This document shows, piece after piece, positions 1 to 64,000 of a DNA stretch of 64,000 bases. Under the pieces are notes generated by a model that saw nothing but the letters and a program-made list of their open reading frames with translations, was not told the origin of the DNA and searched no databases. The stretch is from Pedobacter nanyangensis (GTDB taxonomy: Bacteria; Bacteroidota; Bacteroidia; Sphingobacteriales; Sphingobacteriaceae), in assembly GCF_003313505.1 (NCBI RefSeq), contig NZ_QMHO01000002.1:377976-441975 (forward strand). Direction: 5' to 3'. Both the position numbers and the translations under genes were made by a program. Position 1 is the first letter of the stretch. Each line of letters begins with the position of its first letter.

Positions 1-761
1 ACGGCAATTGTTTCTATATCGGCAATGAGGATGATGCCGTTTTGATAGATGCTGGACTAAGCTGTAAGGAAACGGAAACCAGACTTGCACGTTTAGGCTT
101 AAGCATGCAAAAAGTAAGGGCTATTTTTATCAGTCATGAACACAGTGACCACATTAAGGGCTTGCCCGTATTGGCTAAAAAGTACCAATTGCCTATTTAT
201 ATTACCGCAAAAACCCACTTGGGAGGCCGACAAATACTGCCCCAGCATTTGGTTAACTCATTTTCGAGTGCAGTGCCTGTTGTAATTGGTGATTTGGAAA
301 TTGTAGCTTTCCCGAAATTGCACGATGCAGCTGAACCGCACAGCTTTACAATTGCTTATAATCATACCAAAATTGGGGTTTTTACGGATATAGGTGATCA
401 TTGCGAAAACCTCATCTATCATTTTAAACAATGTCATGCCGCTTTTTTGGAAGCCAATTATGACGATGAAATGTTGGATAAAGGCAATTATCCATATTTC
501 CTAAAACGCAGGATAAGTGGTGGAAATGGGCACTTGTCCAACCAAAAAGCGCTTGATTTATTTGTGAACCATCGGCCTGAGTTTATGAGCCATCTTTTCC
601 TATCGCATTTAAGCAGAGAGAACAATTGCCCTAATTTAGTGCATCAACTATTTAGTAAAGTTGCCAACGGTACCGAAATTATTGTGGCTTCCAGATTAGC
701 AGAAACCCCTGTATATCAAATTGGCGTTAAGCAGGTTACGGCAACTCTGTCAGCGTTGTAG
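1..761 (+). CDS. MBL-fold metallo-hydrolase, WalJ/YycJ-like (5' end outside window)
   Basis: This is a metallo-beta-lactamase-fold hydrolase of the WalJ/YycJ type, a family with suggested roles in cell-wall or DNA repair; the substrate here is unknown. The frame is open from the first base and reads GNCFYIGNEDDAVLIDAG, the usual glycine-rich N-terminus of the family after about ten missing residues, so the true start lies upstream of the window. The metal-binding motif SHEHSDH follows about 45 residues into the visible part. A later GNGHLSN and SHLSREN supply further likely metal histidines. Its 3' end overlaps the convergent LD-carboxypeptidase gene by 26 bases. The class is clear; the exact role is inferred. 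Confidence 0.88.
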   Translation, partial: GNCFYIGNEDDAVLIDAGLSCKETETRLARLGLSMQKVRAIFISHEHSDHIKGLPVLAKKYQLPIYITAKTHLGGRQILPQHLVNSFSSAVPVVIGDLEIVAFPKLHDAAEPHSFTIAYNHTKIGVFTDIGDHCENLIYHFKQCHAAFLEANYDDEMLDKGNYPYFLKRRISGGNGHLSNQKALDLFVNHRPEFMSHLFLSHLSRENNCPNLVHQLFSKVANGTEIIVASRLAETPVYQIGVKQVTATLSAL

Positions 762-1770
762 CCTGTTCGGTTACGCTTAGGCGATGTTTTACGCCACATT
801 TTAAAGCATAGTTAGCCTTTTGATGACCTACGGGAAAATCAAAACATACAGGATAGTTAAATTCTTTTACCTTTTCCAACACAATTTGCTCCAATGTTTT
901 GCCAAAGCTTTCACCCTCATCGTCTTTTTTAACCCTAAAGCCGCCCACAATTAGCCCTTTTAGTTTATGGAGCTTGCCACTGCGTTTCAAATTAAAAAAC
1001 ATCCTATCAACACTATAGAGATATTCGCCAACATCTTCCACAAATAAAATTTTGTGATCTGTCTTAATTTCTGAAACGCTGCCCGCCAAATTCTCTATAC
1101 AGCGCAAATTTCCGCCGATAAGCTCACCCTCTGCTGTTCCTAGCCTGTTATTTACCTGGTAATTAGCTTCGTAACTCATCAACTCCTCGCCTTTCAGCGC
1201 TTTTTCTATAGATTTTATGGTGTCAATCTGTATTGGTTCGGCCTTTGCCCAATCCGCAGGAAAACTGTTGCACATTTTTGAATGGATACTTGCAAAGCGA
1301 TAATTGCTATTCAAATGGCAATGTAAAATGGTAATGTCACTAAAGCCAATAAGCCATTTGGGCGAAATCTTGAATATGCTGAAATCCAGTTGATCAATAA
1401 TCCTTACTGCGCCGTAGCCGCCCCTGGCGCACATCACGGCCTTAATACTGGTATCGTCCAGCATCCGCTGTAAATCTGCAAGGCGCTCGTCATCGGTGCC
1501 ACCAAAGGTAAAATCGCGGGCGCCAACCGTTTTCCCGGTCACTACTTTAAAGCCCCAGCTTTCCATTTGCTGTATGGCCGGCGCAATTTCGTCATCAGTA
1601 ATAAAACCAGCTGGGCAGGTAATGCCAATCAAATCGCCCTGCTTTAAATAAGGAGGTTTTTGGTGCTTAACGGTTTCGTTACCCCGTTGGGGGCTGGCCG
1701 CTTTGCCTTTAAAAGCATATAACATTGCCGACGCTGGCAATAACGACGAAAGAAATAGTTTACGGTTCAT
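736..1770 (-). CDS. LD-carboxypeptidase, peptidase family S66
   Basis: A serine peptidase of family S66 (LdcA/MccF type), expected to remove the terminal D-alanine from L,D-linked muropeptide tetrapeptides during peptidoglycan recycling. The start is taken at the ATG encoding MNRKLFLSSLLPASA, because this begins a typical signal peptide; the extra upstream codons do not add to it. PYLKQGDLIGITCPAG is the usual N-terminal family motif. GFSDIT holds the likely nucleophile, Ser144, and VGHQKAN holds the likely catalytic His316; ELIGGNL lies in the family core. With a signal peptide it would act in the periplasm, whereas E. coli LdcA is cytoplasmic. It is about 344 residues, normal for the family. 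Confidence 0.88.
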   Translation of the reverse strand: MNRKLFLSSLLPASAMLYAFKGKAASPQRGNETVKHQKPPYLKQGDLIGITCPAGFITDDEIAPAIQQMESWGFKVVTGKTVGARDFTFGGTDDERLADLQRMLDDTSIKAVMCARGGYGAVRIIDQLDFSIFKISPKWLIGFSDITILHCHLNSNYRFASIHSKMCNSFPADWAKAEPIQIDTIKSIEKALKGEELMSYEANYQVNNRLGTAEGELIGGNLRCIENLAGSVSEIKTDHKILFVEDVGEYLYSVDRMFFNLKRSGKLHKLKGLIVGGFRVKKDDEGESFGKTLEQIVLEKVKEFNYPVCFDFPVGHQKANYALKCGVKHRLSVTEQATTLTELP

Positions 1771-1807
1771 GAGCAGGCAATTTAACAATTAGCCCACAAT
1801 ACGCCAA

Positions 1808-1848
1808 AGTCTTTTAAAAAGAAGAGCGAAGACATTACGCCTTCGCTC
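1808..1848 (-). terminator. Probable terminator of the stress-type operon
   Basis: A perfect 8-bp stem (GAGCGAAG at 1824-1831, CTTCGCTC at 1841-1848) with a 9-base loop is followed on the minus strand by a T-rich run. It lies after the gene ending at 1943 and before the LD-carboxypeptidase start, so it probably separates the two units. Confidence 0.55.
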
Positions 1849-1942
1849 ACTACAGTCCTGCCATTCGCCTTTAGTCCCGCGTTACACTTTGGGAGCTATC
1901 GGCTGCTGTCAGGTCTATTGTACAACGTTAATTAGTACGTCG

Positions 1943-2503
1943 TCAAATTTCTAATTTCCCTTCCACCGAGTCATCCATGGTTTTGCCGGTAATGATAGAG
2001 GCGGCCATTTTGATAAAGGCGATGGCTTCCCCGTGTTTGGTGTCCCAGTAATACACGTGCGTGGGGGCCACTTTGATCAAGCTGATCTTTTCGTCGTCTT
2101 TGCCATCCTGGAACCAAACTTTAAGCAGTGGGTTCCAAAGCTCTGCTATTTTTTTGCGGTCGTCCAGTATTTCGCTTATGCCATAAACATTTAAAAAACC
2201 CGAGTTTTTATGGCTTTGGAAGAACAGATGTGTAAAAGGGTCGGTGGCAATCTCTTTGTTTTTTTCACTATCAGCTTGACTCATGAACCATAAATTGCCG
2301 GCATCATCCACGTCCAGCACCGACATGGGCCTTACAGATAGCGGCAAGCCCGTTTTAATGTTGGTGCAAAAGAAACAGTTTTCAGCACCCTTGGCCAAGT
2401 CCTTTAGTTTTTCAACTGCTTCCTCCCCTTCCAGCGTTTTAATGTGATCTTTTGTAGCCTGGGTATTGTTGGAGCTGTCTCTGCTTGCTTTTGAATTTTC
2501 CAT
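1943..2503 (-). CDS. Pyridoxamine 5'-phosphate oxidase-family protein (general stress protein 26-like)
   Basis: A split-barrel flavin-binding protein of the pyridoxamine-phosphate-oxidase superfamily, nearest to the general stress protein 26 group rather than to true PdxH. The core runs from about residue 35 (ENCFFCTNIKTG, then RPMSV) through NLWFMSQADSEK and the barrel strands to about residue 155. The first 30 residues are polar and rich in Ser, Asp and Asn and look disordered. It is the last gene of a three-gene unit with the genes at 2518 and 2959, with gaps of 14 and 3 bases. Substrate and cofactor are not visible from the sequence; members bind FMN, F420 or haem. Confidence 0.82.
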   Translation of the reverse strand: MENSKASRDSSNNTQATKDHIKTLEGEEAVEKLKDLAKGAENCFFCTNIKTGLPLSVRPMSVLDVDDAGNLWFMSQADSEKNKEIATDPFTHLFFQSHKNSGFLNVYGISEILDDRKKIAELWNPLLKVWFQDGKDDEKISLIKVAPTHVYYWDTKHGEAIAFIKMAASIITGKTMDDSVEGKLEI

Positions 2504-2517
2504 ATTTTCCTTCCTTT

Positions 2518-2955
2518 CTAAGATTTAAAGAGCGTTTTTAGAACCGTTGCTGTAACCAACGCACCAAATAAATAGTAACCAACCGTTAATACTTTGGTTT
2601 GCGTAGTACGAGTTACAGGAGTAGCGTCCAAACCTAAAGGCTCTGGCAGTTGTATAGCCCCAATGCCGGCGCTTAAACCTAAAGCAACCGCCTTTGGCCA
2701 AATGTACTTACCGCTACTTCCAATCATACTATAGTAAGTTGCATTGGCAATCAGGTCGGCTTCCAGGGTTAGGCGATGCAAATCGTCAGCATCTACAACT
2801 GGTGTACCTACTTGGCTCAGCGTTTTATTAACTACTTCTTCTCCCAACAAATTAATTTGAGGAGCATTTTTAACGTTCTTGCGCACTACTTCGTGCAATA
2901 TGTTTAGGGCTACAGCACCTATCAGTCCCGCAGTCATGTTTTTGATCCATTTCAT
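2518..2955 (-). CDS. Small membrane-associated protein of unknown function
   Basis: I do not recognise a characterised family. The 145-residue protein has three hydrophobic stretches, at about residues 8-22, 86-102 and 120-143, separated by a charged middle (KNVKNAPQINLLGEEVVNKT). The last two could span the membrane. There is no cleavable signal peptide. It lies between a SpoIIAA-like protein (3 bases upstream) and a PNPOx-like flavoprotein (14 bases downstream), so it is almost surely cotranscribed with them. A role in stress physiology is only an inference from these neighbours. Confidence 0.7.
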   Translation of the reverse strand: MKWIKNMTAGLIGAVALNILHEVVRKNVKNAPQINLLGEEVVNKTLSQVGTPVVDADDLHRLTLEADLIANATYYSMIGSSGKYIWPKAVALGLSAGIGAIQLPEPLGLDATPVTRTTQTKVLTVGYYLFGALVTATVLKTLFKS

Positions 2956-2958
2956 TGC

Positions 2959-3327
2959 TTATAATTTTATGCTTAACCATTCAATAGCTTGGTTAAGCTG
3001 TGACAGTTTAAAGCCTTTAGACTCCCCTGGTGCGATGTAGCTAAAAGCGTCTGTGAATTTTCCTACGGCTGTTTCATCGGTAACTACCGCTATTTTTTTC
3101 CATTTGGTAAAATGTTTCAAACCCGCTACCATATCTTGAAACCAAGCGCCAGCGGTAAAGTTTTCCACGGGTGTTTCTAGCACCAATAGATAGTAAATAT
3201 CATGGTGTTTTTGGGTAAGCACTTCTAGTCCTGGGAGCAATACACTTTTAAGGTCGTCGGCAGTGACCTGCCCCGTAGCTCTTACGCCAAATACGTGTGG
3301 TGGTATATCTCTGATAATGCTTAACAT
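2959..3327 (-). CDS. SpoIIAA/STAS-like protein
   Basis: A 122-residue protein of the SpoIIAA-like group (STAS fold), recognised by the opening pattern MLSIIRDIPPHVFGVRATGQVTADD, the central YYLLVLE strand, the KHFTKWKKIAVVTDE segment and the C-terminal amphipathic helix. Members are single-domain cytoplasmic proteins, often encoded beside stress genes, and their partners are mostly unknown. It is the first gene of a three-gene minus-strand unit. I see no cognate kinase or phosphatase in the window, so a classical anti-anti-sigma role cannot be claimed. Confidence 0.8.
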   Translation of the reverse strand: MLSIIRDIPPHVFGVRATGQVTADDLKSVLLPGLEVLTQKHHDIYYLLVLETPVENFTAGAWFQDMVAGLKHFTKWKKIAVVTDETAVGKFTDAFSYIAPGESKGFKLSQLNQAIEWLSIKL

Positions 3328-3475
3328 AACTATAAATTTTATTAAGCATAACAGATTTTTAAAGGCAATGGTTTCCCGAAATTGTGATTTAGGGGATTAA
3401 TCGAGCTGATTGATCCTGCTGAAGACTTTCAAATTTGCCTCTTTTAAACGGGTTCCCGAAGGGAGTAACTAAAAA

Positions 3476-5323
3476 CTAAGACGTGGCCACTGGCGCAGCA
3501 AGCTGTTGAGAAATGGTGGCACCATCGGTAAGCAATTCTTGGGTAATGCTTCTGGTGTAATCAATAATCTCCGATTTGAAATCTTCTACCGAGGCGCCCG
3601 AACGGATCTCTTCCAAACGTTTTTCCCATGCGCCTGTCAATTCCGCTTGCGCAATGCGTTTATCTTTAACCACTTCGTAAACAGCCAATCCTTTAGGTGT
3701 GGGTACCAAGTTACGCTTTTCACGCACAATATATGCTCTGGTTAACAAAGTTTCGATAATGGCCGCACGGGTAGCGGGGGTGCCTAAGCCGCTATCTTTC
3801 ATGGCGTATCTAAGCTCCTCGTCTTCAATTTCTTTACCGCAGGTTTCTAAAGCTTTTAATAAGGAAGCCTCATTGTACATGGCCTTTGGTTTGGTCTGCT
3901 TTTCCAAAAAAGCTTTGTTTACAATGGGCAAAGCTTCTCCTTTCTTCACCTTTGGTAAAGCTGGGTTGTCTTCATCCTTCTTGTCGTCTTCCACCTCGTT
4001 AAATACTGAACGCCATCCTGCCGAGCGGATTACCGTGCCGTTGGCCACAAAAACAATTTCTGATTGTATCGTGATTTTGGTTACTTCCTTTACACATTCC
4101 TGATGGAAAGCCTCCAGCATGCGTCCAGCAACCAAATCAAAAATAGCTTGATGATCTTTGCTTAAACTACCTGGTTTAACGCCGGTAACCAAAATAGCGT
4201 GGTGGTCGGTCACTTTTTTAGCATTTACACTCCTTTTGTTTAATGTCATTTCCTGCATGGCTAAAGCAGACTTGGCAAACTGGCCATGATCTGTTAGGCT
4301 GGCAATTAAGGTAGGTACAGTAGCAAAAATATCATCGCCAATGTAGCGGCTGCCCGTACGTGGGTAAGTAACCAGCTTGCTCTCATACAGGTTTTGCAAT
4401 AAACTTAAAGTTTGGTCGGCCGTAAAGCCGTTCTTTTTGTTGGCTTCCTGTTGCAGGCTACTCAAATCATGTAAAAGTGGCGGTGGTTCTTTTCTCGGCT
4501 TTGCCTCCACGGCAGTAATATTGCCGCCATTGCTAAAGCCCGAAGCTACGTCCTGTACTTTTTCAAAAATAGCCGCTCCTTCTTCCCTGGCATCAAAACT
4601 ATCCACAGAAATTGCCTTGAACAATTGACCATCTTTATCCAATTGGATGCCTATTTGGTAGTATATTTTTGGAACGAAGTTTTTGATTTCCAAATAACGG
4701 GCACAAATCATGGCCAAGGTTGGAGTTTGCACCCTTCCAAGCGAAAGTACGCTCCTATTGCCTGCCGAAATACTCAAGGCTTGTGTGGCGTTCATGCCTA
4801 CCAGCCAATCAGATACCGAGCGGCAATGTGCCGAGCTGAACAAGGTATCGTACTCGGTGCCCGGTTTCAGGTTCCTAAAACCGTCTTTAATGGCCTCATC
4901 AGTTTGTGAAGAAATCCAAAGGCGTTTAAAAGGCTTTTTACATTTCAGGTAGGAATAAATGTACCTGAAAATCAGTTCGCCCTCGCGTCCAGCATCCGTA
5001 GCTACAATAATTTCCGTAGCTTCATCAAATAGCATTTTAATGGTGTCCAGTTGTTTTCTAACTCCGGGATCTTCTACCATTCCATCTTTGGTTTTGATTT
5101 TACGGATAGAAAGTTTAAACTTTTGGGGAAGCATGGGCAAATGCTCTTTGCGCCAGCCATAAAAGCCATATTCCTGTGGTGGGGCAAGCTGCAGTAAGTG
5201 TCCAAAAGCCCAGGTAAACGAGTAGCCCTTGCCTTCAATATACCCATCCTTACGGGTTGTAGCCCCAAAAACTTTGGCTAACTCACGTCCTACAGAGGGT
5301 TTTTCGGCAATTACTATCTTCAT
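3476..5323 (-). CDS. topB: DNA topoisomerase III
   Basis: A type IA topoisomerase that relaxes and decatenates DNA by passing one strand through a transient break in another. The start is the ATG giving MKIVIAEKPSVGREL, the standard Toprim beginning; the 19 codons upstream show no homology. The Toprim acidic motif DAGREGELI lies near residue 110, and the active-site tyrosine is Tyr320 in LVTYPRTGSRYIG. The family motif LGTPATRAAIIETL lies near the C-terminus. The protein is 615 residues and has no C-terminal zinc fingers, as in short TopB forms. It is transcribed away from lacI across a GC-rich intergenic element. A second type IA enzyme, topA, lies at 13 kb. Confidence 0.95.
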   Translation of the reverse strand: MKIVIAEKPSVGRELAKVFGATTRKDGYIEGKGYSFTWAFGHLLQLAPPQEYGFYGWRKEHLPMLPQKFKLSIRKIKTKDGMVEDPGVRKQLDTIKMLFDEATEIIVATDAGREGELIFRYIYSYLKCKKPFKRLWISSQTDEAIKDGFRNLKPGTEYDTLFSSAHCRSVSDWLVGMNATQALSISAGNRSVLSLGRVQTPTLAMICARYLEIKNFVPKIYYQIGIQLDKDGQLFKAISVDSFDAREEGAAIFEKVQDVASGFSNGGNITAVEAKPRKEPPPLLHDLSSLQQEANKKNGFTADQTLSLLQNLYESKLVTYPRTGSRYIGDDIFATVPTLIASLTDHGQFAKSALAMQEMTLNKRSVNAKKVTDHHAILVTGVKPGSLSKDHQAIFDLVAGRMLEAFHQECVKEVTKITIQSEIVFVANGTVIRSAGWRSVFNEVEDDKKDEDNPALPKVKKGEALPIVNKAFLEKQTKPKAMYNEASLLKALETCGKEIEDEELRYAMKDSGLGTPATRAAIIETLLTRAYIVREKRNLVPTPKGLAVYEVVKDKRIAQAELTGAWEKRLEEIRSGASVEDFKSEIIDYTRSITQELLTDGATISQQLAAPVATS

Positions 5324-5420
5324 ATCTGAGTTAAAATGGAGGTTAAATATCTTAATTTTAAAATACTTGTGGTGCTTCATTTTATCAACACTTTAATATA
5401 CGATTGAGGCCGAGGGAGAT

Positions 5421-5522
5421 AAACGGGTTGCAGCCCTTCCTTTGCCACGCTGGGCTTACGGCAGTGCCCGTGCGCCATAAAACCTTGCCGTACCAAAGGC
5501 CCACCAGGTTTGGTTAGAAGGT
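5421..5522. other. GC-rich structured intergenic element
   Basis: Between topB and the LacI-type gene is a block clearly richer in G and C than the AT-rich bases around it. It holds nested inverted repeats: CCTTTG (5439-5444) with CAAAGG (5494-5499), inside that ACGGCA (5458-5463) with TGCCGT (5486-5491), and a separate GGGTTGCAGCCC hairpin at 5425-5436. It could be a non-coding RNA on either strand or a dispersed repeat. I found no convincing protein in it and do not recognise an Rfam family. Confidence 0.45.
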
Positions 5523-5576
5523 GCCTGTTCATTTTCAAGGAATTAAATCAAACCTTCAAAATATTTTCGAATGAAA

Positions 5577-5594
5577 TTTAAACAGCTTGTTAAA
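5577..5594. promoter_or_regulatory. Imperfect palindrome upstream of the LacI-type gene, possible operator
   Basis: An 18-base near-palindrome centred on AGCT (14 of 18 positions symmetric) lies 23 bases upstream of the regulator's ATG. LacI-family regulators bind palindromes of about this size and often repress themselves, so autoregulation is possible. It lacks the central CG typical of many LacI-family operators, so this is a weak call. Confidence 0.25.
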
Positions 5595-5616
5595 CTATCC
5601 TATCTTTATAGTGAAA

Positions 5617-6627
5617 ATGAGCATTACCTTACGTGACATATCCAAAGCATTAAATATCTCGGTTTCTACCGTATCAAGGGCACTTACCGACAGCCATGAA
5701 ATTGGAGAGGAAACCAAGCAGCGGGTGCTGGCCTATGCCAAGGAGCATCATTATGTGCCTAATCGTATGGCACGAAGTTTAAAAGTGGGCAAAACACGCT
5801 CTATAGGTGTGGTAATTTGTTCTATTGATAATAGTTTTGTGTCGCAGATGCTGGATGGTATAGACCAAGTTTGTGCCGAAAGTGGTTATCAGATCATCAT
5901 CATGCAGAGCAAAGAGTCGTACGAACAGGAACAGGCCTGTATCAACCTTTTGCATGCCAGCGGCGTAGATGGGATCATGATCTCTCCCTCCTTTCAAACT
6001 ACCGATTTCACTTATTTGAAGGAACTGCAATTGCAGGGATTTCCGGTAGTGCTTTTTGATAGGATAAGCGAGCAGATGACGGCACATAAAATTGCCGCCA
6101 ATAACTTAAGCGGTGCTTACCAAGCCACTACGCACCTCATAGCCAACGGATATACGCGTATTGCGCACCTTAACAGTAATGCAAACCTAATTACTACCGC
6201 CGAGCGTTTTGAAGGCTACAAAAAAGCACTTGACGACCATAGCATTAGCTATCATGAAGATTTGGTTGCCTTCTGCGATACGGCCCAACACATCGACCAA
6301 AATGTGGCCAAAGCCATGGAGCAATTGCTTAAACAACAGCCGCAGGCCATTTTTACCGCTACAGATTTGTTGAGCACCAAGGTACTGGCTTATTTATTGG
6401 AACATAAGTTCAGCGTACCTAAAGACATTGCGCTGATAGGCTTTAGCAACTCCGATTTAGCCGCAGTTTTAAATCCACCGTTGAGCACCGTACGCCAACC
6501 ATCACGTCAAATTGGCGAAATGGCAGCGCAAACACTCATTAACCTGATCAAGGGCAAAGATATTGGCCCGGCAGAAACCATATTGCTGGATACGGAGCTA
6601 CAGATCAGAAAATCGAGTGGTAGCTAA
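5617..6627 (+). CDS. LacI-family transcriptional regulator
   Basis: A sugar-responsive repressor or activator of the LacI/GalR family. The start is the ATG giving MSITLRDISKALNISVST, which places the helix-turn-helix at residues 3-25 as in the family; the ten codons before it add nothing. The hinge helix NRMARSLKVGK is followed by a periplasmic-binding-protein-like effector domain (IGVVICSIDNSFVSQMLDGI to the C-terminal PPLSTVRQPS motif). Most LacI regulators sit beside the sugar genes they control, but the neighbours here are topB and mnmA. Its effector and targets cannot be read from this window. Confidence 0.93.
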   Translation: MSITLRDISKALNISVSTVSRALTDSHEIGEETKQRVLAYAKEHHYVPNRMARSLKVGKTRSIGVVICSIDNSFVSQMLDGIDQVCAESGYQIIIMQSKESYEQEQACINLLHASGVDGIMISPSFQTTDFTYLKELQLQGFPVVLFDRISEQMTAHKIAANNLSGAYQATTHLIANGYTRIAHLNSNANLITTAERFEGYKKALDDHSISYHEDLVAFCDTAQHIDQNVAKAMEQLLKQQPQAIFTATDLLSTKVLAYLLEHKFSVPKDIALIGFSNSDLAAVLNPPLSTVRQPSRQIGEMAAQTLINLIKGKDIGPAETILLDTELQIRKSSGS

Positions 6628-6680
6628 TGTCTTTTGACATTGCCACGACCTCCGTATGAGGCATTTTTAAAGTAATTGCG

Positions 6681-6688
6681 TAATTTTG
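6681..6688 (+). promoter_or_regulatory. -7 box upstream of mnmA
   Basis: TAATTTTG matches the Bacteroidota -7 consensus TAnnTTTG exactly and lies 17 bases before the chosen mnmA ATG. I see no TTG -33 element at the expected 17-23 base distance, so the call rests on the -7 box and its position. Confidence 0.45.
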
Positions 6689-6705
6689 CACTCTTATTTA
6701 CAACA

Positions 6706-7797
6706 ATGAGCAAGCACGGAAGAATTTTAGTAGCCATGAGTGGCGGGGTTGATAGTTCGGTAGCATCAGTAATGCTACATGAACAGGGTTATGAAGTAAT
6801 TGGCCTAACCATGAAAACTTGGGATTATGCCACTTCTGGCAGCAACAGCAAGGAAACAGGTTGTTGCAGCTTGGATAGCATTAATGATGCCCGTACGCTC
6901 GCTGTAAATTATGGCTTTCCGCACTACATCTTAGATATTAGGGATGAATTTGGTGATTTCGTAATCGATAATTTTGTGGATGAATACTTAGCTGGAAGAA
7001 CACCAAATCCTTGTGTGCTGTGTAACACCTACATTAAATGGGAAGCTTTGTTGAAACGTGCTGATAAGCTTGACTGTGAGTTTATTGCTACTGGGCATTA
7101 TGCCAACATCCGCCAGCAAGATAGTGGTCGTTACGTAATTTCCAAAGGTAAGGACGAAAACAAAGATCAATCTTATGTGCTTTGGGGAGTATCACAACAA
7201 AATTTGGCCAGAACCAAATTCCCATTGGGAAGCTTTACCAAGGCCGAAATTAGGCAGATGGCCCTGGATATGGGCCAAGAAGAACTGGCCAAGAAAAGCG
7301 AGAGCTACGAAATTTGCTTTGTACCTGATAATGATTATCGTGCTTTTTTAAAACATAAAGTAGAAGATTTAGAAGAACGTGTGGCGGGTGGTAATTTTGT
7401 GAATACCCAAGGTATGGTAATTGGACAGCACAAAGGTTATCCTTTTTACACCATTGGTCAACGTAAAGGCTTGGGCGTAGCATTTGGAGAACCCATGTTT
7501 GTAACCCAAATCCTACCTGAAAGCAATACCGTGGTTTTAGGCAGGGCCGATGAATTGGAACGCCGTGAAGCGATGGTTAGAAACGTTAACCTGATCAAAT
7601 ACGAAAACATTAACGAGCCTTTAGAAAACGTGGTAACTAAAATCCGCTATAAAGACGCCGGTACTTTGAGCACCATTGTACAAGAAAAAGATCAAATGAG
7701 GGTGGTTTTCGATCATGCCGTATCTGCCATTGCACCTGGACAATCTGCCGTGTTTTATGAAGGCAGTGATTTGTTGGGTGGTGGCTTTTTAGTGTAA
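6706..7797 (+). CDS. mnmA: tRNA-specific 2-thiouridylase MnmA
   Basis: This enzyme thiolates position 2 of the wobble uridine (U34) in tRNAs for Lys, Glu and Gln, using ATP and sulfur from a relay. The start is the ATG giving MSKHGRILVAMSGGVDSS; the earlier in-frame codons would contain the -7 box. The PP-loop SGGVDSS is at residues 12-18. The two catalytic cysteines are in PNPCVLCN and YEICFVPD, and GQRKGLG is in the central domain. The length of 363 residues is normal. Downstream is a hairpin shared with a convergent gene. Together with miaA and queE it adds to the tRNA-modification genes of the window. Confidence 0.96.
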   Translation: MSKHGRILVAMSGGVDSSVASVMLHEQGYEVIGLTMKTWDYATSGSNSKETGCCSLDSINDARTLAVNYGFPHYILDIRDEFGDFVIDNFVDEYLAGRTPNPCVLCNTYIKWEALLKRADKLDCEFIATGHYANIRQQDSGRYVISKGKDENKDQSYVLWGVSQQNLARTKFPLGSFTKAEIRQMALDMGQEELAKKSESYEICFVPDNDYRAFLKHKVEDLEERVAGGNFVNTQGMVIGQHKGYPFYTIGQRKGLGVAFGEPMFVTQILPESNTVVLGRADELERREAMVRNVNLIKYENINEPLENVVTKIRYKDAGTLSTIVQEKDQMRVVFDHAVSAIAPGQSAVFYEGSDLLGGGFLV

Positions 7798-7817
7798 TTG
7801 AAGCATCTATGTAAAGA

Positions 7818-7844
7818 CTTACGAAGTTTATGGGACTTCGTAAG
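7818..7844. repeat. Palindromic repeat, TTACGAAGT family, copy A
   Basis: A perfect 10-bp inverted repeat (CTTACGAAGT at 7818-7827, ACTTCGTAAG at 7835-7844) with a 7-base loop sits between the convergent mnmA and the gene ending at 7869. Related palindromes occur near 16220, 32912 and 47761. It may also end transcription from both sides. Confidence 0.7.
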
Positions 7845-7868
7845 CCTTACGCAACCGTCGCTAAACGC

Positions 7869-8561
7869 TTATTCACCACTCATTAATTCGTCAAAGTCTT
7901 TAATTTGAGATAGTTTCACCAGCGGATTTGCAGGAAGCGCAGACCATTTTTCTTTAAATACTTCATCACCACCCTCGGCATTTTGGTTTGTATTTTCTTT
8001 TACCAATTTCTTCTTTGTTAAGAAATTCATGCTGGTTTCTCGATCAATTCTAGGACCAAAATTGTCGCTAGAATCATAACCAATAAGCTCAAAATCAGCA
8101 TTGCGGAACCTGAAAGTATAACGCCAATAACCATATCTACCGTGTGAGTATTGAATGTAAAGATTTCCTTTCTCTATTTGTACACCAAGTTCTGGCGGAA
8201 AGTAAACACCTCCATCTTCATTTTCAGATGAAAAGCAATCTAAATTTCTAATTGCGAGTTCATATCGCCCCCTCTTATTCATTAAAATGATGATGCCCCT
8301 TCGGTTACGATCAACCCGTTCTTCGAAACGATTAACAATGATTTTACTTTTGTCAGTTCCTTTTACAATCAACACCACATCTTGTAATCCATCTTTATTA
8401 AGATCACCTTTTACGGTATTGAAAAGTACAAATCCTTTGGGGATAAAACCAGCTGGTTTTATTTTTTGTTGTGGAGCAATAGTTTTTTTTGATTCGATGG
8501 AACGATAACCAAGCAACATCGGAACTATTAGCCCAAAACCTAATAAATAATTTTTCATCAT
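7869..8561 (-). CDS. Secreted protein with a calcium-binding-like DxNxDGxxD motif
   Basis: A 230-residue protein of unknown function. The first 20 residues form a hydrophobic export signal (MMKNYLLGFGLIVPMLLGY). After it comes FNTVKGDLNKDGLQDVVLI, which has the D-x-N-x-D-G-x-x-D pattern of VCBS/FG-GAP and EF-hand-like calcium loops, and then mixed beta strands with many aromatic residues (SHGRYGYWRYTF). The last 50 residues are polar. It is probably periplasmic or on the outer membrane. It is convergent with mnmA and divergent from the ABC-F gene. I know proteins with this layout only as uncharacterised Bacteroidota proteins. Confidence 0.75.
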   Translation of the reverse strand: MMKNYLLGFGLIVPMLLGYRSIESKKTIAPQQKIKPAGFIPKGFVLFNTVKGDLNKDGLQDVVLIVKGTDKSKIIVNRFEERVDRNRRGIIILMNKRGRYELAIRNLDCFSSENEDGGVYFPPELGVQIEKGNLYIQYSHGRYGYWRYTFRFRNADFELIGYDSSDNFGPRIDRETSMNFLTKKKLVKENTNQNAEGGDEVFKEKWSALPANPLVKLSQIKDFDELMSGE

Positions 8562-8656
8562 TTAAAAATGGTTGTTCTAAGGGTTGTTCACCCTAATTTT
8601 ACCTTGTTTAAACCTTAAACTAATTTTTAGCAAGATAAATATTTACGATTGGATTA

Positions 8657-8689
8657 TTGATTAAAAAACGATTTCTTCAATTATCTTTG
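8657..8689 (+). promoter_or_regulatory. Promoter of the ABC-F gene
   Basis: TTG at 8657-8659 (-33) and TATCTTTG at 8682-8689 (-7, exact TAnnTTTG) are separated by 22 bases, within the spacing described for Bacteroidota promoters. Transcription would start near 8694. This is the most complete promoter in the window and rules out a translation start at 8657. Confidence 0.65.
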
Positions 8690-8716
8690 CGGCTCATTAA
8701 AAAAAGAGCAACAACA

Positions 8717-10348
8717 TTGATCGACGTAAATAATATTTCTGTGTCATTTGGTGGTACAACGCTTTTCAGCGAGGTATCCTTTTCCATCAACGAAAACGAT
8801 AAGATAGCCCTGATGGGCAAAAATGGAGCAGGTAAATCAACCCTGTTAAAAATTATTGCTGGTGTGGGCAAAGCCACCAGCGGTCATATATCTGGCCCAA
8901 AAGATGCCATAATTGCCTATTTGCCACAGCACTTGCTTACGGAAGATAACGTAACTGTTTTTGAAGAAACTTCTAAGGCTTTCAGCGAAGTATATCACAT
9001 GCGTGATGAATTGGAAAGCTTAAACGAACAATTAGGTATCCGTACTGATTATGATACGGATGATTACATGAAATTGATTGAAAGGGTATCGGAACTGAGC
9101 GAAAAATTCTATTCTATTGAAGAGGTGAACTATGATGCAGAAGTAGAAAAAGTATTGAAAGGTTTGGGTTTCCTTCGTTCTGATTTCACTCGCCAAACTG
9201 CTGAGTTTTCTGGTGGATGGCGTATGCGTATCGAATTGGCCAAAATCTTACTGAAAAAGCCAGACCTGATTTTGCTGGATGAGCCTACCAACCACATGGA
9301 CATTGAAAGTATCCAATGGTTGGAAGACTTTTTAATCAATTCTGCCAAAGCGGTAATCGTAATTTCTCACGACCGTGCCTTTGTGGATAATATTACTAAC
9401 CGTACAATCGAAGTAACCATGGGGCGTATTTACGACTATAAGGCAAAATATAGTCACTACCTACAATTACGCCAAGAGCGCCGTGAACACCAATTGAAAG
9501 CCTACGAGGAACAACAGCGTTTTATTGCCGATAACCAGGAGTTCATTGATCGGTTTAAAGGGACCTACTCCAAAACACTTCAGGTACAATCGAGAGTGAA
9601 AATGTTGGAGAAATTAGAAATTATCCAAGTAGATGAAGTAGATAACTCTGCACTGCGCTTAAAATTTCCTCCCTCGCCCCGATCAGGAAATTACCCCGTA
9701 ATTGTAGAAGAATTGACCAAAGCTTATGGCGACCATTTGGTTTTTGAGAAAGCTTCTATGGTGATTGAACGGGGGCAAAAAGTTGCTTTTGTAGGTAAAA
9801 ATGGTGAGGGTAAATCTACCATGATCAAAGCCATTATGGGCGAAATTGATTATCAAGGAGAACTGAAAGTTGGCCATAACGTGAAGATTGGTTATTTCGC
9901 TCAAAACCAGGCTGCATTATTAGATGGAGAATTAACCGTTTTTGAAACCATTGATCAAATTGCCGTGGGCGATGTAAGGGTAAAAATCAAGGACTTACTT
10001 GGCGCTTTTATGTTTAGTGGCGATGATACCACCAAAAAAGTGAAGGTTTTATCAGGTGGAGAGAAAACCCGTTTGGCCATGATCAAACTTTTGCTTGAGC
10101 CGGTAAACGTGTTAATTCTGGATGAGCCCACCAACCATTTGGACATGAAAACCAAGGATATCATCAAAGATGCCTTAAAGGATTTTGATGGCACATTGAT
10201 CCTGGTATCTCACGATAGGGATTTCCTGGATGGATTAGCCGAAAAGGTATTCGAGTTTGGGAACAAACGGGTGCGTGAACATTTCGAGGATATCAAAGGT
10301 TTCTTGGCTTACAAAAAGATGGACAGTTTAAAGGAGATCGAAAAATAA
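8717..10348 (+). CDS. ABC-F family ATP-binding protein (Uup/EttA-like)
   Basis: A soluble protein with two ABC ATPase domains and no membrane part, as in ribosome-associated ABC-F proteins; the family acts on translating ribosomes and some members protect against antibiotics. The first Walker A is GKNGAGKST, followed by the signature SGGWRMRIELA and Walker B LILLDEPTNHMD. The second set is GKNGEGKST, SGGEKTRLAM and LILDEPTNHLD. The linker between them is helical and charged, as usual. The start is taken as the TTG at 8717 giving LIDVNNISVSFGG, because the promoter lies inside the longer frame. The gene is followed by a strong terminator. Which ABC-F subgroup it belongs to is not certain. Confidence 0.92.
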   Translation: MIDVNNISVSFGGTTLFSEVSFSINENDKIALMGKNGAGKSTLLKIIAGVGKATSGHISGPKDAIIAYLPQHLLTEDNVTVFEETSKAFSEVYHMRDELESLNEQLGIRTDYDTDDYMKLIERVSELSEKFYSIEEVNYDAEVEKVLKGLGFLRSDFTRQTAEFSGGWRMRIELAKILLKKPDLILLDEPTNHMDIESIQWLEDFLINSAKAVIVISHDRAFVDNITNRTIEVTMGRIYDYKAKYSHYLQLRQERREHQLKAYEEQQRFIADNQEFIDRFKGTYSKTLQVQSRVKMLEKLEIIQVDEVDNSALRLKFPPSPRSGNYPVIVEELTKAYGDHLVFEKASMVIERGQKVAFVGKNGEGKSTMIKAIMGEIDYQGELKVGHNVKIGYFAQNQAALLDGELTVFETIDQIAVGDVRVKIKDLLGAFMFSGDDTTKKVKVLSGGEKTRLAMIKLLLEPVNVLILDEPTNHLDMKTKDIIKDALKDFDGTLILVSHDRDFLDGLAEKVFEFGNKRVREHFEDIKGFLAYKKMDSLKEIEK

Positions 10349-10352
10349 TTAG

Positions 10353-10377
10353 AAAGGCGCTTAAAGGCGCCTTTTTT
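10353..10377 (+). terminator. Rho-independent terminator of the ABC-F gene
   Basis: An 8-bp GC-rich stem (AAAGGCGC and GCGCCTTT) with a 6-base loop runs into a T tract, starting 5 bases after the stop codon. Confidence 0.88.
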
Positions 10378-10467
10378 GTAGCATTTTAATTTATCACTCA
10401 CTACGCTCTCTTTTAAGGAGAGATGCCAAAAGCAGAGAGGGTTTTTGAATTATTTAAACAACCCAAA

Positions 10468-10503
10468 GATTTCTCCATTTCGCTAAGCTTCAGTCGAAAT
10501 GAC
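10468..10503. repeat. Dispersed repeat of the CGTCATTTCGA type
   Basis: On the minus strand this reads CGTCATTTCGACTGAAGC and then a sequence ending in GAGAAATC. It has the look of the dispersed intergenic repeats found in Bacteroidota genomes, and a related unit occurs at 15555. It lies just downstream of the mtfA-type gene. Confidence 0.5.
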
Positions 10504-10512
10504 GCACGGACG

Positions 10513-11283
10513 TTACGCTAATTTCTGACCAAAAATCTTGCTTAATCCATCGTATAACGCTGGGTGCCTGTCTTTCATGCGTTCAGGGTTTTCAAAAAAA
10601 TACTCTGAGGCTACCGCAAAAAACTCTGCCTCGTTAGTAATGGCATAAGGGTTGATATCTGATTGGTTGTCTTCAATTTTCTGAATTTCCTGATGCATCA
10701 TTTTTACCCACGGAATGGTATATCCATGCTTCATAAAGTTTTGCGGAACTCCATCGGTAGCCCCATCAGATTTATCAAGCAGGTGCACAAATTCATGGAT
10801 GCCCGTATTTTCTCTACCGGCACTTTTGCCAAAACCATGTCGCAAGGCCGATTGGGAAAGGATCATCTGCCCGTTCATGTAACCATCGCCCACCATGCCC
10901 ATGATATTTCTTTCTCCTTCGGCAAATTGAAAGTCTTTGTTAAACGTACCTGGATACAATAATACGGTGCCTAAATTGCGATATTCCCAGTCATCAAAAC
11001 CTAAAATGGGAATTACCGCACTGGCGCCAACCAATATTCTATCAAGCGGTGTAATTTCGGTGCCAATACCCTCTATGTTAATTTTACCCAAAAAATGGGC
11101 TAACTTATCCTCAAATGTTTTTCGCTTGTCAGTATCAAGTGCGGCATAAAAATCTACGTTCGCCAACAACATCTTTTTATCTTCAACAGTTAAAATACTT
11201 GGGCTGGTTTTCCTTTTCCTAAAAATAAAATATAGGGCAAGTGCAAAAAAAACAAGCAGGATAAAGTAAGGGTATATGTTCAC
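10513..11283 (-). CDS. MtfA-like zinc metallopeptidase (M90 family)
   Basis: A zinc peptidase of the MtfA/M90 family; in E. coli MtfA interacts with the repressor Mlc and modulates glucose uptake, a role not transferable here. The zinc-binding HExxH is HEFVH at residues 163-167, inside the family motif GIHEFVHLLDKSDG. A downstream Glu in TNEAEFFAVASEYFFE is a likely third ligand. Unlike E. coli MtfA it starts with one hydrophobic segment (about residues 3-20) followed by Arg and Lys, so it is probably anchored in the inner membrane. It has 256 residues. It is followed by a dispersed repeat and stands alone on the minus strand. Confidence 0.88.
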   Translation of the reverse strand: MNIYPYFILLVFFALALYFIFRKRKTSPSILTVEDKKMLLANVDFYAALDTDKRKTFEDKLAHFLGKINIEGIGTEITPLDRILVGASAVIPILGFDDWEYRNLGTVLLYPGTFNKDFQFAEGERNIMGMVGDGYMNGQMILSQSALRHGFGKSAGRENTGIHEFVHLLDKSDGATDGVPQNFMKHGYTIPWVKMMHQEIQKIEDNQSDINPYAITNEAEFFAVASEYFFENPERMKDRHPALYDGLSKIFGQKLA

Positions 11284-11324
11284 AGGATTAAATTGGTTGC
11301 GTTATGGAATGGCTATTTGCCAAT

Positions 11325-11370
11325 GGAAAAGATAAAGGCAGTACAAAGCGTTTCAGTTTTCGTACTGCCT
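11325..11370 (-). terminator. Terminator of the glutathione peroxidase gene
   Basis: AGGCAGTAC (11336-11344) and GTACTGCCT (11362-11370) form a perfect 9-bp stem, and on the minus strand a T-rich tail follows. It begins 8 bases after the peroxidase stop codon. Confidence 0.68.
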
Positions 11371-11377
11371 ATCAGGA

Positions 11378-11896
11378 TTAAAAGTTCTTTACAATCTGCT
11401 CGTCAAGCGGTTTAACGGCAGAACGGTAACGGTGTACCAGTTCCCCTTTTTCGTTGATTAGGAATTTTTCGAAGTTCCATTTGATATCGCCCGTAAAATC
11501 AGGATTGGTTTGGGTAGTCAGATATTTGAACAGTGGCGAAATGCCCTCTCCTTTTACATCGCTCTTTTCGGCAATTAAAAAGGTCGTATTGAATTTGCTG
11601 GTACAAAACTCCTTGATTTCCGCATTGCTGCCAAGTTCCTGTCCACCAAAATTTGCTGATGGGAAGCCAATAAGTACCACATTCTTGCCGTATTGCTTAT
11701 GTAGTTTTTCCAAGTCCTCGTACTGCTTGGTGTAACCACATTTTGAAGCAGTGTTTACAATTAATATTTTCTTTCCCTTAAATTTAGAAAGCTTCACCGC
11801 TTTGCCATCCAAAGTTTTGAAAGAGAAACCATAAATATCCTTAGGCGGATTTGGCGCTATCAATAAGCCCAAAAATAATAACAAAGTATTAAACAT
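11378..11896 (-). CDS. Glutathione peroxidase-like thiol peroxidase (exported)
   Basis: A peroxidase of the GPx fold that reduces hydroperoxides through a cysteine, probably using thioredoxin-like donors rather than glutathione. The start is the ATG giving MFNTLLLFLGLLIAP, a short export signal. The catalytic set of the family is present: Cys53 in ASKCGYT, Gln86 in FGGQELGS, and Trp140 with Asn141 in KWNFEKFL. Cys98 in EFCTSKF is a candidate resolving cysteine. At 172 residues it is of normal length. With the signal it should act in the periplasm. An exact TAnnTTTG box lies 69 bases upstream and a hairpin terminator follows. Confidence 0.9.
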   Translation of the reverse strand: MFNTLLLFLGLLIAPNPPKDIYGFSFKTLDGKAVKLSKFKGKKILIVNTASKCGYTKQYEDLEKLHKQYGKNVVLIGFPSANFGGQELGSNAEIKEFCTSKFNTTFLIAEKSDVKGEGISPLFKYLTTQTNPDFTGDIKWNFEKFLINEKGELVHRYRSAVKPLDEQIVKNF

Positions 11897-11964
11897 GATT
11901 TTAAGTTTTAATATAAAAACGAATATAGGGAGAAAAAGATTGCCTAGATAAATCAAATTCAAAT

Positions 11965-11972
11965 CAAAGGTA
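11965..11972 (-). promoter_or_regulatory. -7 box upstream of the glutathione peroxidase gene
   Basis: On the minus strand this reads TACCTTTG, an exact TAnnTTTG match, giving a leader of roughly 60 bases. No -33 TTG at standard spacing is visible. Confidence 0.35.
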
Positions 11973-12081
11973 GTTTTAAGTCAAAACTTATCGGCTTTTT
12001 AAACGTTATGTCGTTTGGATAGTCTTAAGACCGAAAGCCCTTTGAAAGTTTACTTCTTTTTATGATACTTTAAAATATTTC

Positions 12082-12089
12082 TATATTTG
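12082..12089 (+). promoter_or_regulatory. -7 box directly before the lipoprotein gene
   Basis: TATATTTG matches TAnnTTTG exactly and ends 5 bases before the ATG at 12095. If used, the transcript would be almost leaderless. Confidence 0.35.
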
Positions 12090-12094
12090 ATTAA

Positions 12095-12784
12095 ATGAAA
12101 TCTACTCGATTATCATATTATACGCTCGCATTAACCATCGGCGCTTTGCTTTTTGCTTCTTGTAATAAAGAGGAAAATGCACCGCAACCTGATATGGCCT
12201 CGAATTATTTTCCGTTGAAGCTAAATCAGGTTAACATTTACCAGGTAGATTCTACGGTTTACAATGATTTCAATAACTCTGTCACTTTATTCCAGTTTCA
12301 ACTAAAGGATATTGTTGTTGGCAAGTTTAAGGACGCCGAAGGCATTGAGGCTTACAGAATTGAACGTTATAAGAAAACGGACACGGAAGATTGGTTTTTT
12401 CAGAAATTAATTACGCGTCGTATTTTAAAAAGTAGAGCCGAAGAGGTTTTGGATAACAAAAGATATGTAAGACTGGTATTCCCTCCTTCCCTTCAATCTA
12501 CTTGGAATGGTAATTTATATAACGATTTGGATGTTTGGCGTCACGAAATCACGGCAATTGATGTTCCACTAACCATAGGCACCAACAAATTAGATTCGAC
12601 CTTAAGCATTACGCAGCACAACGAAAATAATTTGATCAGAGAAGATATTTACTTGGAAACCTATGCAAAAAATATTGGTTTAGTGCTGAAAGAAGTAAAA
12701 GCCTACGATAAAGAGATCAGTACCGGAAGAATTCGTAGGGGCTTTAAGTATAAAATGCAATTAAATTCTTACACGGTTAATTAA
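12095..12784 (+). CDS. Lipoprotein of unknown function
   Basis: A 229-residue lipoprotein. The signal peptide ends in the lipobox LLFASC, so the mature protein would begin at Cys23 and be anchored by lipid. The rest is a mixed alpha/beta domain with no motif I recognise; it contains NYFPLKLNQVNIYQVDST near the start and a repeated pattern of charged strands. Bacteroidota encode many such uncharacterised lipoproteins. It stands alone between the divergent peroxidase gene and topA, about 215 bases upstream of topA. No function can be proposed. Confidence 0.78.
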   Translation: MKSTRLSYYTLALTIGALLFASCNKEENAPQPDMASNYFPLKLNQVNIYQVDSTVYNDFNNSVTLFQFQLKDIVVGKFKDAEGIEAYRIERYKKTDTEDWFFQKLITRRILKSRAEEVLDNKRYVRLVFPPSLQSTWNGNLYNDLDVWRHEITAIDVPLTIGTNKLDSTLSITQHNENNLIREDIYLETYAKNIGLVLKEVKAYDKEISTGRIRRGFKYKMQLNSYTVN

Positions 12785-12999
12785 CCCAAATATTAGTTGT
12801 TAAAAACAGCTATCGCCCCATTTGCTGACCAATTATGTCCACTTTTTTCCATGAGCGGATCCTATAAATCTCATCACTTGCAAAGCAAGGTGTTAAATAG
12901 GGTTATGTGGACTTGTCAGTGCATTTATTTCAAAAAAAACATCTCCATTTTTGATTTTGGTTGTTTTTATAGTTTTATTTGCACAAAATCCCCTAATTA

Positions 13000-15540
13000 A
13001 TGGCAAAAAATTTATTGATAGTTGAGTCACCCGCAAAAGCAAAAACCATAGAAGGATACCTTGGAAAAGATTTCCTAGTAAAATCTAGCTACGGCCATAT
13101 TCGCGATTTGGTTAAGGGCGACATGGGCATTGATGTTGACAATAATTTTTCGCAAACTTACGAGGTCCCTGCTGATAAAAAGCAAGTGGTTTCTGAACTG
13201 AAAAAGCTAGCTAAGGAAGCCGAAACGGTATGGCTAGCATCCGATGAGGACCGCGAGGGAGAAGCCATTTCCTGGCACTTATTTGAAACATTAGGGTTAA
13301 AAACAGAGCGCACAAAACGCATTGTATTTCATGAAATTACCAAGCCAGCAATATTAAAAGCCATAGAAACGCCCAGAGGTATAGATTATAATCTGGTTTA
13401 TGCACAACAGGCCCGAAGGGTTTTAGATCGTTTGGTGGGTTTCGAGCTTTCGCCAGTGCTCTGGAAAAAAGTTAAGCCTTCACTTTCTGCAGGCCGTGTG
13501 CAGTCGGTTGCTGTACGTTTAATTGTAGATCGTGAGCGTGAAATCAACAACTTTGTAAGTGCGGCTGCCTTTAAAATTACGGCACAATTTACCACAGGTA
13601 AGGGTAAGGAAATCGTGAAAGCAGAATTACCTCAACGATTTGAAAAGGCCGAAGAAGCGGAGAAATTTCTTCAAGATTGTATCCAAGCCAATTTTAAGGT
13701 AAATAATTTAGAGGTAAAACCTGCCAAGCGCAATCCAGCGGCACCGTTTACCACCTCTACACTACAACAGGAAGCCTCCAGGAAGCTAGGGTTTTCAGTA
13801 GCACGTACCATGCAAATTGCCCAAAGGCTGTACGAAAACGGTAAAATTACCTACATGCGTACCGATTCGGTAAACCTATCTGAAACAGCTATTGCTGCTG
13901 CAGCTGCCGAAATCAAATCGGCCTACGGTAACCAATACCATCAGCTCAGGGTGTATAAAACCAAATCTGCAGGAGCGCAAGAGGCCCACGAGGCCATCCG
14001 TCCTACTTATTTTGATCAACATACCATTAACGGCGATGCCTCGGAAAGACGTTTATATGAGCTGATCTGGAAACGGGCCATTGCTTCGCAAATGAGCGAG
14101 GCTGTTTTTGAGAAAACCACCGTTGATATTGGCGTAAGCACGCGTAATGAGGTTTTTGGCGCAGAAGGTGAAGTATTGAAATTTGACGGCTTCCTAAAAG
14201 TGTACCTAGAATCCACCGATGACGAAGATGATGAAAATGAAGGCGGATTGCTTCCTCCGTTAGTACGAGGCCAGGAACTTTCCTTAGTGGAAATGCAAGC
14301 TACTGAACGTTTCTCCAGGCCACCAGCGCGTTATACCGAGGCCAGTTTGGTTAAAAAGCTCGAAGAACTGGGTATTGGACGTCCTTCTACCTACGCACCT
14401 ACTATTTCTACTATTCAAAATAGAGGCTATGTCGTGAAAGAAGAAAGAGAAGGTAAGAAAAGAGAATATTTAGCATTTGCCCTAAACCATGGAAATATCA
14501 CCAAGCAAAAGAAATCGGAAATTACTGGCGCCGAAAAAGGAAAACTATTTCCTACCGATATCGGCGAGGTAGTGAACGATTTCCTGGTAGCGCATTTCAA
14601 AGGTATTGTAGATTTTAATTTTACCGCCAAAGTAGAAAAACAGTTTGATGAGATTGCCCAAGGGCTTCAGGAATGGACAGCCATGCTCCACTCCTTTTAC
14701 AAACCTTTTCATAGCGAAGTAGAAACTACCATTGAAACTGCAGACAGGGCTACTGGCGAACGCTTATTGGGCGTTGATCCAGTAAGTGGCAAAAATGTTT
14801 ATGCCAAAGTAGGCAGATACGGGCCATTGGTACAAATTGGCGAGCTGAGTGATGATGAAGCAGACAAACCACGTTATGCCAGCCTTACCAAACTACAATC
14901 GGTAGGTACCATAACGCTCGATGAAGCTTTAGATTTATTTAAACTACCTTTCCAGTTAGAGGACTATCAGGGTAAAGAAGTTTCGGTAGGATTGGGACGT
15001 TTTGGACCTTATGTAAAATGGGGAGACACCTTTATTTCTATTCCGAAAAATGTAGATCCGTTAACGATAGACAATGATAGGGCCATAGAGATTATCCGTG
15101 AGAAGCTTGACGCCGATGCGCCTGTAGCTCACTACCAGAATATGCCGGTTACTAAAGGTAAAGGTAGGTTTGGGCCATTTATCAAGTGGAACGACCTGTT
15201 TATCAATGTACCAAAAGCTTATAATTTCGACAATCTTTCGCAAAAGGATATCGATGAACTGATCAGCAAAAAAATTGAAAAGGAAAACAATCGTTTTATC
15301 CAACAGTGGCCCGAACATAAAATAGCCATTGAAAATGGCCGATGGGGACCCTTTATACGCTTTGGTAAAGATATGCTGAAACTTGGCAACAATCCGGCAA
15401 CCAAGCAAAAGTACACGGCTGAGGAGCTAGCCAACATCTCGTTAGACGAAGTGAAAGCCTTAATTGTGGCCCAAAAACCAGATGCCTTTGAAAGCAAAAA
15501 GAAAGCTCCAGCGAAAAAAGCGATAGCAAAGAAAAAATAG
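13000..15540 (+). CDS. topA: DNA topoisomerase I
   Basis: The type IA enzyme that removes negative supercoils. The Toprim domain opens with LLIVESPAKAKTIEGYL and contains ASDEDREGEAISWH. The active-site tyrosine is Tyr285 in KITYMRTDSVNLS, and GIGRPSTYAPTIS is the usual family motif. From about residue 590 there are four short repeats of the TopA C-terminal type (KVGRYGPLVQIG, GLGRFGPYVKWGD, GKGRFGPFIKWND, ENGRWGPFIRFGK) in place of the Cys4 zinc fingers of the E. coli enzyme. The last 15 residues are Lys- and Ala-rich and probably bind DNA. It has 846 residues. About 215 bases without a convincing gene lie upstream. Confidence 0.96.
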   Translation: MAKNLLIVESPAKAKTIEGYLGKDFLVKSSYGHIRDLVKGDMGIDVDNNFSQTYEVPADKKQVVSELKKLAKEAETVWLASDEDREGEAISWHLFETLGLKTERTKRIVFHEITKPAILKAIETPRGIDYNLVYAQQARRVLDRLVGFELSPVLWKKVKPSLSAGRVQSVAVRLIVDREREINNFVSAAAFKITAQFTTGKGKEIVKAELPQRFEKAEEAEKFLQDCIQANFKVNNLEVKPAKRNPAAPFTTSTLQQEASRKLGFSVARTMQIAQRLYENGKITYMRTDSVNLSETAIAAAAAEIKSAYGNQYHQLRVYKTKSAGAQEAHEAIRPTYFDQHTINGDASERRLYELIWKRAIASQMSEAVFEKTTVDIGVSTRNEVFGAEGEVLKFDGFLKVYLESTDDEDDENEGGLLPPLVRGQELSLVEMQATERFSRPPARYTEASLVKKLEELGIGRPSTYAPTISTIQNRGYVVKEEREGKKREYLAFALNHGNITKQKKSEITGAEKGKLFPTDIGEVVNDFLVAHFKGIVDFNFTAKVEKQFDEIAQGLQEWTAMLHSFYKPFHSEVETTIETADRATGERLLGVDPVSGKNVYAKVGRYGPLVQIGELSDDEADKPRYASLTKLQSVGTITLDEALDLFKLPFQLEDYQGKEVSVGLGRFGPYVKWGDTFISIPKNVDPLTIDNDRAIEIIREKLDADAPVAHYQNMPVTKGKGRFGPFIKWNDLFINVPKAYNFDNLSQKDIDELISKKIEKENNRFIQQWPEHKIAIENGRWGPFIRFGKDMLKLGNNPATKQKYTAEELANISLDEVKALIVAQKPDAFESKKKAPAKKAIAKKK

Positions 15541-15554
15541 GTGCATTGGCGCAC

Positions 15555-15581
15555 CGTCATTTCGAACGCTTGTGGGAAATC
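15555..15581. repeat. Dispersed repeat of the CGTCATTTCGA type
   Basis: CGTCATTTCGAACGCTTG followed by GGGAAATC lies 15 bases after topA. The same pattern, in the other orientation, is at 10468. It probably belongs to a dispersed palindromic repeat family. Confidence 0.45.
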
Positions 15582-15720
15582 CGGCAACCGATATTCGTAT
15601 CGCTAGATTTTTCCTCGCCGAAAATCGCAGAAAGCCTCCCCTGACCAAATCACATAGACAGGATGTTTCTGCTGAAATAAAAATGTTCGCCTTTTATCAC
15701 TTTGATGAAAATTGTGAAAA

Positions 15721-16125
15721 ATGAAAAAAGACTTACCTGAAAATATTGTAGAAGATGTTGCCATTGCAGTAGTGCTTATGGGCGAAACTCCTGAAGTGAA
15801 AAACTGGACGGTTTATTTGGTTAACTTAAAAAATGAACCTATTAACAATGTATTAATTACCTCTAAAGGTTATGGCGAAAAAGATGGTAAGGAAGTCAAA
15901 ACATCGTTATTAAGACACTTTATTGGTGATGTAGCTGCACAAGGATATGCTGGCGTAGAAGCTATTGATCCAGCTGTTTTTGGATTAACTAACGAATATT
16001 GGTTGAGCTACTACATAGGCAACACCATTTACGATAAGAAATTCATCTTCCTGCCTGAAAGTATTGTAGAAGGTAACTTGATCAGAATTCCAGTAGTAAA
16101 CAAACCTGGAGTGATGATCAAGTAG
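15721..16125 (+). CDS. Conserved hypothetical protein of 134 residues
   Basis: I do not recognise a characterised family. The protein is small, acidic and soluble, without signal peptide or membrane segment. It begins MKKDLPENIVEDVAIAVV and is predicted by eye to be mostly beta strands (NWTVYLVNLKNEPINNVLIT, then KKFIFLPESIVEGNLIRIPV), perhaps a small beta barrel or sandwich. Its codon use looks like that of its neighbours. It follows topA after 180 bases that contain a dispersed repeat, so cotranscription is doubtful. An ancestral role in the Bacteroidota cytoplasm is likely but undefined. Confidence 0.75.
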   Translation: MKKDLPENIVEDVAIAVVLMGETPEVKNWTVYLVNLKNEPINNVLITSKGYGEKDGKEVKTSLLRHFIGDVAAQGYAGVEAIDPAVFGLTNEYWLSYYIGNTIYDKKFIFLPESIVEGNLIRIPVVNKPGVMIK

Positions 16126-16219
16126 TTCTGTGTATAGGAAGCCACTGTGGTTTATCCAGTTTGATTGGACATCGCCAGGTGACGATAGCCTTAATTGCGC
16201 AAACTATTAACCATTGAAA

Positions 16220-16290
16220 CTTACCAAGTTTTTAATTTCGTAAGTGTAGCCCAAAGCTATTGGCTCTACGCTGTTTAAAAACTTCGTAAG
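16220..16290. repeat. Palindromic repeat, TTACGAAGT family, copy B
   Basis: CTTACCAAGTTTTTAA (16220-16235) and TTAAAAACTTCGTAAG (16275-16290) form a 16-bp inverted repeat with one mismatch around a 39-base centre. The centre holds a further TTTCGTAAGTG half unit, so this is a compound copy. It lies in the otherwise gene-free 16126-16404. Confidence 0.6.
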
Positions 16291-16404
16291 TGCAAAAGAA
16301 AGTTATATATGTTTAAAACGATGGGTTGTTAACAACTCTTTGCTCACAACTGAAACAGTTTCATTGTTTTTTCGTTAATTTCATGCGTACTCACACTACA
16401 TCGT

Positions 16405-19400
16405 ATGAATAAAGAAAATACCTCTAAACGCCCTAATATTAAAGTTATTTTAATTGGCGCTCTAGTTTTAACCCTGGTTATTGCGGGTTATTTTTTACTC
16501 AAAAAAGATCGAAAACAGGACCATGCTCCATTTGCCAAATATATTGATGCCTATACTTCGGGTATCGTATCCAAAAAGAGCAGTATCCGTATCCACTTGG
16601 CCAATTCGGTAAGCAATACCGCAGATTTAGGTGAAGTGAAGCAAAAGCTGTTTGATTTCTCTCCCAATATTAAAGGCAAAGCCTATTGGATAGATGCCCA
16701 AACACTGGAGTTTAGACCCGAGGAAGAATTAAAACCAGACCAAAAATACGAGGCCACCTTAAACCTGGCTAAAATAGTACCTGTTGAAAAGGGTTTGGAG
16801 GAATTTGAATTTGATTTTAAAGTGATTAAACCTGCCCTATCACTTTCAGAAAATGGTTTGGTATCGCAAAACAATACTTCCATGAACTTGATGAAGTTAA
16901 CGGGCGAAATCAATACTGCCGATGCAGAGGATGCGCAAAATATCGAAAAAGCGCTAACGGTCGATTTTAACCAAAAACTAAAAGTAAAATGGAGCCATAA
17001 TCCGCAAAAGCAGATTTCTACTTTTACCATTGATAGCATTGTTAAAACTAAAAGTGAGCAAAACCTCCACCTAAAATGGGATGGCGACGCCATTGGCGCC
17101 GATGATAATCACGGGGAGGTCACGCTAGATGTTCCGGCTCTAAATGTTTTCAAGGTTTTGGCCATTAAAGCAGTACAGCAGCAAGAAGATTTTGTACTCA
17201 TCCAATGCTCAGAACCCATCAGTGTAACCCAAGATTTAGCTGGCTTGGTTACCATAGGAAACCTAAGTGATTTAAGATTCACCATTGATGGTAGCCAGAT
17301 CAAGGCTTACGCCCCAGATGCCTTAGAGGGCAATTACAACGTAGTTGCTAACCAAAGTATCCAAAATATCAATGGCACCAATTTGCAAAGCGCAAAAACG
17401 GCAAATGTAATTTTCGAAAACAAAAAGCCAGCCGTTACTATTGCGGGTGCCGGAACTATCTTGCCCAATGCTGGCAAACTGGTGCTTCCCTTTGAGGCGG
17501 TTAACCTAAAAGCGGTAGACGTAACCATCATCAAGATTTTTCAGGAAAATATCCCGCAGTTTTTTCAGGTGAACAACTACAAGGAAGGAAATGAATTACG
17601 TAGAGTGGCAAAGCCGATTTTGCAAAAAACCATCTACCTGAATGATGATAAGTCAATAGACCTTCATAAAAAAAATCGTTTTACGCTGGACCTCGACAAG
17701 CTCATCAAAACTGAACCAGGGGCCATGTACCGTGTAAGTATAATGTTTAAGAAAGCCTACAGCGTATATAATTGCACGCAAGCAAACAATCGTGCACAAG
17801 TTGAGGGCGATGATGGATACGACGGTTATGATTATGGGGAGAAAATAGACGAAGACGACGACTTTTGGAACAATTACAATAATTACTACCCCAGAGGCTA
17901 TCGTTGGAACGAGCGTGAAGATCCATGCTCGCCTTCTTATTATACTAGCGAAAGATGGGCCCATAGAAATTTATTGTCTTCGAACATTGGACTGATCGCC
18001 AAAAGAGGGAACGATGAAAGCATGTTGGTAGTCGCTACCGATTTGCTTTCTGCAAAACCCTTAAGTGGTGTAAGTATTGAATTGCTTGATTACCAAAAGC
18101 AAATACTCACCGCGGTAAAAACCGATGGCGATGGAATGGCAAGCTTCTCCTTGAAAAGAAAACCATTTTTATTGGTAGCCAAAAATGGAAACGAACGCGG
18201 TTACCTTAAGCTAGATGACGGTAATTCGTTGCCACTGTCCAGGTTTGATGTGGGAGGTGACGTGGTTCAGAATGGTATCAAGGGATTTATTTATGGCGAA
18301 AGAGGTGTTTGGCGACCTGGAGACAGTCTTTATCTGTCTTTTATTTTAGAAGATAAGCTGCAAAAACTACCTGATAATTATCCCGTTATTTTTGAACTTT
18401 ATAACCCTAAAGGACAGCTAATTAAAAGGCAAAGCAACACCAAGCCAATTAATGGTTTTTACACGTTCAAAGCAGCTACAGAAAGTACAGCACCAACTGG
18501 GAGCTGGCAGGCTAAATTTAAGGCAGGAGGTGCAGTATTTACCAAAAGTCTTAAAGTAGAAACGGTTACGCCCAACCGTATCAAAATTAATTTTGACCTT
18601 GGCGGCAAAAAATATCTTGGCAATGGTAAAGTATCTGTAGCAACATTGGCCGCAAATTGGCTATTTGGCACACCAGCACAAAATTTAAAAGCTAAAGTTG
18701 ACATTAATTTAAGCAAGGATGTCACAACTTTCAAGAACTTTCAAGAGTACTCTTTCGATAATCCCATTGTACATTTTGATACACAGTTAAGAACGGTTTT
18801 TGAAGGCACGCTGAACGATAATGGTACCGCCGTTGTAAACACCAATTTAAACAATATGACTGCAGCTCCTGGTATCTTAAGAGCCCATATCACCACTAAG
18901 GTATTTGAGCCAGGGGGCAATTTTAGCATTGACAACTTTAGTATTCCCTATCATGTTTACGACAACTATTTTGGCATAAAAGCACCAAAAGGCGATAAAC
19001 TTACGGGGATGCTGGTAACAGGCAAAAATCACGAAGTAGATATCGTGAACGTAAATAGAGGCGGTTTGCTCATCAACGCCACTAAAACGATTACAGTAGC
19101 ACTTTATAAAATCCAATGGCGTTGGTGGTGGGAGCAAAATAACGAAGAAAGTTTTGCCAATTTTACGCAAAATGAATATAACAAGCTTATTAAAGTGGAG
19201 CAGGTACAAATGGTTGGCGGTAAGGCAAAGTGGAACCTAAGGCTCGACGAACCTGAATGGGGAAGATATTTAATTATTGTAGGCGGAGCCAATGGCGGAG
19301 GTCATTTTGCCGCCAGGGAAGTATACATCGATTGGCCAGGTTGGGCACAACGCGAACAAGGCAATAACCCTACCGAAGCATCTATGCTGTCTTTCACGGC

Positions 19401-21987
19401 CAATAAAGCAAAATATTTTGTTGGCGATGACATCACGCTTACCATACCTTCACCTGAAAATGGCAGGGCCTTAATTTCCATCGAAAACGGTAGTAGAGTA
19501 GTTAAAACATTTTGGACGGATACCAAAAAGGGCCAAACACAATTCAGCTTTAAAGCAGAAAAAAACATGACTCCTAATGTATTTGCCAATGTGACTTTAT
19601 TACAGCCACATAGCCAAACAGTTAACGACATGCCTATTAGGATGTATGGCGCTATACCGCTAAGTATTGAAAATCCCGAAACCATTTTGAAACCCCAAAT
19701 TGGCATTGCTAAAGAACTGCGTCCGGAAACCGAAAGCAGCTTATCTATCAGTGAGGAAAAAGGCAAGGCGATGACCTATACTATTGCCATCGTGGATGAA
19801 GGCTTACTAGACCTTACCCGGTTTAAAACACCAGATCCACATGCCTCCTTTTATGCCAGAGAAGGTTTGGGCGTGAAAACTTGGGATCTTTTTGATCAGG
19901 TATTGGGTGCATGGGGCGGCAATTTGGAAAGAATATTGAGCATAGGAGGCGATGGTGCCATAAACAAGAACATCAACCCTGCCAAAGCCAACAGGTTTAA
20001 ACCGGTAGTAAAATTTATGGGGCCTTACCAATTGGCCAAAGGCGAAAAGAAAACCCATAAATTTACCTTGCCGCAATATATTGGTTCTGTAAAAGTGATG
20101 GTGGTAGCGGGTAATGACGGTGCCTACGGGCATGCGGAAAAAGCCGTAGAAGTTAAAAAACCGATCATGCTTTTGGCATCGGTGCCCAGAGTGATTGGTC
20201 CTGGTGAGCGCTTTACGTTGCCCGTAAACGTGTTTGCCACCAATAATAATATCAAAAACGTATCGGTAAGCTTGCAAACCAGTAATTTACAAATTAACCA
20301 AACTAACCAGCAAAATTTAGCCTTTGCCAAAGCTGGCGATCAATTAACTTATTTTAATGTAACAGCGCCCCAAAAAACGGGCATTGCCAAGATCAGGATC
20401 ATTGCACAAAGCGGAAAGGAGAAAACTGTTTCGGATGTGGAGCTGGACATCAGAAACCCAAATCCCATGGTTACCAACGTGGTTTCCGCAGTCATACAAC
20501 CAGGGCAATCGTGGAGTGGAAATTACCAAGCCATTGGTACGGCAGGTACCAATAGCGGTACTTTGGAGGTATCTTCAATCCCTCCCATCAATTTGGAAAA
20601 GCGGATTAGCTACCTTATCCAATATCCACATGGATGCGTAGAGCAAATCACTTCGGGTATTTTCCCGCAACTATATTTGGACAAACTATTGCCACTAACT
20701 GAACAGAAAAAAGCGCAAATTGAGCGTAACATCAGAGCTGGAATCAATAAACTGAAAGCATTCCAAACCACTGAGGGCGGCTTAGCCTACTGGCCAGATA
20801 ATGGCACAGCCGATGAATGGGGAACCAATTATGCCGGGCATTTCCTGATTGAAGCACAGGAAAGTGGCTATGCGCTCCCAGTTGGCTTGTACGATGGCTT
20901 AATCCGCTATCAAAAAAATAAAGCGAATAATTGGACCCCCAATGCCAATAATTTCTACGGCGGAGATTTAAGCCAAGCCTACAGATTGTATGTGTTGGCA
21001 TTGGCCAAGAAACCTGAAATGGCGGCCATGAACAGGTTGAGAGCTTTTCAATACCTAACCGATGCAGCTAAATGGCGATTGGCTGCGGCCTACCAAATAG
21101 CAGGCCAGAGTGCTGCCGCAAATAGCTTGGTTAAAAATTTGCCTACTCAGGTGGAGGCATATCAACAACTAGGCGGTACCTATGGCTCTGATTTAAGGGA
21201 CCAGGCAATGATTATGGAAACTTTAACGTTAATGGGACAACGTAACAGGGCCTTACAGCTGTTGAACAAGGTGGCTTCCAGATTAGGTGAAGATCAATGG
21301 TACAGTACGCAAACCACGGCCTATAGCTTATTGGCGGTCGCAAAATTCTGTGGAGAGCAAAAATCTAGCAGACAGCTCAATTTCCAATATGTTTTGGATG
21401 GTGTAAAAGGTAGTGTTAACCATAATCAGTATTTCAGCAGCACCCCTATCAGCTTTAAAGGAAATAGCGCTTCCGTTACCAACAGAGGTAACAGTGTTCT
21501 TTTTGCTCGCTTAATTGTTCAAGGTCGGCCGGCAACAGGTCAAAATGATTTCTTACCCAATCATCCTGACGTACTAGCCATGGAAATAAGCTATAAAACC
21601 ATGAAGGGGCAGGTACTAAATCCATCGAGGCTAAAACAAGGGCAAGATTTTTATGCCGAAGTTACCGTAAAAAATACCGGCCGACAAGGCTTATACGAGC
21701 AAATGGCATTAACACAGATTTTTCCTTCGGGATGGGAAATCATCAATACCCGGTTACACGATAACGAAGGTGCCTTCACCTCATCAACTTTTGATTATCA
21801 AGACATTAGAGATGATAGAGTGCTGACTTATTTTAGCTTAAGGGAAAATGAAACTAAAACCTTTAGGGTGCTGTTAAATGCCTCCTACTTAGGGAAGTTT
21901 TACCTCTCGACGGTACAGTGCGAGGCAATGTACAATCAAAACATTAGCGCCGCTGCACCAGGTACTTGGGTAGAAGTATATAAATAG
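16405..21987 (+). CDS. Alpha-2-macroglobulin family protein with thioester motif
   Basis: A very large (1860 residues) bacterial alpha-2-macroglobulin, thought to trap invading proteases in the periplasm. A single membrane segment at about residues 12-33 anchors it; E. coli YfhM uses a lipobox instead. MG-type beta domains fill most of the protein; FIYGERGVWRPGDSLYLSF near 630 is the typical MG2 start. The thioester motif is CVEQ at 1411-1414, within YPHGCVEQITS, followed by the alpha-helical thioester domain. At about 467-515 there is an acidic, Tyr- and Asn-rich insertion with a cysteine, absent from enterobacterial forms. pbpC follows 274 bases later, the usual partner. The family assignment is firm; the target proteases are unknown. 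Confidence 0.95.
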   Translation: MNKENTSKRPNIKVILIGALVLTLVIAGYFLLKKDRKQDHAPFAKYIDAYTSGIVSKKSSIRIHLANSVSNTADLGEVKQKLFDFSPNIKGKAYWIDAQTLEFRPEEELKPDQKYEATLNLAKIVPVEKGLEEFEFDFKVIKPALSLSENGLVSQNNTSMNLMKLTGEINTADAEDAQNIEKALTVDFNQKLKVKWSHNPQKQISTFTIDSIVKTKSEQNLHLKWDGDAIGADDNHGEVTLDVPALNVFKVLAIKAVQQQEDFVLIQCSEPISVTQDLAGLVTIGNLSDLRFTIDGSQIKAYAPDALEGNYNVVANQSIQNINGTNLQSAKTANVIFENKKPAVTIAGAGTILPNAGKLVLPFEAVNLKAVDVTIIKIFQENIPQFFQVNNYKEGNELRRVAKPILQKTIYLNDDKSIDLHKKNRFTLDLDKLIKTEPGAMYRVSIMFKKAYSVYNCTQANNRAQVEGDDGYDGYDYGEKIDEDDDFWNNYNNYYPRGYRWNEREDPCSPSYYTSERWAHRNLLSSNIGLIAKRGNDESMLVVATDLLSAKPLSGVSIELLDYQKQILTAVKTDGDGMASFSLKRKPFLLVAKNGNERGYLKLDDGNSLPLSRFDVGGDVVQNGIKGFIYGERGVWRPGDSLYLSFILEDKLQKLPDNYPVIFELYNPKGQLIKRQSNTKPINGFYTFKAATESTAPTGSWQAKFKAGGAVFTKSLKVETVTPNRIKINFDLGGKKYLGNGKVSVATLAANWLFGTPAQNLKAKVDINLSKDVTTFKNFQEYSFDNPIVHFDTQLRTVFEGTLNDNGTAVVNTNLNNMTAAPGILRAHITTKVFEPGGNFSIDNFSIPYHVYDNYFGIKAPKGDKLTGMLVTGKNHEVDIVNVNRGGLLINATKTITVALYKIQWRWWWEQNNEESFANFTQNEYNKLIKVEQVQMVGGKAKWNLRLDEPEWGRYLIIVGGANGGGHFAAREVYIDWPGWAQREQGNNPTEASMLSFTANKAKYFVGDDITLTIPSPENGRALISIENGSRVVKTFWTDTKKGQTQFSFKAEKNMTPNVFANVTLLQPHSQTVNDMPIRMYGAIPLSIENPETILKPQIGIAKELRPETESSLSISEEKGKAMTYTIAIVDEGLLDLTRFKTPDPHASFYAREGLGVKTWDLFDQVLGAWGGNLERILSIGGDGAINKNINPAKANRFKPVVKFMGPYQLAKGEKKTHKFTLPQYIGSVKVMVVAGNDGAYGHAEKAVEVKKPIMLLASVPRVIGPGERFTLPVNVFATNNNIKNVSVSLQTSNLQINQTNQQNLAFAKAGDQLTYFNVTAPQKTGIAKIRIIAQSGKEKTVSDVELDIRNPNPMVTNVVSAVIQPGQSWSGNYQAIGTAGTNSGTLEVSSIPPINLEKRISYLIQYPHGCVEQITSGIFPQLYLDKLLPLTEQKKAQIERNIRAGINKLKAFQTTEGGLAYWPDNGTADEWGTNYAGHFLIEAQESGYALPVGLYDGLIRYQKNKANNWTPNANNFYGGDLSQAYRLYVLALAKKPEMAAMNRLRAFQYLTDAAKWRLAAAYQIAGQSAAANSLVKNLPTQVEAYQQLGGTYGSDLRDQAMIMETLTLMGQRNRALQLLNKVASRLGEDQWYSTQTTAYSLLAVAKFCGEQKSSRQLNFQYVLDGVKGSVNHNQYFSSTPISFKGNSASVTNRGNSVLFARLIVQGRPATGQNDFLPNHPDVLAMEISYKTMKGQVLNPSRLKQGQDFYAEVTVKNTGRQGLYEQMALTQIFPSGWEIINTRLHDNEGAFTSSTFDYQDIRDDRVLTYFSLRENETKTFRVLLNASYLGKFYLSTVQCEAMYNQNISAAAPGTWVEVYK

Positions 21988-22000
21988 ATAAGTAATGGTT

Positions 22001-22062
22001 ATGAGTTGTGGGTTACAAGTGATATTGTACTCACGACTCGTAACATGCAACTTTCAACTCAT
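22001..22062. repeat. Imperfect inverted repeat between the macroglobulin and pbpC genes
   Basis: ATGAGTTG (22001-22008) pairs exactly with CAACTCAT (22055-22062). Inside, a second degenerate pairing (GTTATGAGTTGTGGGT with ACTCACGACTCGTAAC, 13 of 16) suggests a decayed palindrome. The remaining intergenic bases up to 22261 show nothing I can name. Confidence 0.4.
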
Positions 22063-22261
22063 ATTCTAGGCCAAATATTAGCGAAAATAAAGCGCACGAA
22101 GCCAGCTGAAAATTTAATTATAGTAACAATTCTTTCCATATTAGCATCTCCTTTGGTATAGATCAACCAATTGAATTAAATGTTACCCTTGTTTTGGCCC
22201 AGATGCACAAATATGATAATCTGTACATCTGAGGCTCAGATATTTCACTACTAAAACCAAA

Positions 22262-24634
22262 ATGAAAAAGGAAATTAAATCCATTATTTATGTTGATACT
22301 TTGTTTTTGGCAGCCCTTATTTTCTTTTGGTTTTCATTGCCCAAGCCACTTTTTAAAACGCCTACCTCATTTGTAGTAGCGGCTAGCAATGGCGAATTAT
22401 TAAGTGCATCGATCGCTGAGGATGGTCAATGGCGTTTCCCCGTAGCAGACAGCGTGCCTGATAAGTTCAGGAAATGTATCATCACCTTTGAAGACAAACG
22501 TTTCTATAACCATTTTGGGGTTGATTTAATGGCCGTGGCCAGAGCCAGTGTTCAAAATGTTAAGGCTAAAAGCATAGCCAGTGGTGCAAGTACCTTGAGC
22601 ATGCAGGTGATACGCCTTTCCAGGAAAAAACAGCGTAATTTTTTACAGAAAATAGCCGAGATGTGGATGGCCGTGCGTTTGGAAATGAGCTACTCGAAAG
22701 AAGAAATATTAGCACTGTACGCAGCCAATGCGCCATTTGGTAGTAATGTGGTTGGTTTAGAAGCCGCTAGTTGGCGGTATTACGGTAGAGCGGCCGAGCA
22801 GTTGTCGTGGGGCGAGATGGCCACCTTGGCGGTATTGCCCAACAGCCCATCCTTAGTACATCCGGGCAAAAACGCCGCCAAACTTATCCTCAAAAGAAAC
22901 AATTTACTGGATAAATTGGTAGCGACAAAAATTATTGATCGTAGCACTGCCCAACTTTCAAAAGCCGAACCTATTCCTACCGCACCGTTGGCCTTGCCAC
23001 AACATGCGCCGCATTTACTTAATCGTTTTAAAGATGAAATCAAATCATTGGACCAACCTAGTACCAAAATTACTTCGACAATTAACCATGAACTGCAGCT
23101 TGAACTGAACCGTCTTGTTGCCCAATATCACCAGAAATTTAGTGCAAATGGCATAAACAATCTTTCTGCTTTGGTTTTAAGTGTGGCTAGTGGAAAAGTA
23201 GTAGGCTACGTTGGAAATTGTTATCTGCCACAACAAAAGGAAATGGAAAGCCATGTAGATATGATAAGAGCGCCACGTAGCCCAGGCAGCACATTGAAAC
23301 CAATTTTATATGCCAGTATGATTAATGATGGCTTTATTTTACCCCAAACCCTCATTCCCGATGTGCCCACGCAAATTGGTGGCTATGCTCCTATGAATTT
23401 TGACTTGGGATATGATGGGGCCATTCCGGCAGACCGTGCCTTAAGCCGTTCCTTAAATATTCCGGCGGTTAAAATGCTACAACAATATAAGTATGAACGT
23501 TTTTACGACAAATTGAAAAAATTACAATTTTCTACGTTGAACAAAGCCGCAGATCATTATGGTTTATCGCTTATTTTGGGAGGCAGTGAAGTCACCATGT
23601 GGGACCTAAGCAGCGTTTATTTAGGCATGGCCCGCACATTGAACCACTACAATACTTACCAAGGCAAGTACAACGCGGCAGATTACGCCTCACCTTTCTA
23701 CATCAACCATGAAAAACAAGAGAAAGCCCGTATTGAAGCAACCTCACAATTGGATCACGGAAGTATATGGGCTACTTTCAATGCCATGGAAGAGGTTATG
23801 AGGCCCGGCGACGAAGGTTTGTGGCAGCAGTTCAGCTCATCGCAGCGGGTAGCCTGGAAAACGGGCACGAGTTTTGGCTTTAGGGATGCCTGGGCCATAG
23901 GGCTTACGCCAAAATATGTGGTTAGTGTATGGGTAGGCAACGCCGATGGCGAAGGTAGACCAGGATTAACGGGTATTGAAGCCGCCGCCCCGTTAATGTT
24001 TGATATTTTTAGGTTATTGCCTTCTTCAAAATGGTTTGAGATGCCCAAAACCAAGCTTAAAAAGATATGGGTATGTAAACAAAGTGGATACAAAGCCTCA
24101 AAAAATTGCGAAACGAAAATAGGTCAATGGGCACCTCCCATTGGCGAAAAAACAGCGCTTTGTCCCTACCATAAATTGGTACATTTAGATGCCTCTGAGA
24201 ATTATCAGGTGAACAATCAATGCTACAATATCAGCCAAATGAAACATAAAGGCTGGTTTGTTTTACCCCCTACCATGGAGTATTATTACAAAACCAAAAA
24301 TGCAGATTACCGCATTTTACCCCCTTTAATGGAAGGTTGCCAAAATGAAACCATGGCAGCCATGGAAATGATCTATCCAAAACCCAATGCAATGGTATAT
24401 ATCCCTTTGGAAATTGACGGTAATAGAGGAAAAGCCATTTTCAACGTGGCGCACCGAAATGCCAACGCTACGGTACATTGGCATATTGATGAACAATATT
24501 TAGGCAGCACTAAAAATTATCATCAAATGGCCGTTAGCCCAAAAGCAGGAAAACATTTACTCACCTTAACCGACAACAATGGGGAGCGGCTGGTGCAAAT
24601 GTTTACCGTGCTTGACAAGGATAGAGAAAACTAA
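22262..24634 (+). CDS. pbpC: Penicillin-binding protein 1C
   Basis: A bifunctional peptidoglycan synthase. After one N-terminal membrane segment comes a family 51 glycosyltransferase, with catalytic Glu77 in EDKRFYNHFGVD and a second motif GASTLSMQ. The transpeptidase domain has Ser343 in STLK, then SRSLN and Lys533 in KTGT. The C-terminal 130 residues form the BiPBP_C domain found in PBP1C proteins, with NVAHRNANATVHWHIDE. At 790 residues it has normal length. It is encoded just after an alpha-2-macroglobulin, an association seen in many bacteria and taken to mean repair of the wall when proteases breach the envelope. The 3' end overlaps the convergent yhhN-type gene by 4 bases. Confidence 0.95.
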   Translation: MKKEIKSIIYVDTLFLAALIFFWFSLPKPLFKTPTSFVVAASNGELLSASIAEDGQWRFPVADSVPDKFRKCIITFEDKRFYNHFGVDLMAVARASVQNVKAKSIASGASTLSMQVIRLSRKKQRNFLQKIAEMWMAVRLEMSYSKEEILALYAANAPFGSNVVGLEAASWRYYGRAAEQLSWGEMATLAVLPNSPSLVHPGKNAAKLILKRNNLLDKLVATKIIDRSTAQLSKAEPIPTAPLALPQHAPHLLNRFKDEIKSLDQPSTKITSTINHELQLELNRLVAQYHQKFSANGINNLSALVLSVASGKVVGYVGNCYLPQQKEMESHVDMIRAPRSPGSTLKPILYASMINDGFILPQTLIPDVPTQIGGYAPMNFDLGYDGAIPADRALSRSLNIPAVKMLQQYKYERFYDKLKKLQFSTLNKAADHYGLSLILGGSEVTMWDLSSVYLGMARTLNHYNTYQGKYNAADYASPFYINHEKQEKARIEATSQLDHGSIWATFNAMEEVMRPGDEGLWQQFSSSQRVAWKTGTSFGFRDAWAIGLTPKYVVSVWVGNADGEGRPGLTGIEAAAPLMFDIFRLLPSSKWFEMPKTKLKKIWVCKQSGYKASKNCETKIGQWAPPIGEKTALCPYHKLVHLDASENYQVNNQCYNISQMKHKGWFVLPPTMEYYYKTKNADYRILPPLMEGCQNETMAAMEMIYPKPNAMVYIPLEIDGNRGKAIFNVAHRNANATVHWHIDEQYLGSTKNYHQMAVSPKAGKHLLTLTDNNGERLVQMFTVLDKDREN

Positions 24635-25320
24635 TTGGGCTTGAGGTATTTCCTTTCAATAGTGCCCATACAGATCAGGAACTGGGCCAGCATGTAGGTA
24701 AACATCACCCAAAAATCGCCCATATCCATTCGCTCTACAAACTTATTGTAGGCCAAAGTAGCATCAGAAATGATGAATAGAATTGCACCCAACAAAATCC
24801 AAAGAAAACTTTTGTAATTGGTTTTCCCATGTCGCAGGGCCGCGGTAATTCCCATAAGTGCAATCACGAAACAATAAACCAGAACAGGAATATTCATATT
24901 GCCAAGATATGGCCGTAAAAAATAATAATAGGAAAGACAGGAAAAACCAAATACGATAAATATGGGTAAGATATAACGTTTCTCACTTTGTGCTTTATTG
25001 CTAAGGTCAACATAAAAGGCAGCAATATAAAACAGGTGTGCAATTAGAAACGAACCTAGGCCCAACATGAAATAAAGCTGGTGGTGAGCCGAAAACATCA
25101 AAAAAACATCACCTAATAACGAAAAAAACAAACCTATTTTTACCTTGCTGGTAAAACGGCTTTTTTTCTTGATAGTGAGGTAAATAAAAAGCATTAACGA
25201 AATAGTAATTAATGGCTTTGTGATGAACCTCATTGCTGTCAGGTTATTGGTAACGGCAAATAGTTCCGCAAAAAAGACAATGGCAAAAGCAAAGCCGAAC
25301 TGGGGGTATTTTTTAAGCAT
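24631..25320 (-). CDS. YhhN/TMEM86 family protein, likely lysoplasmalogenase
   Basis: An integral membrane protein with about eight hydrophobic segments in 229 residues. It matches the YhhN/TMEM86 family, of which human TMEM86B and a Legionella member are lysoplasmalogenases that hydrolyse the vinyl-ether bond of lysoplasmalogens. The family signatures FITKPLIT, LFFSLLGDVFLMF and GLGSFLIAHLFYIAAF are visible, with the conserved Asp in LLGD. Its first 8 bases overlap the end of the upstream alkylglycerol-monooxygenase-like gene, so the two are very likely cotranslated. An activity on ether lipids is supported by that neighbour. It is convergent with pbpC. Confidence 0.85.
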   Translation of the reverse strand: MLKKYPQFGFAFAIVFFAELFAVTNNLTAMRFITKPLITISLMLFIYLTIKKKSRFTSKVKIGLFFSLLGDVFLMFSAHHQLYFMLGLGSFLIAHLFYIAAFYVDLSNKAQSEKRYILPIFIVFGFSCLSYYYFLRPYLGNMNIPVLVYCFVIALMGITAALRHGKTNYKSFLWILLGAILFIISDATLAYNKFVERMDMGDFWVMFTYMLAQFLICMGTIERKYLKPN

Positions 25321-26530
25321 TTCGATACTTGGATTTGATGTAAAAGAAATAGGTAAGCATTATTAGATGTATTGCGGTTGCTGCAACAATCCAAAAAAAG
25401 TTAAAATGAAGCTTGTACAGGAAATAAGCCATGAAAAAACCTAGTAGATACCTGATACTCTCTATCGCTACAAACCATCGTTTCTTTTCCAATAAAGCAC
25501 CACAGGTAAGCATGCTAACGATGGTAAAAGTAGCTAGCAACATATTGGTGATGAGGCCTAGCCCATCAAAATAAAACAGTTGATAAGAGCCTAAACCTAA
25601 AGCCAAAAGAAACAGCAGTACCGCATATCCCATGCTGGCAATGGAAGCATGGGTGTCAAATTTTTTGTAGTTAAGAACATCTATTTCTGGCGCAAACTGA
25701 AAGCCTCCTAGCTTTTCAGGGAACCAGCCCGGTGGCTTTACAAAAACTTTGATCTTATCAGCAATATTATCAGACTTTTTAGCCGTTTCTATCAAATCTT
25801 TCCAATAGTGTACATTGGCCCAAACAGGATTCCAACTGGCCAGTGGCTTGGTAATGCCATAATAAACTTCCTCCTCTTCTCTTTGGAAAGTTCCAAACAT
25901 CATATCCCATATAATTAGGGTCCCAGCATGATTTTTGTCGATGTATTTGGGGTTAGATCCATGATGAACCCGATGATGCGAAGGGGTGTTTAAAATGTAC
26001 TCTAAAAATCCCATGCTTTTAATGGTACGTGTATGGATCCAAAACTGATAAAGTGTGTTGAAAGAGCTTAAGGTTAAAAACATGATGGGGTCAAAACCGA
26101 TAAGTGCCAAGGGCAGATAAAATACCCACGAAAACCATCCCTGAAACCACGACTGCCTTAGGGCTACCGTTAAATTGTACTCTTCAGATTGATGATGAAC
26201 AATATGTGCCGCCCATAACGCATTAATTTGATGGCTCATCCGATGAAACCAGTAATAAAAAAAATCTACGCCAATAAAGAGGACAATCCAAGTCCAAATG
26301 GTATTTGGGATTTCGAACAAGCGCCAATGTTCAAAAATGTACATGTAACCTACAAACAAAACCGATTTCATGAAAAGGCCCACCAATTGGGAGCCTATTC
26401 CCTGGCTGAGGTTGGCAATGGAGTCGTTTAATCGATAGTATTTTAGCTTTTTGTAGAAAGTGTAGGCTAACTCAATCCCAATAAGTATAAAAAAAATGGG
26501 TACCGAGAGGGCTATATAATTGGTCTTCAT
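25313..26530 (-). CDS. Alkylglycerol monooxygenase-like protein (fatty acid hydroxylase superfamily)
   Basis: A membrane di-iron hydroxylase whose sequence follows human AGMO/TMEM195 closely rather than generic sterol desaturases; AGMO cleaves the ether bond of alkylglycerols using tetrahydrobiopterin. The histidine clusters are His96 and His100 in HRMSH, His109, His112 and His113 in HIVHH, a later IHTRT, and HHRVHHG. Between them NLTVALRQSW and YQFWIHT agree with AGMO as I recall it, as does DKNHAGTLIIWD. Four or five more hydrophobic segments fill the C-terminal 130 residues, as in AGMO (405 residues here). It is cotranscribed with the lysoplasmalogenase-like gene (8-base overlap). Substrate and cofactor are inferred. 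Confidence 0.85.
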   Translation of the reverse strand: MKTNYIALSVPIFFILIGIELAYTFYKKLKYYRLNDSIANLSQGIGSQLVGLFMKSVLFVGYMYIFEHWRLFEIPNTIWTWIVLFIGVDFFYYWFHRMSHQINALWAAHIVHHQSEEYNLTVALRQSWFQGWFSWVFYLPLALIGFDPIMFLTLSSFNTLYQFWIHTRTIKSMGFLEYILNTPSHHRVHHGSNPKYIDKNHAGTLIIWDMMFGTFQREEEEVYYGITKPLASWNPVWANVHYWKDLIETAKKSDNIADKIKVFVKPPGWFPEKLGGFQFAPEIDVLNYKKFDTHASIASMGYAVLLFLLALGLGSYQLFYFDGLGLITNMLLATFTIVSMLTCGALLEKKRWFVAIESIRYLLGFFMAYFLYKLHFNFFWIVAATAIHLIMLTYFFYIKSKYRNA

Positions 26531-26632
26531 CCAGTCTTATTTGGCTTTATCATTATTCGAACTGAAATCGTTCGTTAATCTAATTTAATGATTTATCCTA
26601 ATAAGTTAACTAGAGAAAAAAGAAGCTGCAAA

Positions 26633-27031
26633 TTATTTGGCGCTCAACAGTTTTAGCAATTTAACTGCGGGTGCATTGGCAACGTATGCACTTACATCTG
26701 GATGCTCGCATCTTTCCAGTTCGTTAATGGTAGCCAAGGGTACTTCATCAAAATCCATGCTCCAATCTTTAAAATACCTTTGTTCAACCAATCCTTCTGC
26801 TACAATTTTGCTGGCAATTAAACGCGGATCGTTTTCAATAGATTGATAAACTTCCTTTACGTGACGCTGTTCTCCTTCCAGTATCTGAATAAACGTACCT
26901 TCACAATAAATAAGCTTTCCGGTAATTCCCAAACCTTCATTTCGGTCTCTAGCTTGTGCTAACAACTCCTCAAAATCCTTTTGCCCAAACTTGAAACTCT
27001 CTACTCCGTAGTATAATAAATAATAGATCAT
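26633..27031 (-). CDS. Stand-alone BLUF-domain blue-light sensor
   Basis: A single FAD-binding BLUF photoreceptor domain with a short C-terminal tail, 132 residues in all. The start is the ATG giving MIYYLLYYGVE; a GTG four codons earlier adds nothing. The residues of the light-switching site are all present: Tyr7, Asn31 (in RNEGLGITG), Gln49 (in FIQILEG), Trp90 and Met92 (in DWSMDF). The tail from about residue 95 is helical and probably passes the signal to a partner protein. There is no effector domain, so it resembles PixD/Slr1694-type sensors. It lies 62 bases after the DUF421 gene and 102 bases before the AGMO-like gene. A partner is not identified. Confidence 0.92.
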   Translation of the reverse strand: MIYYLLYYGVESFKFGQKDFEELLAQARDRNEGLGITGKLIYCEGTFIQILEGEQRHVKEVYQSIENDPRLIASKIVAEGLVEQRYFKDWSMDFDEVPLATINELERCEHPDVSAYVANAPAVKLLKLLSAK

Positions 27032-27093
27032 GTCGCTCTCCACTTGCCCGCAAGTTAAGCCATAATCATGAAAAAAAATAACGGTTTTTAATT

Positions 27094-27792
27094 TTATGTA
27101 ACTCTCAGAGCACTAATTGATTTTACCCACTCATCTTTACCACAGCACTTGCATACGATTTGTTTTGAGGGTGCGAAAAGATCGGTATAGCCACAGAAAC
27201 TACAGGAATAATAGTCCTTATGTTTAATTCTGGTTGATTTATTGCAAAATAATGCCGGCAATATAGGAAGGCCGTATTTGACTTCTTCATCTTTGTAATA
27301 AAATACACTTATACTGCCCGTAGTTTCTAAAATGGCCAATTGTACCTGCCCCAAATGCGAAACATTTTTCAGCCGCAGTTCGGCAAAAAACTCATCTTGC
27401 GCAAGGCTTTCCTTTTTAAAGTTTTCGATGGCAAATCTGCCATGCTCTATCACACAGGTATAACTTCCCTCTAAAAGAACTTCTATCTTTTTACTTTTGT
27501 TCACAAAATATGACGTGGTTTTGTAGGCTGCCACTACCACTAAAAACACCGCAACTGCCGAGAGGATGCCTACTTCTCGGTAAAACATGGGATCGCCAGC
27601 AGCTGAGCCCAGCCCAACAATAACCACCAGCTCGAAAATAGATAACTGTTTAACTCCCCTTTTGCCTAAAATCCTTAAACTAAGCAGTACCACCAGGTAC
27701 ATGATCAGCGTACGGAGCATAATTTCAGGAATGAACATCCAGTCCTCATTTCCAAAAAGTATTTTTTCTAAACTGTTTGCTTGCATGGCCAT
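27094..27792 (-). CDS. DUF421 (YetF/YcaP-type) membrane protein with C-terminal zinc ribbon
   Basis: An inner-membrane protein with three N-terminal membrane segments (about residues 20-95) and a soluble domain, as in the DUF421 family (YetF of Bacillus, YcaP of E. coli). RILGKRGVKQLSIFELVV is the family signature, and SLAQDEFFAELRLKNVSHLGQ marks the soluble domain. The last 45 residues are unusual: CSFCGYTDLF and then CKCCGKDEW form a CxxC...CxxC zinc ribbon that standard DUF421 proteins lack. The function is unknown; YetF-type proteins have been linked to spore germination and membrane stress. It precedes the BLUF gene by 62 bases on the same strand. Confidence 0.85.
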   Translation of the reverse strand: MAMQANSLEKILFGNEDWMFIPEIMLRTLIMYLVVLLSLRILGKRGVKQLSIFELVVIVGLGSAAGDPMFYREVGILSAVAVFLVVVAAYKTTSYFVNKSKKIEVLLEGSYTCVIEHGRFAIENFKKESLAQDEFFAELRLKNVSHLGQVQLAILETTGSISVFYYKDEEVKYGLPILPALFCNKSTRIKHKDYYSCSFCGYTDLFAPSKQIVCKCCGKDEWVKSISALRVT

Positions 27793-27835
27793 ACCATAGT
27801 TTTTAAGCTATAAAACGCAGCAGCGGGAAATTTGT

Positions 27836-28192
27836 TTAGGTATTATAGGTTTGCCAAATATTGTTTGCGCAAGGTTTGCTGGCCCGTTGTTTCCAGGCGC
27901 TAATGAGCAGTTTTTTCAATGGCTCTGGTTGCATTCGCTCTAAATTCACCAACATGTATTTATAATTTACATAACGTGGGGTAACGATAAAGGTTTCAGG
28001 ATCATTTTGCATCCATTTGTCCCCTTCCTCGGTAAAAATCACTAAATATTCCGCATCTTCTTTTAAACGTGCTAACAAGCATTTGTTCACCTAAAGCGCA
28101 GGAGTATCAAAGCGCAATTACTCAGAAGTTGCAGGCAGCTGTGCTATGGCATTTCGTATAAAAGCAAGTGCCAATATGGTTTTTTGTTGCAT
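27836..28192 (-). pseudogene. MmcQ/YjbR-like gene broken by two in-frame stop codons
   Basis: From the ATG at 28192 one frame runs for 118 codons and reads like a full MmcQ/YjbR (CyaY-like fold) protein, except for TAA at codon 25 and TAG at codon 34. The order is MQQKTILALAFIRNAIAQL, a stop after PATSE, LRFDTPAL, a second stop, then VNKCLLARLKEDAEYLVIF and the C-terminal motifs NDPETFIVTPRYVNYKYML and KKLLISAWKQRASK. The residues on both sides of each stop fit the family in register, so there is no frameshift. The GTG after the second stop could still make an 84-residue fragment, but it would lack the first strands. It follows the queuosine-precursor transporter by 3 bases. Two different stop types argue against recoding. 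Confidence 0.82.
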
Positions 28193-28195
28193 TTT

Positions 28196-28966
28196 TCAAC
28201 CTCTAGCGGCCATTTTAATCATTCGGTGGGCCAAATCTTTCCCGAGGTACTTATCGATAATAGCATGTACTACGTATAAAATTGGTGTCATCAACAAAGC
28301 CACCACAAATTTATAGGTGTAGCCAACCAAACCAATGGCAGCCACCATTTGCCAACTCCAATGATAAGCGGGGTTTAGGTAAAATGCGATAAAAATTACT
28401 ACGAAACTATCAATAAGTTGTGATACCAGGGTAGATCCCGTAGCCCTTAACCACAATGCCTTTTCGCCGGTAAACTTTTTAATTCGATGAAAAATCAAAA
28501 CATCTACCATTTGCCCAATTAGAAATGCGGTAATGGAACCAACAATGATCCACATTCCCTGCCCAAAAATGGCATTAAACGCATCGGGCATTCTCAATGG
28601 TTTGCCATTAACTTCCTGGGTTAGCCAAAAATCAGCAGGTTCAAGTTTAATGGCCATCCATACTACAAAAAATGCGAAGCCTATTAAAATAGCGGTTAAA
28701 ACAGAGAGGAAGCGAACTTGTTTTACCCCAAAATATTCATTGATGATATCTGTCATGATAAAAACAATTGGCCAAGTGAGTACACCAGCCGACATATTGT
28801 AGGATAGGTTTGGAACCCCAAATAGATTTATATCAAACTTCTTGATTCCCAACACGCCCTCCACAGAAAATATTTTTACACCAATAAATTCAGACATCAG
28901 GGTGTTTGCCACGAAAAAGGCGCCCAGAACAAGCAATAATCTACTTTCTTTGGTTTTAAAAGTCAT
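28196..28966 (-). CDS. Queuosine precursor transporter (YhhQ/QueP family)
   Basis: A membrane protein of the VUT/YhhQ family, which imports queuosine precursors such as preQ0 or preQ1. It has about seven hydrophobic segments in 256 residues. Typical family stretches are ANTLMSEFIGVKIFS, PIVFIMTDIINEYFG, FLIGQMVDVLIFHRIKKFTG and GSTLVSQLIDSFVVIFIAF. The pseudogene of a YjbR-like protein lies 3 bases downstream. The window also encodes QueE at 37 kb, an enzyme of de novo synthesis, so the cell may both make and import precursors. The gene has no obvious -7 box match. Confidence 0.92.
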   Translation of the reverse strand: MTFKTKESRLLLVLGAFFVANTLMSEFIGVKIFSVEGVLGIKKFDINLFGVPNLSYNMSAGVLTWPIVFIMTDIINEYFGVKQVRFLSVLTAILIGFAFFVVWMAIKLEPADFWLTQEVNGKPLRMPDAFNAIFGQGMWIIVGSITAFLIGQMVDVLIFHRIKKFTGEKALWLRATGSTLVSQLIDSFVVIFIAFYLNPAYHWSWQMVAAIGLVGYTYKFVVALLMTPILYVVHAIIDKYLGKDLAHRMIKMAARG

Positions 28967-29097
28967 AGCAACTAAAGTACGAATTTTAACGATTAATTGC
29001 TGAATTGCTATTGGCTACATTGCTATTTTTTAACGACAAGGTAAATGCGCCTATCAACAATTAAACAATACAACAATTTTAGTTATTTTCGCAGTAG

Positions 29098-30243
29098 ATG
29101 ATTAATATAAATTCGAAATTACCTGCCGTGGGCACTACGATATTTACGGTGATGTCCAAACTAGCTGCAGACCATCAAGCCATTAACCTGTCTCAGGGTT
29201 TCCCTGATTATGATCCCGATCCTCAACTTCTTGCCGAGATTAGCCAGGCCATGAAAACCGGCTTTAACCAATATGCGCCCATGGCGGGCCTACCCCTATT
29301 AAGAGAACTGATCTCGGAAAAAATTGAAAGTTTATACGGAACAAAATATCATCCCGAAACCGAAGTGACGGTAACCGCTGGCGGTACACAAGCTATATTT
29401 ACAGCAATCAATACTTTCATCAGTGCCGGTGATGAGGTGATTGTTTTTGAACCTGCCTATGACTGCTATGCCCCTACCATCAAACTGTTGGGCGGCCTGG
29501 TAAAACCTTTTGAACTGCAAGCACCAGACTATAAAATTGATTGGGAGATGGTGAAGAAGCTGTTTTCGGCAAATACCAAGATGATCATCATCAATACGCC
29601 GCATAACCCTACGGGAAGCATTTTGCGTAAACCAGATATTGAAGCGTTGATTAAACTCACAAAAGATACGGATATCCTTATTTTAAGTGATGAAGTTTAC
29701 GAGCATATCATTTTTGATGGCGAACAGCACCAAAGCGTAGCCTTATATCCCGAATTGGCTGAAAGAAGCCTGATTGTAGCCTCTTTTGGCAAGCTTTTAC
29801 ACGCCACTGGATGGAAGGTTGGCTATTGCCTGGCGCCAGAAAAACTGATGTCGGAGTTTAGAAAAATACACCAATTTAATGTTTTTAGCGTTAATACCCC
29901 TATGCAGGCAGGTATCGCTAATTATTTAAAATCATCTCATGTCTATCAGGAAATCCCTGTCTTTTTTCAACAAAAGAGAGATTATTTCCAAGAGCTCCTT
30001 AAGCAAACAAGATTTGAGCTATTGCCCTGTAAAGGTTCTTATTTTCAATGTGTTGGATTTAGAAATATCAGTGAAGAAAAAGATACCGATTTTGCGAAAC
30101 GACTGGTGAGCACTTTGGGTGTGGCAGCCATTCCGGTATCGGCATTTTACACCAAGAAGATTGACAACCAGGTGATTCGCTTTTGTTTTGCCAAAGAGGA
30201 CAGCACACTCGAAAAAGCTGTAAACAAACTCATTAAACTATAA
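29098..30243 (+). CDS. PLP-dependent methionine/glutamine aminotransferase (YbdL/GTK type)
   Basis: A class I aminotransferase that fits the methionine aminotransferase/glutamine transaminase K group (E. coli YbdL). These use glutamine or methionine as amino donor to 2-oxo acids such as 4-methylthio-2-oxobutyrate. The PLP lysine is Lys232 in ASFGKLLHATGWKVGY; the Asn of TPHNPTGS and the Asp of LILSDEVYEHI bind the cofactor. Start at ATG 29098; a near-match to the -7 box (TATTTTCG) lies 6 bases upstream. It is followed 13 bases later by an omega-amidase, the enzyme that removes the 2-oxoglutaramate made from glutamine, which supports the assignment. The length of 381 residues is normal. Confidence 0.92.
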   Translation: MININSKLPAVGTTIFTVMSKLAADHQAINLSQGFPDYDPDPQLLAEISQAMKTGFNQYAPMAGLPLLRELISEKIESLYGTKYHPETEVTVTAGGTQAIFTAINTFISAGDEVIVFEPAYDCYAPTIKLLGGLVKPFELQAPDYKIDWEMVKKLFSANTKMIIINTPHNPTGSILRKPDIEALIKLTKDTDILILSDEVYEHIIFDGEQHQSVALYPELAERSLIVASFGKLLHATGWKVGYCLAPEKLMSEFRKIHQFNVFSVNTPMQAGIANYLKSSHVYQEIPVFFQQKRDYFQELLKQTRFELLPCKGSYFQCVGFRNISEEKDTDFAKRLVSTLGVAAIPVSAFYTKKIDNQVIRFCFAKEDSTLEKAVNKLIKL

Positions 30244-30256
30244 TTATTAACCGCTC

Positions 30257-31057
30257 ATGGAACCACATTACCTCAACATCCAAAACTTAAAAATTACCGT
30301 TTTTCAGGCCTATCTGTTCTGGGAAAACATCGAAAAAAACTTACAGAACATAGGTTTGCGATTGTCGGGTGGCGTACGTGAGAAAACCGATTTAATTGTT
30401 TTGCCTGAAATGTTCAATACTGGTTTTACCATGAGAGCGGAGGAATTGGCAGAGGAAATGGATGGCCCCACCATGCAATGGATCAAAAAAACAGCTGCCA
30501 GCTATGATTGTGTAGTTACCGGAAGTTTAATCATCAAAGAGCACGATAAATATTACAACCGTATGGTTTGGGTAAAACCAGATGGAGACTGTCAATATTA
30601 TGATAAACACCATCTTTTTGGCTTGGGCGAGGAAGACAAACATTTCACAGCAGGTAAAGAACAGGTGATCGTAGAACTAAAAGGATGGAAAATACGTTTA
30701 GCGGTTTGCTACGACCTCCGTTTCCCGGTTTGGTTAAGGAATAAAAATGCTGCGTACGACATCTTATTGTTGGTTGCCAGTTGGCCAGATAAGCGCTCAT
30801 CCCATTGGAGAACTTTAATCCACGCCAGAGCTATAGAAAACCAGAGTTACGTAATTGGCGTAAATCGTGTTGGGCATGATGGTAACCAAATTTATCACAG
30901 TGGCCACTCCATGTGCATTGACCCCTTGGGCAATACTGTTTACTATAAACCCGAAGACGAGGATCTTTACACCTTTAGCATCAACTACACGGAATTAGAA
31001 AAAATTAGACGACAATTTCCTTTTTTGAAAGATTCTGACGATTTTGAGATTAACTAA
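30257..31057 (+). CDS. Omega-amidase (nitrilase superfamily, YafV-like)
   Basis: A carbon-nitrogen hydrolase expected to hydrolyse 2-oxoglutaramate (or 2-oxosuccinamate) to the 2-oxo diacid and ammonia. The nitrilase triad is complete: Glu51 in LPEMFNTGF, Lys117 in YDKHHLF and Cys151 in VCYDLRFPVW. A second Glu of the family lies in the DEDLYTF region or nearby. It has 266 residues, all in one domain. It is the second gene of an operon with the aminotransferase (13-base gap), so the pair makes glutamine-dependent transamination irreversible. That coupling is known in other bacteria and in mammals. The next gene follows after 8 bases. Confidence 0.92.
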   Translation: MEPHYLNIQNLKITVFQAYLFWENIEKNLQNIGLRLSGGVREKTDLIVLPEMFNTGFTMRAEELAEEMDGPTMQWIKKTAASYDCVVTGSLIIKEHDKYYNRMVWVKPDGDCQYYDKHHLFGLGEEDKHFTAGKEQVIVELKGWKIRLAVCYDLRFPVWLRNKNAAYDILLLVASWPDKRSSHWRTLIHARAIENQSYVIGVNRVGHDGNQIYHSGHSMCIDPLGNTVYYKPEDEDLYTFSINYTELEKIRRQFPFLKDSDDFEIN

Positions 31058-31065
31058 CTTTAATC

Positions 31066-32082
31066 ATGTATAATCGGAGGAAATTTATTCAGACCACTGC
31101 ACTTTCTGCGGCTGTGGTGACATTGAGCAAAGCTTGCATTTCTAAAAGTAGCAGTATGAACAAGCCTATAGTAATTTCTACTTGGGATTTTGGGGTGGCT
31201 GCCAATGCCGAGGCCTGGAGAACGCTAAGTGAAAATGGTAAAGCACTTGATGCCGTTGAAAACGGCGTTAAAGTAGCAGAAGCAGATGTGAAAAACCAAT
31301 CAGTAGGTTATGGAGGCTTGCCAGATAGAGATGGCATTGTCACACTGGATGCCAGCATTATGGACCATTTAGGCAATTGTGGTGCAGTGCTTGCCTTAGA
31401 GCAAATTAAACACCCTATTTCCGTAGCTCGTTTGGTGATGGAAAAAACGCCACATGTGATGCTTGCGGGAGATGGGGCCCTGCAATTTGCTTTGGAACAG
31501 GGTTTTAAGAAAGAAGATTTACTTACTGAAAAAAGCAAGAAAGATTGGCTAGAGTGGCTTAAAACGGCTAAATACAACCCGGTAAGCAATATCGAAAATA
31601 AACTTTATGATAAAGCTGCTCCAGAGAGATTACCGGGAAATCAATTTAATCACGATACCATTGGGATGTTGGCACTTGATGCGCAAGGCAATTTGGCAGG
31701 GGCTTGTACCACCAGCGGAATGGCTTACAAATTGCATGGCCGTGTGGGCGATAGCCCGATCATTGGCGCAGGCTTGTACATTGACAATGAAGTGGGCGGC
31801 GCAACTTCTACTGGCGTTGGCGAGGAAGTGGTACGTAATGTGGGCTCTTTTTTAGTAGTTGAATTGATGCGTCAAGGATATTCACCTGAGGAAGCTTGTA
31901 AAGAAGCCGTGATGCGTATCATTAAAAAGAAAACCAAAAGTACTAAAGACCTACAAGTGGGCTTTTTGGCATTGAGTAAAAACGGCGAATATGGGGCCTA
32001 TGCCATTCAGCAGGGCTTTACTTTTGCGGTTTGCGATAGCCAAAAGCAAGATTTAATCATTAAAGGGAAAAGTCACTATTAA
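31066..32082 (+). CDS. N4-(beta-N-acetylglucosaminyl)-L-asparaginase (glycosylasparaginase)
   Basis: An Ntn-hydrolase that cleaves the bond between GlcNAc and asparagine in glycopeptides. It is synthesised as one chain and cuts itself before Thr198 in FNHDTIGML, which then acts as the nucleophile. GRVGDSPIIGAGLYIDNEVG and TSTGVGEEVVR are the conserved substrate-binding motifs. The N-terminus (MYNRRKFIQTTALSAAVV) has a twin-arginine-type signal, so it is exported folded, as fits an enzyme acting on external glycoproteins; Flavobacterium meningosepticum has a well-studied relative. It is third in an operon (8 bases after the omega-amidase). Its stop codon touches a palindromic repeat. Confidence 0.93.
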   Translation: MYNRRKFIQTTALSAAVVTLSKACISKSSSMNKPIVISTWDFGVAANAEAWRTLSENGKALDAVENGVKVAEADVKNQSVGYGGLPDRDGIVTLDASIMDHLGNCGAVLALEQIKHPISVARLVMEKTPHVMLAGDGALQFALEQGFKKEDLLTEKSKKDWLEWLKTAKYNPVSNIENKLYDKAAPERLPGNQFNHDTIGMLALDAQGNLAGACTTSGMAYKLHGRVGDSPIIGAGLYIDNEVGGATSTGVGEEVVRNVGSFLVVELMRQGYSPEEACKEAVMRIIKKKTKSTKDLQVGFLALSKNGEYGAYAIQQGFTFAVCDSQKQDLIIKGKSHY

Positions 32083-32166
32083 CCCATCCCCTAAAGGGGA
32101 CTTACTACATGACGCAAAATATAAACGAGAGAACAGCGAAGCCCCCCTTAGGGGATTTTGGGGTGG
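32081..32166. repeat. Paired inverted repeat units spanning the cutC start region
   Basis: Two related units face each other: CCCATCCCCTAAAGGGGACTT at about 32083-32103, and at 32139-32166 a sequence whose reverse complement contains CCCAAAATCCCCTAAGG followed by GGGGCTT. Each unit has its own CCCCT-AGGGG hairpin and about 35 bases separate them. This looks like a bacterial interspersed palindromic element placed between the asparaginase and cutC; both candidate cutC start codons lie inside it. Confidence 0.65.
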
Positions 32167-32900
32167 TTTTAGAAATCTGTGCCAACTCCATTGAATCGGC
32201 TATTGCAGCCGAAAAAGGCGGGGCTGATAGAATTGAACTCTGCGCAAATTTAGGTGAAGGAGGTACTACCCCAAGCTACGGACAAATTAAATGGTGTGTA
32301 GAAAATCTCCAATTGGAAGTTTGGCCATTGATACGTCCTAGAGGTGGCGATTTTTTATATACAGATGCAGAATTTGCATGTATACTAGAAGATATATATT
32401 TCTGCAAACAAGCGGGTTGCCATGGTGTAGTTGCTGGAATACTTGATGAAAATGGAAAGGTAGACGAAAGCCGTTGTCAACAAATAATAGCCACGGCCTC
32501 TCCTATGCCTGTTGCCTTTCACAGGGCTTTTGACATGAGCCAAAATCTGGAAGAAAGTTTGGAAGCGATTATTGCATTGGGTTTTGTAAGGATTTTAACT
32601 TCTGGCGGAAAAGCCAATGCTGAAATTGGCGCCAATGAAATAGCTAAGTTAGTTGTGCAAGCGGGTAAAAGGATAGAAATTATGCCTGGTGCCGGAATAA
32701 ATAGCGATAACCTATCGGAAATTGCAAAGATTACTGGAGCAAAATGCTTTCATACCACGGCTAAAGAAAGGTTTGCCAGCAAAATGGTTTTTCAAAATAC
32801 CATTGGTAAAATGGGTGACAAATACGCTGATGAATTCAGTTACGATCAGACTGATTTAAATAAAGTAAAAGTTTTAAAGGATATACTCAATAAGTTATAA
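32109..32900 (+). CDS. cutC: CutC-family protein
   Basis: A TIM-barrel protein of the CutC family, first linked to copper homeostasis in E. coli; a copper role is disputed and the reaction is unknown. Family motifs are LEICANSIESAIAAEKGGADRIELC near the start (in two pieces), LIRPRGGDF, FHRAFD and LTSGGKANAEIG. The start is uncertain. The ATG at 32109 gives 18 residues (MTQNINERTAKPPLGDFG) encoded by a palindromic repeat, whereas a GTG at 32163 gives MVLEICANS, which fits the family exactly. It is probably cotranscribed with the asparaginase gene 26 bases upstream. A hairpin of the TTACGAAGT family follows the stop. Confidence 0.9.
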   Translation: MTQNINERTAKPPLGDFGVVLEICANSIESAIAAEKGGADRIELCANLGEGGTTPSYGQIKWCVENLQLEVWPLIRPRGGDFLYTDAEFACILEDIYFCKQAGCHGVVAGILDENGKVDESRCQQIIATASPMPVAFHRAFDMSQNLEESLEAIIALGFVRILTSGGKANAEIGANEIAKLVVQAGKRIEIMPGAGINSDNLSEIAKITGAKCFHTTAKERFASKMVFQNTIGKMGDKYADEFSYDQTDLNKVKVLKDILNKL

Positions 32901-32911
32901 ATGAGATAAAA

Positions 32912-32942
32912 AACCTCGTAAGTTTTCAAAACCTACGAAGGT
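32912..32942. repeat. Palindromic repeat, TTACGAAGT family, copy C, possible cutC terminator
   Basis: ACCTCGTAAGTTTT and AAAACCTACGAAGGT form an imperfect stem of about 14 bp with a tiny loop, followed by TTAAAAT, 12 bases after the cutC stop. It resembles the palindromes at 7818, 16220 and 47761. Confidence 0.55.
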
Positions 32943-32960
32943 TAAAATAAACAACTTCTG

Positions 32961-33395
32961 ATGAAAATACTAAAGATCTTTGTAACCCTAGGCTTGTTTA
33001 CATTTTTAAGTGCTGAAGCCGTTGCTCAAACCAGTGCGCCTAGTTTTGTGAAAGGCACCTTTGTTGACGATTATGGCATTAAGTATTCGATTAATGATAC
33101 GCTGTGGGTACAACATCCAAATATCAAATACCATATTATTAAGTGGAATGTAGCCGAACAATATGTGATTGCCAGAAATGGCAGCGGCCACAAGGCAGAC
33201 GAAAATAAATACACCCGTATTGATTTCATGACTTTTGTGGGTATGGAACCGTGGAAATGGGGATTTTGCCTCACCGCCTACAAAGCAAAAACGGATACCG
33301 AAGCAGAACAAACTGCGGCGGCAGATAGGAAAAATCCACGAAAAGGTTGTAATGGCTATCCTTTTTCGAGGATGAAAGAAGTAACAGAGCGGTAA
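32961..33395 (+). CDS. Small secreted protein of unknown function
   Basis: A 144-residue exported protein. The signal peptide MKILKIFVTLGLFTFLSAEA ends near AVAQ, giving a mature protein of about 120 residues. It contains the segments SFVKGTFVDDYGIKYSINDTLW, in two parts, and FMTFVGMEPWKWGFCLTAY, with two cysteines (FCLT and KGCNGYPF) that may form a disulfide in the periplasm. I do not recognise a family. It follows cutC after a hairpin, so it is probably transcribed separately. Confidence 0.72.
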   Translation: MKILKIFVTLGLFTFLSAEAVAQTSAPSFVKGTFVDDYGIKYSINDTLWVQHPNIKYHIIKWNVAEQYVIARNGSGHKADENKYTRIDFMTFVGMEPWKWGFCLTAYKAKTDTEAEQTAAADRKNPRKGCNGYPFSRMKEVTER

Positions 33396-33706
33396 GTTAT
33401 TTGCTTAATCATACTTTCGTGCCTCGCAACGACGAACAAACTGGCGAAAAGAAAAGCTCATAACAGCAGTTCATTTGCTAAATAAACCCGATTGAAGTGG
33501 AAATCCTTTTTATCATTGCTTCTACCAATAGGACTTGTTGAGGTGTAATTGCCACGAAGAAATCCTTCGACAAGCTCAGGATGACAGAAGTGATAAAAAG
33601 ATTGTAACGGAAAGCGGGACTTCAGGTACAAAAGAACCACGAAATCACCTTTTCTAAGGCTCATTTTTCTCCCAATTATTGCCCATTAAAATTTGCTTAA
33701 AAAAGC
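33396..33706. repeat. Gene-free stretch with two dispersed repeat units
   Basis: I see no real gene here. A unit at 33415-33434 (TTTCGTGCCTCGCAACGACG) is related, in reverse, to the TGCGAGGCACGAAGC units at 37701 and 47672. A second, at 33553-33590, contains CCTTCGACAAGCTCAGGATG then ACAGAA, a widespread intergenic repeat type. The small minus-strand frame across it translates the repeat and is not a gene. Confidence 0.55.
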
Positions 33707-33714
33707 TATCTTTG
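33707..33714 (+). promoter_or_regulatory. -7 box of lepA
   Basis: TATCTTTG is an exact TAnnTTTG match that ends 7 bases before the lepA ATG, so the leader would be about 3 bases. A TTG at 33679-33681 is 25 bases upstream, slightly too far for a standard -33 element. Confidence 0.5.
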
Positions 33715-33721
33715 CACAAAG

Positions 33722-35509
33722 ATGAAGCATATACGTAATTTTTGCATAATTGCACATATTGACCACGGTAAGAGTACCTTGGCCGACCGTTTATTAGAAT
33801 ATACCAACACGATTTCGCAGCGTGAGGCCCAGGCGCAGTTGTTGGACAACATGGATTTGGAGCGTGAGCGGGGCATTACCATTAAAAGCCACGCCATACA
33901 GATGAACTATAAACTGGATGGCGAGGAATATGTGTTTAACTTGATTGATACGCCAGGACACGTAGATTTTTCGTACGAGGTTTCGCGTTCTATTGCGGCC
34001 TGTGAGGGTGCGTTGCTTATTGTAGATGCTTCTCAAGGTATTCAGGCGCAAACCATTTCGAACCTTTACTTGGCCTTAGAGCATGATCTGGAAATTATTC
34101 CGATCTTGAATAAAATGGACTTACCTGGTGCGATGCCTGAGGAAGTAAAAGACCAAATTATTGATTTGATTGGCTGTGACAGAGATGATATTATTCCTGC
34201 ATCTGGTAAAACAGGTATGGGTATCCCCGATATTTTAAAAGCCATTGTGGAGCGTGTGCCTGCGCCAGTAGGTGACCCTGCGGCACCACTGCAAGCGTTA
34301 ATTTTTGACAGCGTTTTTAATTCTTTTAGAGGAATTATTGCCTACTATAAAGTGGTAAACGGCGAAATCAAAAAAGGTGACAAAGTAAGGTTTATCAATA
34401 CGGAAAGGCAATATATTGCTGATGAAGTAGGTATTTTAAAACTGGATATGGCTCCTCGTAACTCGGTAAAAACTGGCGATGTAGGCTATATCATTTCTGG
34501 AATTAAAGAAGCGCGTGAGGTAAAGGTTGGTGACACCATTACCACCGTAGAAAATGGTTCTACAGAAGGTATTCAAGGTTTTGAAGAGGTAAAGCCCATG
34601 GTATTTGCGGGTATTTATCCGGTAGATACCGAAGATTACGAAGAATTGAGGGAAGCGATGCACAAGTTGCAATTGAATGATGCTTCCATTGTGTTTGAGC
34701 CAGAAAGTTCGGCAGCTTTGGGCTTTGGTTTCCGTTGCGGTTTCTTGGGGATGCTGCACATGGAGATTATTCAGGAACGTTTGGAACGTGAATTTGACAT
34801 GACGGTAATTACTACCGTGCCCAACGTATCTTACAACGCTTACGGTACCAAGGGTGATATGTTTATTGTAAATAACCCTTCGGATTTGCCCGACCCAAGT
34901 AAATTGGACTATGTGGAAGAACCTTTTATTAAAGCAAATATCATTACCAAAGCGGAGTTTGTTGGGCCAGTTTTGAGTTTGTGTATCCAAAAACGCGGTA
35001 TCATCGTTAATCAATCGTATTTGACTTCGGACAGGGTTGAATTGATTTTTGAAATGCCAATGGGCGAGATTGTATTTGATTTCTACGATAAATTGAAAAC
35101 CATTTCTAAAGGTTATGCTTCGTTTGACTACCACCCTATTGGTTATCGCAAATCAGACCTGGTAAGATTAGATATGCTTTTAAACGAAGAACCCGTAGAT
35201 GCTTTGTCATCATTGATTCACCGTTCAAACGCTTACGATTTTGGCAAGAAGATTTGCGAGAAGTTGAAAGAGCTTTTACCTCGTCAGCAATTTGAAATTA
35301 AAATACAGGCTTCTATTGGAGCCAAAGTAATTGCCCGTGAAACCATTAGTGCCTTACGTAAAGACGTTACGGCAAAATGTTATGGGGGCGACATCTCGCG
35401 TAAGCGTAAACTGTTAGAAAAACAGAAAAAAGGTAAGAAACGTATGCGCCAAGTGGGCAATGTAGAAATACCTCAAAGTGCTTTCATGGCAGTGTTAAAA
35501 TTAGACTAA
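33722..35509 (+). CDS. lepA: Elongation factor 4 (LepA)
   Basis: A translational GTPase that acts on stalled or initiating ribosomes and is reported to back-translocate. GTPase motifs are all present: AHIDHGKST (P loop), RERGITI (switch I), DTPGHVDF (switch II), NKMDLPGA and SGKTG. Next come the beta-barrel domain 2, the EF-G-like domain [14 protein letters not shown], and the C-terminal domain unique to LepA ([20 protein letters not shown]). Its length of 595 residues is standard. folD follows after a perfect 20-bp inverted repeat. Confidence 0.97.
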
Positions 35510-35525
35510 CTTGACATTTAGATAT

Positions 35526-35574
35526 TAGTAGTTAGTATTTAGATAACTACACCCTATCTAAATACTAACTACTA
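35526..35574. repeat. Perfect 20-bp inverted repeat between lepA and folD
   Basis: TAGTAGTTAGTATTTAGATA at 35526-35545 is matched exactly by its reverse complement at 35555-35574, with a 9-base loop. It is AT-rich and has no T tract, so a classical terminator is not certain. Related TACTAAATACTAA words occur near 40626 and 58452. Confidence 0.8.
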
Positions 35575-35593
35575 AATACTTAATACCCAACCA

Positions 35594-36472
35594 ATGCAAT
35601 TATTAGACGGAAAATACGTATCAGAAAAAGTTAAAGTACAAATAGCCGAAGAAGCAGCTCAATTTTTAAGCGAAACAGGTAGAAAACCTCATTTGGTTGC
35701 CATTTTAGTGGGTAACGATGGTGGTAGCGAAACTTATGTAGCGAGCAAGATGAAGAACTGCGAAAAGGTTGGCTTTAAGTCTTCTTTATATCGCTATGAC
35801 AGTACCGTAACCGAAGCTGAATTGCTGGATAAGGTTAGAGAAATTAACGCTGATGACGATGTTGACGGTTTAATTGTTCAATTGCCATTGCCTAAACACA
35901 TTGATCCAGAAAAGGTTACCGAAGCGATTGATCCTAAAAAAGATGTAGATGGCTTCCACCCTATTAATTTGGGTAGGATGATGCGCAATTTACCTTGCTA
36001 TATTCCCGCTACACCGTATGGTATTTTGTTGATGTTGCAGGCTTATGATATTGATACTACAGGCATGCACTGCGTAGTAGTGGGTCGTAGCAATATTGTA
36101 GGTAGCCCAATGAGCGTTTTGATGGCTCGTAATGCCAATCCGGGAAACTGTACCGTTACATTAACCCATAGCAAAACCAAAGATTTAAAAGAGCAAGTTT
36201 TACAAGCCGATATCATTATTGCCGCCATTGGTAAAAAGAACTTCATCACGGCTGACATGGTGAAACCTGGCGCTATTGTAATTGATGTGGGCATCAACAG
36301 AGAAACCTCCACGGAAACCAAATCGGGCTATAAACTATATGGCGATGTAGATTTTGAAAATGTAGCGCCCAAGTCTTCTTATATTACGCCGGTTCCTGGT
36401 GGCGTAGGTTTAATGACTATCGTTGGTTTATTGAAAAATACATTGGCCTCTGCAAGGAAAGAGATCTATTAA
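35594..36472 (+). CDS. folD: Bifunctional methylenetetrahydrofolate dehydrogenase/cyclohydrolase
   Basis: FolD interconverts 5,10-methylene- and 10-formyl-tetrahydrofolate, supplying one-carbon units for purines and formyl-Met-tRNA. The catalytic Tyr and Lys are in [26 protein letters not shown] and the Asp of KDVDGFHP line the folate site. [16 protein letters not shown] is the dinucleotide-binding loop, and [10 protein letters not shown] is the C-terminal signature. It has 292 residues, as usual. A 15-bp inverted repeat lies between it and the convergent Rieske gene. Confidence 0.96.
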
Positions 36473-36487
36473 GATTTAAACCACCTA

Positions 36488-36540
36488 CACCTAAGAACAT
36501 TTTAGTTTTATCGCACATGCTACTTAAATGTTCTTAGGTG
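36488..36540. terminator. Bidirectional hairpin between folD and the Rieske gene
   Basis: A perfect 15-bp inverted repeat (CACCTAAGAACATTT at 36488-36502, AAATGTTCTTAGGTG at 36526-36540) with a 23-base loop lies between two convergent genes. It lacks a strong T tract, so efficient termination is inferred from position. Confidence 0.5.
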
Positions 36541-36559
36541 TCTAAGGTGTCTCGAAAAT

Positions 36560-36889
36560 TCAACTAAACAACCTCCTCCAAAAACTCTCTTTCAAGCCAA
36601 TATAAACACCATCTGCTCTTTCTTCTACAGGATATATGTCAATATAATCTCCTTGGCCTGCTGCTCCCCTGCCCGTTTGCAAGCTGTATTCATAACGATG
36701 TATGGGGCAAATGATATGACCATTTTTGCACCAGCCCCCGCTTAGAATGCCGCCTGCGTGTGGACAAGTGTTTTGCACTGCATAAAGGTTATTTTCGTGT
36801 CTTACCAAGCATATTTTTCTCCCTTCTAACTTGATGAGTGTTACAAAATCTTCCTTTGGGATTTCGATATCAAGTTTAGTCCACTTCAT
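36560..36889 (-). CDS. Small Rieske-type [2Fe-2S] ferredoxin
   Basis: A single-domain Rieske protein of 109 residues. The cluster ligands are Cys42 and His44 in TCPHAGG and Cys61 and His64 in CPIHRYEYS. No membrane segment is present, so it should be a soluble electron carrier, like the ferredoxin subunits of dioxygenase or nitrite-reductase systems. No partner oxygenase or reductase lies next to it: folD is convergent and queE is divergent. The C-terminal end KESFWRRLFS is basic and aromatic. The partner remains unknown. Confidence 0.9.
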   Translation of the reverse strand: MKWTKLDIEIPKEDFVTLIKLEGRKICLVRHENNLYAVQNTCPHAGGILSGGWCKNGHIICPIHRYEYSLQTGRGAAGQGDYIDIYPVEERADGVYIGLKESFWRRLFS

Positions 36890-36949
36890 TAATCAATTAA
36901 AATTACTTTAGCAAGATACAGAACTTATGATATTTATGGCATAATTATT

Positions 36950-36957
36950 TACCTTTG
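36950..36957 (+). promoter_or_regulatory. -7 box of queE
   Basis: TACCTTTG matches TAnnTTTG exactly and ends 12 bases before the queE ATG. No standard -33 TTG is visible. Confidence 0.45.
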
Positions 36958-36969
36958 TGCCCTTAATTT

Positions 36970-37593
36970 ATGGCACATCAAATACCAGAAGACGGCACAT
37001 TGCTTCCTTTAATGGAAGAATTTTACACCATACAGGGTGAAGGTTTCAACACAGGTAAAGCGGCTTATTTTATCCGCTTGGGAGGTTGCGACGTAGGTTG
37101 CCATTGGTGTGATGTAAAGGAAAGCTGGGATGCGGAGCTTCATCCATTAACTACCGCTGATGAAATTGCAGCTAAGGCGGCTATTTATCCGGGAAAAGCG
37201 GTGGTGGTAACCGGTGGCGAGCCTTTGATTTATAATTTAGATTATTTAACCAAAAAACTTCAAGACCAGGGAATTTTAACCTTCATTGAAACTTCGGGTG
37301 CTTATCCGCTCTCGGGTTCATGGGATTGGATTTGCCTTTCTCCTAAAAAGTTTAAAGCGCCTAGACCTGATATCGCACCCTTTGCAAATGAGCTAAAGGT
37401 AATTGTGTTTAACAAAAGTGACTTTGAATGGGCCGAGAAATATGCTGAAATGGTTGGGCCTAACTGTAAGCTATATCTGCAACCGGAGTGGTCAAAGGCC
37501 AAAACGGTAACTCCGTTGATTGTGGATTACGTAATGGCCAATCCGAAGTGGGAAATTTCGCTACAAACGCACAAATTCCTGAATATCCCATAG
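36970..37593 (+). CDS. queE: 7-carboxy-7-deazaguanine synthase (radical SAM)
   Basis: QueE converts 6-carboxy-tetrahydropterin to 7-carboxy-7-deazaguanine on the way to preQ0 and queuosine in tRNA. It is a compact radical SAM enzyme of 207 residues. The [4Fe-4S] cluster cysteines are 40, 44 and 47 in GGCDVGCHWCD, the standard CxxxCxxC spacing. EFYTIQGEGFNTGKAAYFIR precedes it and VVTGGEPL is the SAM-binding GGE motif. QueC, QueD and QueF are not in this window. The transporter at 28196 may supply the same pathway from outside. Confidence 0.93.
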   Translation: MAHQIPEDGTLLPLMEEFYTIQGEGFNTGKAAYFIRLGGCDVGCHWCDVKESWDAELHPLTTADEIAAKAAIYPGKAVVVTGGEPLIYNLDYLTKKLQDQGILTFIETSGAYPLSGSWDWICLSPKKFKAPRPDIAPFANELKVIVFNKSDFEWAEKYAEMVGPNCKLYLQPEWSKAKTVTPLIVDYVMANPKWEISLQTHKFLNIP

Positions 37594-37700
37594 CTTATTG
37601 CATTGCTATTTTGTTTTATTGTTGCTAACTTGCTTCACTGAATTCCGTTTGGCTTTAAAAACTGTTTAAAATAGAAAAGTAACGATATAGTCACCTTGAG

Positions 37701-37767
37701 GCTGCTTCGTTCCTCGCAGTGACGATTCTATTCACTTCTTTGCGAGAGGTTACGACGAAGCAATCTC
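37701..37767. repeat. Inverted pair of TGCGAGG..CGAAGC repeat units
   Basis: GCTGCTTCGTTCCTCGCAGT (37701-37720) and TGCGAGAGGTTACGACGAAG followed by CAATCTC (37741-37767) are inverted copies of the unit seen at 47672. They fill much of the 241-base gap between queE and the next gene. Confidence 0.65.
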
Positions 37768-37834
37768 ATAGTTATGGAGATTATTTTAGCGAAATTTAAA
37801 TAGTGCTTAGCCTTTCGAGTTAAAATCATGTGAT

Positions 37835-39721
37835 ATGCGCAAGTTCCTTCTGATATTTCTTTGTTTAAGCCAATTTGCATACGGTCAATCTACCATTAAA
37901 AAAGCGCAAACCAGTTTTGAGGATGCCCAGCAGTATGTAAGGCAAAATGTTTTTGACGAAGCAATTAAATATCTAAATGATGCGGTAAAAGCAGATCCTA
38001 AGTTCCAACGAGCCTATTTGCAGCTTGGTGATATTTACAAAAGACTTAGGAATACGCAAAAAGCGAAGGAAAACTATCGATTGGCGGTAAAATCTGCCGC
38101 GGTAGAAAATGCTAATGTTTATTTCAATTTAGGGGAAACAGAACTGCAAACAGGTGATTATAAGGAGGCCAAGCAGAACTTCGAACTCTTTTTGGCCCAC
38201 GCTGCAAATGCCGATCAAAAATTCAGGGACAAAGCCCAAAAGTATATCGCCGATTGTAATTTTTCTATGGAAGCGATTAAAAAGCCCGTGCCTTACGAGC
38301 CGTTTAATATGGGTTTTTATGTAAACAGCGAACATCGCGACTATTTTCCTGCGCTTACTGCCGATGGGCAACAGATCATCTTTACCAGAAACATTCAAGG
38401 TAACGAAGATTTTTATACTTCCGTAAAGAAAAATGGCGAGTGGCAAAAAGCGGCATCCTTAAGTGAGAATATCAATACCCCAAATTTTAATGAGGGTGCT
38501 CAATCCATATCGCCTGATGGCAGGTATTTGTTTTTCACCAGCTGTAACCGGCCTGATGGTGCAGGGCGTTGTGATTTATATGTTTGTCGCCGCGAAGGTA
38601 AAGATTGGAGTGCACCCGTGAATTTAGGGCCAACCATTAATACGCCAGAATGGGAATCGCAACCTTCTATCAGTGCTGATGGCAGTACGTTGTATTTTCT
38701 GAGCAATAGGAATGGTGGTTTTGGGGGTTACGACATCTGGAAATCTGTAATGAATGATGAAGGCCAATGGACTACGCCTACCAATTTAGGGCCTAACATC
38801 AATACACCTTATGATGAAGCCACTCCTTTTATCCACCCAGATGGTAAAACCCTATATTTTTCGTCGGATGGTTGGCCGGGTTTTGGTCAAAAGGATATTT
38901 TTTACAGCAAACTACAGGCAGATGGTACATTTGCCAAGCCTATCAATTTAGGTTATCCTATCAATACTTTTAATGATGAATTTGGCTTTGTGGTGAGTGC
39001 CGACGGAAAGGAAGGGTTATTTTCTTCTAACTTAAGTGGTGGTTTTGGTGATGTAGATATTTACCGTTTCAAATTGCCAGAAAACCTAAAACCTAACCCT
39101 GTTACTTATGTGAAGGGCATTATTAGGGATAGAGAAACGAAAGAAACCTTGGAAGCTTCTGTTTTAATCATCAATTTAAAAACTAAGGAGGCTGCCTACA
39201 ATGAATATACGGATAAAAGCACAGGCGATTTTATGGCGGTAATGCCTGCCAATGAGCAATATTCGTTTAATATTTTGGCTGATGGCTATCTGCTCTATTC
39301 AAACCATTACGATATTAAACCTACGGACGCCAACAAACCTTACGAGGTGGAGATTTTGTTAGATAAAATTAGTATAGGCAGTAAAGTATTGCTGAATAAC
39401 ATCTTCTTCGACACCAATAAATACGAGCTTTTACCTGCTTCGATGGTGGAGCTGAACCTGCTTGCCGAAACGCTCAAGAGCAATGCAACCATGACCATAG
39501 AAATACAGGGCCATACGGATAATGTTGGGGAAGTAAAAGCCAATCAGAAACTTTCAGAAAACAGGGCGAAAGCAGTGTATGATTATTTGATTGCAAAAGG
39601 AATTGACAAAAAGCAACTTACTTATAAAGGTTACGGCGAAGAAAAGCCTGCTTTTGACAATACTACGGAAGAAGGAAGGCAGAAAAATAGAAGAACCGAG
39701 TTTTTAGTGGTTAAAATATAG
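37835..39721 (+). CDS. TPR / PD40 propeller / OmpA protein, PorE-like
   Basis: An exported 628-residue protein that should link the outer membrane or its complexes to peptidoglycan. After a signal peptide (MRKFLLIFLCLSQFAYG) come tetratricopeptide repeats at about 25-135, a beta-propeller of PD40/WD40-like repeats at about 150-415 (repeating FTSCNRPDG- and YFLSNRNGGFGGYDIW-type blades), a short carboxypeptidase-regulatory-like domain at about 425-505, and an OmpA peptidoglycan-binding domain at 515-628 (GHTDNVG, LSENRAKAVYDYL, NRRTEF). PorE of the type IX secretion system has this same order. No lipobox is evident and no other T9SS gene is nearby, so PorE identity is not proven. Confidence 0.88.
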   Translation: MRKFLLIFLCLSQFAYGQSTIKKAQTSFEDAQQYVRQNVFDEAIKYLNDAVKADPKFQRAYLQLGDIYKRLRNTQKAKENYRLAVKSAAVENANVYFNLGETELQTGDYKEAKQNFELFLAHAANADQKFRDKAQKYIADCNFSMEAIKKPVPYEPFNMGFYVNSEHRDYFPALTADGQQIIFTRNIQGNEDFYTSVKKNGEWQKAASLSENINTPNFNEGAQSISPDGRYLFFTSCNRPDGAGRCDLYVCRREGKDWSAPVNLGPTINTPEWESQPSISADGSTLYFLSNRNGGFGGYDIWKSVMNDEGQWTTPTNLGPNINTPYDEATPFIHPDGKTLYFSSDGWPGFGQKDIFYSKLQADGTFAKPINLGYPINTFNDEFGFVVSADGKEGLFSSNLSGGFGDVDIYRFKLPENLKPNPVTYVKGIIRDRETKETLEASVLIINLKTKEAAYNEYTDKSTGDFMAVMPANEQYSFNILADGYLLYSNHYDIKPTDANKPYEVEILLDKISIGSKVLLNNIFFDTNKYELLPASMVELNLLAETLKSNATMTIEIQGHTDNVGEVKANQKLSENRAKAVYDYLIAKGIDKKQLTYKGYGEEKPAFDNTTEEGRQKNRRTEFLVVKI

Positions 39722-39724
39722 TTC

Positions 39725-39800
39725 TTTCTGTCATTCTGAGCTTAGCGATGAATCTGCTAGATATTTATCAGCGGTTCCTCTTGCCTCGGAATGACAGAAA
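39725..39800. repeat. Inverted repeat of the TGTCATTCTGAG type between convergent genes
   Basis: TTTCTGTCATTCTGAG (39725-39740) and its reverse complement with one mismatch (39785-39800) bracket 44 bases. The arms belong to the dispersed GTCAT..ATGAC repeat type. It separates the PorE-like gene from convergent kdsA. Confidence 0.65.
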
Positions 39801-39804
39801 ACAT

Positions 39805-40617
39805 CTATAAAACAGCCTGCCTAATCTTAATCAGTTTTACCAGTAAATCTTCTAATAATGCCAAGTTCAACATATTGGCACCATCAGATTTTGCGTTTGC
39901 TGGGTCGGGATGGGTTTCAATAAACAAGCCATCTGCTCCAACTGCAATGGCAGCTTTGGCAATGGTGGTAATGAGTTCAGGTTTACCGCCAGTAACCCCA
40001 CTACTTTGATTAGGTTGTTGTAAGGAATGTGTACAATCCATCACTACAGGCACCCCAAAACTTTGCATTTCAGGCAAACCTCTGTAGTCAACAATTAAAT
40101 CCTGATAACCAAAGGTATTTCCTCTATCGGTTAAAATCACTTTCTGATTTCCCGCCTCCTGTATTTTTTCTACGGCAAATTTCATGGAACCCGCCGAAAG
40201 AAATTGTCCTTTTTTTACGTTTACCACTTTGCCAGTAGCTGCAGCAGCTAACAACAAATCTGTTTGACGGCAAAGAAAAGCTGGAATTTGAAGTACGTCA
40301 ACATAGGCTGCAGCCATTGCCGCCTCGTCACTTTCATGGATATCTGTAACGGTAGGTACATTGAACTCTCTGCCTACTTTTTCCAATATCTTAAGGGCCT
40401 TCTCATCTCCTATTCCTGTAAATGAACTGCCTTTGCTTCTGTTCGCTTTTCGGTAAGAGCCTTTAAAAATATAAGGGATGTTTAACTTATCAGTAATGGT
40501 GACTATTTTCTCGGCAATGCGTAAAGCTATTTCTTCGCCTTCAATGGCACAAGGGCCAGCCATTAAAAAGAAATTGTTACTATCTGTATGTTTTAATTTA
40601 TCTAAGTAGTTTATCAT
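39805..40617 (-). CDS. kdsA: 3-deoxy-8-phosphooctulonate (KDO-8-P) synthase
   Basis: KdsA condenses arabinose 5-phosphate with phosphoenolpyruvate to make KDO-8-phosphate for the lipopolysaccharide core. Characteristic motifs are FFLMAGPCAIEGE, FKGSYRKANRSKGSSFTGIG, VTDIHE, LQIPAFLCRQTDLL, NVKKGQFLS and DCTHSLQQPNQSSGVTGG. The Cys of PAFLC is not diagnostic of metal use. It has 270 residues, normal for the family. Its substrate is made by KdsD, encoded 2.4 kb away at 42977, with recQ between. Confidence 0.96.
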   Translation of the reverse strand: MINYLDKLKHTDSNNFFLMAGPCAIEGEEIALRIAEKIVTITDKLNIPYIFKGSYRKANRSKGSSFTGIGDEKALKILEKVGREFNVPTVTDIHESDEAAMAAAYVDVLQIPAFLCRQTDLLLAAAATGKVVNVKKGQFLSAGSMKFAVEKIQEAGNQKVILTDRGNTFGYQDLIVDYRGLPEMQSFGVPVVMDCTHSLQQPNQSSGVTGGKPELITTIAKAAIAVGADGLFIETHPDPANAKSDGANMLNLALLEDLLVKLIKIRQAVL

Positions 40618-40625
40618 TTTCGTTT

Positions 40626-40658
40626 TTAGTATTAAGTATTTAGATATTGGTATTTAGA
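40626..40658. repeat. TAGTATTTAG-type AT-rich repeat upstream of kdsA
   Basis: TTAGTATTAAGTATTTAGAT and a following TATTTAGA share words with the perfect inverted repeat at 35526. It lies in the short gap between recQ and kdsA, 9 bases before the kdsA start. Confidence 0.4.
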
Positions 40659-40699
40659 CTTTCTTATAGCCGAGACAAAAAAGTCTTAAGATGCACCAT

Positions 40700-42889
40700 C
40701 TAATTTCCTAACTCGCTCATGAATTTAATGCGCATGAGCTGGATTTCTTCTCTGGTATAATCAGTTTCACCCAGATCTCTCAAGGCTAAATCTATGGAAT
40801 CGGTATCTGCGGATTGGAAGTAGTCAAAAACTTCATCTTGTCTATCTTCATCAATCATTTCATCGATGTAATAAGTTAAATTAAGTTTTGTGCCAGAGTT
40901 CACAATAGCTTCTACTTCTTTGATTACATCCGCGTAGGTAATCCCCTTTGAGCGTGCAATATCTTCCAAACCAATCTGCCTATCAATATTTTGAATAATG
41001 GACACCTTTAAGGCAGACTTATTTGCTTGAGTTTTGATCACCAAATCCACTGGTCTGTCGATATCATTATCCTCTACATATTTTTTGATCAGCTCGATAA
41101 AAGGTGCGCCAAATTTAAGTGCCTTACCATTGCCAACGCCTGAAATCTGCTTTAGTTCGTCGCTGGTAACTGGATAATGCGTACACATTTCCTCCAACGA
41201 GGGGTCCTGAAACACCACAAAAGGAGGTACGTTCTTCTGCTTTGCAATTTTTTTACGCAAGTCCTTTAGCAACTGTAACAACTGGGTGTCCAGTGCCCCA
41301 GTGGCTTGTTTGATATCATCTTCGTCTTCATCGCCAGCTGTATCAACAATTTCGTTTAATATAAATTTCAAGCTATACGGACTTTCTATAAACTCACGTC
41401 CTATTTTGGTAAGTTTTAAAAGGCCGTAGTTGTCGATATCTTTGGCCAAAAAATTATTGAGTACCGCTTGTCTGAGCAATGATTTCCATAAGTTTTCACC
41501 ATCGGCTTTACCGGAACCAAACTCAGGGAGTTTACTGTGCTCATAAGCAATGGTCTGCGCAGTTTCGTAGCCCATAAAAACATTGATCAAGTGCGCATCA
41601 TCAAATTTTTCGCCACTGGTTTCAACCAATTTCAGCAGTGTCAACAACTTATCTTCGGCCTCAAACTGTTGTTTCGGCTTTTTGCAATTGTCGCACATGC
41701 AGTTACAGCCGGTTTCATTGAAATTTTCGCCAAAATAATGAAGAATTTGCTTTCTCCTACAAACAGAAGACTCGGCATAGTCTATCACTTCCTTCAAAAT
41801 CTGGGTACCAATTTCACGCTCTGAAACAGGTTTGTCTTTCATGAATTTGGCCAGTTTTTCCACGTCTTTCTGCGAATAAAAGGCAATACAAACGCCCTCT
41901 CCTCCGTCACGTCCAGCTCTTCCGGTTTCCTGGTAATATCCCTCCATACTTTTTGGTACGTCATGATGGATTACAAACCTTACATCGGGCTTGTCAATTC
42001 CCATTCCAAAGGCAATTGTGGCCACAATAACCTCCACGTCTTCCATTAAAAATTTGTCCTGGGTATCTGCCCTTACTTTTGGTTCCAGCCCGGCATGGTA
42101 AGGCAAGGCTTTAATGCCATTGATATTCAATGTTTCAGCTACTTCCTCAACCTTTTTCCTGCTTAAACAATAAATAATCCCCGATTTTCCGGGGTTATAT
42201 TTTACATATTTAATTATTTCCTTGGTGATATTTTTTTTGGGACGGATCTCATAAAATAGGTTTGGCCTATTGAAAGAAGACTTGAATAAAGTTGCATCCG
42301 TCATGCCCAAGTTTTTGATGATATCCTGTTGCACCTTGGGCGTAGCGGTAGCGGTTAACGCAATAATTGGGATATTTTCACCTAATCCGGCAATTACCTG
42401 CCTAATCTTCCTGTATTCCGGTCTAAAATCATGTCCCCACTCGGAAATACAATGCGCTTCATCTACGGCAACAAAAGAAATTTTCAATAATCTCAAAAAC
42501 TCTACATTCTCTTGTTTTGATAAGGACTCGGGTGCTACGTACAACAGTTTGGTTTGCCCGTTCAACAAATCGGTTTTTACCTGCGTAATTTCCGATTTGG
42601 TTAACGATGAATTTAAAAAATGTGCGATACTATCGCTACCACCAAATGCTCTAATCTGATCTACTTGATTTTTCATCAAGGCTATCAATGGAGAAATAAC
42701 AATGGCGGTTCCCTCGCTCATTAAAGCGGGCAATTGGTAACAAATGGATTTTCCTCCACCCGTTGGCATAATTACAAATGTATTTTTTCCCTCTAATATG
42801 TTGGTAATGATCGATTCTTGATCACCCTTAAAATTATCGAAACCGAAGAATGTTTGAAGGTTATCAAATAAAGACTTCTTGACGTCCAT
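40700..42889 (-). CDS. recQ: ATP-dependent DNA helicase RecQ
   Basis: A 3'-5' superfamily 2 helicase for recombination and replication repair. The start is the ATG giving MDVKKSLFDNLQTFFGF; a TTG 12 codons earlier would add only polar residues. Motifs: Walker A MPTGGGKSICYQLP, Walker B VDEAHCISEWGHDFRPEY, ATATPK, and motif VI QETGRAGRDG. The RQC zinc site has cysteines in SSVCRRKQILHYFG and CNCMCDNCKKP. An HRDC domain follows (about residues 510-590), and the C-terminus has a winged-helix-like part (IGLEDIARSKGITYADVIKE). It has 729 residues. kdsD is divergent, 87 bases away. Confidence 0.95.
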   Translation of the reverse strand: MDVKKSLFDNLQTFFGFDNFKGDQESIITNILEGKNTFVIMPTGGGKSICYQLPALMSEGTAIVISPLIALMKNQVDQIRAFGGSDSIAHFLNSSLTKSEITQVKTDLLNGQTKLLYVAPESLSKQENVEFLRLLKISFVAVDEAHCISEWGHDFRPEYRKIRQVIAGLGENIPIIALTATATPKVQQDIIKNLGMTDATLFKSSFNRPNLFYEIRPKKNITKEIIKYVKYNPGKSGIIYCLSRKKVEEVAETLNINGIKALPYHAGLEPKVRADTQDKFLMEDVEVIVATIAFGMGIDKPDVRFVIHHDVPKSMEGYYQETGRAGRDGGEGVCIAFYSQKDVEKLAKFMKDKPVSEREIGTQILKEVIDYAESSVCRRKQILHYFGENFNETGCNCMCDNCKKPKQQFEAEDKLLTLLKLVETSGEKFDDAHLINVFMGYETAQTIAYEHSKLPEFGSGKADGENLWKSLLRQAVLNNFLAKDIDNYGLLKLTKIGREFIESPYSLKFILNEIVDTAGDEDEDDIKQATGALDTQLLQLLKDLRKKIAKQKNVPPFVVFQDPSLEEMCTHYPVTSDELKQISGVGNGKALKFGAPFIELIKKYVEDNDIDRPVDLVIKTQANKSALKVSIIQNIDRQIGLEDIARSKGITYADVIKEVEAIVNSGTKLNLTYYIDEMIDEDRQDEVFDYFQSADTDSIDLALRDLGETDYTREEIQLMRIKFMSELGN

Positions 42890-42976
42890 TTCCTGTGCTG
42901 AATATTGTGTGCTATTATTGTTCAAAATAACATAATTTTGCAGTAATTAAAGTATTAATTTACTAATAAATTCTCT

Positions 42977-43942
42977 TTGGAAAGTAAAAAATCTATAATT
43001 GATTCGGCTATCTCTACACTGAAGCTCGAATCTGAAGCTGTTTTAAGGCTTATCGACTATATCGACGATGATTTTGTTGAAACTGTAGAGACTATTTTGA
43101 ATAGTCGGGGCAGGGTAATTGTCACTGGAATTGGCAAAAGTGCCATCATTGCGCAAAAAATTGTGGCTACGTTTAACTCTACCGGAACACCCTCCGTTTT
43201 TATGCACGCCGCAGATGCCGTACATGGCGATTTAGGAATGATCCAAAAAGATGACGTGGTACTTTGCTTGTCTAAAAGCGGCAACACGCCCGAAATAAAA
43301 TTACTGGCACCACTTTTAAAGCTCTCCGGAAATAAATTAGTGGCTATGCTGGGAAATATTAAGTCTGATTTGGCTCAACAGGCAGATTTGATCCTGAATA
43401 CCGCTGTTGACAAAGAAGCTTGTCCGCACAACCTGGCCCCTACTACCAGTACTACCGCACAACTTGCCATGGGCGATGCCCTAGCGATTTGTTTATTGCA
43501 GGCCAGAAATTTCCAGTCCGCTGACTTCGCAAAATATCATCCAGGGGGGGCTTTAGGGAAAAGACTTTATTTAAAAGCCGGTGATTTGGCCCTAAAGAAT
43601 GAAAAACCCGCAATAAGCGCCCATGCACCAGTTAAAGACATCATTGTTGAAATTAGTAAAAACCGTTTGGGAGCGGTTGTTGTTACTAATGGTAGTGAAA
43701 TTTTGGGGATTATTACCGATGGTGATATTAGGCGCATGCTTGAAAAACATACCAATCTTGAAAACATCAAAGCCAGCGACTTAATGAATACCAACCCTAA
43801 GACGATTGATAGTGAGGAATTAGCGTTACTTGCTTTAGAAATCATCAAAAACAACAACATTACCCAGATTTTAGTGACCAAAGAGGGGCACTATTTAGGT
43901 CTGGTGCATTTACACGACCTATTACAAGAAGGTATTGTATAA
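42977..43942 (+). CDS. kdsD: Arabinose-5-phosphate isomerase (KpsF/GutQ family)
   Basis: Converts ribulose 5-phosphate to arabinose 5-phosphate, the substrate of KdsA. A SIS domain (about residues 30-165) contains GRVIVTGIGKSAIIAQKI and LCLSKSGNTPEI, and His in DAVHGDLGM is catalytic in the family. AKYHPGGALGKRLYL links to two CBS domains (205-321). The start is a TTG at 42977 giving MESKKSIIDSAISTLKLE, because no ATG, GTG or other TTG lies between it and the upstream in-frame stop at 42956. manC follows after 21 bases. Confidence 0.93.
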   Translation: MESKKSIIDSAISTLKLESEAVLRLIDYIDDDFVETVETILNSRGRVIVTGIGKSAIIAQKIVATFNSTGTPSVFMHAADAVHGDLGMIQKDDVVLCLSKSGNTPEIKLLAPLLKLSGNKLVAMLGNIKSDLAQQADLILNTAVDKEACPHNLAPTTSTTAQLAMGDALAICLLQARNFQSADFAKYHPGGALGKRLYLKAGDLALKNEKPAISAHAPVKDIIVEISKNRLGAVVVTNGSEILGIITDGDIRRMLEKHTNLENIKASDLMNTNPKTIDSEELALLALEIIKNNNITQILVTKEGHYLGLVHLHDLLQEGIV

Positions 43943-43947
43943 AAACA

Positions 43948-43955
43948 TATATTTG
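43948..43955 (+). promoter_or_regulatory. -7 box of manC
   Basis: TATATTTG is an exact TAnnTTTG match ending 8 bases before the ATG at 43964. It suggests manC has its own promoter despite being close to kdsD. Confidence 0.45.
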
Positions 43956-43963
43956 CCTTGAAC

Positions 43964-45055
43964 ATGAATAAAAACAGGTACGCATTAATTATGGCTGGCG
44001 GTGTTGGAAGCCGCTTTTGGCCAGTAAGTAGAACAGAATTCCCTAAGCAGTTTATAGATTTTTTTGGTGTTGGCAAAACACTTATACAAAGTACTTATGA
44101 ACGTTTTCTGCAGATTTGTTTGCCTGAAAACATCTTCATCGTTACCAACGAAAGTTACGTTGAGCTTATCAAGGAGCAGTTGCCACAATTAAGTGAAAAT
44201 CAAATTTTGGCCGAGCCCATGATGCGCAACACCGCTCCTTGCATTGCGTATGGTTCATCAAAAATCGCTCAACTTGACCCCGATGCAGTAATTGTAGTTG
44301 CTCCGTCTGATCATACCATAGGCAACCAAAAAGCCTTTGTTAAATCTATAGAACAATCTATGGACGCGGCAAGCCAGCATAATTGTTTAATTACTTTGGG
44401 AATAAAGCCCAACAGACCCGATACGGGATATGGGTATATCCAATTTAACAATGAGATATTGGCTGGAAATGAGGAGATACACCAAGTAAAAACTTTTACT
44501 GAAAAACCAAACCTGGAGCTGGCAAAGTCTTTTCTGCAAAGTGGTGATTTTCTTTGGAATGCAGGTATTTTTATTTGGTCGGCTAAAGCTATTATCAAGG
44601 CTTTAGAAAGGCACTTGCCAGATATGCACGAGATATTTACCAGTGGTAAAACCTCCTATAATACACCAAATGAAAAGGCTTTCATTTCAAATGCTTACCA
44701 GTTATGCACAAACATTTCTATCGACTTTGGCATTATGGAAAAAGCGGAGAATGTTTACGTACTGCCCGCTGATTTTGGCTGGTCTGATTTGGGCACCTGG
44801 GCCTCTATCTATGAAATGGCCGAAAAAGACTACGTAGGCAATGCCGTAATTCCCTCTGAACAGGTCATGATGTACGATTCCTCTAATTGCATGGTAAACG
44901 TTCCCCACGAAAAATTAGTGATTTTACAGGGACTCCATGATTATATCGTTGTAGAATCAAATAATACGCTGTTGATTTGCCCACGTTCCGAAGAACAAAA
45001 CGTGAAAAATATTGTGGCCGACGTTAAGGCCAAATTTGCCAACAAATTTATTTAA
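43964..45055 (+). CDS. manC: Mannose-1-phosphate guanylyltransferase
   Basis: Makes GDP-mannose from mannose 1-phosphate and GTP, for capsule, O-antigen or glycoprotein sugars. The start is the ATG giving MNKNRYALIMAGGVGSRFWP; a TTG two codons earlier is less likely given the -7 box. The nucleotide-binding loop is GGVGSRFWPVSRTEFPKQF. VAPSDHTI, GIKPNRPDTGYGYI and FTEKP are the remaining signatures, and NAGIFIW the acceptor-site motif. At 363 residues it has the nucleotidyltransferase domain without the C-terminal isomerase domain seen in long bifunctional forms. rlmB is convergent. Confidence 0.92.
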   Translation: MNKNRYALIMAGGVGSRFWPVSRTEFPKQFIDFFGVGKTLIQSTYERFLQICLPENIFIVTNESYVELIKEQLPQLSENQILAEPMMRNTAPCIAYGSSKIAQLDPDAVIVVAPSDHTIGNQKAFVKSIEQSMDAASQHNCLITLGIKPNRPDTGYGYIQFNNEILAGNEEIHQVKTFTEKPNLELAKSFLQSGDFLWNAGIFIWSAKAIIKALERHLPDMHEIFTSGKTSYNTPNEKAFISNAYQLCTNISIDFGIMEKAENVYVLPADFGWSDLGTWASIYEMAEKDYVGNAVIPSEQVMMYDSSNCMVNVPHEKLVILQGLHDYIVVESNNTLLICPRSEEQNVKNIVADVKAKFANKFI

Positions 45056-45074
45056 CAAGATATTACTTAGGATG

Positions 45075-45097
45075 GTAGATCACAAATGGTGGTCTAC
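45075..45097. terminator. Hairpin between convergent manC and rlmB
   Basis: GTAGATCAC and GTGGTCTAC form a 9-bp stem with one T-G wobble and a 5-base loop. The right arm overlaps the rlmB stop codon. It may end both transcripts, but lacks a clear T tract. Confidence 0.4.
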
Positions 45098-45858
45098 TGT
45101 CTTTGTCTTATTGCTTCATACAAGATTACACCTGCGGCAACAGAAACATTCAAGGATTCAATTTTGCCCGCCATAGGTATTTTGGCCAGATGGTTGGCTA
45201 CCCTTAACAGATCGTTAGAGATTCCCTCATCTTCAGATCCCATTACAATGGCAGTGGGCATGGTATAATCTGGCGCATAAATCAAATCGTTTGTTTTCTC
45301 TGTACAGGCCACTACCTGTAAGCCACTATCCTGTAAAAACAAACACACTTTATGTAGGCTGGCATGTCTACAAACCGGAATGGAGAACAAAGCACCAGCT
45401 GAAGTCTTAATGGCATCGGCATTGATTTGAGCAGCATTTTTTAAAGGCACCACGATTGCGTGGACACCTACGCAGGCCGCAGTTCGGGCTATGGCTCCCA
45501 TATTGCGAACATCGGTTACGCTATCCAGTACCAATATCAGTGGCGTTTCCCCTTTCTCGTAAACGGCTGGGATAATGTCTTCAATGTTTTGATAGGTAAT
45601 TGGCGATACTACGGAAATGACGCCCTGGTGGTTCTTTTGCGTCATCCTATTCAGTTTCTCAACGGGCACCACACTCATCGGAATTAAAGAGCCTGACAAT
45701 AGAGATTTCAATTCAAGAAATAAATCACCCGACAAGCCTCTTTGAACATATATCGTTTCTATATCTCGCCCAGCCTTTATGGCCTCAATTACAGCCCTAA
45801 TGCCAAAAATAAACTCATTGTTCTCTTTATTCCTTTGCGGTCTTCTAAAATTATCCAT
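45094..45858 (-). CDS. rlmB: 23S rRNA (guanosine-2'-O)-methyltransferase RlmB (TrmH family)
   Basis: A SPOUT methyltransferase that methylates the ribose of G2251 in 23S rRNA. The N-terminal substrate-binding domain spans about residues 15-90 (FIFGIRAVIEAIKAGRDI, then KNHQGVISVVSP). The SPOUT domain has LILVLDSVTDVRNMGAIARTA in two parts, IVMGSEDEGIS and the trefoil-knot motif IPMAGKIESLNVSVAAGVILYE. It has 254 residues, and the TrmH group 3 match is good. dnaB is divergent, 185 bases away. Confidence 0.93.
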   Translation of the reverse strand: MDNFRRPQRNKENNEFIFGIRAVIEAIKAGRDIETIYVQRGLSGDLFLELKSLLSGSLIPMSVVPVEKLNRMTQKNHQGVISVVSPITYQNIEDIIPAVYEKGETPLILVLDSVTDVRNMGAIARTAACVGVHAIVVPLKNAAQINADAIKTSAGALFSIPVCRHASLHKVCLFLQDSGLQVVACTEKTNDLIYAPDYTMPTAIVMGSEDEGISNDLLRVANHLAKIPMAGKIESLNVSVAAGVILYEAIRQRQ

Positions 45859-46031
45859 GCCTATTAATGTAGTGCAAAAGTAACTATTAAAAGTTCAATA
45901 CTGGCTTATCCACATAAAATTGTTTACAACTCTTTTACATTTATAATATAGCTAAAAAAATCATCAGATTAGCATTCAAGTTGTTGACAACCTAGTTAAA
46001 ACTTCTTCAAACAATACGCCCTAATTTTAGT

Positions 46032-46039
46032 TACTTTTG
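46032..46039 (+). promoter_or_regulatory. -7 box of dnaB
   Basis: TACTTTTG matches TAnnTTTG exactly and ends 4 bases before the first dnaB ATG (46044) and 10 bases before a second (46050). Transcription from it would give a nearly leaderless message or favour the second ATG. Confidence 0.45.
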
Positions 46040-46043
46040 CTCT

Positions 46044-47606
46044 ATGAGCATGGATAACGAACAAAAGGGACAAGGCAAATTTTCTTTATCGGCCAGGAAA
46101 GGCCGATTGGCTAATACGATTGCTACAGTTGACAAAATACAGCCTCAGGCCACTGATTTGGAGGAAGCGGTATTGGGTGCGCTGATGTTGGAAAAAGACG
46201 CCCTATCTGCCGTTATTGATGTGCTTAAGCCAGAACTTTTTTACGACGAAAGACATAAAAAGGTTTTTGAGGCAATACAAGCGCTTTTCCAGAAATCAAA
46301 GCCTGTGGATATTTTAACGGTAACCACTGAACTGCGTACAAATGGGGCTTTGGAAATGATTGGAGGTGCCTATTACGTAACCTATCTTACCAACAGAGTT
46401 TCATCTGCGGCAAATATCGAATTTCATGCCCGTATCATCTCTCAAAAATATATTCAACGAGAACTGATCAGGATATCTACCGAAATTATCAAAAATGCCT
46501 ACGAAGACACTACAGATATTTTCGACCTATTGGATATGGCCGAAAAAAACTTGTTTGACATTGCCCAAAACAATTTGCGCCGAGATACGCAGAAAATGGA
46601 TGCCATTATCAAACAGTCTTTGGCCTCTTTGGAAGAACTGAGAACTAAAACCGATGGTTTAACGGGCGTACCTTCGGGCTTTACAGATTTAGATCGGGTA
46701 ACTGGCGGATGGCAGAAATCAGATTTGGTGATTATAGCGGCCCGTCCGGCAATGGGTAAAACCGCATTTGTACTGAGCTGTGCCCGAAATGCAGCCGTAG
46801 ATTTCCAAAAACCGGTAGTGGTGTTCTCCCTAGAGATGTCTTCGGTACAGTTGGTAAATCGTTTGATCTCTGGCGAAGCCGAAATTGAACAGGAAAAAAT
46901 CAGAAAAGGTAACTTGGCTGAATGGGAATGGCAACAACTGCACAGTAAGATTGGCCGGCTTTCAGAGGCTCCGCTGCTCATTGACGATACGCCCGCATTG
47001 AATATCTTTGAGTTTAGGGCAAAGTGCCGCAGGTTAAAATCGCAATACGATATCCAAATGGTTATTGTCGATTACTTGCAGTTAATGCATGGTAAAGGTG
47101 AAGGTGGCGGCAACCGTGAACAGGAAATTGGTAGTATTTCACGTGCGCTCAAATCGGTAGCCAAAGAACTCGATGTATCCGTATTGGCACTTTCCCAGCT
47201 AAGCCGTGCCGTTGAAAGCAGGCCAGGGCAAAATGGCAAGCGCCCAATGTTGTCCGATTTACGTGAATCTGGTTCTATTGAGCAGGATGCGGATATGGTA
47301 CTCTTCCTATATCGTCCAGAATATTACGGTATCATGGAAGATGAGAGTGGCCGTTCCAATGCTGGTGTAGGCGAGGTAATTATCGGTAAAAACCGTCACG
47401 GAGAAACCGGTATCGTACCGTTGAGATTTATTGGTAAATATGTGAAGTTTGCGGATTTGGAAGATAGTTTCCTCCCTCCTTCTAGTTTCTCGGCAGGAAG
47501 TGATAGTAGCATGATGCCTTCAGAAAATTTTGACAGGCCAGCTGGCAATATCATCATCAGGCCATCAAGCATGAACGATATGCCAGATGATGACCCACCG
47601 TTTTAA
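46044..47606 (+). CDS. dnaB: Replicative DNA helicase DnaB
   Basis: The hexameric 5'-3' helicase of the replication fork. The N-terminal helical domain (about residues 35-140) begins PQATDLEEAVLGALMLEK. The RecA-like domain has Walker A ARPAMGKTAFVLS, Walker B MVIVDYLQLM, and the DnaB motifs LSQLSRAVESR and KNRHGETG. The 520 residues include a polar C-terminal tail (PPSSFSAGSDSSMM onward) that is typical of Bacteroidota forms. The start is ATG 46044 or 46050, two codons apart. A strong terminator follows. Confidence 0.96.
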   Translation: MSMDNEQKGQGKFSLSARKGRLANTIATVDKIQPQATDLEEAVLGALMLEKDALSAVIDVLKPELFYDERHKKVFEAIQALFQKSKPVDILTVTTELRTNGALEMIGGAYYVTYLTNRVSSAANIEFHARIISQKYIQRELIRISTEIIKNAYEDTTDIFDLLDMAEKNLFDIAQNNLRRDTQKMDAIIKQSLASLEELRTKTDGLTGVPSGFTDLDRVTGGWQKSDLVIIAARPAMGKTAFVLSCARNAAVDFQKPVVVFSLEMSSVQLVNRLISGEAEIEQEKIRKGNLAEWEWQQLHSKIGRLSEAPLLIDDTPALNIFEFRAKCRRLKSQYDIQMVIVDYLQLMHGKGEGGGNREQEIGSISRALKSVAKELDVSVLALSQLSRAVESRPGQNGKRPMLSDLRESGSIEQDADMVLFLYRPEYYGIMEDESGRSNAGVGEVIIGKNRHGETGIVPLRFIGKYVKFADLEDSFLPPSSFSAGSDSSMMPSENFDRPAGNIIIRPSSMNDMPDDDPPF

Positions 47607-47619
47607 GATATTTTAAAAG

Positions 47620-47656
47620 AAAAGGGCTTATGAAATGTTTCATAAGCCCTTTTTTA
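47620..47656 (+). terminator. Rho-independent terminator of dnaB
   Basis: AAAAGGGCTTATGAAA and TTTCATAAGCCCTTTT form a 16-bp stem with a short loop, ending in a T tract, 13 bases after the stop. Confidence 0.88.
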
Positions 47657-47671
47657 TTTGTATTAAAAGTT

Positions 47672-47743
47672 CGTCATTGCGAGGCACGAAGCAATCTTAA
47701 AGCGATAGTATAATATCAAAAGTGAGATTGTGCTCCTATGACG
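47672..47743. repeat. TCATTGCGAGGCACGAAGC repeat with inverted partner
   Basis: CGTCATTGCGAGGCACGAAG followed by CAATCTT (47672-47698) faces a degenerate inverted copy at 47724-47743 (reverse complement CGTCATAGGAGCACAATCTC). This is the clearest copy of the family also seen at 33415 and 37701. Confidence 0.7.
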
Positions 47744-47760
47744 AAACGCCCTATACGAGA

Positions 47761-47787
47761 CTTACGAAGTTTCTAAAACTTCATAAG
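47761..47787. repeat. Palindromic repeat, TTACGAAGT family, copy D
   Basis: CTTACGAAGTTT (47761-47772) and AAACTTCATAAG (47776-47787) form a 12-bp stem with one mismatch and a 3-base loop, just after the end of the LOG-family gene. It is close in sequence to copy A at 7818. Confidence 0.65.
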
Positions 47788-47799
47788 TCTGAAAAGTAG

Positions 47800-48546
47800 C
47801 TAACTTGCTTTGGCATCTGGTTTTTCTTCGCCAAAAATCCACCAAGCCTTTTTAGGTGACTGTAATTTAAATATAGGTGCAGTTTCTTTATATTTCCTGA
47901 TATGACTTACAACCTCTTCAATATCATCGGTGAACAAAAGTAAATCCATATCTGCTGGGCTAATGGTCTTTTCGGCCATCATTCGCTCAATATGCAGGTA
48001 AATTTCATGATGGAACTCTTTTCCCATAATCACTATAGGAAATTTCTCCACCTTTCCTGTTTGGATCAGTGTTAGAGTCTCAAAAAATTCATCCAAAGTA
48101 CCAAAACCACCTGGCAGTACTACGAAGGCGTAAGAGTACTTTCTTAGCAACTCCTTTCTCACAAAGAAGTATTCAATGTTTACTGAGGTATCCAGATAGG
48201 GGTTTTCATGTTGCTCATGTGGCAGTACAATGTTACATCCTACAGATAAACCTCCTGCATCTTTCGCTCCCCTATTGGCTGCCTCCATAATGCCGGGGCC
48301 ACCGCCTGTCATGATGGTAAAACCTAATTTCGAAATTTCGGCAGATACTTTGCGGGCCATTTCATAGTAAGGATGATCTTCCTTGAAACGTGCCGAACCA
48401 AAAACCGTCACACAAGGGCCCACAAAATGTAGTTTTCTAAATCCTTTGTAAAACTGATAAATTACCCCCAAAACATATTTCAATTCCTGCCAACGAGTTC
48501 TGGCTCCTTTAAAAAAACTAACTTCTTCTTTTACAAACTTATTCAT
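47800..48546 (-). CDS. LOG-family nucleotide phosphoribohydrolase-like protein
   Basis: A Rossmann-fold protein of the LOG/TIGR00730 family, long annotated as lysine decarboxylase; studied members release free bases from nucleoside monophosphates. The start is the ATG giving MNKFVKEEVSFFKGART, 2 bases after the chrA stop; the longer frame overlaps chrA and has no homology. Family motifs are VTVFGSARF, MTGGGPGIMEAANRGA and VVLPGGFGTLDEFFETLTL. It has 248 residues. It is the last gene of a minus-strand unit with chrA and a TPR gene. The natural substrate is uncertain. Confidence 0.9.
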   Translation of the reverse strand: MNKFVKEEVSFFKGARTRWQELKYVLGVIYQFYKGFRKLHFVGPCVTVFGSARFKEDHPYYEMARKVSAEISKLGFTIMTGGGPGIMEAANRGAKDAGGLSVGCNIVLPHEQHENPYLDTSVNIEYFFVRKELLRKYSYAFVVLPGGFGTLDEFFETLTLIQTGKVEKFPIVIMGKEFHHEIYLHIERMMAEKTISPADMDLLLFTDDIEEVVSHIRKYKETAPIFKLQSPKKAWWIFGEEKPDAKAS

Positions 48547-48548
48547 CA

Positions 48549-49748
48549 CTAGATTATATAACCCAAAAATAGGCCAGCGAGGATAATTAATGCCGGGCTT
48601 ATCTTGGTAAAATTCAACAATAAAAATGTAGCCAGTACAATGCCCAAAAATAGCCAATTTAATCCAACTGGAGCGATCAACATTATAAATGCGGCAATGA
48701 TAAAACCTACACTTACGGCATTAATGCCTGAAAGAGAATATTTAATTCTGGATATTTTTTTCAAATCGTTCCAAAAAGGCACAATAAAAAGCACCAAAAT
48801 CAACCCGGGCAGGTTAATTCCCAATACGGCCAGCAAGCCTCCAGTAGCTTGTCCAAGTATTCCATATCCACCATGTTTCATGCCTAAAGCACCTATGTAA
48901 CTTGTAAACGAAAACGTTGGTCCGGGCAAAATTTGCTGAAAGGCAAAGCCAGAAAGAAAGTCAGTTTGACTGAGATAATGTTTCATTTGCACAAACTCGG
49001 TAAACATCATGGGTACCAGAACTTGTCCGCCACCAAAAATGAAAATGCCGTTACGATAGAAGTTCTCAAACAACCTGATGGGCAAACTAAACGGCGAAGT
49101 CCTGTTGATTATGGCGCCCAGCATTGCCATAAAAAGAAGCACGCCAATAAAATAGCCCAGTTTTTTGGGATTGATATTTGCAAATAACCGTACCCTTAAT
49201 TCTGTTTCTTCAGTAGGTGTGCCAATAGCCGAGGACACCATTCCGCCGATTAAAATAGCTAGTGGAAATACATAGGCCTCCCGCAATACCAATGTACCCA
49301 CCAATGCTCCTACCGCTAAAAAAACCGACACTTGGGTAGTCAGTACCTTTCGTCCTAGCTGGAAAGCGCCATAGGCTACAACCCCCAAGGCAATGGGGTG
49401 TATATACTCCAGTGCCTCTGCAAATTTATGCTTTTGATCAAGTAAGGCATACCAAATTGCGGCCAGTGTCATGATAGCCGCTGAGGGTAAAATCCAGATC
49501 AAGAAAGTGATGATGGCCAATTTCAGTCCGCCAACTTTATAGGCAATGCCCACTAAGGTTTGGGTTGATGCCGGACCAGGCAGTACCTGCGCCAAGGCAT
49601 TTAGCTCCAGCAATTCTTCTTCACTAATAAAATTGATGTTGTTTACAAAATAACGCAACAATAACGACAAATGCGCCTGCGCCCCGCCAAATGCGGTGAA
49701 CGTAAAAAAGAACACATTTCTGATAAATAATAGTTGTCGTTTTGCCAT
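48549..49748 (-). CDS. chrA: ChrA-family chromate transporter
   Basis: A long-chain CHR-family membrane transporter of 399 residues with two homologous halves and about ten to twelve hydrophobic segments. Each half has the family signature: FFFTFTAFGGAQAHLSLL and QVLPGPASTQT in the first, and GIFIFGGGQVLVPMM with QILPGPTFSFTSYIGAL in the second. CHR proteins can export chromate, but many members have other or unknown anions, so resistance is not implied. The LOG-family gene begins 2 bases after its stop, and a TPR gene lies 41 bases upstream, so the three form an operon. Confidence 0.9.
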   Translation of the reverse strand: MAKRQLLFIRNVFFFTFTAFGGAQAHLSLLLRYFVNNINFISEEELLELNALAQVLPGPASTQTLVGIAYKVGGLKLAIITFLIWILPSAAIMTLAAIWYALLDQKHKFAEALEYIHPIALGVVAYGAFQLGRKVLTTQVSVFLAVGALVGTLVLREAYVFPLAILIGGMVSSAIGTPTEETELRVRLFANINPKKLGYFIGVLLFMAMLGAIINRTSPFSLPIRLFENFYRNGIFIFGGGQVLVPMMFTEFVQMKHYLSQTDFLSGFAFQQILPGPTFSFTSYIGALGMKHGGYGILGQATGGLLAVLGINLPGLILVLFIVPFWNDLKKISRIKYSLSGINAVSVGFIIAAFIMLIAPVGLNWLFLGIVLATFLLLNFTKISPALIILAGLFLGYII

Positions 49749-49789
49749 TAACTTGCTTACCTGATCATTTCGTTGGGATGGGTTAATTG

Positions 49790-50125
49790 CTAGTCGTCTT
49801 CGTAATCTAAACCGGCAGCACTATTATATGCTCCCTGCAGTTCAGACAGGGCATGCATATCTCGTTTTTGCCTGGCCGCCTGCATGCCCGTTTGATAAAT
49901 CCGTATAGCTTCGTCCTTATTTCCAATTTTTTCGTAAAGCTTACCGAGGTGATAGTAAGTACCTACATAGTTAGGATGCTTCTCTGTTAACTCAAGGTAA
50001 TATTTAAGTGCATTTTCGGTATCGTTTTGCACATTATACTCTGTTGCAATGGCGTACAGTATAAAACTATCATTCGGATCGGCTGATAAAAATTCGAATA
50101 ACTTGGTTAATCGTTGGTTTTGCAT
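49790..50125 (-). CDS. Small tetratricopeptide-repeat protein
   Basis: A 111-residue protein made of about two and a half TPR units: DPNDSFILYAIATEYNVQND with TENALKYYLELTEKHPN, then YVGTYYHLGKLYEKIGNKDE with AIRIYQTGMQAA. No signal peptide or membrane segment is present, so it is cytoplasmic and probably an adaptor. The acidic C-terminus ends AGLDYEDD. It is the first gene of a unit with chrA and the LOG-family gene, 41 bases upstream of chrA. The partner is unknown. Confidence 0.82.
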   Translation of the reverse strand: MQNQRLTKLFEFLSADPNDSFILYAIATEYNVQNDTENALKYYLELTEKHPNYVGTYYHLGKLYEKIGNKDEAIRIYQTGMQAARQKRDMHALSELQGAYNSAAGLDYEDD

Positions 50126-50306
50126 TTTAATTCCTTGCTTTTTTAATTAGATTTGCAAAAATACAATTAAGGATTACATTCCTTGTTTGCACAAACAAAA
50201 GTAGAATTTATGGGTTCTTTAACTTTGTTGGCAAACATATAACAGATCAACCAGTGCAATAATTTAATTGACATAGCTGAATTTTACCTTAATCAAATAT
50301 ATAAAT

Positions 50307-51044
50307 ATGAAAATTCTAGTTTGTATCAGTAACGTTCCAGACACGACCACAAAAATAACCTTTACGGCCGACAATACCCAATTCAATACTGCAGGTGTAC
50401 AATACATTGTTAATCCTTATGATGAAATTGCGCTTTCTAGAGCCATTGAGCTTTGTGAAGGAGGTAAGGGCACCGTAACTGTTGTTAACGTTGGCGAAAG
50501 CAGTACCGAACCAACCATCAGAAAAGCATTAGCCATTGGCGCTGATGATGCTGTAAGAATAAATGCCGCTCCGAGAGATGCTTATTTTGTAGCTAAACAA
50601 ATTGCGGAATATGCAAAATCTAACGAATTCGATATGATTTTATGCGGCAGGGAATCTATTGACTACAATGGTTCTCAGGTAGCTGCAATGATTGGCGAAT
50701 TTTTGGACATCCCTTCTGTTTCTATCATTAAGAAACTAGATTACGATGGTTCTACAGCAACTATAGAACGTGAAATTGAAGGCGGCAAGGAAGTATTAAG
50801 CGTAAATGGGAAATTTGTGGCAAGTTGTGCCGAGGGAACTGCCGAAGCTAAAATCCCGAACATGAGAGGGATCATGTCGGCACGTACCAAACCGCTACAA
50901 ACCATAGAAGCCGTGAATGTTCCTGAAATGAGCAAAATCAGCAAGTTTGAAACTCCCGCACCTCGTGGGTCGGTAAAGTTAATTCCTGCTGAGAGTGCCG
51001 AAGAACTTATCGGCTTATTGCATACCGAAGCTAAAGTGATCTAA
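50307..51044 (+). CDS. etfB: Electron transfer flavoprotein subunit beta
   Basis: The beta subunit of ETF, which carries electrons from acyl-CoA and related dehydrogenases to the quinone pool. The N-terminus MKILVCISNVPDTTTKITF and the segment YIVNPYDEIALSRAIELCEG are typical, as are LCGRESIDYNGSQVAAMIGE and the C-terminal linker with IPNMRGIMSARTKPLQ. At 245 residues it has normal length. etfA follows 77 bases later on the same strand. No ETF:quinone oxidoreductase gene is within the window. Confidence 0.95.
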   Translation: MKILVCISNVPDTTTKITFTADNTQFNTAGVQYIVNPYDEIALSRAIELCEGGKGTVTVVNVGESSTEPTIRKALAIGADDAVRINAAPRDAYFVAKQIAEYAKSNEFDMILCGRESIDYNGSQVAAMIGEFLDIPSVSIIKKLDYDGSTATIEREIEGGKEVLSVNGKFVASCAEGTAEAKIPNMRGIMSARTKPLQTIEAVNVPEMSKISKFETPAPRGSVKLIPAESAEELIGLLHTEAKVI

Positions 51045-51121
51045 TCATTATTATGCAAACCCCTAATCGTTTAAACAGTTAAATTAGCAAAACATCCCGA
51101 TGGGATTTCAAATAGATTAAT

Positions 51122-52084
51122 ATGTCAGTATTAGTATATGTAGAACAAGTTGAAGGAAAGTTCAAAAAATCAGTATTCGAAGCGGTATCTTACGCCAAAG
51201 CCCTTGCTGATCAACAAGGCACCAGCTTAAGTGCAATATCAATTGGTAATGTTGCAGATAGCGAATTGAATGAACTTGGAAAATATGGCGCAAGCAAAGT
51301 TTTAAAAGTAGAAGCAGACCAGCTTAAGAATTTTGTAAATCAGGCTTATGCATCTGTGATTGCCGAAGCTGCCAAAAAAGAAAATGCAAATATCGTTGTA
51401 CTTTCTAACTCATTCTCCGGAAAAGGTTTGGCCCCGCGGGTTGCAGTAAAACTTGAAGCAGGCTTAATTGATGGCGCCGTGGAGTTGCCTTCCAGTGACT
51501 TTTCTGTAAAGAAAACCGCTTTCTCCGGAAAAGCTTTTGCCATTACTACCTTAACCTCGGCCAATAAGGTGATTGCCTTAAATCCAAATGCTTTTGGGGT
51601 AAAAGAAAACCCAACCAATATTGCCATTGAGGCTTTTAGCCCTGAGGTAAAATCAAGCGACTTAGCTGCCATGGTTAAAGAAATTGTACGTGCTACCAAC
51701 AAAGTATCTTTACCTGACGCAGAGATTGTGGTTTCTGGCGGCAGGGGCTTAAAAGGCCCTGAAAACTGGGGAATGGTAGAAGAATTGGCAGACCTTTTGG
51801 GCGCTGCAACCGCTTGTTCAAAACCAGTTTCTGATGCCGATTGGAGACCTCACTCTGAGCACGTTGGACAAACTGGTATTGCCATTAGCCCAAACCTTTA
51901 CATCGCCATTGGTATCTCTGGCGCCATCCAACACTTGGCGGGCGTAAGCTCCTCAAAAGTAATTGTAGTGATCAACAAAGATCCTGAAGCGCCTTTCTTT
52001 AAAGTAGCCGATTATGGTATTGTTGGAGATGCTTTTGAAGTAGTTCCTAAAATTATTGCAGCGTTAAAAGCACACAAAGGCTAG
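51122..52084 (+). CDS. etfA: Electron transfer flavoprotein subunit alpha
   Basis: The FAD-binding alpha subunit of ETF. The N-terminal domain ([20 protein letters not shown]) pairs with EtfB, and the C-terminal FAD domain has [25 protein letters not shown] and [16 protein letters not shown]. It has 320 residues, normal length. The 77-base gap after etfB contains a small ATCCC-GGGAT hairpin. It is followed 31 bases later by a bifunctional nuclease gene on the same strand, which may share its transcript. Confidence 0.95.
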
Positions 52085-52115
52085 TTAACCATATTGAAGC
52101 GCTGATTTTTTAAGG

Positions 52116-52733
52116 ATGAAGAAGGTTAAACTTGATATTGTAGGACTATCGTACAGCCAGACGCAATCTGGAGCTTATGCGTTGGTATTGGGAGAAGTTA
52201 ACGGACGTAGAAGGCTGCCCATCATTATTGGCGCATTTGAGGCGCAGGCCATTGCCATCGAAATTGAGAAGATGTCTCCTACCCGGCCGTTAACGCACGA
52301 TTTGTTCAAATCATTTGCGCAAGCATATCAGGTAGAAATTACCGAGGTATTGATCTACAATTTGGTAGACGGAGTGTTTTTTGCCAAGCTGATTTGTAAT
52401 AAAGATGGAGAGCAGGTAGAAATTGATGCTCGCACCTCTGACGCGATTGCCATTGCGGTTAGATTTAACGCAGCCATATATACCTACGAATTTATACTCG
52501 CCTCGGCCGGGATTGTGATTGAAGGAAACGATTTCCTCTTTCTTGAAAACATCGAAAGCATCACCAGTGGGCAGGCAGCTGAAGAAACCCCGTCACCAAT
52601 GCCAGTATCGGGATACCAAAGCTTATCCTTGGAAGAGCTTCAAGAAAAATTAGAAAAAGCACTAAGCGACGAGGCCTATGAAAAAGCCGCTCGGATTAGA
52701 GACGAAATTAATCGAAGAAATGCAGGTAAATAA
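52116..52733 (+). CDS. Bifunctional nuclease domain (DUF151) protein with UVR motif
   Basis: A 205-residue protein with an N-terminal DUF151/BFN domain (about 1-145), including GRRRLPIIIGAFEAQAIAIE, TRPLTHDLF and IDARTSDAIAIAVRF. The related Thermotoga and plant proteins are reported to have DNase and RNase activity. A short linker (EETPSPMPVSG) leads to a C-terminal UvrB/UvrC motif, EELQEKLEKALSDEAYEKAA then RIRDEINRR. This pairing is common in Bacteroidota. The end of the coding sequence forms the left arm of a terminator. It follows etfA by 31 bases. Confidence 0.9.
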   Translation: MKKVKLDIVGLSYSQTQSGAYALVLGEVNGRRRLPIIIGAFEAQAIAIEIEKMSPTRPLTHDLFKSFAQAYQVEITEVLIYNLVDGVFFAKLICNKDGEQVEIDARTSDAIAIAVRFNAAIYTYEFILASAGIVIEGNDFLFLENIESITSGQAAEETPSPMPVSGYQSLSLEELQEKLEKALSDEAYEKAARIRDEINRRNAGK

Positions 52734-52750
52734 CCTGCATTTCTTGTTTC
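52715..52750 (+). terminator. Terminator overlapping the end of the nuclease gene
   Basis: A perfect 13-bp stem (AAGAAATGCAGGT at 52715-52727, ACCTGCATTTCTT at 52733-52745) with a 5-base loop leads into TTG and a T run. The left arm encodes the last residues and the stop codon lies in the loop and right arm. Confidence 0.78.
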
Positions 52751-52831
52751 AGGGCAATTTTATCCCAGTTGCTTACGGCAAAAAAACTCCCAAAACCAAT
52801 AGTGGTAAAAAATCTAGCCAGCTAACCAGCT

Positions 52832-52839
52832 TAAATTTG
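52832..52839 (+). promoter_or_regulatory. -7 box upstream of the nucleoside transporter gene
   Basis: TAAATTTG is an exact TAnnTTTG match, 60 bases upstream of the ATG at 52900. It lies beyond the nuclease terminator, as expected for a separate unit. No -33 TTG is visible. Confidence 0.35.
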
Positions 52840-52899
52840 TCATGTACTAAAAAAAAGTCCTATCTTCAAACCGTTCAAAACTAAACGAAATTTATACTG

Positions 52900-54168
52900 A
52901 TGAATATTAAGCTACGCTTAACAATCATGAGCTTCATGCAGTTCTTTGTATGGGGTGCGTGGTTAATCACAATTGGAACCTATTGTTTGAATGCAAAAGG
53001 CTGGACTTTCCCTCAATTTGGCGCAATATTTTCAACCTTGGCCCTAGCATCGCTCTTTATGCCAGCAATTACTGGCATTATTGCCGATAAATGGGTTAAC
53101 GCCGAAAAATTGTATGGAATTTTACATATCATTTATGGTTTGATATTGTTCTACGTACCAAAAGTGAATGATCCCGATACCCTTTATTATGTTATTTTTG
53201 GCGCTATGATTTGCTACATGCCCACCATATCATTAGCAAATTCAATATCCTACACCATATTAAAAAACAGCAAATACGATATTGTAAAAGTTTTCCCTCC
53301 AATAAGAGTTTGGGGTACGGTGGGCTTTATTGTGGCCATGTGGGCTACCAACCTAACTGATAGCAAAGCAAATGCAAATCAATTCATCATTGCGGCTATT
53401 GGCGCAATTTTGCTGGGAATTTTTTCGTTTACACTTCCAAAATGTCCGCCGCCTAAAAACATCAAAGAAAATGCTTCCCTAATTGAAAAGCTAGGCTTAA
53501 ATGCTTTTAAGCTTTTTGGAGAATATAAAATGGCATTATTTTTTCTTTTCTCAATGCTTTTAGGTGGTGCTTTGCAGCTTACCAACATGTACGGTGATGC
53601 CTTTATCACTGGATTTGAAAGCAATCCAACCTATGCCGATTCGTTTGTAGTGAAATACTCGACAATAATTCTTTCTATATCTCAAATATCAGAAACCTTA
53701 TTTATTCTTGCGATCCCCTTCTTTCTCAGAAGATTTGGAATTAAAAAGGTGATGATTTTTTCAATGATTGCCTGGGTACTTAGGTTTGGGCTTTTCGCTT
53801 ACAGTGACCCTAGTTTTTGGGGTACTATACATATCGTACTATCATGTATTGTGTACGGGATGGCATTTGACTTTTTCAATATTTCAGGATCACTATTTGT
53901 GGAAACCAATACCAGCAGCTCAATTCGTTCCAGTGCGCAGGGTTTGTTCATGATGATGACCAATGGCTTTGGTGCTTGGTTAGGGAGCAAAATTAGCGGT
54001 ATAGTGATAGACGAGTACTTTATAGCCGCTGATGGAAGTAGAGATTGGCATCATATCTGGCTTTCGTTCAGTATTTATGCACTTATTGTTACCGTACTAT
54101 TTGCCATCATGTTCAAGCACAAACATACCCGTGCCGAAGAAGAAGCTATCAATAGAATTAGTCATTAA
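52900..54168 (+). CDS. NupG-family nucleoside:proton symporter (MFS)
   Basis: A membrane transporter of 422 residues with about twelve hydrophobic segments, matching the nucleoside:H+ symporter (NupG/XapB) branch of the major facilitator superfamily. The opening LRLTIMSFMQFFVWGAWLIT is diagnostic, followed by FSTLALASLFMPAITGIIAD, with its MFS-like D, and FPPIRVWGTVGFIVAMW in the middle. The C-terminal half contains GLFMMMTNGFGAWLGSKISG. It should import nucleosides; specificity is unknown. The DUF3667 gene starts 16 bases after its stop, so they may be cotranscribed. Confidence 0.9.
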   Translation: MNIKLRLTIMSFMQFFVWGAWLITIGTYCLNAKGWTFPQFGAIFSTLALASLFMPAITGIIADKWVNAEKLYGILHIIYGLILFYVPKVNDPDTLYYVIFGAMICYMPTISLANSISYTILKNSKYDIVKVFPPIRVWGTVGFIVAMWATNLTDSKANANQFIIAAIGAILLGIFSFTLPKCPPPKNIKENASLIEKLGLNAFKLFGEYKMALFFLFSMLLGGALQLTNMYGDAFITGFESNPTYADSFVVKYSTIILSISQISETLFILAIPFFLRRFGIKKVMIFSMIAWVLRFGLFAYSDPSFWGTIHIVLSCIVYGMAFDFFNISGSLFVETNTSSSIRSSAQGLFMMMTNGFGAWLGSKISGIVIDEYFIAADGSRDWHHIWLSFSIYALIVTVLFAIMFKHKHTRAEEEAINRISH

Positions 54169-54184
54169 TTATATTTAAATCCAG

Positions 54185-55258
54185 ATGTCATCCGTAAAGC
54201 TGAGGAAAGAAAAAAACTGTTTAAACTGTGGCCACCATGTTGAAGATACCTATTGCCCCCATTGCGGGCAAGAGAATATTGAGTTGAAGGAAGATGCGCT
54301 GCACATGATTACCCATGCTATTGCAGATTACTTTCACTTTGAGCATAAGTTTTTTGGTACAATAAAACCGTTACTTTTTAAGCCCGGTAAACTTACCGTT
54401 GATTATGTTGCGGGCAAAAGGGCGTCGTTCCTACACCCTATCAAGCTCTATATTTTTATCAGCATTGTGTTTTTCATCTTGATTTTCAGTGGAAGCGAAA
54501 AAAAGAAGCATGCAGAACTGGAAAAAACAGTAGCAACTGAAAAACTGCAGCAAGATTCGATAGTTATTGAAGATGTTGAAGAAGTAAAGCAGATCTTGAA
54601 ATACTTGCCAATTGGCAAATCAAAAAGAGACAGCATTTTACAAGAAGTAAAGGCCGATATTAAAGCCAAAGGTAGTGCTTCGCTGAAATTTGACACCTTA
54701 CAAAAGAAAAATAACAAATTTAATCTTCTCTCGAAAGATGGCACTGTAGAGGCCTATGAAAAGAAGCAACGTGCCCTGCCCAAAGAGAAAAGAGACAATT
54801 TCATCGTAAACTACTTTACCAAAAAGAGTATCCAATTTAATAAGTATCCAGATCCCAGTCAGAAAATAAAGGAGGATATGATCAAACTCATCCCTAAGAT
54901 GATGTTTGTTCTTTTACCACTTTTCGCCGTGATTTTAAAGTTGGTTTATATTAGAAAGAAACGCTTTTACTACGAGCACCTTATCTATTCGTTCCATACC
55001 CATTCGGCCATTTTCTTGAGTTTTATCGTATCCGCTTTGCTGATGTGGCTAACTAAATTTGCGGTAAATATGGATTGGCTTATCGGTACTGTTGGCTTTA
55101 TATACATCACGTGGTATATCTATCGCTCTTTAAGAACTTTTTATGGCAGCAGCCGATGGGTTACGGTGCTTAAATTCTTCTTCCTTATATTTTGTTACAG
55201 CATGTTGTTAACGCTTTGTTTCATAGCAATCATTGCTTTTAGCTTTATCACGATTTAA
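54185..55258 (+). CDS. DUF3667 membrane protein with N-terminal zinc ribbon
   Basis: A 357-residue protein that starts with a zinc ribbon, CLNCGHHVEDTYCPHCGQ, followed by the DUF3667 signature (FHFEHKFFGTIKPLLFKPGK, then LTVDYVAGKRASFLHPIKLY). One membrane segment lies at about residues 90-105, a long charged soluble region at 110-235, and four more hydrophobic segments fill the C-terminus. It resembles many uncharacterised Bacteroidota proteins. Function is unknown; the ribbon suggests a link to nucleic acid or protein partners in the cytoplasm. It follows the nucleoside transporter closely and is closed by a strong terminator. Confidence 0.85.
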   Translation: MSSVKLRKEKNCLNCGHHVEDTYCPHCGQENIELKEDALHMITHAIADYFHFEHKFFGTIKPLLFKPGKLTVDYVAGKRASFLHPIKLYIFISIVFFILIFSGSEKKKHAELEKTVATEKLQQDSIVIEDVEEVKQILKYLPIGKSKRDSILQEVKADIKAKGSASLKFDTLQKKNNKFNLLSKDGTVEAYEKKQRALPKEKRDNFIVNYFTKKSIQFNKYPDPSQKIKEDMIKLIPKMMFVLLPLFAVILKLVYIRKKRFYYEHLIYSFHTHSAIFLSFIVSALLMWLTKFAVNMDWLIGTVGFIYITWYIYRSLRTFYGSSRWVTVLKFFFLIFCYSMLLTLCFIAIIAFSFITI

Positions 55259-55280
55259 CACAGTACTTTATTGTTTAAAC

Positions 55281-55320
55281 AAAAAGGCTATATAGACTCA
55301 TTAATCTATATAGCCTTTTT
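55281..55320 (+). terminator. Rho-independent terminator after DUF3667 gene
   Basis: A perfect 16-bp stem (AAAAAGGCTATATAGA at 55281-55296 and its reverse complement at 55305-55320) with an 8-base loop. The A and T ends make it able to act in both directions. Confidence 0.85.
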
Positions 55321-55498
55321 ACTTTTAAGGTATTCTCCTCGACCTTTTAGGCGCTCAAAACTATTACTTCGAATTTTAGCCGATAAAGTTAATTACGTGC
55401 TTATGTGGCCATAGTTTACTTCCAAATAGACACGTAGCAGCGTTATTTCATTGGTGTGTAGTGCAATAATCTTTAAAGAGCAGCTAAAAGATATGGCA

Positions 55499-55526
55499 AT
55501 AAAAAAAGCCGGCAATCCACCGGCTT
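55499..55526 (-). terminator. Rho-independent terminator of gltA
   Basis: On the minus strand AAGCCGG and CCGGCTT form a stem with a 7-base loop followed by a run of T, 40 bases after the gltA stop. Confidence 0.82.
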
Positions 55527-55565
55527 AACAACTATATATTTGGTTGTAAAGAGAGTTCTTGTTAA

Positions 55566-56834
55566 CTATAAGTGCTTGTCAACATCGCCAACGTAAATTT
55601 GACGTGGTCTGCCAATAGGCTCCTTATTCGTTCTCATTTCTTTCCACTGTGCAATCCATCCTGGAAGACGGCCTAATGCGAAAAGTACGGTGAACATTTC
55701 TGAAGGGAATCCTAAAGCCCTATAGATGATACCCGAATAAAAATCTACATTTGGATATAATTTACGCTCAATAAAATAAGGGTCTGTTAAAGCAGCTTGC
55801 TCTAGTTTTTTAGCAATTTCCAATACTGGATCGTTAATGCCCAAACTTTCTAAGATATCATCACAAGCTTTTTTAATGATTTTAGCTCTGGGGTCAAAGT
55901 TTTTGTACACACGGTGACCAAAGCCCATCATACGGAAAGGATCATTTTTATCCTTCGCTTTTGCAATCCATTTATCGGTATCGCCACCATCAGCTTTGAT
56001 TTTTTCCAACATCTCAATTACGGCCTGGTTAGCGCCACCGTGCAATGGGCCCCACAATGCCGAAATACCTGCTGAAATTGACGCATAAAGGTTACAATCA
56101 GATGAACCTACAATTCTCACCGTTGACGTTGAGCAATTCTGCTCGTGGTCAGCATGGAGGATCAATAATTTGTTCATCGCACTTACAATTACCGGATTGG
56201 GTTCAAAATCTTCGGTGCGTTGGCCAAAAGTCATCCACAAATAGTTGGTAATGTAATCATATTTATTTTTAGGGTAAATTAGCGGATGACCTAAAGATTT
56301 TTTGTAAATAAAAGCTACAATGGTAGTCATTTTAGCCAACATCTTGATAATGGTCAGATCTTTCTCTTCTTCCGATTGGTTAGCTTCTAAACTCTCTGGG
56401 TAAAACGTAGAAAGTGAACAAACTAATGACGACAACTGGGCCATTGGATGTGATTTTGAAGGGTAACCATCAAAAAATTTCTTCATATCCTCATGGATCA
56501 GCGTGTGCATGCTGATATCTTTCTGGAATTTCTCTATTCGCTCTTGAGAAGGAAGCTCCCCGTAAATCAATAAATAGGCAACTTCTAAAAATGATGCTTT
56601 CTCGGCAAGTTCTTCAATAGGGTAACCACGATATTTCAATATACCTTGCTCACCATCTAAAAAGGTAATGGCGCTTTTGGTAGAACCTGTATTTTTGTAT
56701 CCAAAATCTAATGTAATGTGACCTGTTAGATCTCTTAATTTTGAAATATCGATAGCCTTCTCTCCTTCTGTTCCGGTAATGATCGGAAACTCATAAGTCG
56801 CTCCGTCTATCTTAATTTCTGCAGTAGTTGACAT
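55566..56834 (-). CDS. gltA: Citrate synthase
   Basis: Condenses acetyl-CoA with oxaloacetate at the entry to the TCA cycle. It is a 422-residue enzyme of the hexameric Gram-negative type with an extended N-terminal beta domain (STKSAITFLDGEQGILKYRG). Catalytic residues are the His of GPLHGGANQ, the His of GFGHRVYKN and the Asp of NVDFYSGIIY. The C-terminus GRPRQIYVGDV is typical. A -7 box lies 62 bases upstream and a terminator follows, so it is probably a single-gene unit. Confidence 0.97.
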   Translation of the reverse strand: MSTTAEIKIDGATYEFPIITGTEGEKAIDISKLRDLTGHITLDFGYKNTGSTKSAITFLDGEQGILKYRGYPIEELAEKASFLEVAYLLIYGELPSQERIEKFQKDISMHTLIHEDMKKFFDGYPSKSHPMAQLSSLVCSLSTFYPESLEANQSEEEKDLTIIKMLAKMTTIVAFIYKKSLGHPLIYPKNKYDYITNYLWMTFGQRTEDFEPNPVIVSAMNKLLILHADHEQNCSTSTVRIVGSSDCNLYASISAGISALWGPLHGGANQAVIEMLEKIKADGGDTDKWIAKAKDKNDPFRMMGFGHRVYKNFDPRAKIIKKACDDILESLGINDPVLEIAKKLEQAALTDPYFIERKLYPNVDFYSGIIYRALGFPSEMFTVLFALGRLPGWIAQWKEMRTNKEPIGRPRQIYVGDVDKHL

Positions 56835-56895
56835 ATATCTAAAATTTTATATAATTATAAGTAGTTATTTCCTTTTATTAAAATTTACGTTAAAA

Positions 56896-56903
56896 CAAAT
56901 ATA
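56896..56903 (-). promoter_or_regulatory. -7 box of gltA
   Basis: On the minus strand this reads TATATTTG, an exact TAnnTTTG match, placing the transcript start about 57 bases before the ATG. No standard -33 TTG is seen. Confidence 0.4.
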
Positions 56904-56946
56904 AGGTTGTTACACTTGTTTGACGGTTCTAATCTTGCTTTAATCT

Positions 56947-57486
56947 CTATTTGGCTTTAATTTCTTCGGCTACCCTTCCACATTCCATCATTTCATCTCC
57001 ATAGTATGGGTTACGGATATTTTTTTCGCTCGCCAGCCAATCGCCACCATCACCATTGTTGGCCATAGGGCAATGTTGCAAATAAACAGTGCCTGATGTT
57101 AGTGAAGCATGTTTAAAAACAGGGATCAATTCTACATTCAAATCGGTAAAAGCTGCTCTTTGGGCCTTAATATCCGTGGCTTCAGCAATTTTATGCGCTA
57201 TAGCAGCTGCGCTCTCACAACCGGCAAATCCTTTAAGTGATGTTGACAGTGCTGTAGCTGCTGGTTTTACGGTATTGTAATTACTGGCAACCAACTGATC
57301 TTTCAATTTGATGTAGGCAGTGTAAATTGTTTGCAGTTTCACGTCGCTAAAAGCAGGGTTAACCACTTTTGTACGATCAGCGGCAGATCCTGCGGAACTG
57401 TCTTTTGTTGCGGTGGATTTGTTAGCACTGTTACAAGCCAACAACAGGCCGACAGCCATTAAACTCAAATATTTTTTAACTTGCAT
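56947..57486 (-). CDS. DUF3347 lipoprotein
   Basis: A lipoprotein of 179 residues. The start is the ATG giving MQVKKYLSLMAVGLLLAC, in which LLLAC is the lipobox; the frame extended upstream adds only polar residues. After a Ser- and Thr-rich linker comes the DUF3347 domain, with helices from about residue 50 and the conserved C-terminal motif YLQHCPMANNGDGGDW, then NPYYGDEMMECG. The Cys, His and Met residues of that motif suggest metal (copper) binding, as in related CusB-linked domains, but this is inferred. It lies between gltA and the outer-membrane protein gene, both on the same strand. Confidence 0.85.
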   Translation of the reverse strand: MQVKKYLSLMAVGLLLACNSANKSTATKDSSAGSAADRTKVVNPAFSDVKLQTIYTAYIKLKDQLVASNYNTVKPAATALSTSLKGFAGCESAAAIAHKIAEATDIKAQRAAFTDLNVELIPVFKHASLTSGTVYLQHCPMANNGDGGDWLASEKNIRNPYYGDEMMECGRVAEEIKAK

Positions 57487-57581
57487 ATTTATTATATTAT
57501 ACCGATTGCTATTTGGCAAACAATCTGCGGAGAGCTTATTTTGTTTTGTGCTCAAAATAGCATTTATAATTCTAAAAACAC

Positions 57582-57611
57582 AAAAAAAGCCCCGATAAAA
57601 TTATCGGAGCC
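57582..57611 (-). terminator. Terminator of the outer-membrane protein gene
   Basis: On the minus strand GCTCCGATAA and TTATCGGGGC pair with one mismatch and are followed by seven T residues. Confidence 0.8.
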
Positions 57612-57651
57612 TAATAATATTATATTTTAATTATAATTTGTTAACCCACAA

Positions 57652-58194
57652 TTATAGTTTAAAACCATAGGCCAAGCGTAAGCCCACGTAACCGTTGTTG
57701 TTACCGCTTTTTGAAAGTCCTTCATATTTAACACCCAAATCCAGACCATTGCTCCATGCGTAACCAATTGCAGGTGAATAAGTAAACCAAGTTCCTCCGC
57801 CGGTATTGGTGCTAAATGCCGCACCAGCTTCGGCTAAACCATAGGCTCCTGAACCACTATCGCTGAAGAAAATTTTCAAGCCGGCCTTAGCGGGGATATA
57901 GTTAAAATTGCTTACATCTACAGTGGTATTGCCCATGGTGATATCTTTATTGAAAATTGACGTAAAACCAGTAGTAATTGGGATGGACAATTGTCTGTCG
58001 ATATCTATTTGGTAACGTAAATCGGCACCAAGTGCAAAACTAGAACCAGAATTTGTTGGAATACCTGCATTTAAACCTATGCCCAATTTCTGTCTAGATG
58101 GATTGGTAGGTTCGGATTGTGCCTGAACATTGGTAGTGAAGAAAACAGCCAGAGCAGCTACTGCAACAGCTATTGATTTTGTATACTTTTTCAT
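57652..58194 (-). CDS. Outer-membrane beta-barrel protein
   Basis: A 180-residue exported protein. The signal peptide runs to about residue 25 (MKKYTKSIAVAVAALAVFF then NVQAQ). The rest is an alternating pattern of aromatic and small residues ending in phenylalanine-rich strands, GYVGLRLAYGFKL, as in small eight-stranded barrels of the OmpA/OmpW-like type. Function is unknown; it could be a porin-like or structural protein. Gaps of about 165 and 299 bases isolate it, and its own terminator follows. Confidence 0.82.
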   Translation of the reverse strand: MKKYTKSIAVAVAALAVFFTTNVQAQSEPTNPSRQKLGIGLNAGIPTNSGSSFALGADLRYQIDIDRQLSIPITTGFTSIFNKDITMGNTTVDVSNFNYIPAKAGLKIFFSDSGSGAYGLAEAGAAFSTNTGGGTWFTYSPAIGYAWSNGLDLGVKYEGLSKSGNNNGYVGLRLAYGFKL

Positions 58195-58281
58195 TTGTTT
58201 TTTAATTAATCGATGCTATTCCTCATCATCATTTTAATGAACTTAAGCGAAGGGTTTAGCATCTTATTGTTTAACATTTGT

Positions 58282-58307
58282 GATTGCTTTTGTTACAACA
58301 AGCAATC
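58282..58307. other. Hairpin in the gap between the OMP and methyltransferase genes
   Basis: GATTGCTT (58282-58289) pairs exactly with AAGCAATC (58300-58307) around a 10-base loop. It may end the methyltransferase transcript or sit in the OMP leader. The rest of 58195-58493 shows nothing else clear except a TACTAAATACTAA word near 58452. Confidence 0.35.
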
Positions 58308-58493
58308 GGCACAAAATGTTCAAACAATATGCCATTAAGCGCTAAAACTGCGCTAAAATCAACAAACAACATAATGATTATCAATTGATTAATCCGCTAA
58401 ATAAGATTTCGTTTTTTAGATCTGTTATGCTGGAATCTGTTTCAGAATGATGTACTAAATACTAAACAAATCTGCTATACAAAAGAGAAATTT

Positions 58494-59618
58494 TCAGTAA
58501 TTGGTGATGATGAGATGGGTGGCTTTTCTATTGTTTCGGCCCCTCATGTTATAAACATATTTCTTATCAAACGTGGCAATTTTAACCTCAGGATGATTAT
58601 AAACCTCACGGATAAATGGCGTTTCTTTGATCACTACCATCCACTTGGCCGCACAGTTAATTAAAAAATTCGCCAGTCTTTTCTGATCATCTTGCGTAAA
58701 GGTATTCTGGTCGTATTCCGAAAATTCGCTATCATAGGGGGGATCTATGAAAATGAAATCTGTAGGCGTTAAATGTAAGCTGGATAAAAGCGTTTCAAAA
58801 TCTTGATTATGAATTTCTGCATGCTGAAAAAGGGCTTGCACAGGCTTTACAAAAATTGAATTGGCTTTTTTTCTGAATTTTTTCCTGTTATATAAGATAC
58901 CTCCATAAGGGATATTGAACACGCCCTTTTTGTTGTACCTAAACATTGAGGCATAGCAAAATTCTCTTACAAAATACCAATTGGCTGCCGCATCGGCTTC
59001 ACTAAGCAGTTTTCGTTTAGTGTTCTTGTTTAATAGATTTCTAAAAAACAGGTAGGTTCCGCTTTTGAGCGCAGTTTCAAAGTGGACTTTGAATTCCTTG
59101 GGTCCAAAAACACCAACTGATTTTAAACTGATTTTTTGTAAACGTGAGGCCTTGCTTTCTATACTTTTTTTTAGGTGCAGATAAAAATCAGCAGAATTTT
59201 TTAGGAAATCTTCGTCGCTTAAAACCTCTAAAGTGCTCAAAGCTTGGCGAAGCTCTGTTTCAATGGAAACGGTTAAAACAGCAAGTGTAGCTTTGTTTTG
59301 TATAAACTCGCAGAATTTTTCGCCAGTACTCTCCCAAATCAATTCAGATAAGGCAGTCACTTCGTCCCAAGCATCAGCATATTGATGAAGTCTGGTTTTA
59401 AATGATCTGCTTTTAATTTGCCGATAAAATCGAATTAAGTCCTGACTTTTATCATTGATTATTGCAGGTGTTTGAGGCTGTAGTGCGAAAAAAACGCCTC
59501 CACCACCAAAAAAAGGCTCTATGTATCGCTCAAACGCAGGAATGTACTCCTGGAATAAGGCAAATTCCCTAAACTTCCCTCCTGTCCACTTTATAATTGG
59601 CCTTATTTTACGGTTCAT
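58494..59618 (-). CDS. Orphan D12-class (Dam-type) adenine-N6 DNA methyltransferase
   Basis: An adenine methyltransferase of 374 residues. The start is the ATG giving MNRKIRPIIKWTGGKFREF; a TTG five codons earlier adds little. Order of motifs is that of Dam: KWTGGK (motif X, residues 10-15), EPFFGGGGVFF (motif I, SAM binding) and FIDPPYDSEF (motif IV, catalytic DPPY). Between residues 90 and 190 there is a charged helical insert larger than that in E. coli Dam, likely the target-recognition region. No restriction endonuclease lies beside it, so it is an orphan. It begins 15 bases after the miaA stop and is probably cotranscribed. The target site is unknown. Confidence 0.9.
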   Translation of the reverse strand: MNRKIRPIIKWTGGKFREFALFQEYIPAFERYIEPFFGGGGVFFALQPQTPAIINDKSQDLIRFYRQIKSRSFKTRLHQYADAWDEVTALSELIWESTGEKFCEFIQNKATLAVLTVSIETELRQALSTLEVLSDEDFLKNSADFYLHLKKSIESKASRLQKISLKSVGVFGPKEFKVHFETALKSGTYLFFRNLLNKNTKRKLLSEADAAANWYFVREFCYASMFRYNKKGVFNIPYGGILYNRKKFRKKANSIFVKPVQALFQHAEIHNQDFETLLSSLHLTPTDFIFIDPPYDSEFSEYDQNTFTQDDQKRLANFLINCAAKWMVVIKETPFIREVYNHPEVKIATFDKKYVYNMRGRNNRKATHLIITNY

Positions 59619-59633
59619 GTGGCGAAGATGCAA

Positions 59634-60572
59634 TTAATTTGAATTAAAATACTGCTTTTCAACCAAATCAATTGCCCTATTTTTAACCAAATTCTCATTA
59701 TCTATTGCTTCAACCCAGTTAATTTTAACTCCGTCTTTTTCCATTTTCCGGAAAAATGTCATTTGCCTTTTGGCAAATTGACAAATGGCAATGCCCAAAC
59801 GTTCTCTCAAGGTATCAAAACTGATTTCTTTTTTTAGGTACGAAACCACAAATTTATACTCTAAACCATAAAAAATCAATGTTTCCTCCCTAACCCCTTT
59901 GTTCAATAAATTTTGGACTTCCTCTACTAACCCATTGGAAAGGCGATCGTCTAACCTGGCTAAAATCTTGTTCCTTCGGATATCAACTTCGTTAAACAAA
60001 CCAATTACAAGTGGGTTTAAGGGCGTTTTTTTAGTTGCAGACAACGAATGATGGGTTAAGTATTCGGCAATTTCGATGGCTCTAACCAGTCGTTTGTGCG
60101 AACTGGTATCTGCCTGTTGTGTTAATTCGGTGGGGTATTTGTACAATTCGTGTTGAAGTTCTTGTTTGCTTAACAACCCAAGTTGCCCCCTTAAGTGGTT
60201 ATTCACAGGAACAGCCGTAAGTTCATGGTTTTGTAACAAGCTATGGATGTACATTCCGGTACCACCGCATAAAATTGGCAGTTTATTTGCGTTTTTCACT
60301 TTTTCAAAAGCTCCAAAAAAGTCTTGCTTAAAGGCATTTACCTGGTAATGTTCCCCGGCGGCTTTAATGTTGATCAAGTGATATGGTATTTTCTGCCCGT
60401 TTATTTCGTACTCGGAAAGGTCCTTACCCGTGCCAATATCCATATCTCTAAAAACCTGCCTACTATCAGCACTGATGATTTCACCGTTAAAAGTATGGGC
60501 CAATTGTACTGCCAGCTTAGTTTTGCCCACTGCGGTTGCTCCAAGTACAATCAACAAGTTTTTATCGGGCAT
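59634..60572 (-). CDS. miaA: tRNA dimethylallyltransferase
   Basis: Adds a dimethylallyl group to A37 of tRNAs that read codons starting with U. The start is the ATG giving MPDKNLLIVLGATAVGKTKL; it overlaps the end of the upstream gene by 11 bases. GATAVGKT is the P loop, SADSRQVFRDMDIGTGKD the substrate motif and LCGGTGMYIHSLL the family signature; GLFNEVDIRRNKILARLDDR lies in the C-terminal part. It has 312 residues. Its position inside an operon with a Hef-like protein and a DNA methyltransferase is unusual. Confidence 0.94.
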   Translation of the reverse strand: MPDKNLLIVLGATAVGKTKLAVQLAHTFNGEIISADSRQVFRDMDIGTGKDLSEYEINGQKIPYHLINIKAAGEHYQVNAFKQDFFGAFEKVKNANKLPILCGGTGMYIHSLLQNHELTAVPVNNHLRGQLGLLSKQELQHELYKYPTELTQQADTSSHKRLVRAIEIAEYLTHHSLSATKKTPLNPLVIGLFNEVDIRRNKILARLDDRLSNGLVEEVQNLLNKGVREETLIFYGLEYKFVVSYLKKEISFDTLRERLGIAICQFAKRQMTFFRKMEKDGVKINWVEAIDNENLVKNRAIDLVEKQYFNSN

Positions 60573-61413
60573 TGGTGTATAAATGATATTTGAGATTTCC
60601 AGTATTAAACACTTTAACCAGATCAACGCTGGTCAAAAAACTATCCAAATTTAATACATTTTGAGCTTTATAGGCCGCCATTATATTTTTTGGCAGGCGA
60701 TGCGCATAATGCCTTACCATGGTTTGGGTATCCACATAAAAAGTTACGGGCGTTGTATTTCCCGATAAGTGGAATCCAAGTTTATCATACCCCTTTCCTA
60801 ATGACCAGTCTCTATCTGCGTAGGTCATTAAATCATTTACATTCACCTGCTCCAAAAAGTGTGAAATTATTTTGCCCAGCCCACCGGCAACGGTTGTACC
60901 ATTTTGGGTAGCAAAACGTACCAATTCGGCCGATTTATAATGTGTACCCTTACTTTTCATCGGCCTAGATGCCGCAAAGCAAGCCACCGCTTTGAGCTCT
61001 CCATTAAACGTTAGCCCAAAATTGTATTTGGTTTTGACATATCCCTGTAGATGGTGCAAATCCAAAAAATCTTGGGCTACTTCTGCCCCAACTTCAGTAA
61101 TTTTCCCCTTACGTCCATGCAGGCTTTGGTTTAAGCCACAAAATGAATGTAACCTGCTAAGTACCTGCATTCTTTTGTTGGCCCATATATCTTCCCAAAG
61201 ATGTACCAATAAAATGCCTTTTTGTGCGTAAATTGCTTGTAGGGAAATAAGTTGTTGAGGTAAAAAAACAGCATTTAAGGGTAAAAGATTAACATATACC
61301 TGCCCTTTAATACTTACCACATAAAATGGATGTGTTTGTATTTCCTCTACAGCATGGTAGCTATTTTGTACGGTTAAAAAGAAATCTTCCTGAAATAACG
61401 GATTTAAACCCAC
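60562..61413 (-). CDS. Hef-type homing-endonuclease-like protein, probably nuclease-dead
   Basis: A 283-residue protein whose C-terminal two-thirds resemble the module found in phage Hef-like homing endonucleases: LHHLQGYVKTKYNFGLTFNG near 130, AELVRFATQNGTTVAGGLGK near 190, and TYADRDWSLGKGYDKLGF near 220. Before it, QAIYAQKGILLVHLWEDIW matches the end of the phage Vsr-like nuclease domain, but the acidic and histidine catalytic segment expected just upstream is absent; the region around residues 28-55 is plain beta strands. It starts with GTG inside the preceding gene (10-base overlap) and runs 11 bases into miaA. The family link comes from motif recall and needs a search; a function is not known. 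Confidence 0.65.
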   Translation of the reverse strand: MGLNPLFQEDFFLTVQNSYHAVEEIQTHPFYVVSIKGQVYVNLLPLNAVFLPQQLISLQAIYAQKGILLVHLWEDIWANKRMQVLSRLHSFCGLNQSLHGRKGKITEVGAEVAQDFLDLHHLQGYVKTKYNFGLTFNGELKAVACFAASRPMKSKGTHYKSAELVRFATQNGTTVAGGLGKIISHFLEQVNVNDLMTYADRDWSLGKGYDKLGFHLSGNTTPVTFYVDTQTMVRHYAHRLPKNIMAAYKAQNVLNLDSFLTSVDLVKVFNTGNLKYHLYTNAR

Positions 61414-61781
61414 TCGTTTTGCTTATAAATTTTGTAACCTTTATCCAAAGCGTCGGCGATGTGCTCCATCAGCAGATCATCAATTTTTTTGAGGTGAAAG
61501 CATGATTTTCCCTTGAGTAATTTCAACAAGTCAGGATGCACCATATCACGCGCTTCGGGATTGGTGTAAAGTAACATAAAATGAAGGGTTACATCGCTCT
61601 TGAGTACCTTTAAACCTGCGAAATAAATTTCCTTTCTTTCACGTCCCAGCAAGGTTACATTCTTTTCGCTCCATAGGTCATATTCTTGGTCTGAATTAAG
61701 TCTGGAGGTAAATCCCAATGCCTCATAAGGTTGCATCCCTGCTCTAACGGTTTGAAAAATTTCAATCAAATCTGTTTTCAT
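61404..61781 (-). CDS. DUF1801/YdhG-like protein
   Basis: A cytoplasmic protein of 125 residues. Its C-terminal part LKGKSCFHLKKIDDLLMEHI, then ADALDKGYKIY, together with FMLLYTNPEARDMVHPDLLK, matches the DUF1801 (YdhG-like) family as I know it, a small alpha/beta fold also called iron-chaperone-like. The reaction is unknown. It is the first gene of a four-gene minus-strand unit: its stop overlaps the GTG start of the Hef-like gene by 10 bases, so translation of the two is probably linked. Confidence 0.78.
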   Translation of the reverse strand: MKTDLIEIFQTVRAGMQPYEALGFTSRLNSDQEYDLWSEKNVTLLGRERKEIYFAGLKVLKSDVTLHFMLLYTNPEARDMVHPDLLKLLKGKSCFHLKKIDDLLMEHIADALDKGYKIYKQNEWV

Positions 61782-61908
61782 GTATGTGATTGTTAATGGC
61801 TGACAGCAAACTTAATAAGTTATTTTTTATTAGGATAACACTATTTAACCAGAAATGTTTCTGCGAACTGGTAAGCGCAATTTTAATTGGTCTTTAAGAA
61901 ATGTGGTA

Positions 61909-61938
61909 TAAAAAAAGCCCATGCTTTTAGGCATGGGC
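61909..61938 (-). terminator. Rho-independent terminator of the glycine-zipper lipoprotein gene
   Basis: On the minus strand GCCCATGC and GCATGGGC form a perfect 8-bp stem with a 6-base loop followed by seven T residues, 23 bases after the stop. Confidence 0.88.
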
Positions 61939-61960
61939 GTTTATATATATATGATCGAGT

Positions 61961-62434
61961 TTATTGCTTTTTCTGCACCCGGCCGCTTTTTCGGTCTTCG
62001 GCCCTACCAATAGCATAGCCAGCACCGGCACCGGCCAAACCACCAATGATAGCACCACGGGCATTGTTCTTATCAATTAAAATACCACCTAGCGCACCAA
62101 CGCCAGCTCCAATAGCAGTGCCCTTGGCGGCATCACTCCAGCCTTTTTTCTTAGCTTGGGTAGTGGTAACTCCAGCAGAAGAGGTAGTTACTGTACTTCC
62201 AGCGCTGTAGCTTGTAGCGTTGCTACGTCTAGCGGCTGCTAATTCTGCATGATGTCTTTCCTCTACCCTACGTTTTTCAGCATCTATTTCGGCTCTTTTA
62301 AAACTGTCCAATTTAATGCTGTCTTTATATTTGGCTATTGCTTGTTCCTTTTCCAAAGCGACTTGTTTATCGCTTTTACCACAAGAGACCAAAACTGTAG
62401 CCCCAATTGCGATCATTGCTAATATATTTTTCAT
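61961..62434 (-). CDS. Glycine-zipper lipoprotein
   Basis: A 157-residue lipoprotein with lipobox VLVSC (Cys18). A charged coiled-coil-like helix follows at about residues 23-68 (KEQAIAKYKDSIKLDSFKRA, then EIDAEKRRVEERHHAELAAA), then a Ser/Thr linker, and a glycine zipper at about 108-145 (GTAIGAGVGALGGIL and GAIIGGLAGAGAGYAIG) that may insert in a membrane. Proteins of this YMGG-like type are linked to envelope structure or stress. It has its own terminator and stands apart from the operon downstream. Confidence 0.82.
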   Translation of the reverse strand: MKNILAMIAIGATVLVSCGKSDKQVALEKEQAIAKYKDSIKLDSFKRAEIDAEKRRVEERHHAELAAARRSNATSYSAGSTVTTSSAGVTTTQAKKKGWSDAAKGTAIGAGVGALGGILIDKNNARGAIIGGLAGAGAGYAIGRAEDRKSGRVQKKQ

Positions 62435-62670
62435 CGTTTTTTAGTTTTAATTAGTTTATGGAAGTAACAACTCCTGAATGAAATAGTTTGTACTATATCG
62501 GTAATCTTACCCCATTTACGATACCTCTCGAAAAAACTATGCCAAAATACGATCTTAGCCAACAACATATCCTTTTGCCGAGCAGCCGAAATTCGAATAA
62601 AAAACAAAAAACAAGAAGTTGAAACACAAAATTGCGCTAAAAGCCTCTTATATCAGATCAGTTTTAGGAG
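62435..62670. other. Gene-free stretch upstream of the beta-CASP gene
   Basis: I see no repeat, RNA gene or promoter with a consensus -7 box here. A 27-codon frame at 62540-62623 (MPKYDLSQQHILLPSSRN onward) exists but has no support. Confidence 0.4.
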
Positions 62671-62769
62671 ATGAAAAACATTGAGTATTGCAGCCAAAAT
62701 ATTTCACAATTGTCGGCTATTCCGTACAAAAAACATATCTTGTACGCTGATTTTGATTTTGAAGAATGA
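62671..62769 (+). CDS. Possible 32-residue leader peptide overlapping the MBL gene start
   Basis: A short frame, MKNIEYCSQNISQLSAIPYK and then KHILYADFDFEE, ends in a TGA that shares bases with the ATG of the next gene (ATGA overlap, a sign of coupled translation). An in-frame TAG just upstream fixes this ATG as its first start. AGGAG lies directly before the ATG, too close for a normal Shine-Dalgarno site. An inverted repeat (CGTACAA at 62723-62729, TTGTACG at 62740-62746) lies inside. It is a candidate only; a chance frame of this size is quite possible. Confidence 0.35.
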   Translation: MKNIEYCSQNISQLSAIPYKKHILYADFDFEE

Positions 62770-64000
62770 GGTTAACGATATGGGGTGCCGCACAACAGGT
62801 TACTGGAAGCATGCACCTTTTGCAGCTGAAAAACTATACTATTTTAATTGACTGTGGATTGGATTATGAAAAGGGATCTTATCAGGAACAAAATTTATGC
62901 TTTCCCTTTAATCCTTCGGATATTGATCTGGTTATTTTAACCCATGCCCACATTGATCATTCGGGAAACTTGCCCACTTTGATCAGAATGGGCTATCAAG
63001 GCCAAATCCTTTGCACCGGACCTACCGCAGATTTAACTGAAATTTTACTTTTTGATTCGGTTAACATCTTTTTGGGCAAACAAAATAAAAAACATCGTGG
63101 TAAAAAAAGAGGTAATAGTGGCCCGCAACCTTTGTACCTTCAAAAACATGTGATGGAAACGATGGATAGGTTTGTAACGATCGGTTTTCACAAGCCATTT
63201 AAAATTAAAGGCGATATTGAACTCACTTTTGTTCCAGTTGGACATTTGCTTGGTGCTGCTGCCGTAGTTTTAAACATCAACGACGACGGGGTTTGCAAAA
63301 AAATTGCCTTCACTGGCGATATTGGCCGAAAGAACTACCCCGTATTAGTTGATCCAGAGCCCTTGCCACCTGTTGATTATCTGGTTTGCGAGGCTACCTA
63401 CGGAGGCCGCTTACATAGCAATAAGTTGTCTTTAGAAGATACCTTGGTTGAGGTGATCAACGAAACCTGCATTAAAAATCCCGGCAGGTTAATTATTCCT
63501 GCTTTTAGTATCGGCCGCACGCAATCTTTGATTTTTAAACTTAACCAAATATTTAACAAGGGCCTGTTGCCACCCGTAGACGTATTTGTGGACAGCCCGT
63601 TGGCAAACTATGCCACAGATATCTATCGAAAACATCATCAATATGTGAATGATCAGGCCAAAGATTTTTATCTAGACAAAGGAGACGGGTTTGAATTTGA
63701 AAACCTTACCTACCTGCGTACGCAAAAAGAAAGTATGGCTGTGAGCAATTACTTGGATCCATGTATTATCATTTCTTCTGCAGGTATGCTGGAAGGTGGC
63801 AGAATACAGGATCATATTTACTACAATATCCAAAATTATTACTGCACAATTCTTTTTATAGGCTATTGCGCCAAAGGAACTTTAGGAGATAGGTTACTGC
63901 GGGGCGACCCAATTATCCGCTTGCGAAACAGAGATTTAATGGTTTACGCTAAAATTGCCAAAACAGATCTGCTGAGTGGACACGGCGACCATAATGACCT
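62766..64000 (+). CDS. Beta-CASP MBL nuclease, CPSF73-like (3' end outside window)
   Basis: The first 411 residues of an MBL-fold protein of the RNA-specificity-domain (beta-CASP) type, similar to the bacterial and archaeal CPSF73-like ribonucleases. MRLTIWGAAQQVTGSMHLL is the usual start. The metal motif is LTHAHIDHSGNLP, followed by PVGHLLGAAAVVL and FTGDIGR. The beta-CASP part contains IIPAFSIGRTQSL, VFVDSPLANYATDIY, SSAGMLEGGRIQDH and a later SGHGDHNDL in place of the more usual SAHAD. The frame is open to the last base, so the gene continues past the window. It may act in RNA processing or decay. Confidence 0.93.
   Translation, partial: MRLTIWGAAQQVTGSMHLLQLKNYTILIDCGLDYEKGSYQEQNLCFPFNPSDIDLVILTHAHIDHSGNLPTLIRMGYQGQILCTGPTADLTEILLFDSVNIFLGKQNKKHRGKKRGNSGPQPLYLQKHVMETMDRFVTIGFHKPFKIKGDIELTFVPVGHLLGAAAVVLNINDDGVCKKIAFTGDIGRKNYPVLVDPEPLPPVDYLVCEATYGGRLHSNKLSLEDTLVEVINETCIKNPGRLIIPAFSIGRTQSLIFKLNQIFNKGLLPPVDVFVDSPLANYATDIYRKHHQYVNDQAKDFYLDKGDGFEFENLTYLRTQKESMAVSNYLDPCIIISSAGMLEGGRIQDHIYYNIQNYYCTILFIGYCAKGTLGDRLLRGDPIIRLRNRDLMVYAKIAKTDLLSGHGDHND

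Follow-up and report, generated by a model that had tools for sequence, protein, structure and literature searches.

What does a protein with the look of a phage homing endonuclease do when its gene overlaps a miaA gene? The question is raised by a reading frame of the window (the whole 64,000-nucleotide stretch of Pedobacter nanyangensis DNA analysed here), which an earlier note had described as a phage homing-endonuclease-like protein, probably catalytically dead, inside a miaA operon. We refer to the 283-residue product as MOML, a label coined here for this Mom-like protein. Its GTG is the sole in-frame start near the beginning of the frame, and the coordinates and motifs quoted in the earlier note were all found as stated (WED at residues 73-75, HLQGY at 121-125, ELVRF at 163-167, YADRDWS at 198-204 and YDKLGF at 209-214; Table 1). 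The 10- and 11-base overlaps with its neighbours were also borne out, the latter with MiaA started at the chosen ATG (60572); the first called start of that frame is a TTG at 60626. The upstream 125-residue ORF occupies the same place, 5′ of MOML, in most Pedobacter loci. MOML is a real gene under purifying selection (dN 0.018-0.142 vs. dS 0.30-2.18 in 9 of 11 pairs; dS was saturated in the remaining 2).

Table 1. Features of the MOML locus, in coordinates of the window
Feature	Position	Strand	Remarks
MOML CDS (Mom-like protein), 283 aa, GTG start	60562-61413	minus	
N-terminal domain, residues 1-95, EDxHD/Vsr (PD-(D/E)XK-like) nuclease fold, no catalytic residues	61129-61413	minus	
N42, place of the catalytic Glu	61288-61290	minus	residue in the window is N
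C-terminal domain, residues 100-283, Mom-family GNAT transferase domain	60565-61116	minus	
H121 (Mom H58)	61051-61053	minus	41/41 family rows; 15/16 Moms
E163-L-x-R166 (Mom E108-L-x-R111)	60916-60927	minus	41/41 family rows; 16/16 Moms
YADRDWS, residues 198-204; D200 (Mom D149)	60802-60822	minus	YAD in 41/41 family rows; [FY]AD in 16/16 Moms
Upstream ORF, 125 aa, no assigned function	61404-61781	minus	10-base overlap with MOML
miaA2, second MiaA paralogue, 312 aa from ATG	59634-60572	minus	11-base overlap with MOML

The window protein gave no Pfam match at E≤10, and a search of PDB sequences with this single protein returned nothing. Among the phage PHROGs profiles, phrog_3339 (‘homing endonuclease’) matched it with an E-value of 7.6e-47 over profile positions 324-534 of 536, and phrog_1384 (‘Mom-like DNA modification protein’) gave a weak match (E 0.0026). 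The predicted structure of the full protein had a pLDDT of 94.2. When residues 1-99 were modelled alone (pLDDT 86.9), the model aligned both with the catalytic domain of the homing endonuclease I-Bth0305I (3r3p; Z 10.1, 92 residues, 2.6 Å) and with 3hrl (Z 10.3, 88 residues, 2.4 Å). Foldseek matches of the same model were weak (E 0.094 for 3r3p; the best, a tRNA splicing endonuclease, had E 0.0048), and a Pfam scan of MOML N-terminal domains yielded stray single-member matches only. The suggested kinship with phage Vsr/EDxHD homing endonucleases is upheld by the phrog_3339 and I-Bth0305I matches.

This domain lacks the catalytic D, E and WH. Of 51 viral rows, 49 hold E in the column of the catalytic Glu, where bacterial rows mostly have H (20/41) or N (15/41). 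The nuclease motif D..E..NG..WH was present in 45 of 55 viral ORFs (from 47 loci and four phage records) vs. none of 110 ORFs of bacterial loci (L001-L110); four of the ten viral ORFs without the strict motif, L147 among them, are shorter than 330 aa. Since the catalytic residues have been lost though the fold is kept, the MOML nuclease is, as judged from the alignment, almost certainly dead. A Vsr fold without acidic residues, which the earlier note had named as a check, is what the models and alignment column 42 revealed.

The C-terminal module had been taken for the Hef-type endonuclease part, and proved instead to be a Mom-family GNAT domain. Phage Mu Mom (8bv8) was the top PDB match of the full model in Foldseek (E 7.4e-7) and aligned with it over 141 residues (VIA Z 14.3, 2.5 Å), protein N-acetyltransferases tying with it in Z. 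Profile-profile comparison of MOML and viral rows with 16 Moms, four of which are Mu Mom and close kin, gave a probability of 97.4 (E 9.7e-12). Mu Mom alone against the 41-row alignment A1 reached a probability of 0.6%; the signal came with the viral relatives and the diverse Moms. Eight residues (H121, E163, L164, R166, A199, D200, Y209 and F214) are invariant in all 41 bacterial rows, and their Mom counterparts (H58, E108, L109, R111, A148, D149, Y159 and F164) are kept in 13-16 of the 16 Moms. At the level of single sequences the match to Mom is weak: phrog_1384 matched 21 of 41 at E≤0.001 and the Pfam Mom family (PF25680) 12 of 41 at E≤0.1 (best 8.4e-5), the window protein not being among these 12. 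Mom has reportedly been studied by mutagenesis. The counterpart of Mom S124 falls at 176 or near 180, depending on the alignment, residue 180 being S in 26 of 41 rows and G in the window; S124A is an inactive Mom mutant, according to the title of PDB entry 8bv8. The XF1762 family matched MOML weakly (E 0.032), and a search for XF1762 matched none of 60 genomes, but none of 14 controls either. Five CnrR chains from a PDB profile search (E≥1.3) were taken as chance matches. The transferase looks alive because the Mom signature is invariant in all aligned members; it is probably active, and since the domain keeps this signature, MOML as a whole is probably not inert. The verdict ‘probably catalytically dead’ thus held for the nuclease half and probably fails for the whole protein.

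The same combination of domains exists in phages. Phage nuclease-Mom proteins matched the MOML model over nearly its full length (TM to query 0.73-0.83, ranks 1-19), and hhalign comparisons gave E-values of 1.1e-30 and 9.7e-36. In a tree of 41 bacterial and 44 viral rows over 210 shared columns, the bacteria fell on one side (UFboot 100, branch 0.42); viral ORFs shorter than 330 aa, including L147, were excluded from this tree and from the Mom-comparison alignment. The tree is unrooted, and is consistent with a single domestication giving rise to bacterial MOML. Domesticated descent from a phage EDxHD-nuclease/Mom fusion would be part of what we regard as the best explanation, which, taken as a whole, has somewhat more in its favour than against it.

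Two contigs labelled viral merit description. One, of 236 kb (IMGVR_UViG_3300022697_000186), carries at least eight relatives with a Mom-like domain (L155, L160, L166, L169, L173, L178, L186 and L192). At the end of the other is an ORF of 290 aa that belongs to the bacterial type of MOML (L147, 1-873, plus strand), perhaps a host stretch within a provirus call. We also considered a plasmid-borne element and rejected it, the search for plasmid carriage having given one distant match at 25% identity.

MOML was found once in the window's own genome and once in each of 35/35 other genomes of the same genus, vs. 1 of 23 taken from other genera. With the 41-row profile, and counting the window's genome, it occurred in 102 of 201 genomes (11/25 genera) of a family sample, in 44 of 395 genomes (19/196 genera, ten families) of a sample of the class Bacteroidia, and in 5 of 296 genomes of a phylum draw. 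Nearly all genomes had a single match; G517 had two broken pieces and G693 two partial matches. The best 80 of 127 relatives were mostly from Pedobacter, and also from Siphonobacter, Flexithrix, Larkinella, Runella and Bacteroidales MAGs. Given these counts, the near-universal single match and the range of named relatives, MOML is an established, yet patchy, cellular gene.

Is the link to miaA equally widespread? The search for orthologues next to miaA in Bacteroidota, proposed in the earlier note, found them: of 107 loci, mainly from Pedobacter, 86 had a miaA gene in the same orientation no more than 700 nt 3′ of MOML, and in 79 of these 86 the spacing was between -25 and +26. Three loci stood outside this count, two with an adjacent miaA (L033, L051) and one without (L095). 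A broader collection of 44 loci, spanning 27 genera, had miaA within 1.35 kb in 32 loci and 19 genera (the L249 contig ends 146 nt downstream; L115, with one gene between, was left out). An oxidoreductase gene separates the two in genera g25, g303, g313 and g314; the intervening gene in L241, L243, L244, L247 and L248, loci from several genera of the same bacterial family, is of the Gfo/Idh/MocA type, as assigned from a scan of L247. The genes 5′ of MOML vary (smpB; a nadD-like gene on the opposite strand; by eye, SDR and def), and because these upstream genes differ among lineages, the MOML-miaA pair stands out as the conserved core. The trees of the two proteins were congruent, with a Mantel r of 0.92 over 85 pairs (one of 86 was dropped for its length) and 0.84 over the 28 pairs from beyond Pedobacter and its close kin (five near-identical); 0/999 permutations reached either value. 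The claim of a fixed, domesticated gene is borne out.

Where MOML is unlinked from miaA, its neighbours (DHS-like, cdd, MutS, glycosyltransferase, transketolase-like and others, some identified by eye) had no common theme, and many have no RNA link. Pseudouridine synthase, RicT, QueE or SmpB genes occur near MOML in single lineages, too small a number to weigh. In Bacteroidales MAGs, MOML may lie 3′ of a deoxyhypusine-synthase-like gene (1,9-bis(guanidino)-5-aza-nonane synthase) and/or 5′ of a cytidine deaminase gene, as scanned in L091 (1487-3887) and seen by eye upstream in L056, L086 and L092 and downstream in L079 and L098.

The neighbour in the window is a MiaA by its score (TIGR00174, 183.3 bits; cut-off 148.65), and is not the ordinary one, which is encoded elsewhere in the genome (G000:C6) and is 31% identical to it. 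The description ‘inside a miaA operon’ was thus right about the adjacency, the adjacent gene being a second paralogue, a fact beyond the reach of a reading of the sequence alone. It belongs to a separate clade: 25 MiaA2 rows and 20 ordinary MiaA rows (one a duplicate) were cleanly split, with a support of 1.0 on a branch of 1.94. Both kinds have the P-loop, DSRQ and KRQxT motifs, and MiaA2 has GTGKD where ordinary MiaA has GTAKP. UniProt uses the names miaA1 and miaA2 in Bacteroides. Directly 3′ of miaA2 lies a gene for a Dam-family adenine methyltransferase (TIGR00571; 58494-59633, minus strand); elsewhere, it was seen at this place in near relatives only.

Co-occurrence of MOML with MiaA2 extends beyond adjacency. 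Among 79 genomes examined, MiaA2 (39-100% identical to that of the window) was found in 42 of 44 MOML-positive vs. 1 of 35 MOML-negative genomes, the latter not a random draw (Fisher p 8e-19, inflated by genome relatedness). Forty-one of the 42 genomes with both also kept an ordinary MiaA (27-35% identical). The two genes lie within 1.3 kb in 30 of the 42 and on different contigs in 12, two of which (G365 and G553) have one gene at or near a contig end, so that physical linkage is possible. In the family sample, 100 of 102 MOML-positive vs. 0 of 99 MOML-negative genomes had MiaA2 at E≤1e-42 (100/201 positive). In a search of 12 relatives without MOML, 6 returned a MiaA at E≤1e-30, always of 30-34% identity. 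Within genus g301, one genome carries both genes (G675) and another neither (G696). Of ten more genomes in which MOML is not close to miaA, eight had a MiaA2 (43-54% identical), matched in three MAGs as two segments of a single open frame; the other two, both MAGs, had only ordinary MiaA. MOML was thus seen without MiaA2, at the thresholds used, in G397 and G472 (class sample), G690 and G733 (family sample) and the MAGs G852 and G854; G397 had no MiaA of either kind at E≤1e-12. Conversely, G042 has MiaA2 and no MOML even at E≤1; beside its MiaA2 (L280; G042:C60:6450-7301) lie two small genes with the look, by eye, of a toxin-antitoxin system. MiaB matched in 201/201 family genomes, making a correlation with MOML impossible. 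In the window's genome (G000) and some relatives MiaB came in 4 pieces (best E ~1e-86), vs. 3 pieces (~1e-132) elsewhere, as if some genomes had a split MiaB or one with an insert.

The near restriction of MOML to genomes with a second MiaA points to an undescribed modification of RNA (or DNA). We favour, as a probable though far from secure reading, that the nuclease-dead and probably active MOML works with MiaA2 on the same RNA. The substrate of MiaA2 would be a tRNA, or another RNA, that ordinary MiaA leaves unserved, and an adenosine in it would be prenylated at N6; MOML would attach a group to this RNA, at the prenylated base or close to it, or hand the RNA to MiaA2. Their joint product would be an N6-modified adenosine that is so far undescribed, with tRNA as its likeliest location. 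We infer the transferase activity of MOML in this scheme, as well as its RNA substrate, base, donor and product.

MiaA acts at N6 of A37 in tRNA. Mom modifies N6 of DNA adenine, according to PMC7824862; both chemistries therefore act on adenine N6, and DNA is a possible substrate of MOML as well. That the known Mom target is DNA counts against the RNA reading. The favoured explanation is further weakened by the genomes that carry one gene of the pair without the other, the weak single-sequence match to Mom, the tie of other GNATs in Z, the ambiguous S124 counterpart, the varied neighbours of unlinked MOML and the broken copy in G517. The dead nuclease domain may serve in nucleic-acid binding, for which the Vsr-like domain of FASTKD4, non-cutting and RNA-binding according to PMC11879112, offers a precedent. 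The pI of the nuclease half (6.4) speaks against such a role; that of the whole protein is 9.2, and the Mom half, at 9.5, may carry most of the binding. A role in tRNA or DNA biology, as already suggested from the sequence, appears likely.

How do other explanations fare? MOML might modify adenines of host-chromosome DNA as Mu Mom does, for self-protection or regulation, with MiaA2 a passenger or itself moved to DNA. The known substrate of Mom (PMC7824862), the annotation of the phage relatives as DNA enzymes and the Dam-family gene 3′ in close relatives all fit this account; we nevertheless consider it unlikely, given the tight co-occurrence with MiaA2, also across different contigs, the limitation of the Dam gene to near relatives, and a PADLOC scan in which the window protein matched no defence model and the 41 members gave just two stray hits, each in a single member. 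On that scan, a defence gene as such was rejected. The dead nuclease fold, the basic protein and the co-occurrence would suit a MOML without transferase activity that brings RNA to MiaA2 as its specificity or chaperone subunit. A Mom signature invariant in 41/41 seems more than a pure scaffold would need, and we rate this explanation as rather improbable.

A free-standing homing gene, parked beside miaA2 and kept by selfish spread, would account for the ancestry common with homing endonucleases. It is already contradicted by the missing catalytic residues, a single match in almost every genome, trees congruent with MiaA2, purifying selection and a co-occurrence that persists where the genes are unlinked, and we give it hardly any credence. 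MOML accordingly does not appear to be mobile, to judge from its single copy in 35/35 genomes and its congruent tree.

Returning to a joint action of MOML and MiaA2 on RNA, one may more tentatively, and with rather more doubt than trust, propose that the pair forms a two-enzyme pathway for an undescribed, hypermodified adenosine of Bacteroidota tRNA, its N6 being prenylated and/or alkylated or acylated in the manner of Mom. As part of this tentative proposal, the pathway would have arisen when a phage DNA restriction/modification fusion was recruited to a role in translation. In a bolder form, MOML and MiaA2 would place an isoprenoid-type mark on DNA. A partial literature search gave no report of a Mom-like protein beside or with MiaA, or on the Bacteroidota miaA1/miaA2 pair, and an earlier mention of the family is possible; the published passages on Mom that were read mention neither this bacterial family, nor its dead nuclease, nor its partner. 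If our reading is right, a two-gene module for a new nucleic-acid modification is predicted in many Bacteroidota, these bacteria would have a reason for their two MiaA enzymes, and a phage nuclease-Mom fusion would have turned into a resident cellular gene.

MOML can be set beside four known systems. With the Mom family (Mu Mom; PF25680, phrog_1384, 8bv8) it has in common the GNAT/Mom fold and the H, ELxR, [FY]AD, Y, F signature; it differs in its extra N-terminal dead nuclease domain, its cellular residence and its tie to MiaA2, and its substrate is putative. REase-Mom fusions of jumbo phages are described in PMC7824862, and the phage EDxHD/Vsr homing endonucleases with a Mom domain (phrog_3339, phrog_559) show the same two-domain order in about their last 300 residues. 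These phage proteins have a longer N-terminus and mostly an intact D..E..NG..WH motif, whereas MOML has lost both. FASTK/RAP proteins such as FASTKD4 resemble MOML in a Vsr-like fold judged to be non-cutting, and bind RNA (PMC11879112); their architecture is otherwise different and has no GNAT domain. Finally, compared with MiaA (TIGR00174), MiaA2 retains the three shared motifs and forms a separate clade with GTGKD, not GTAKP.
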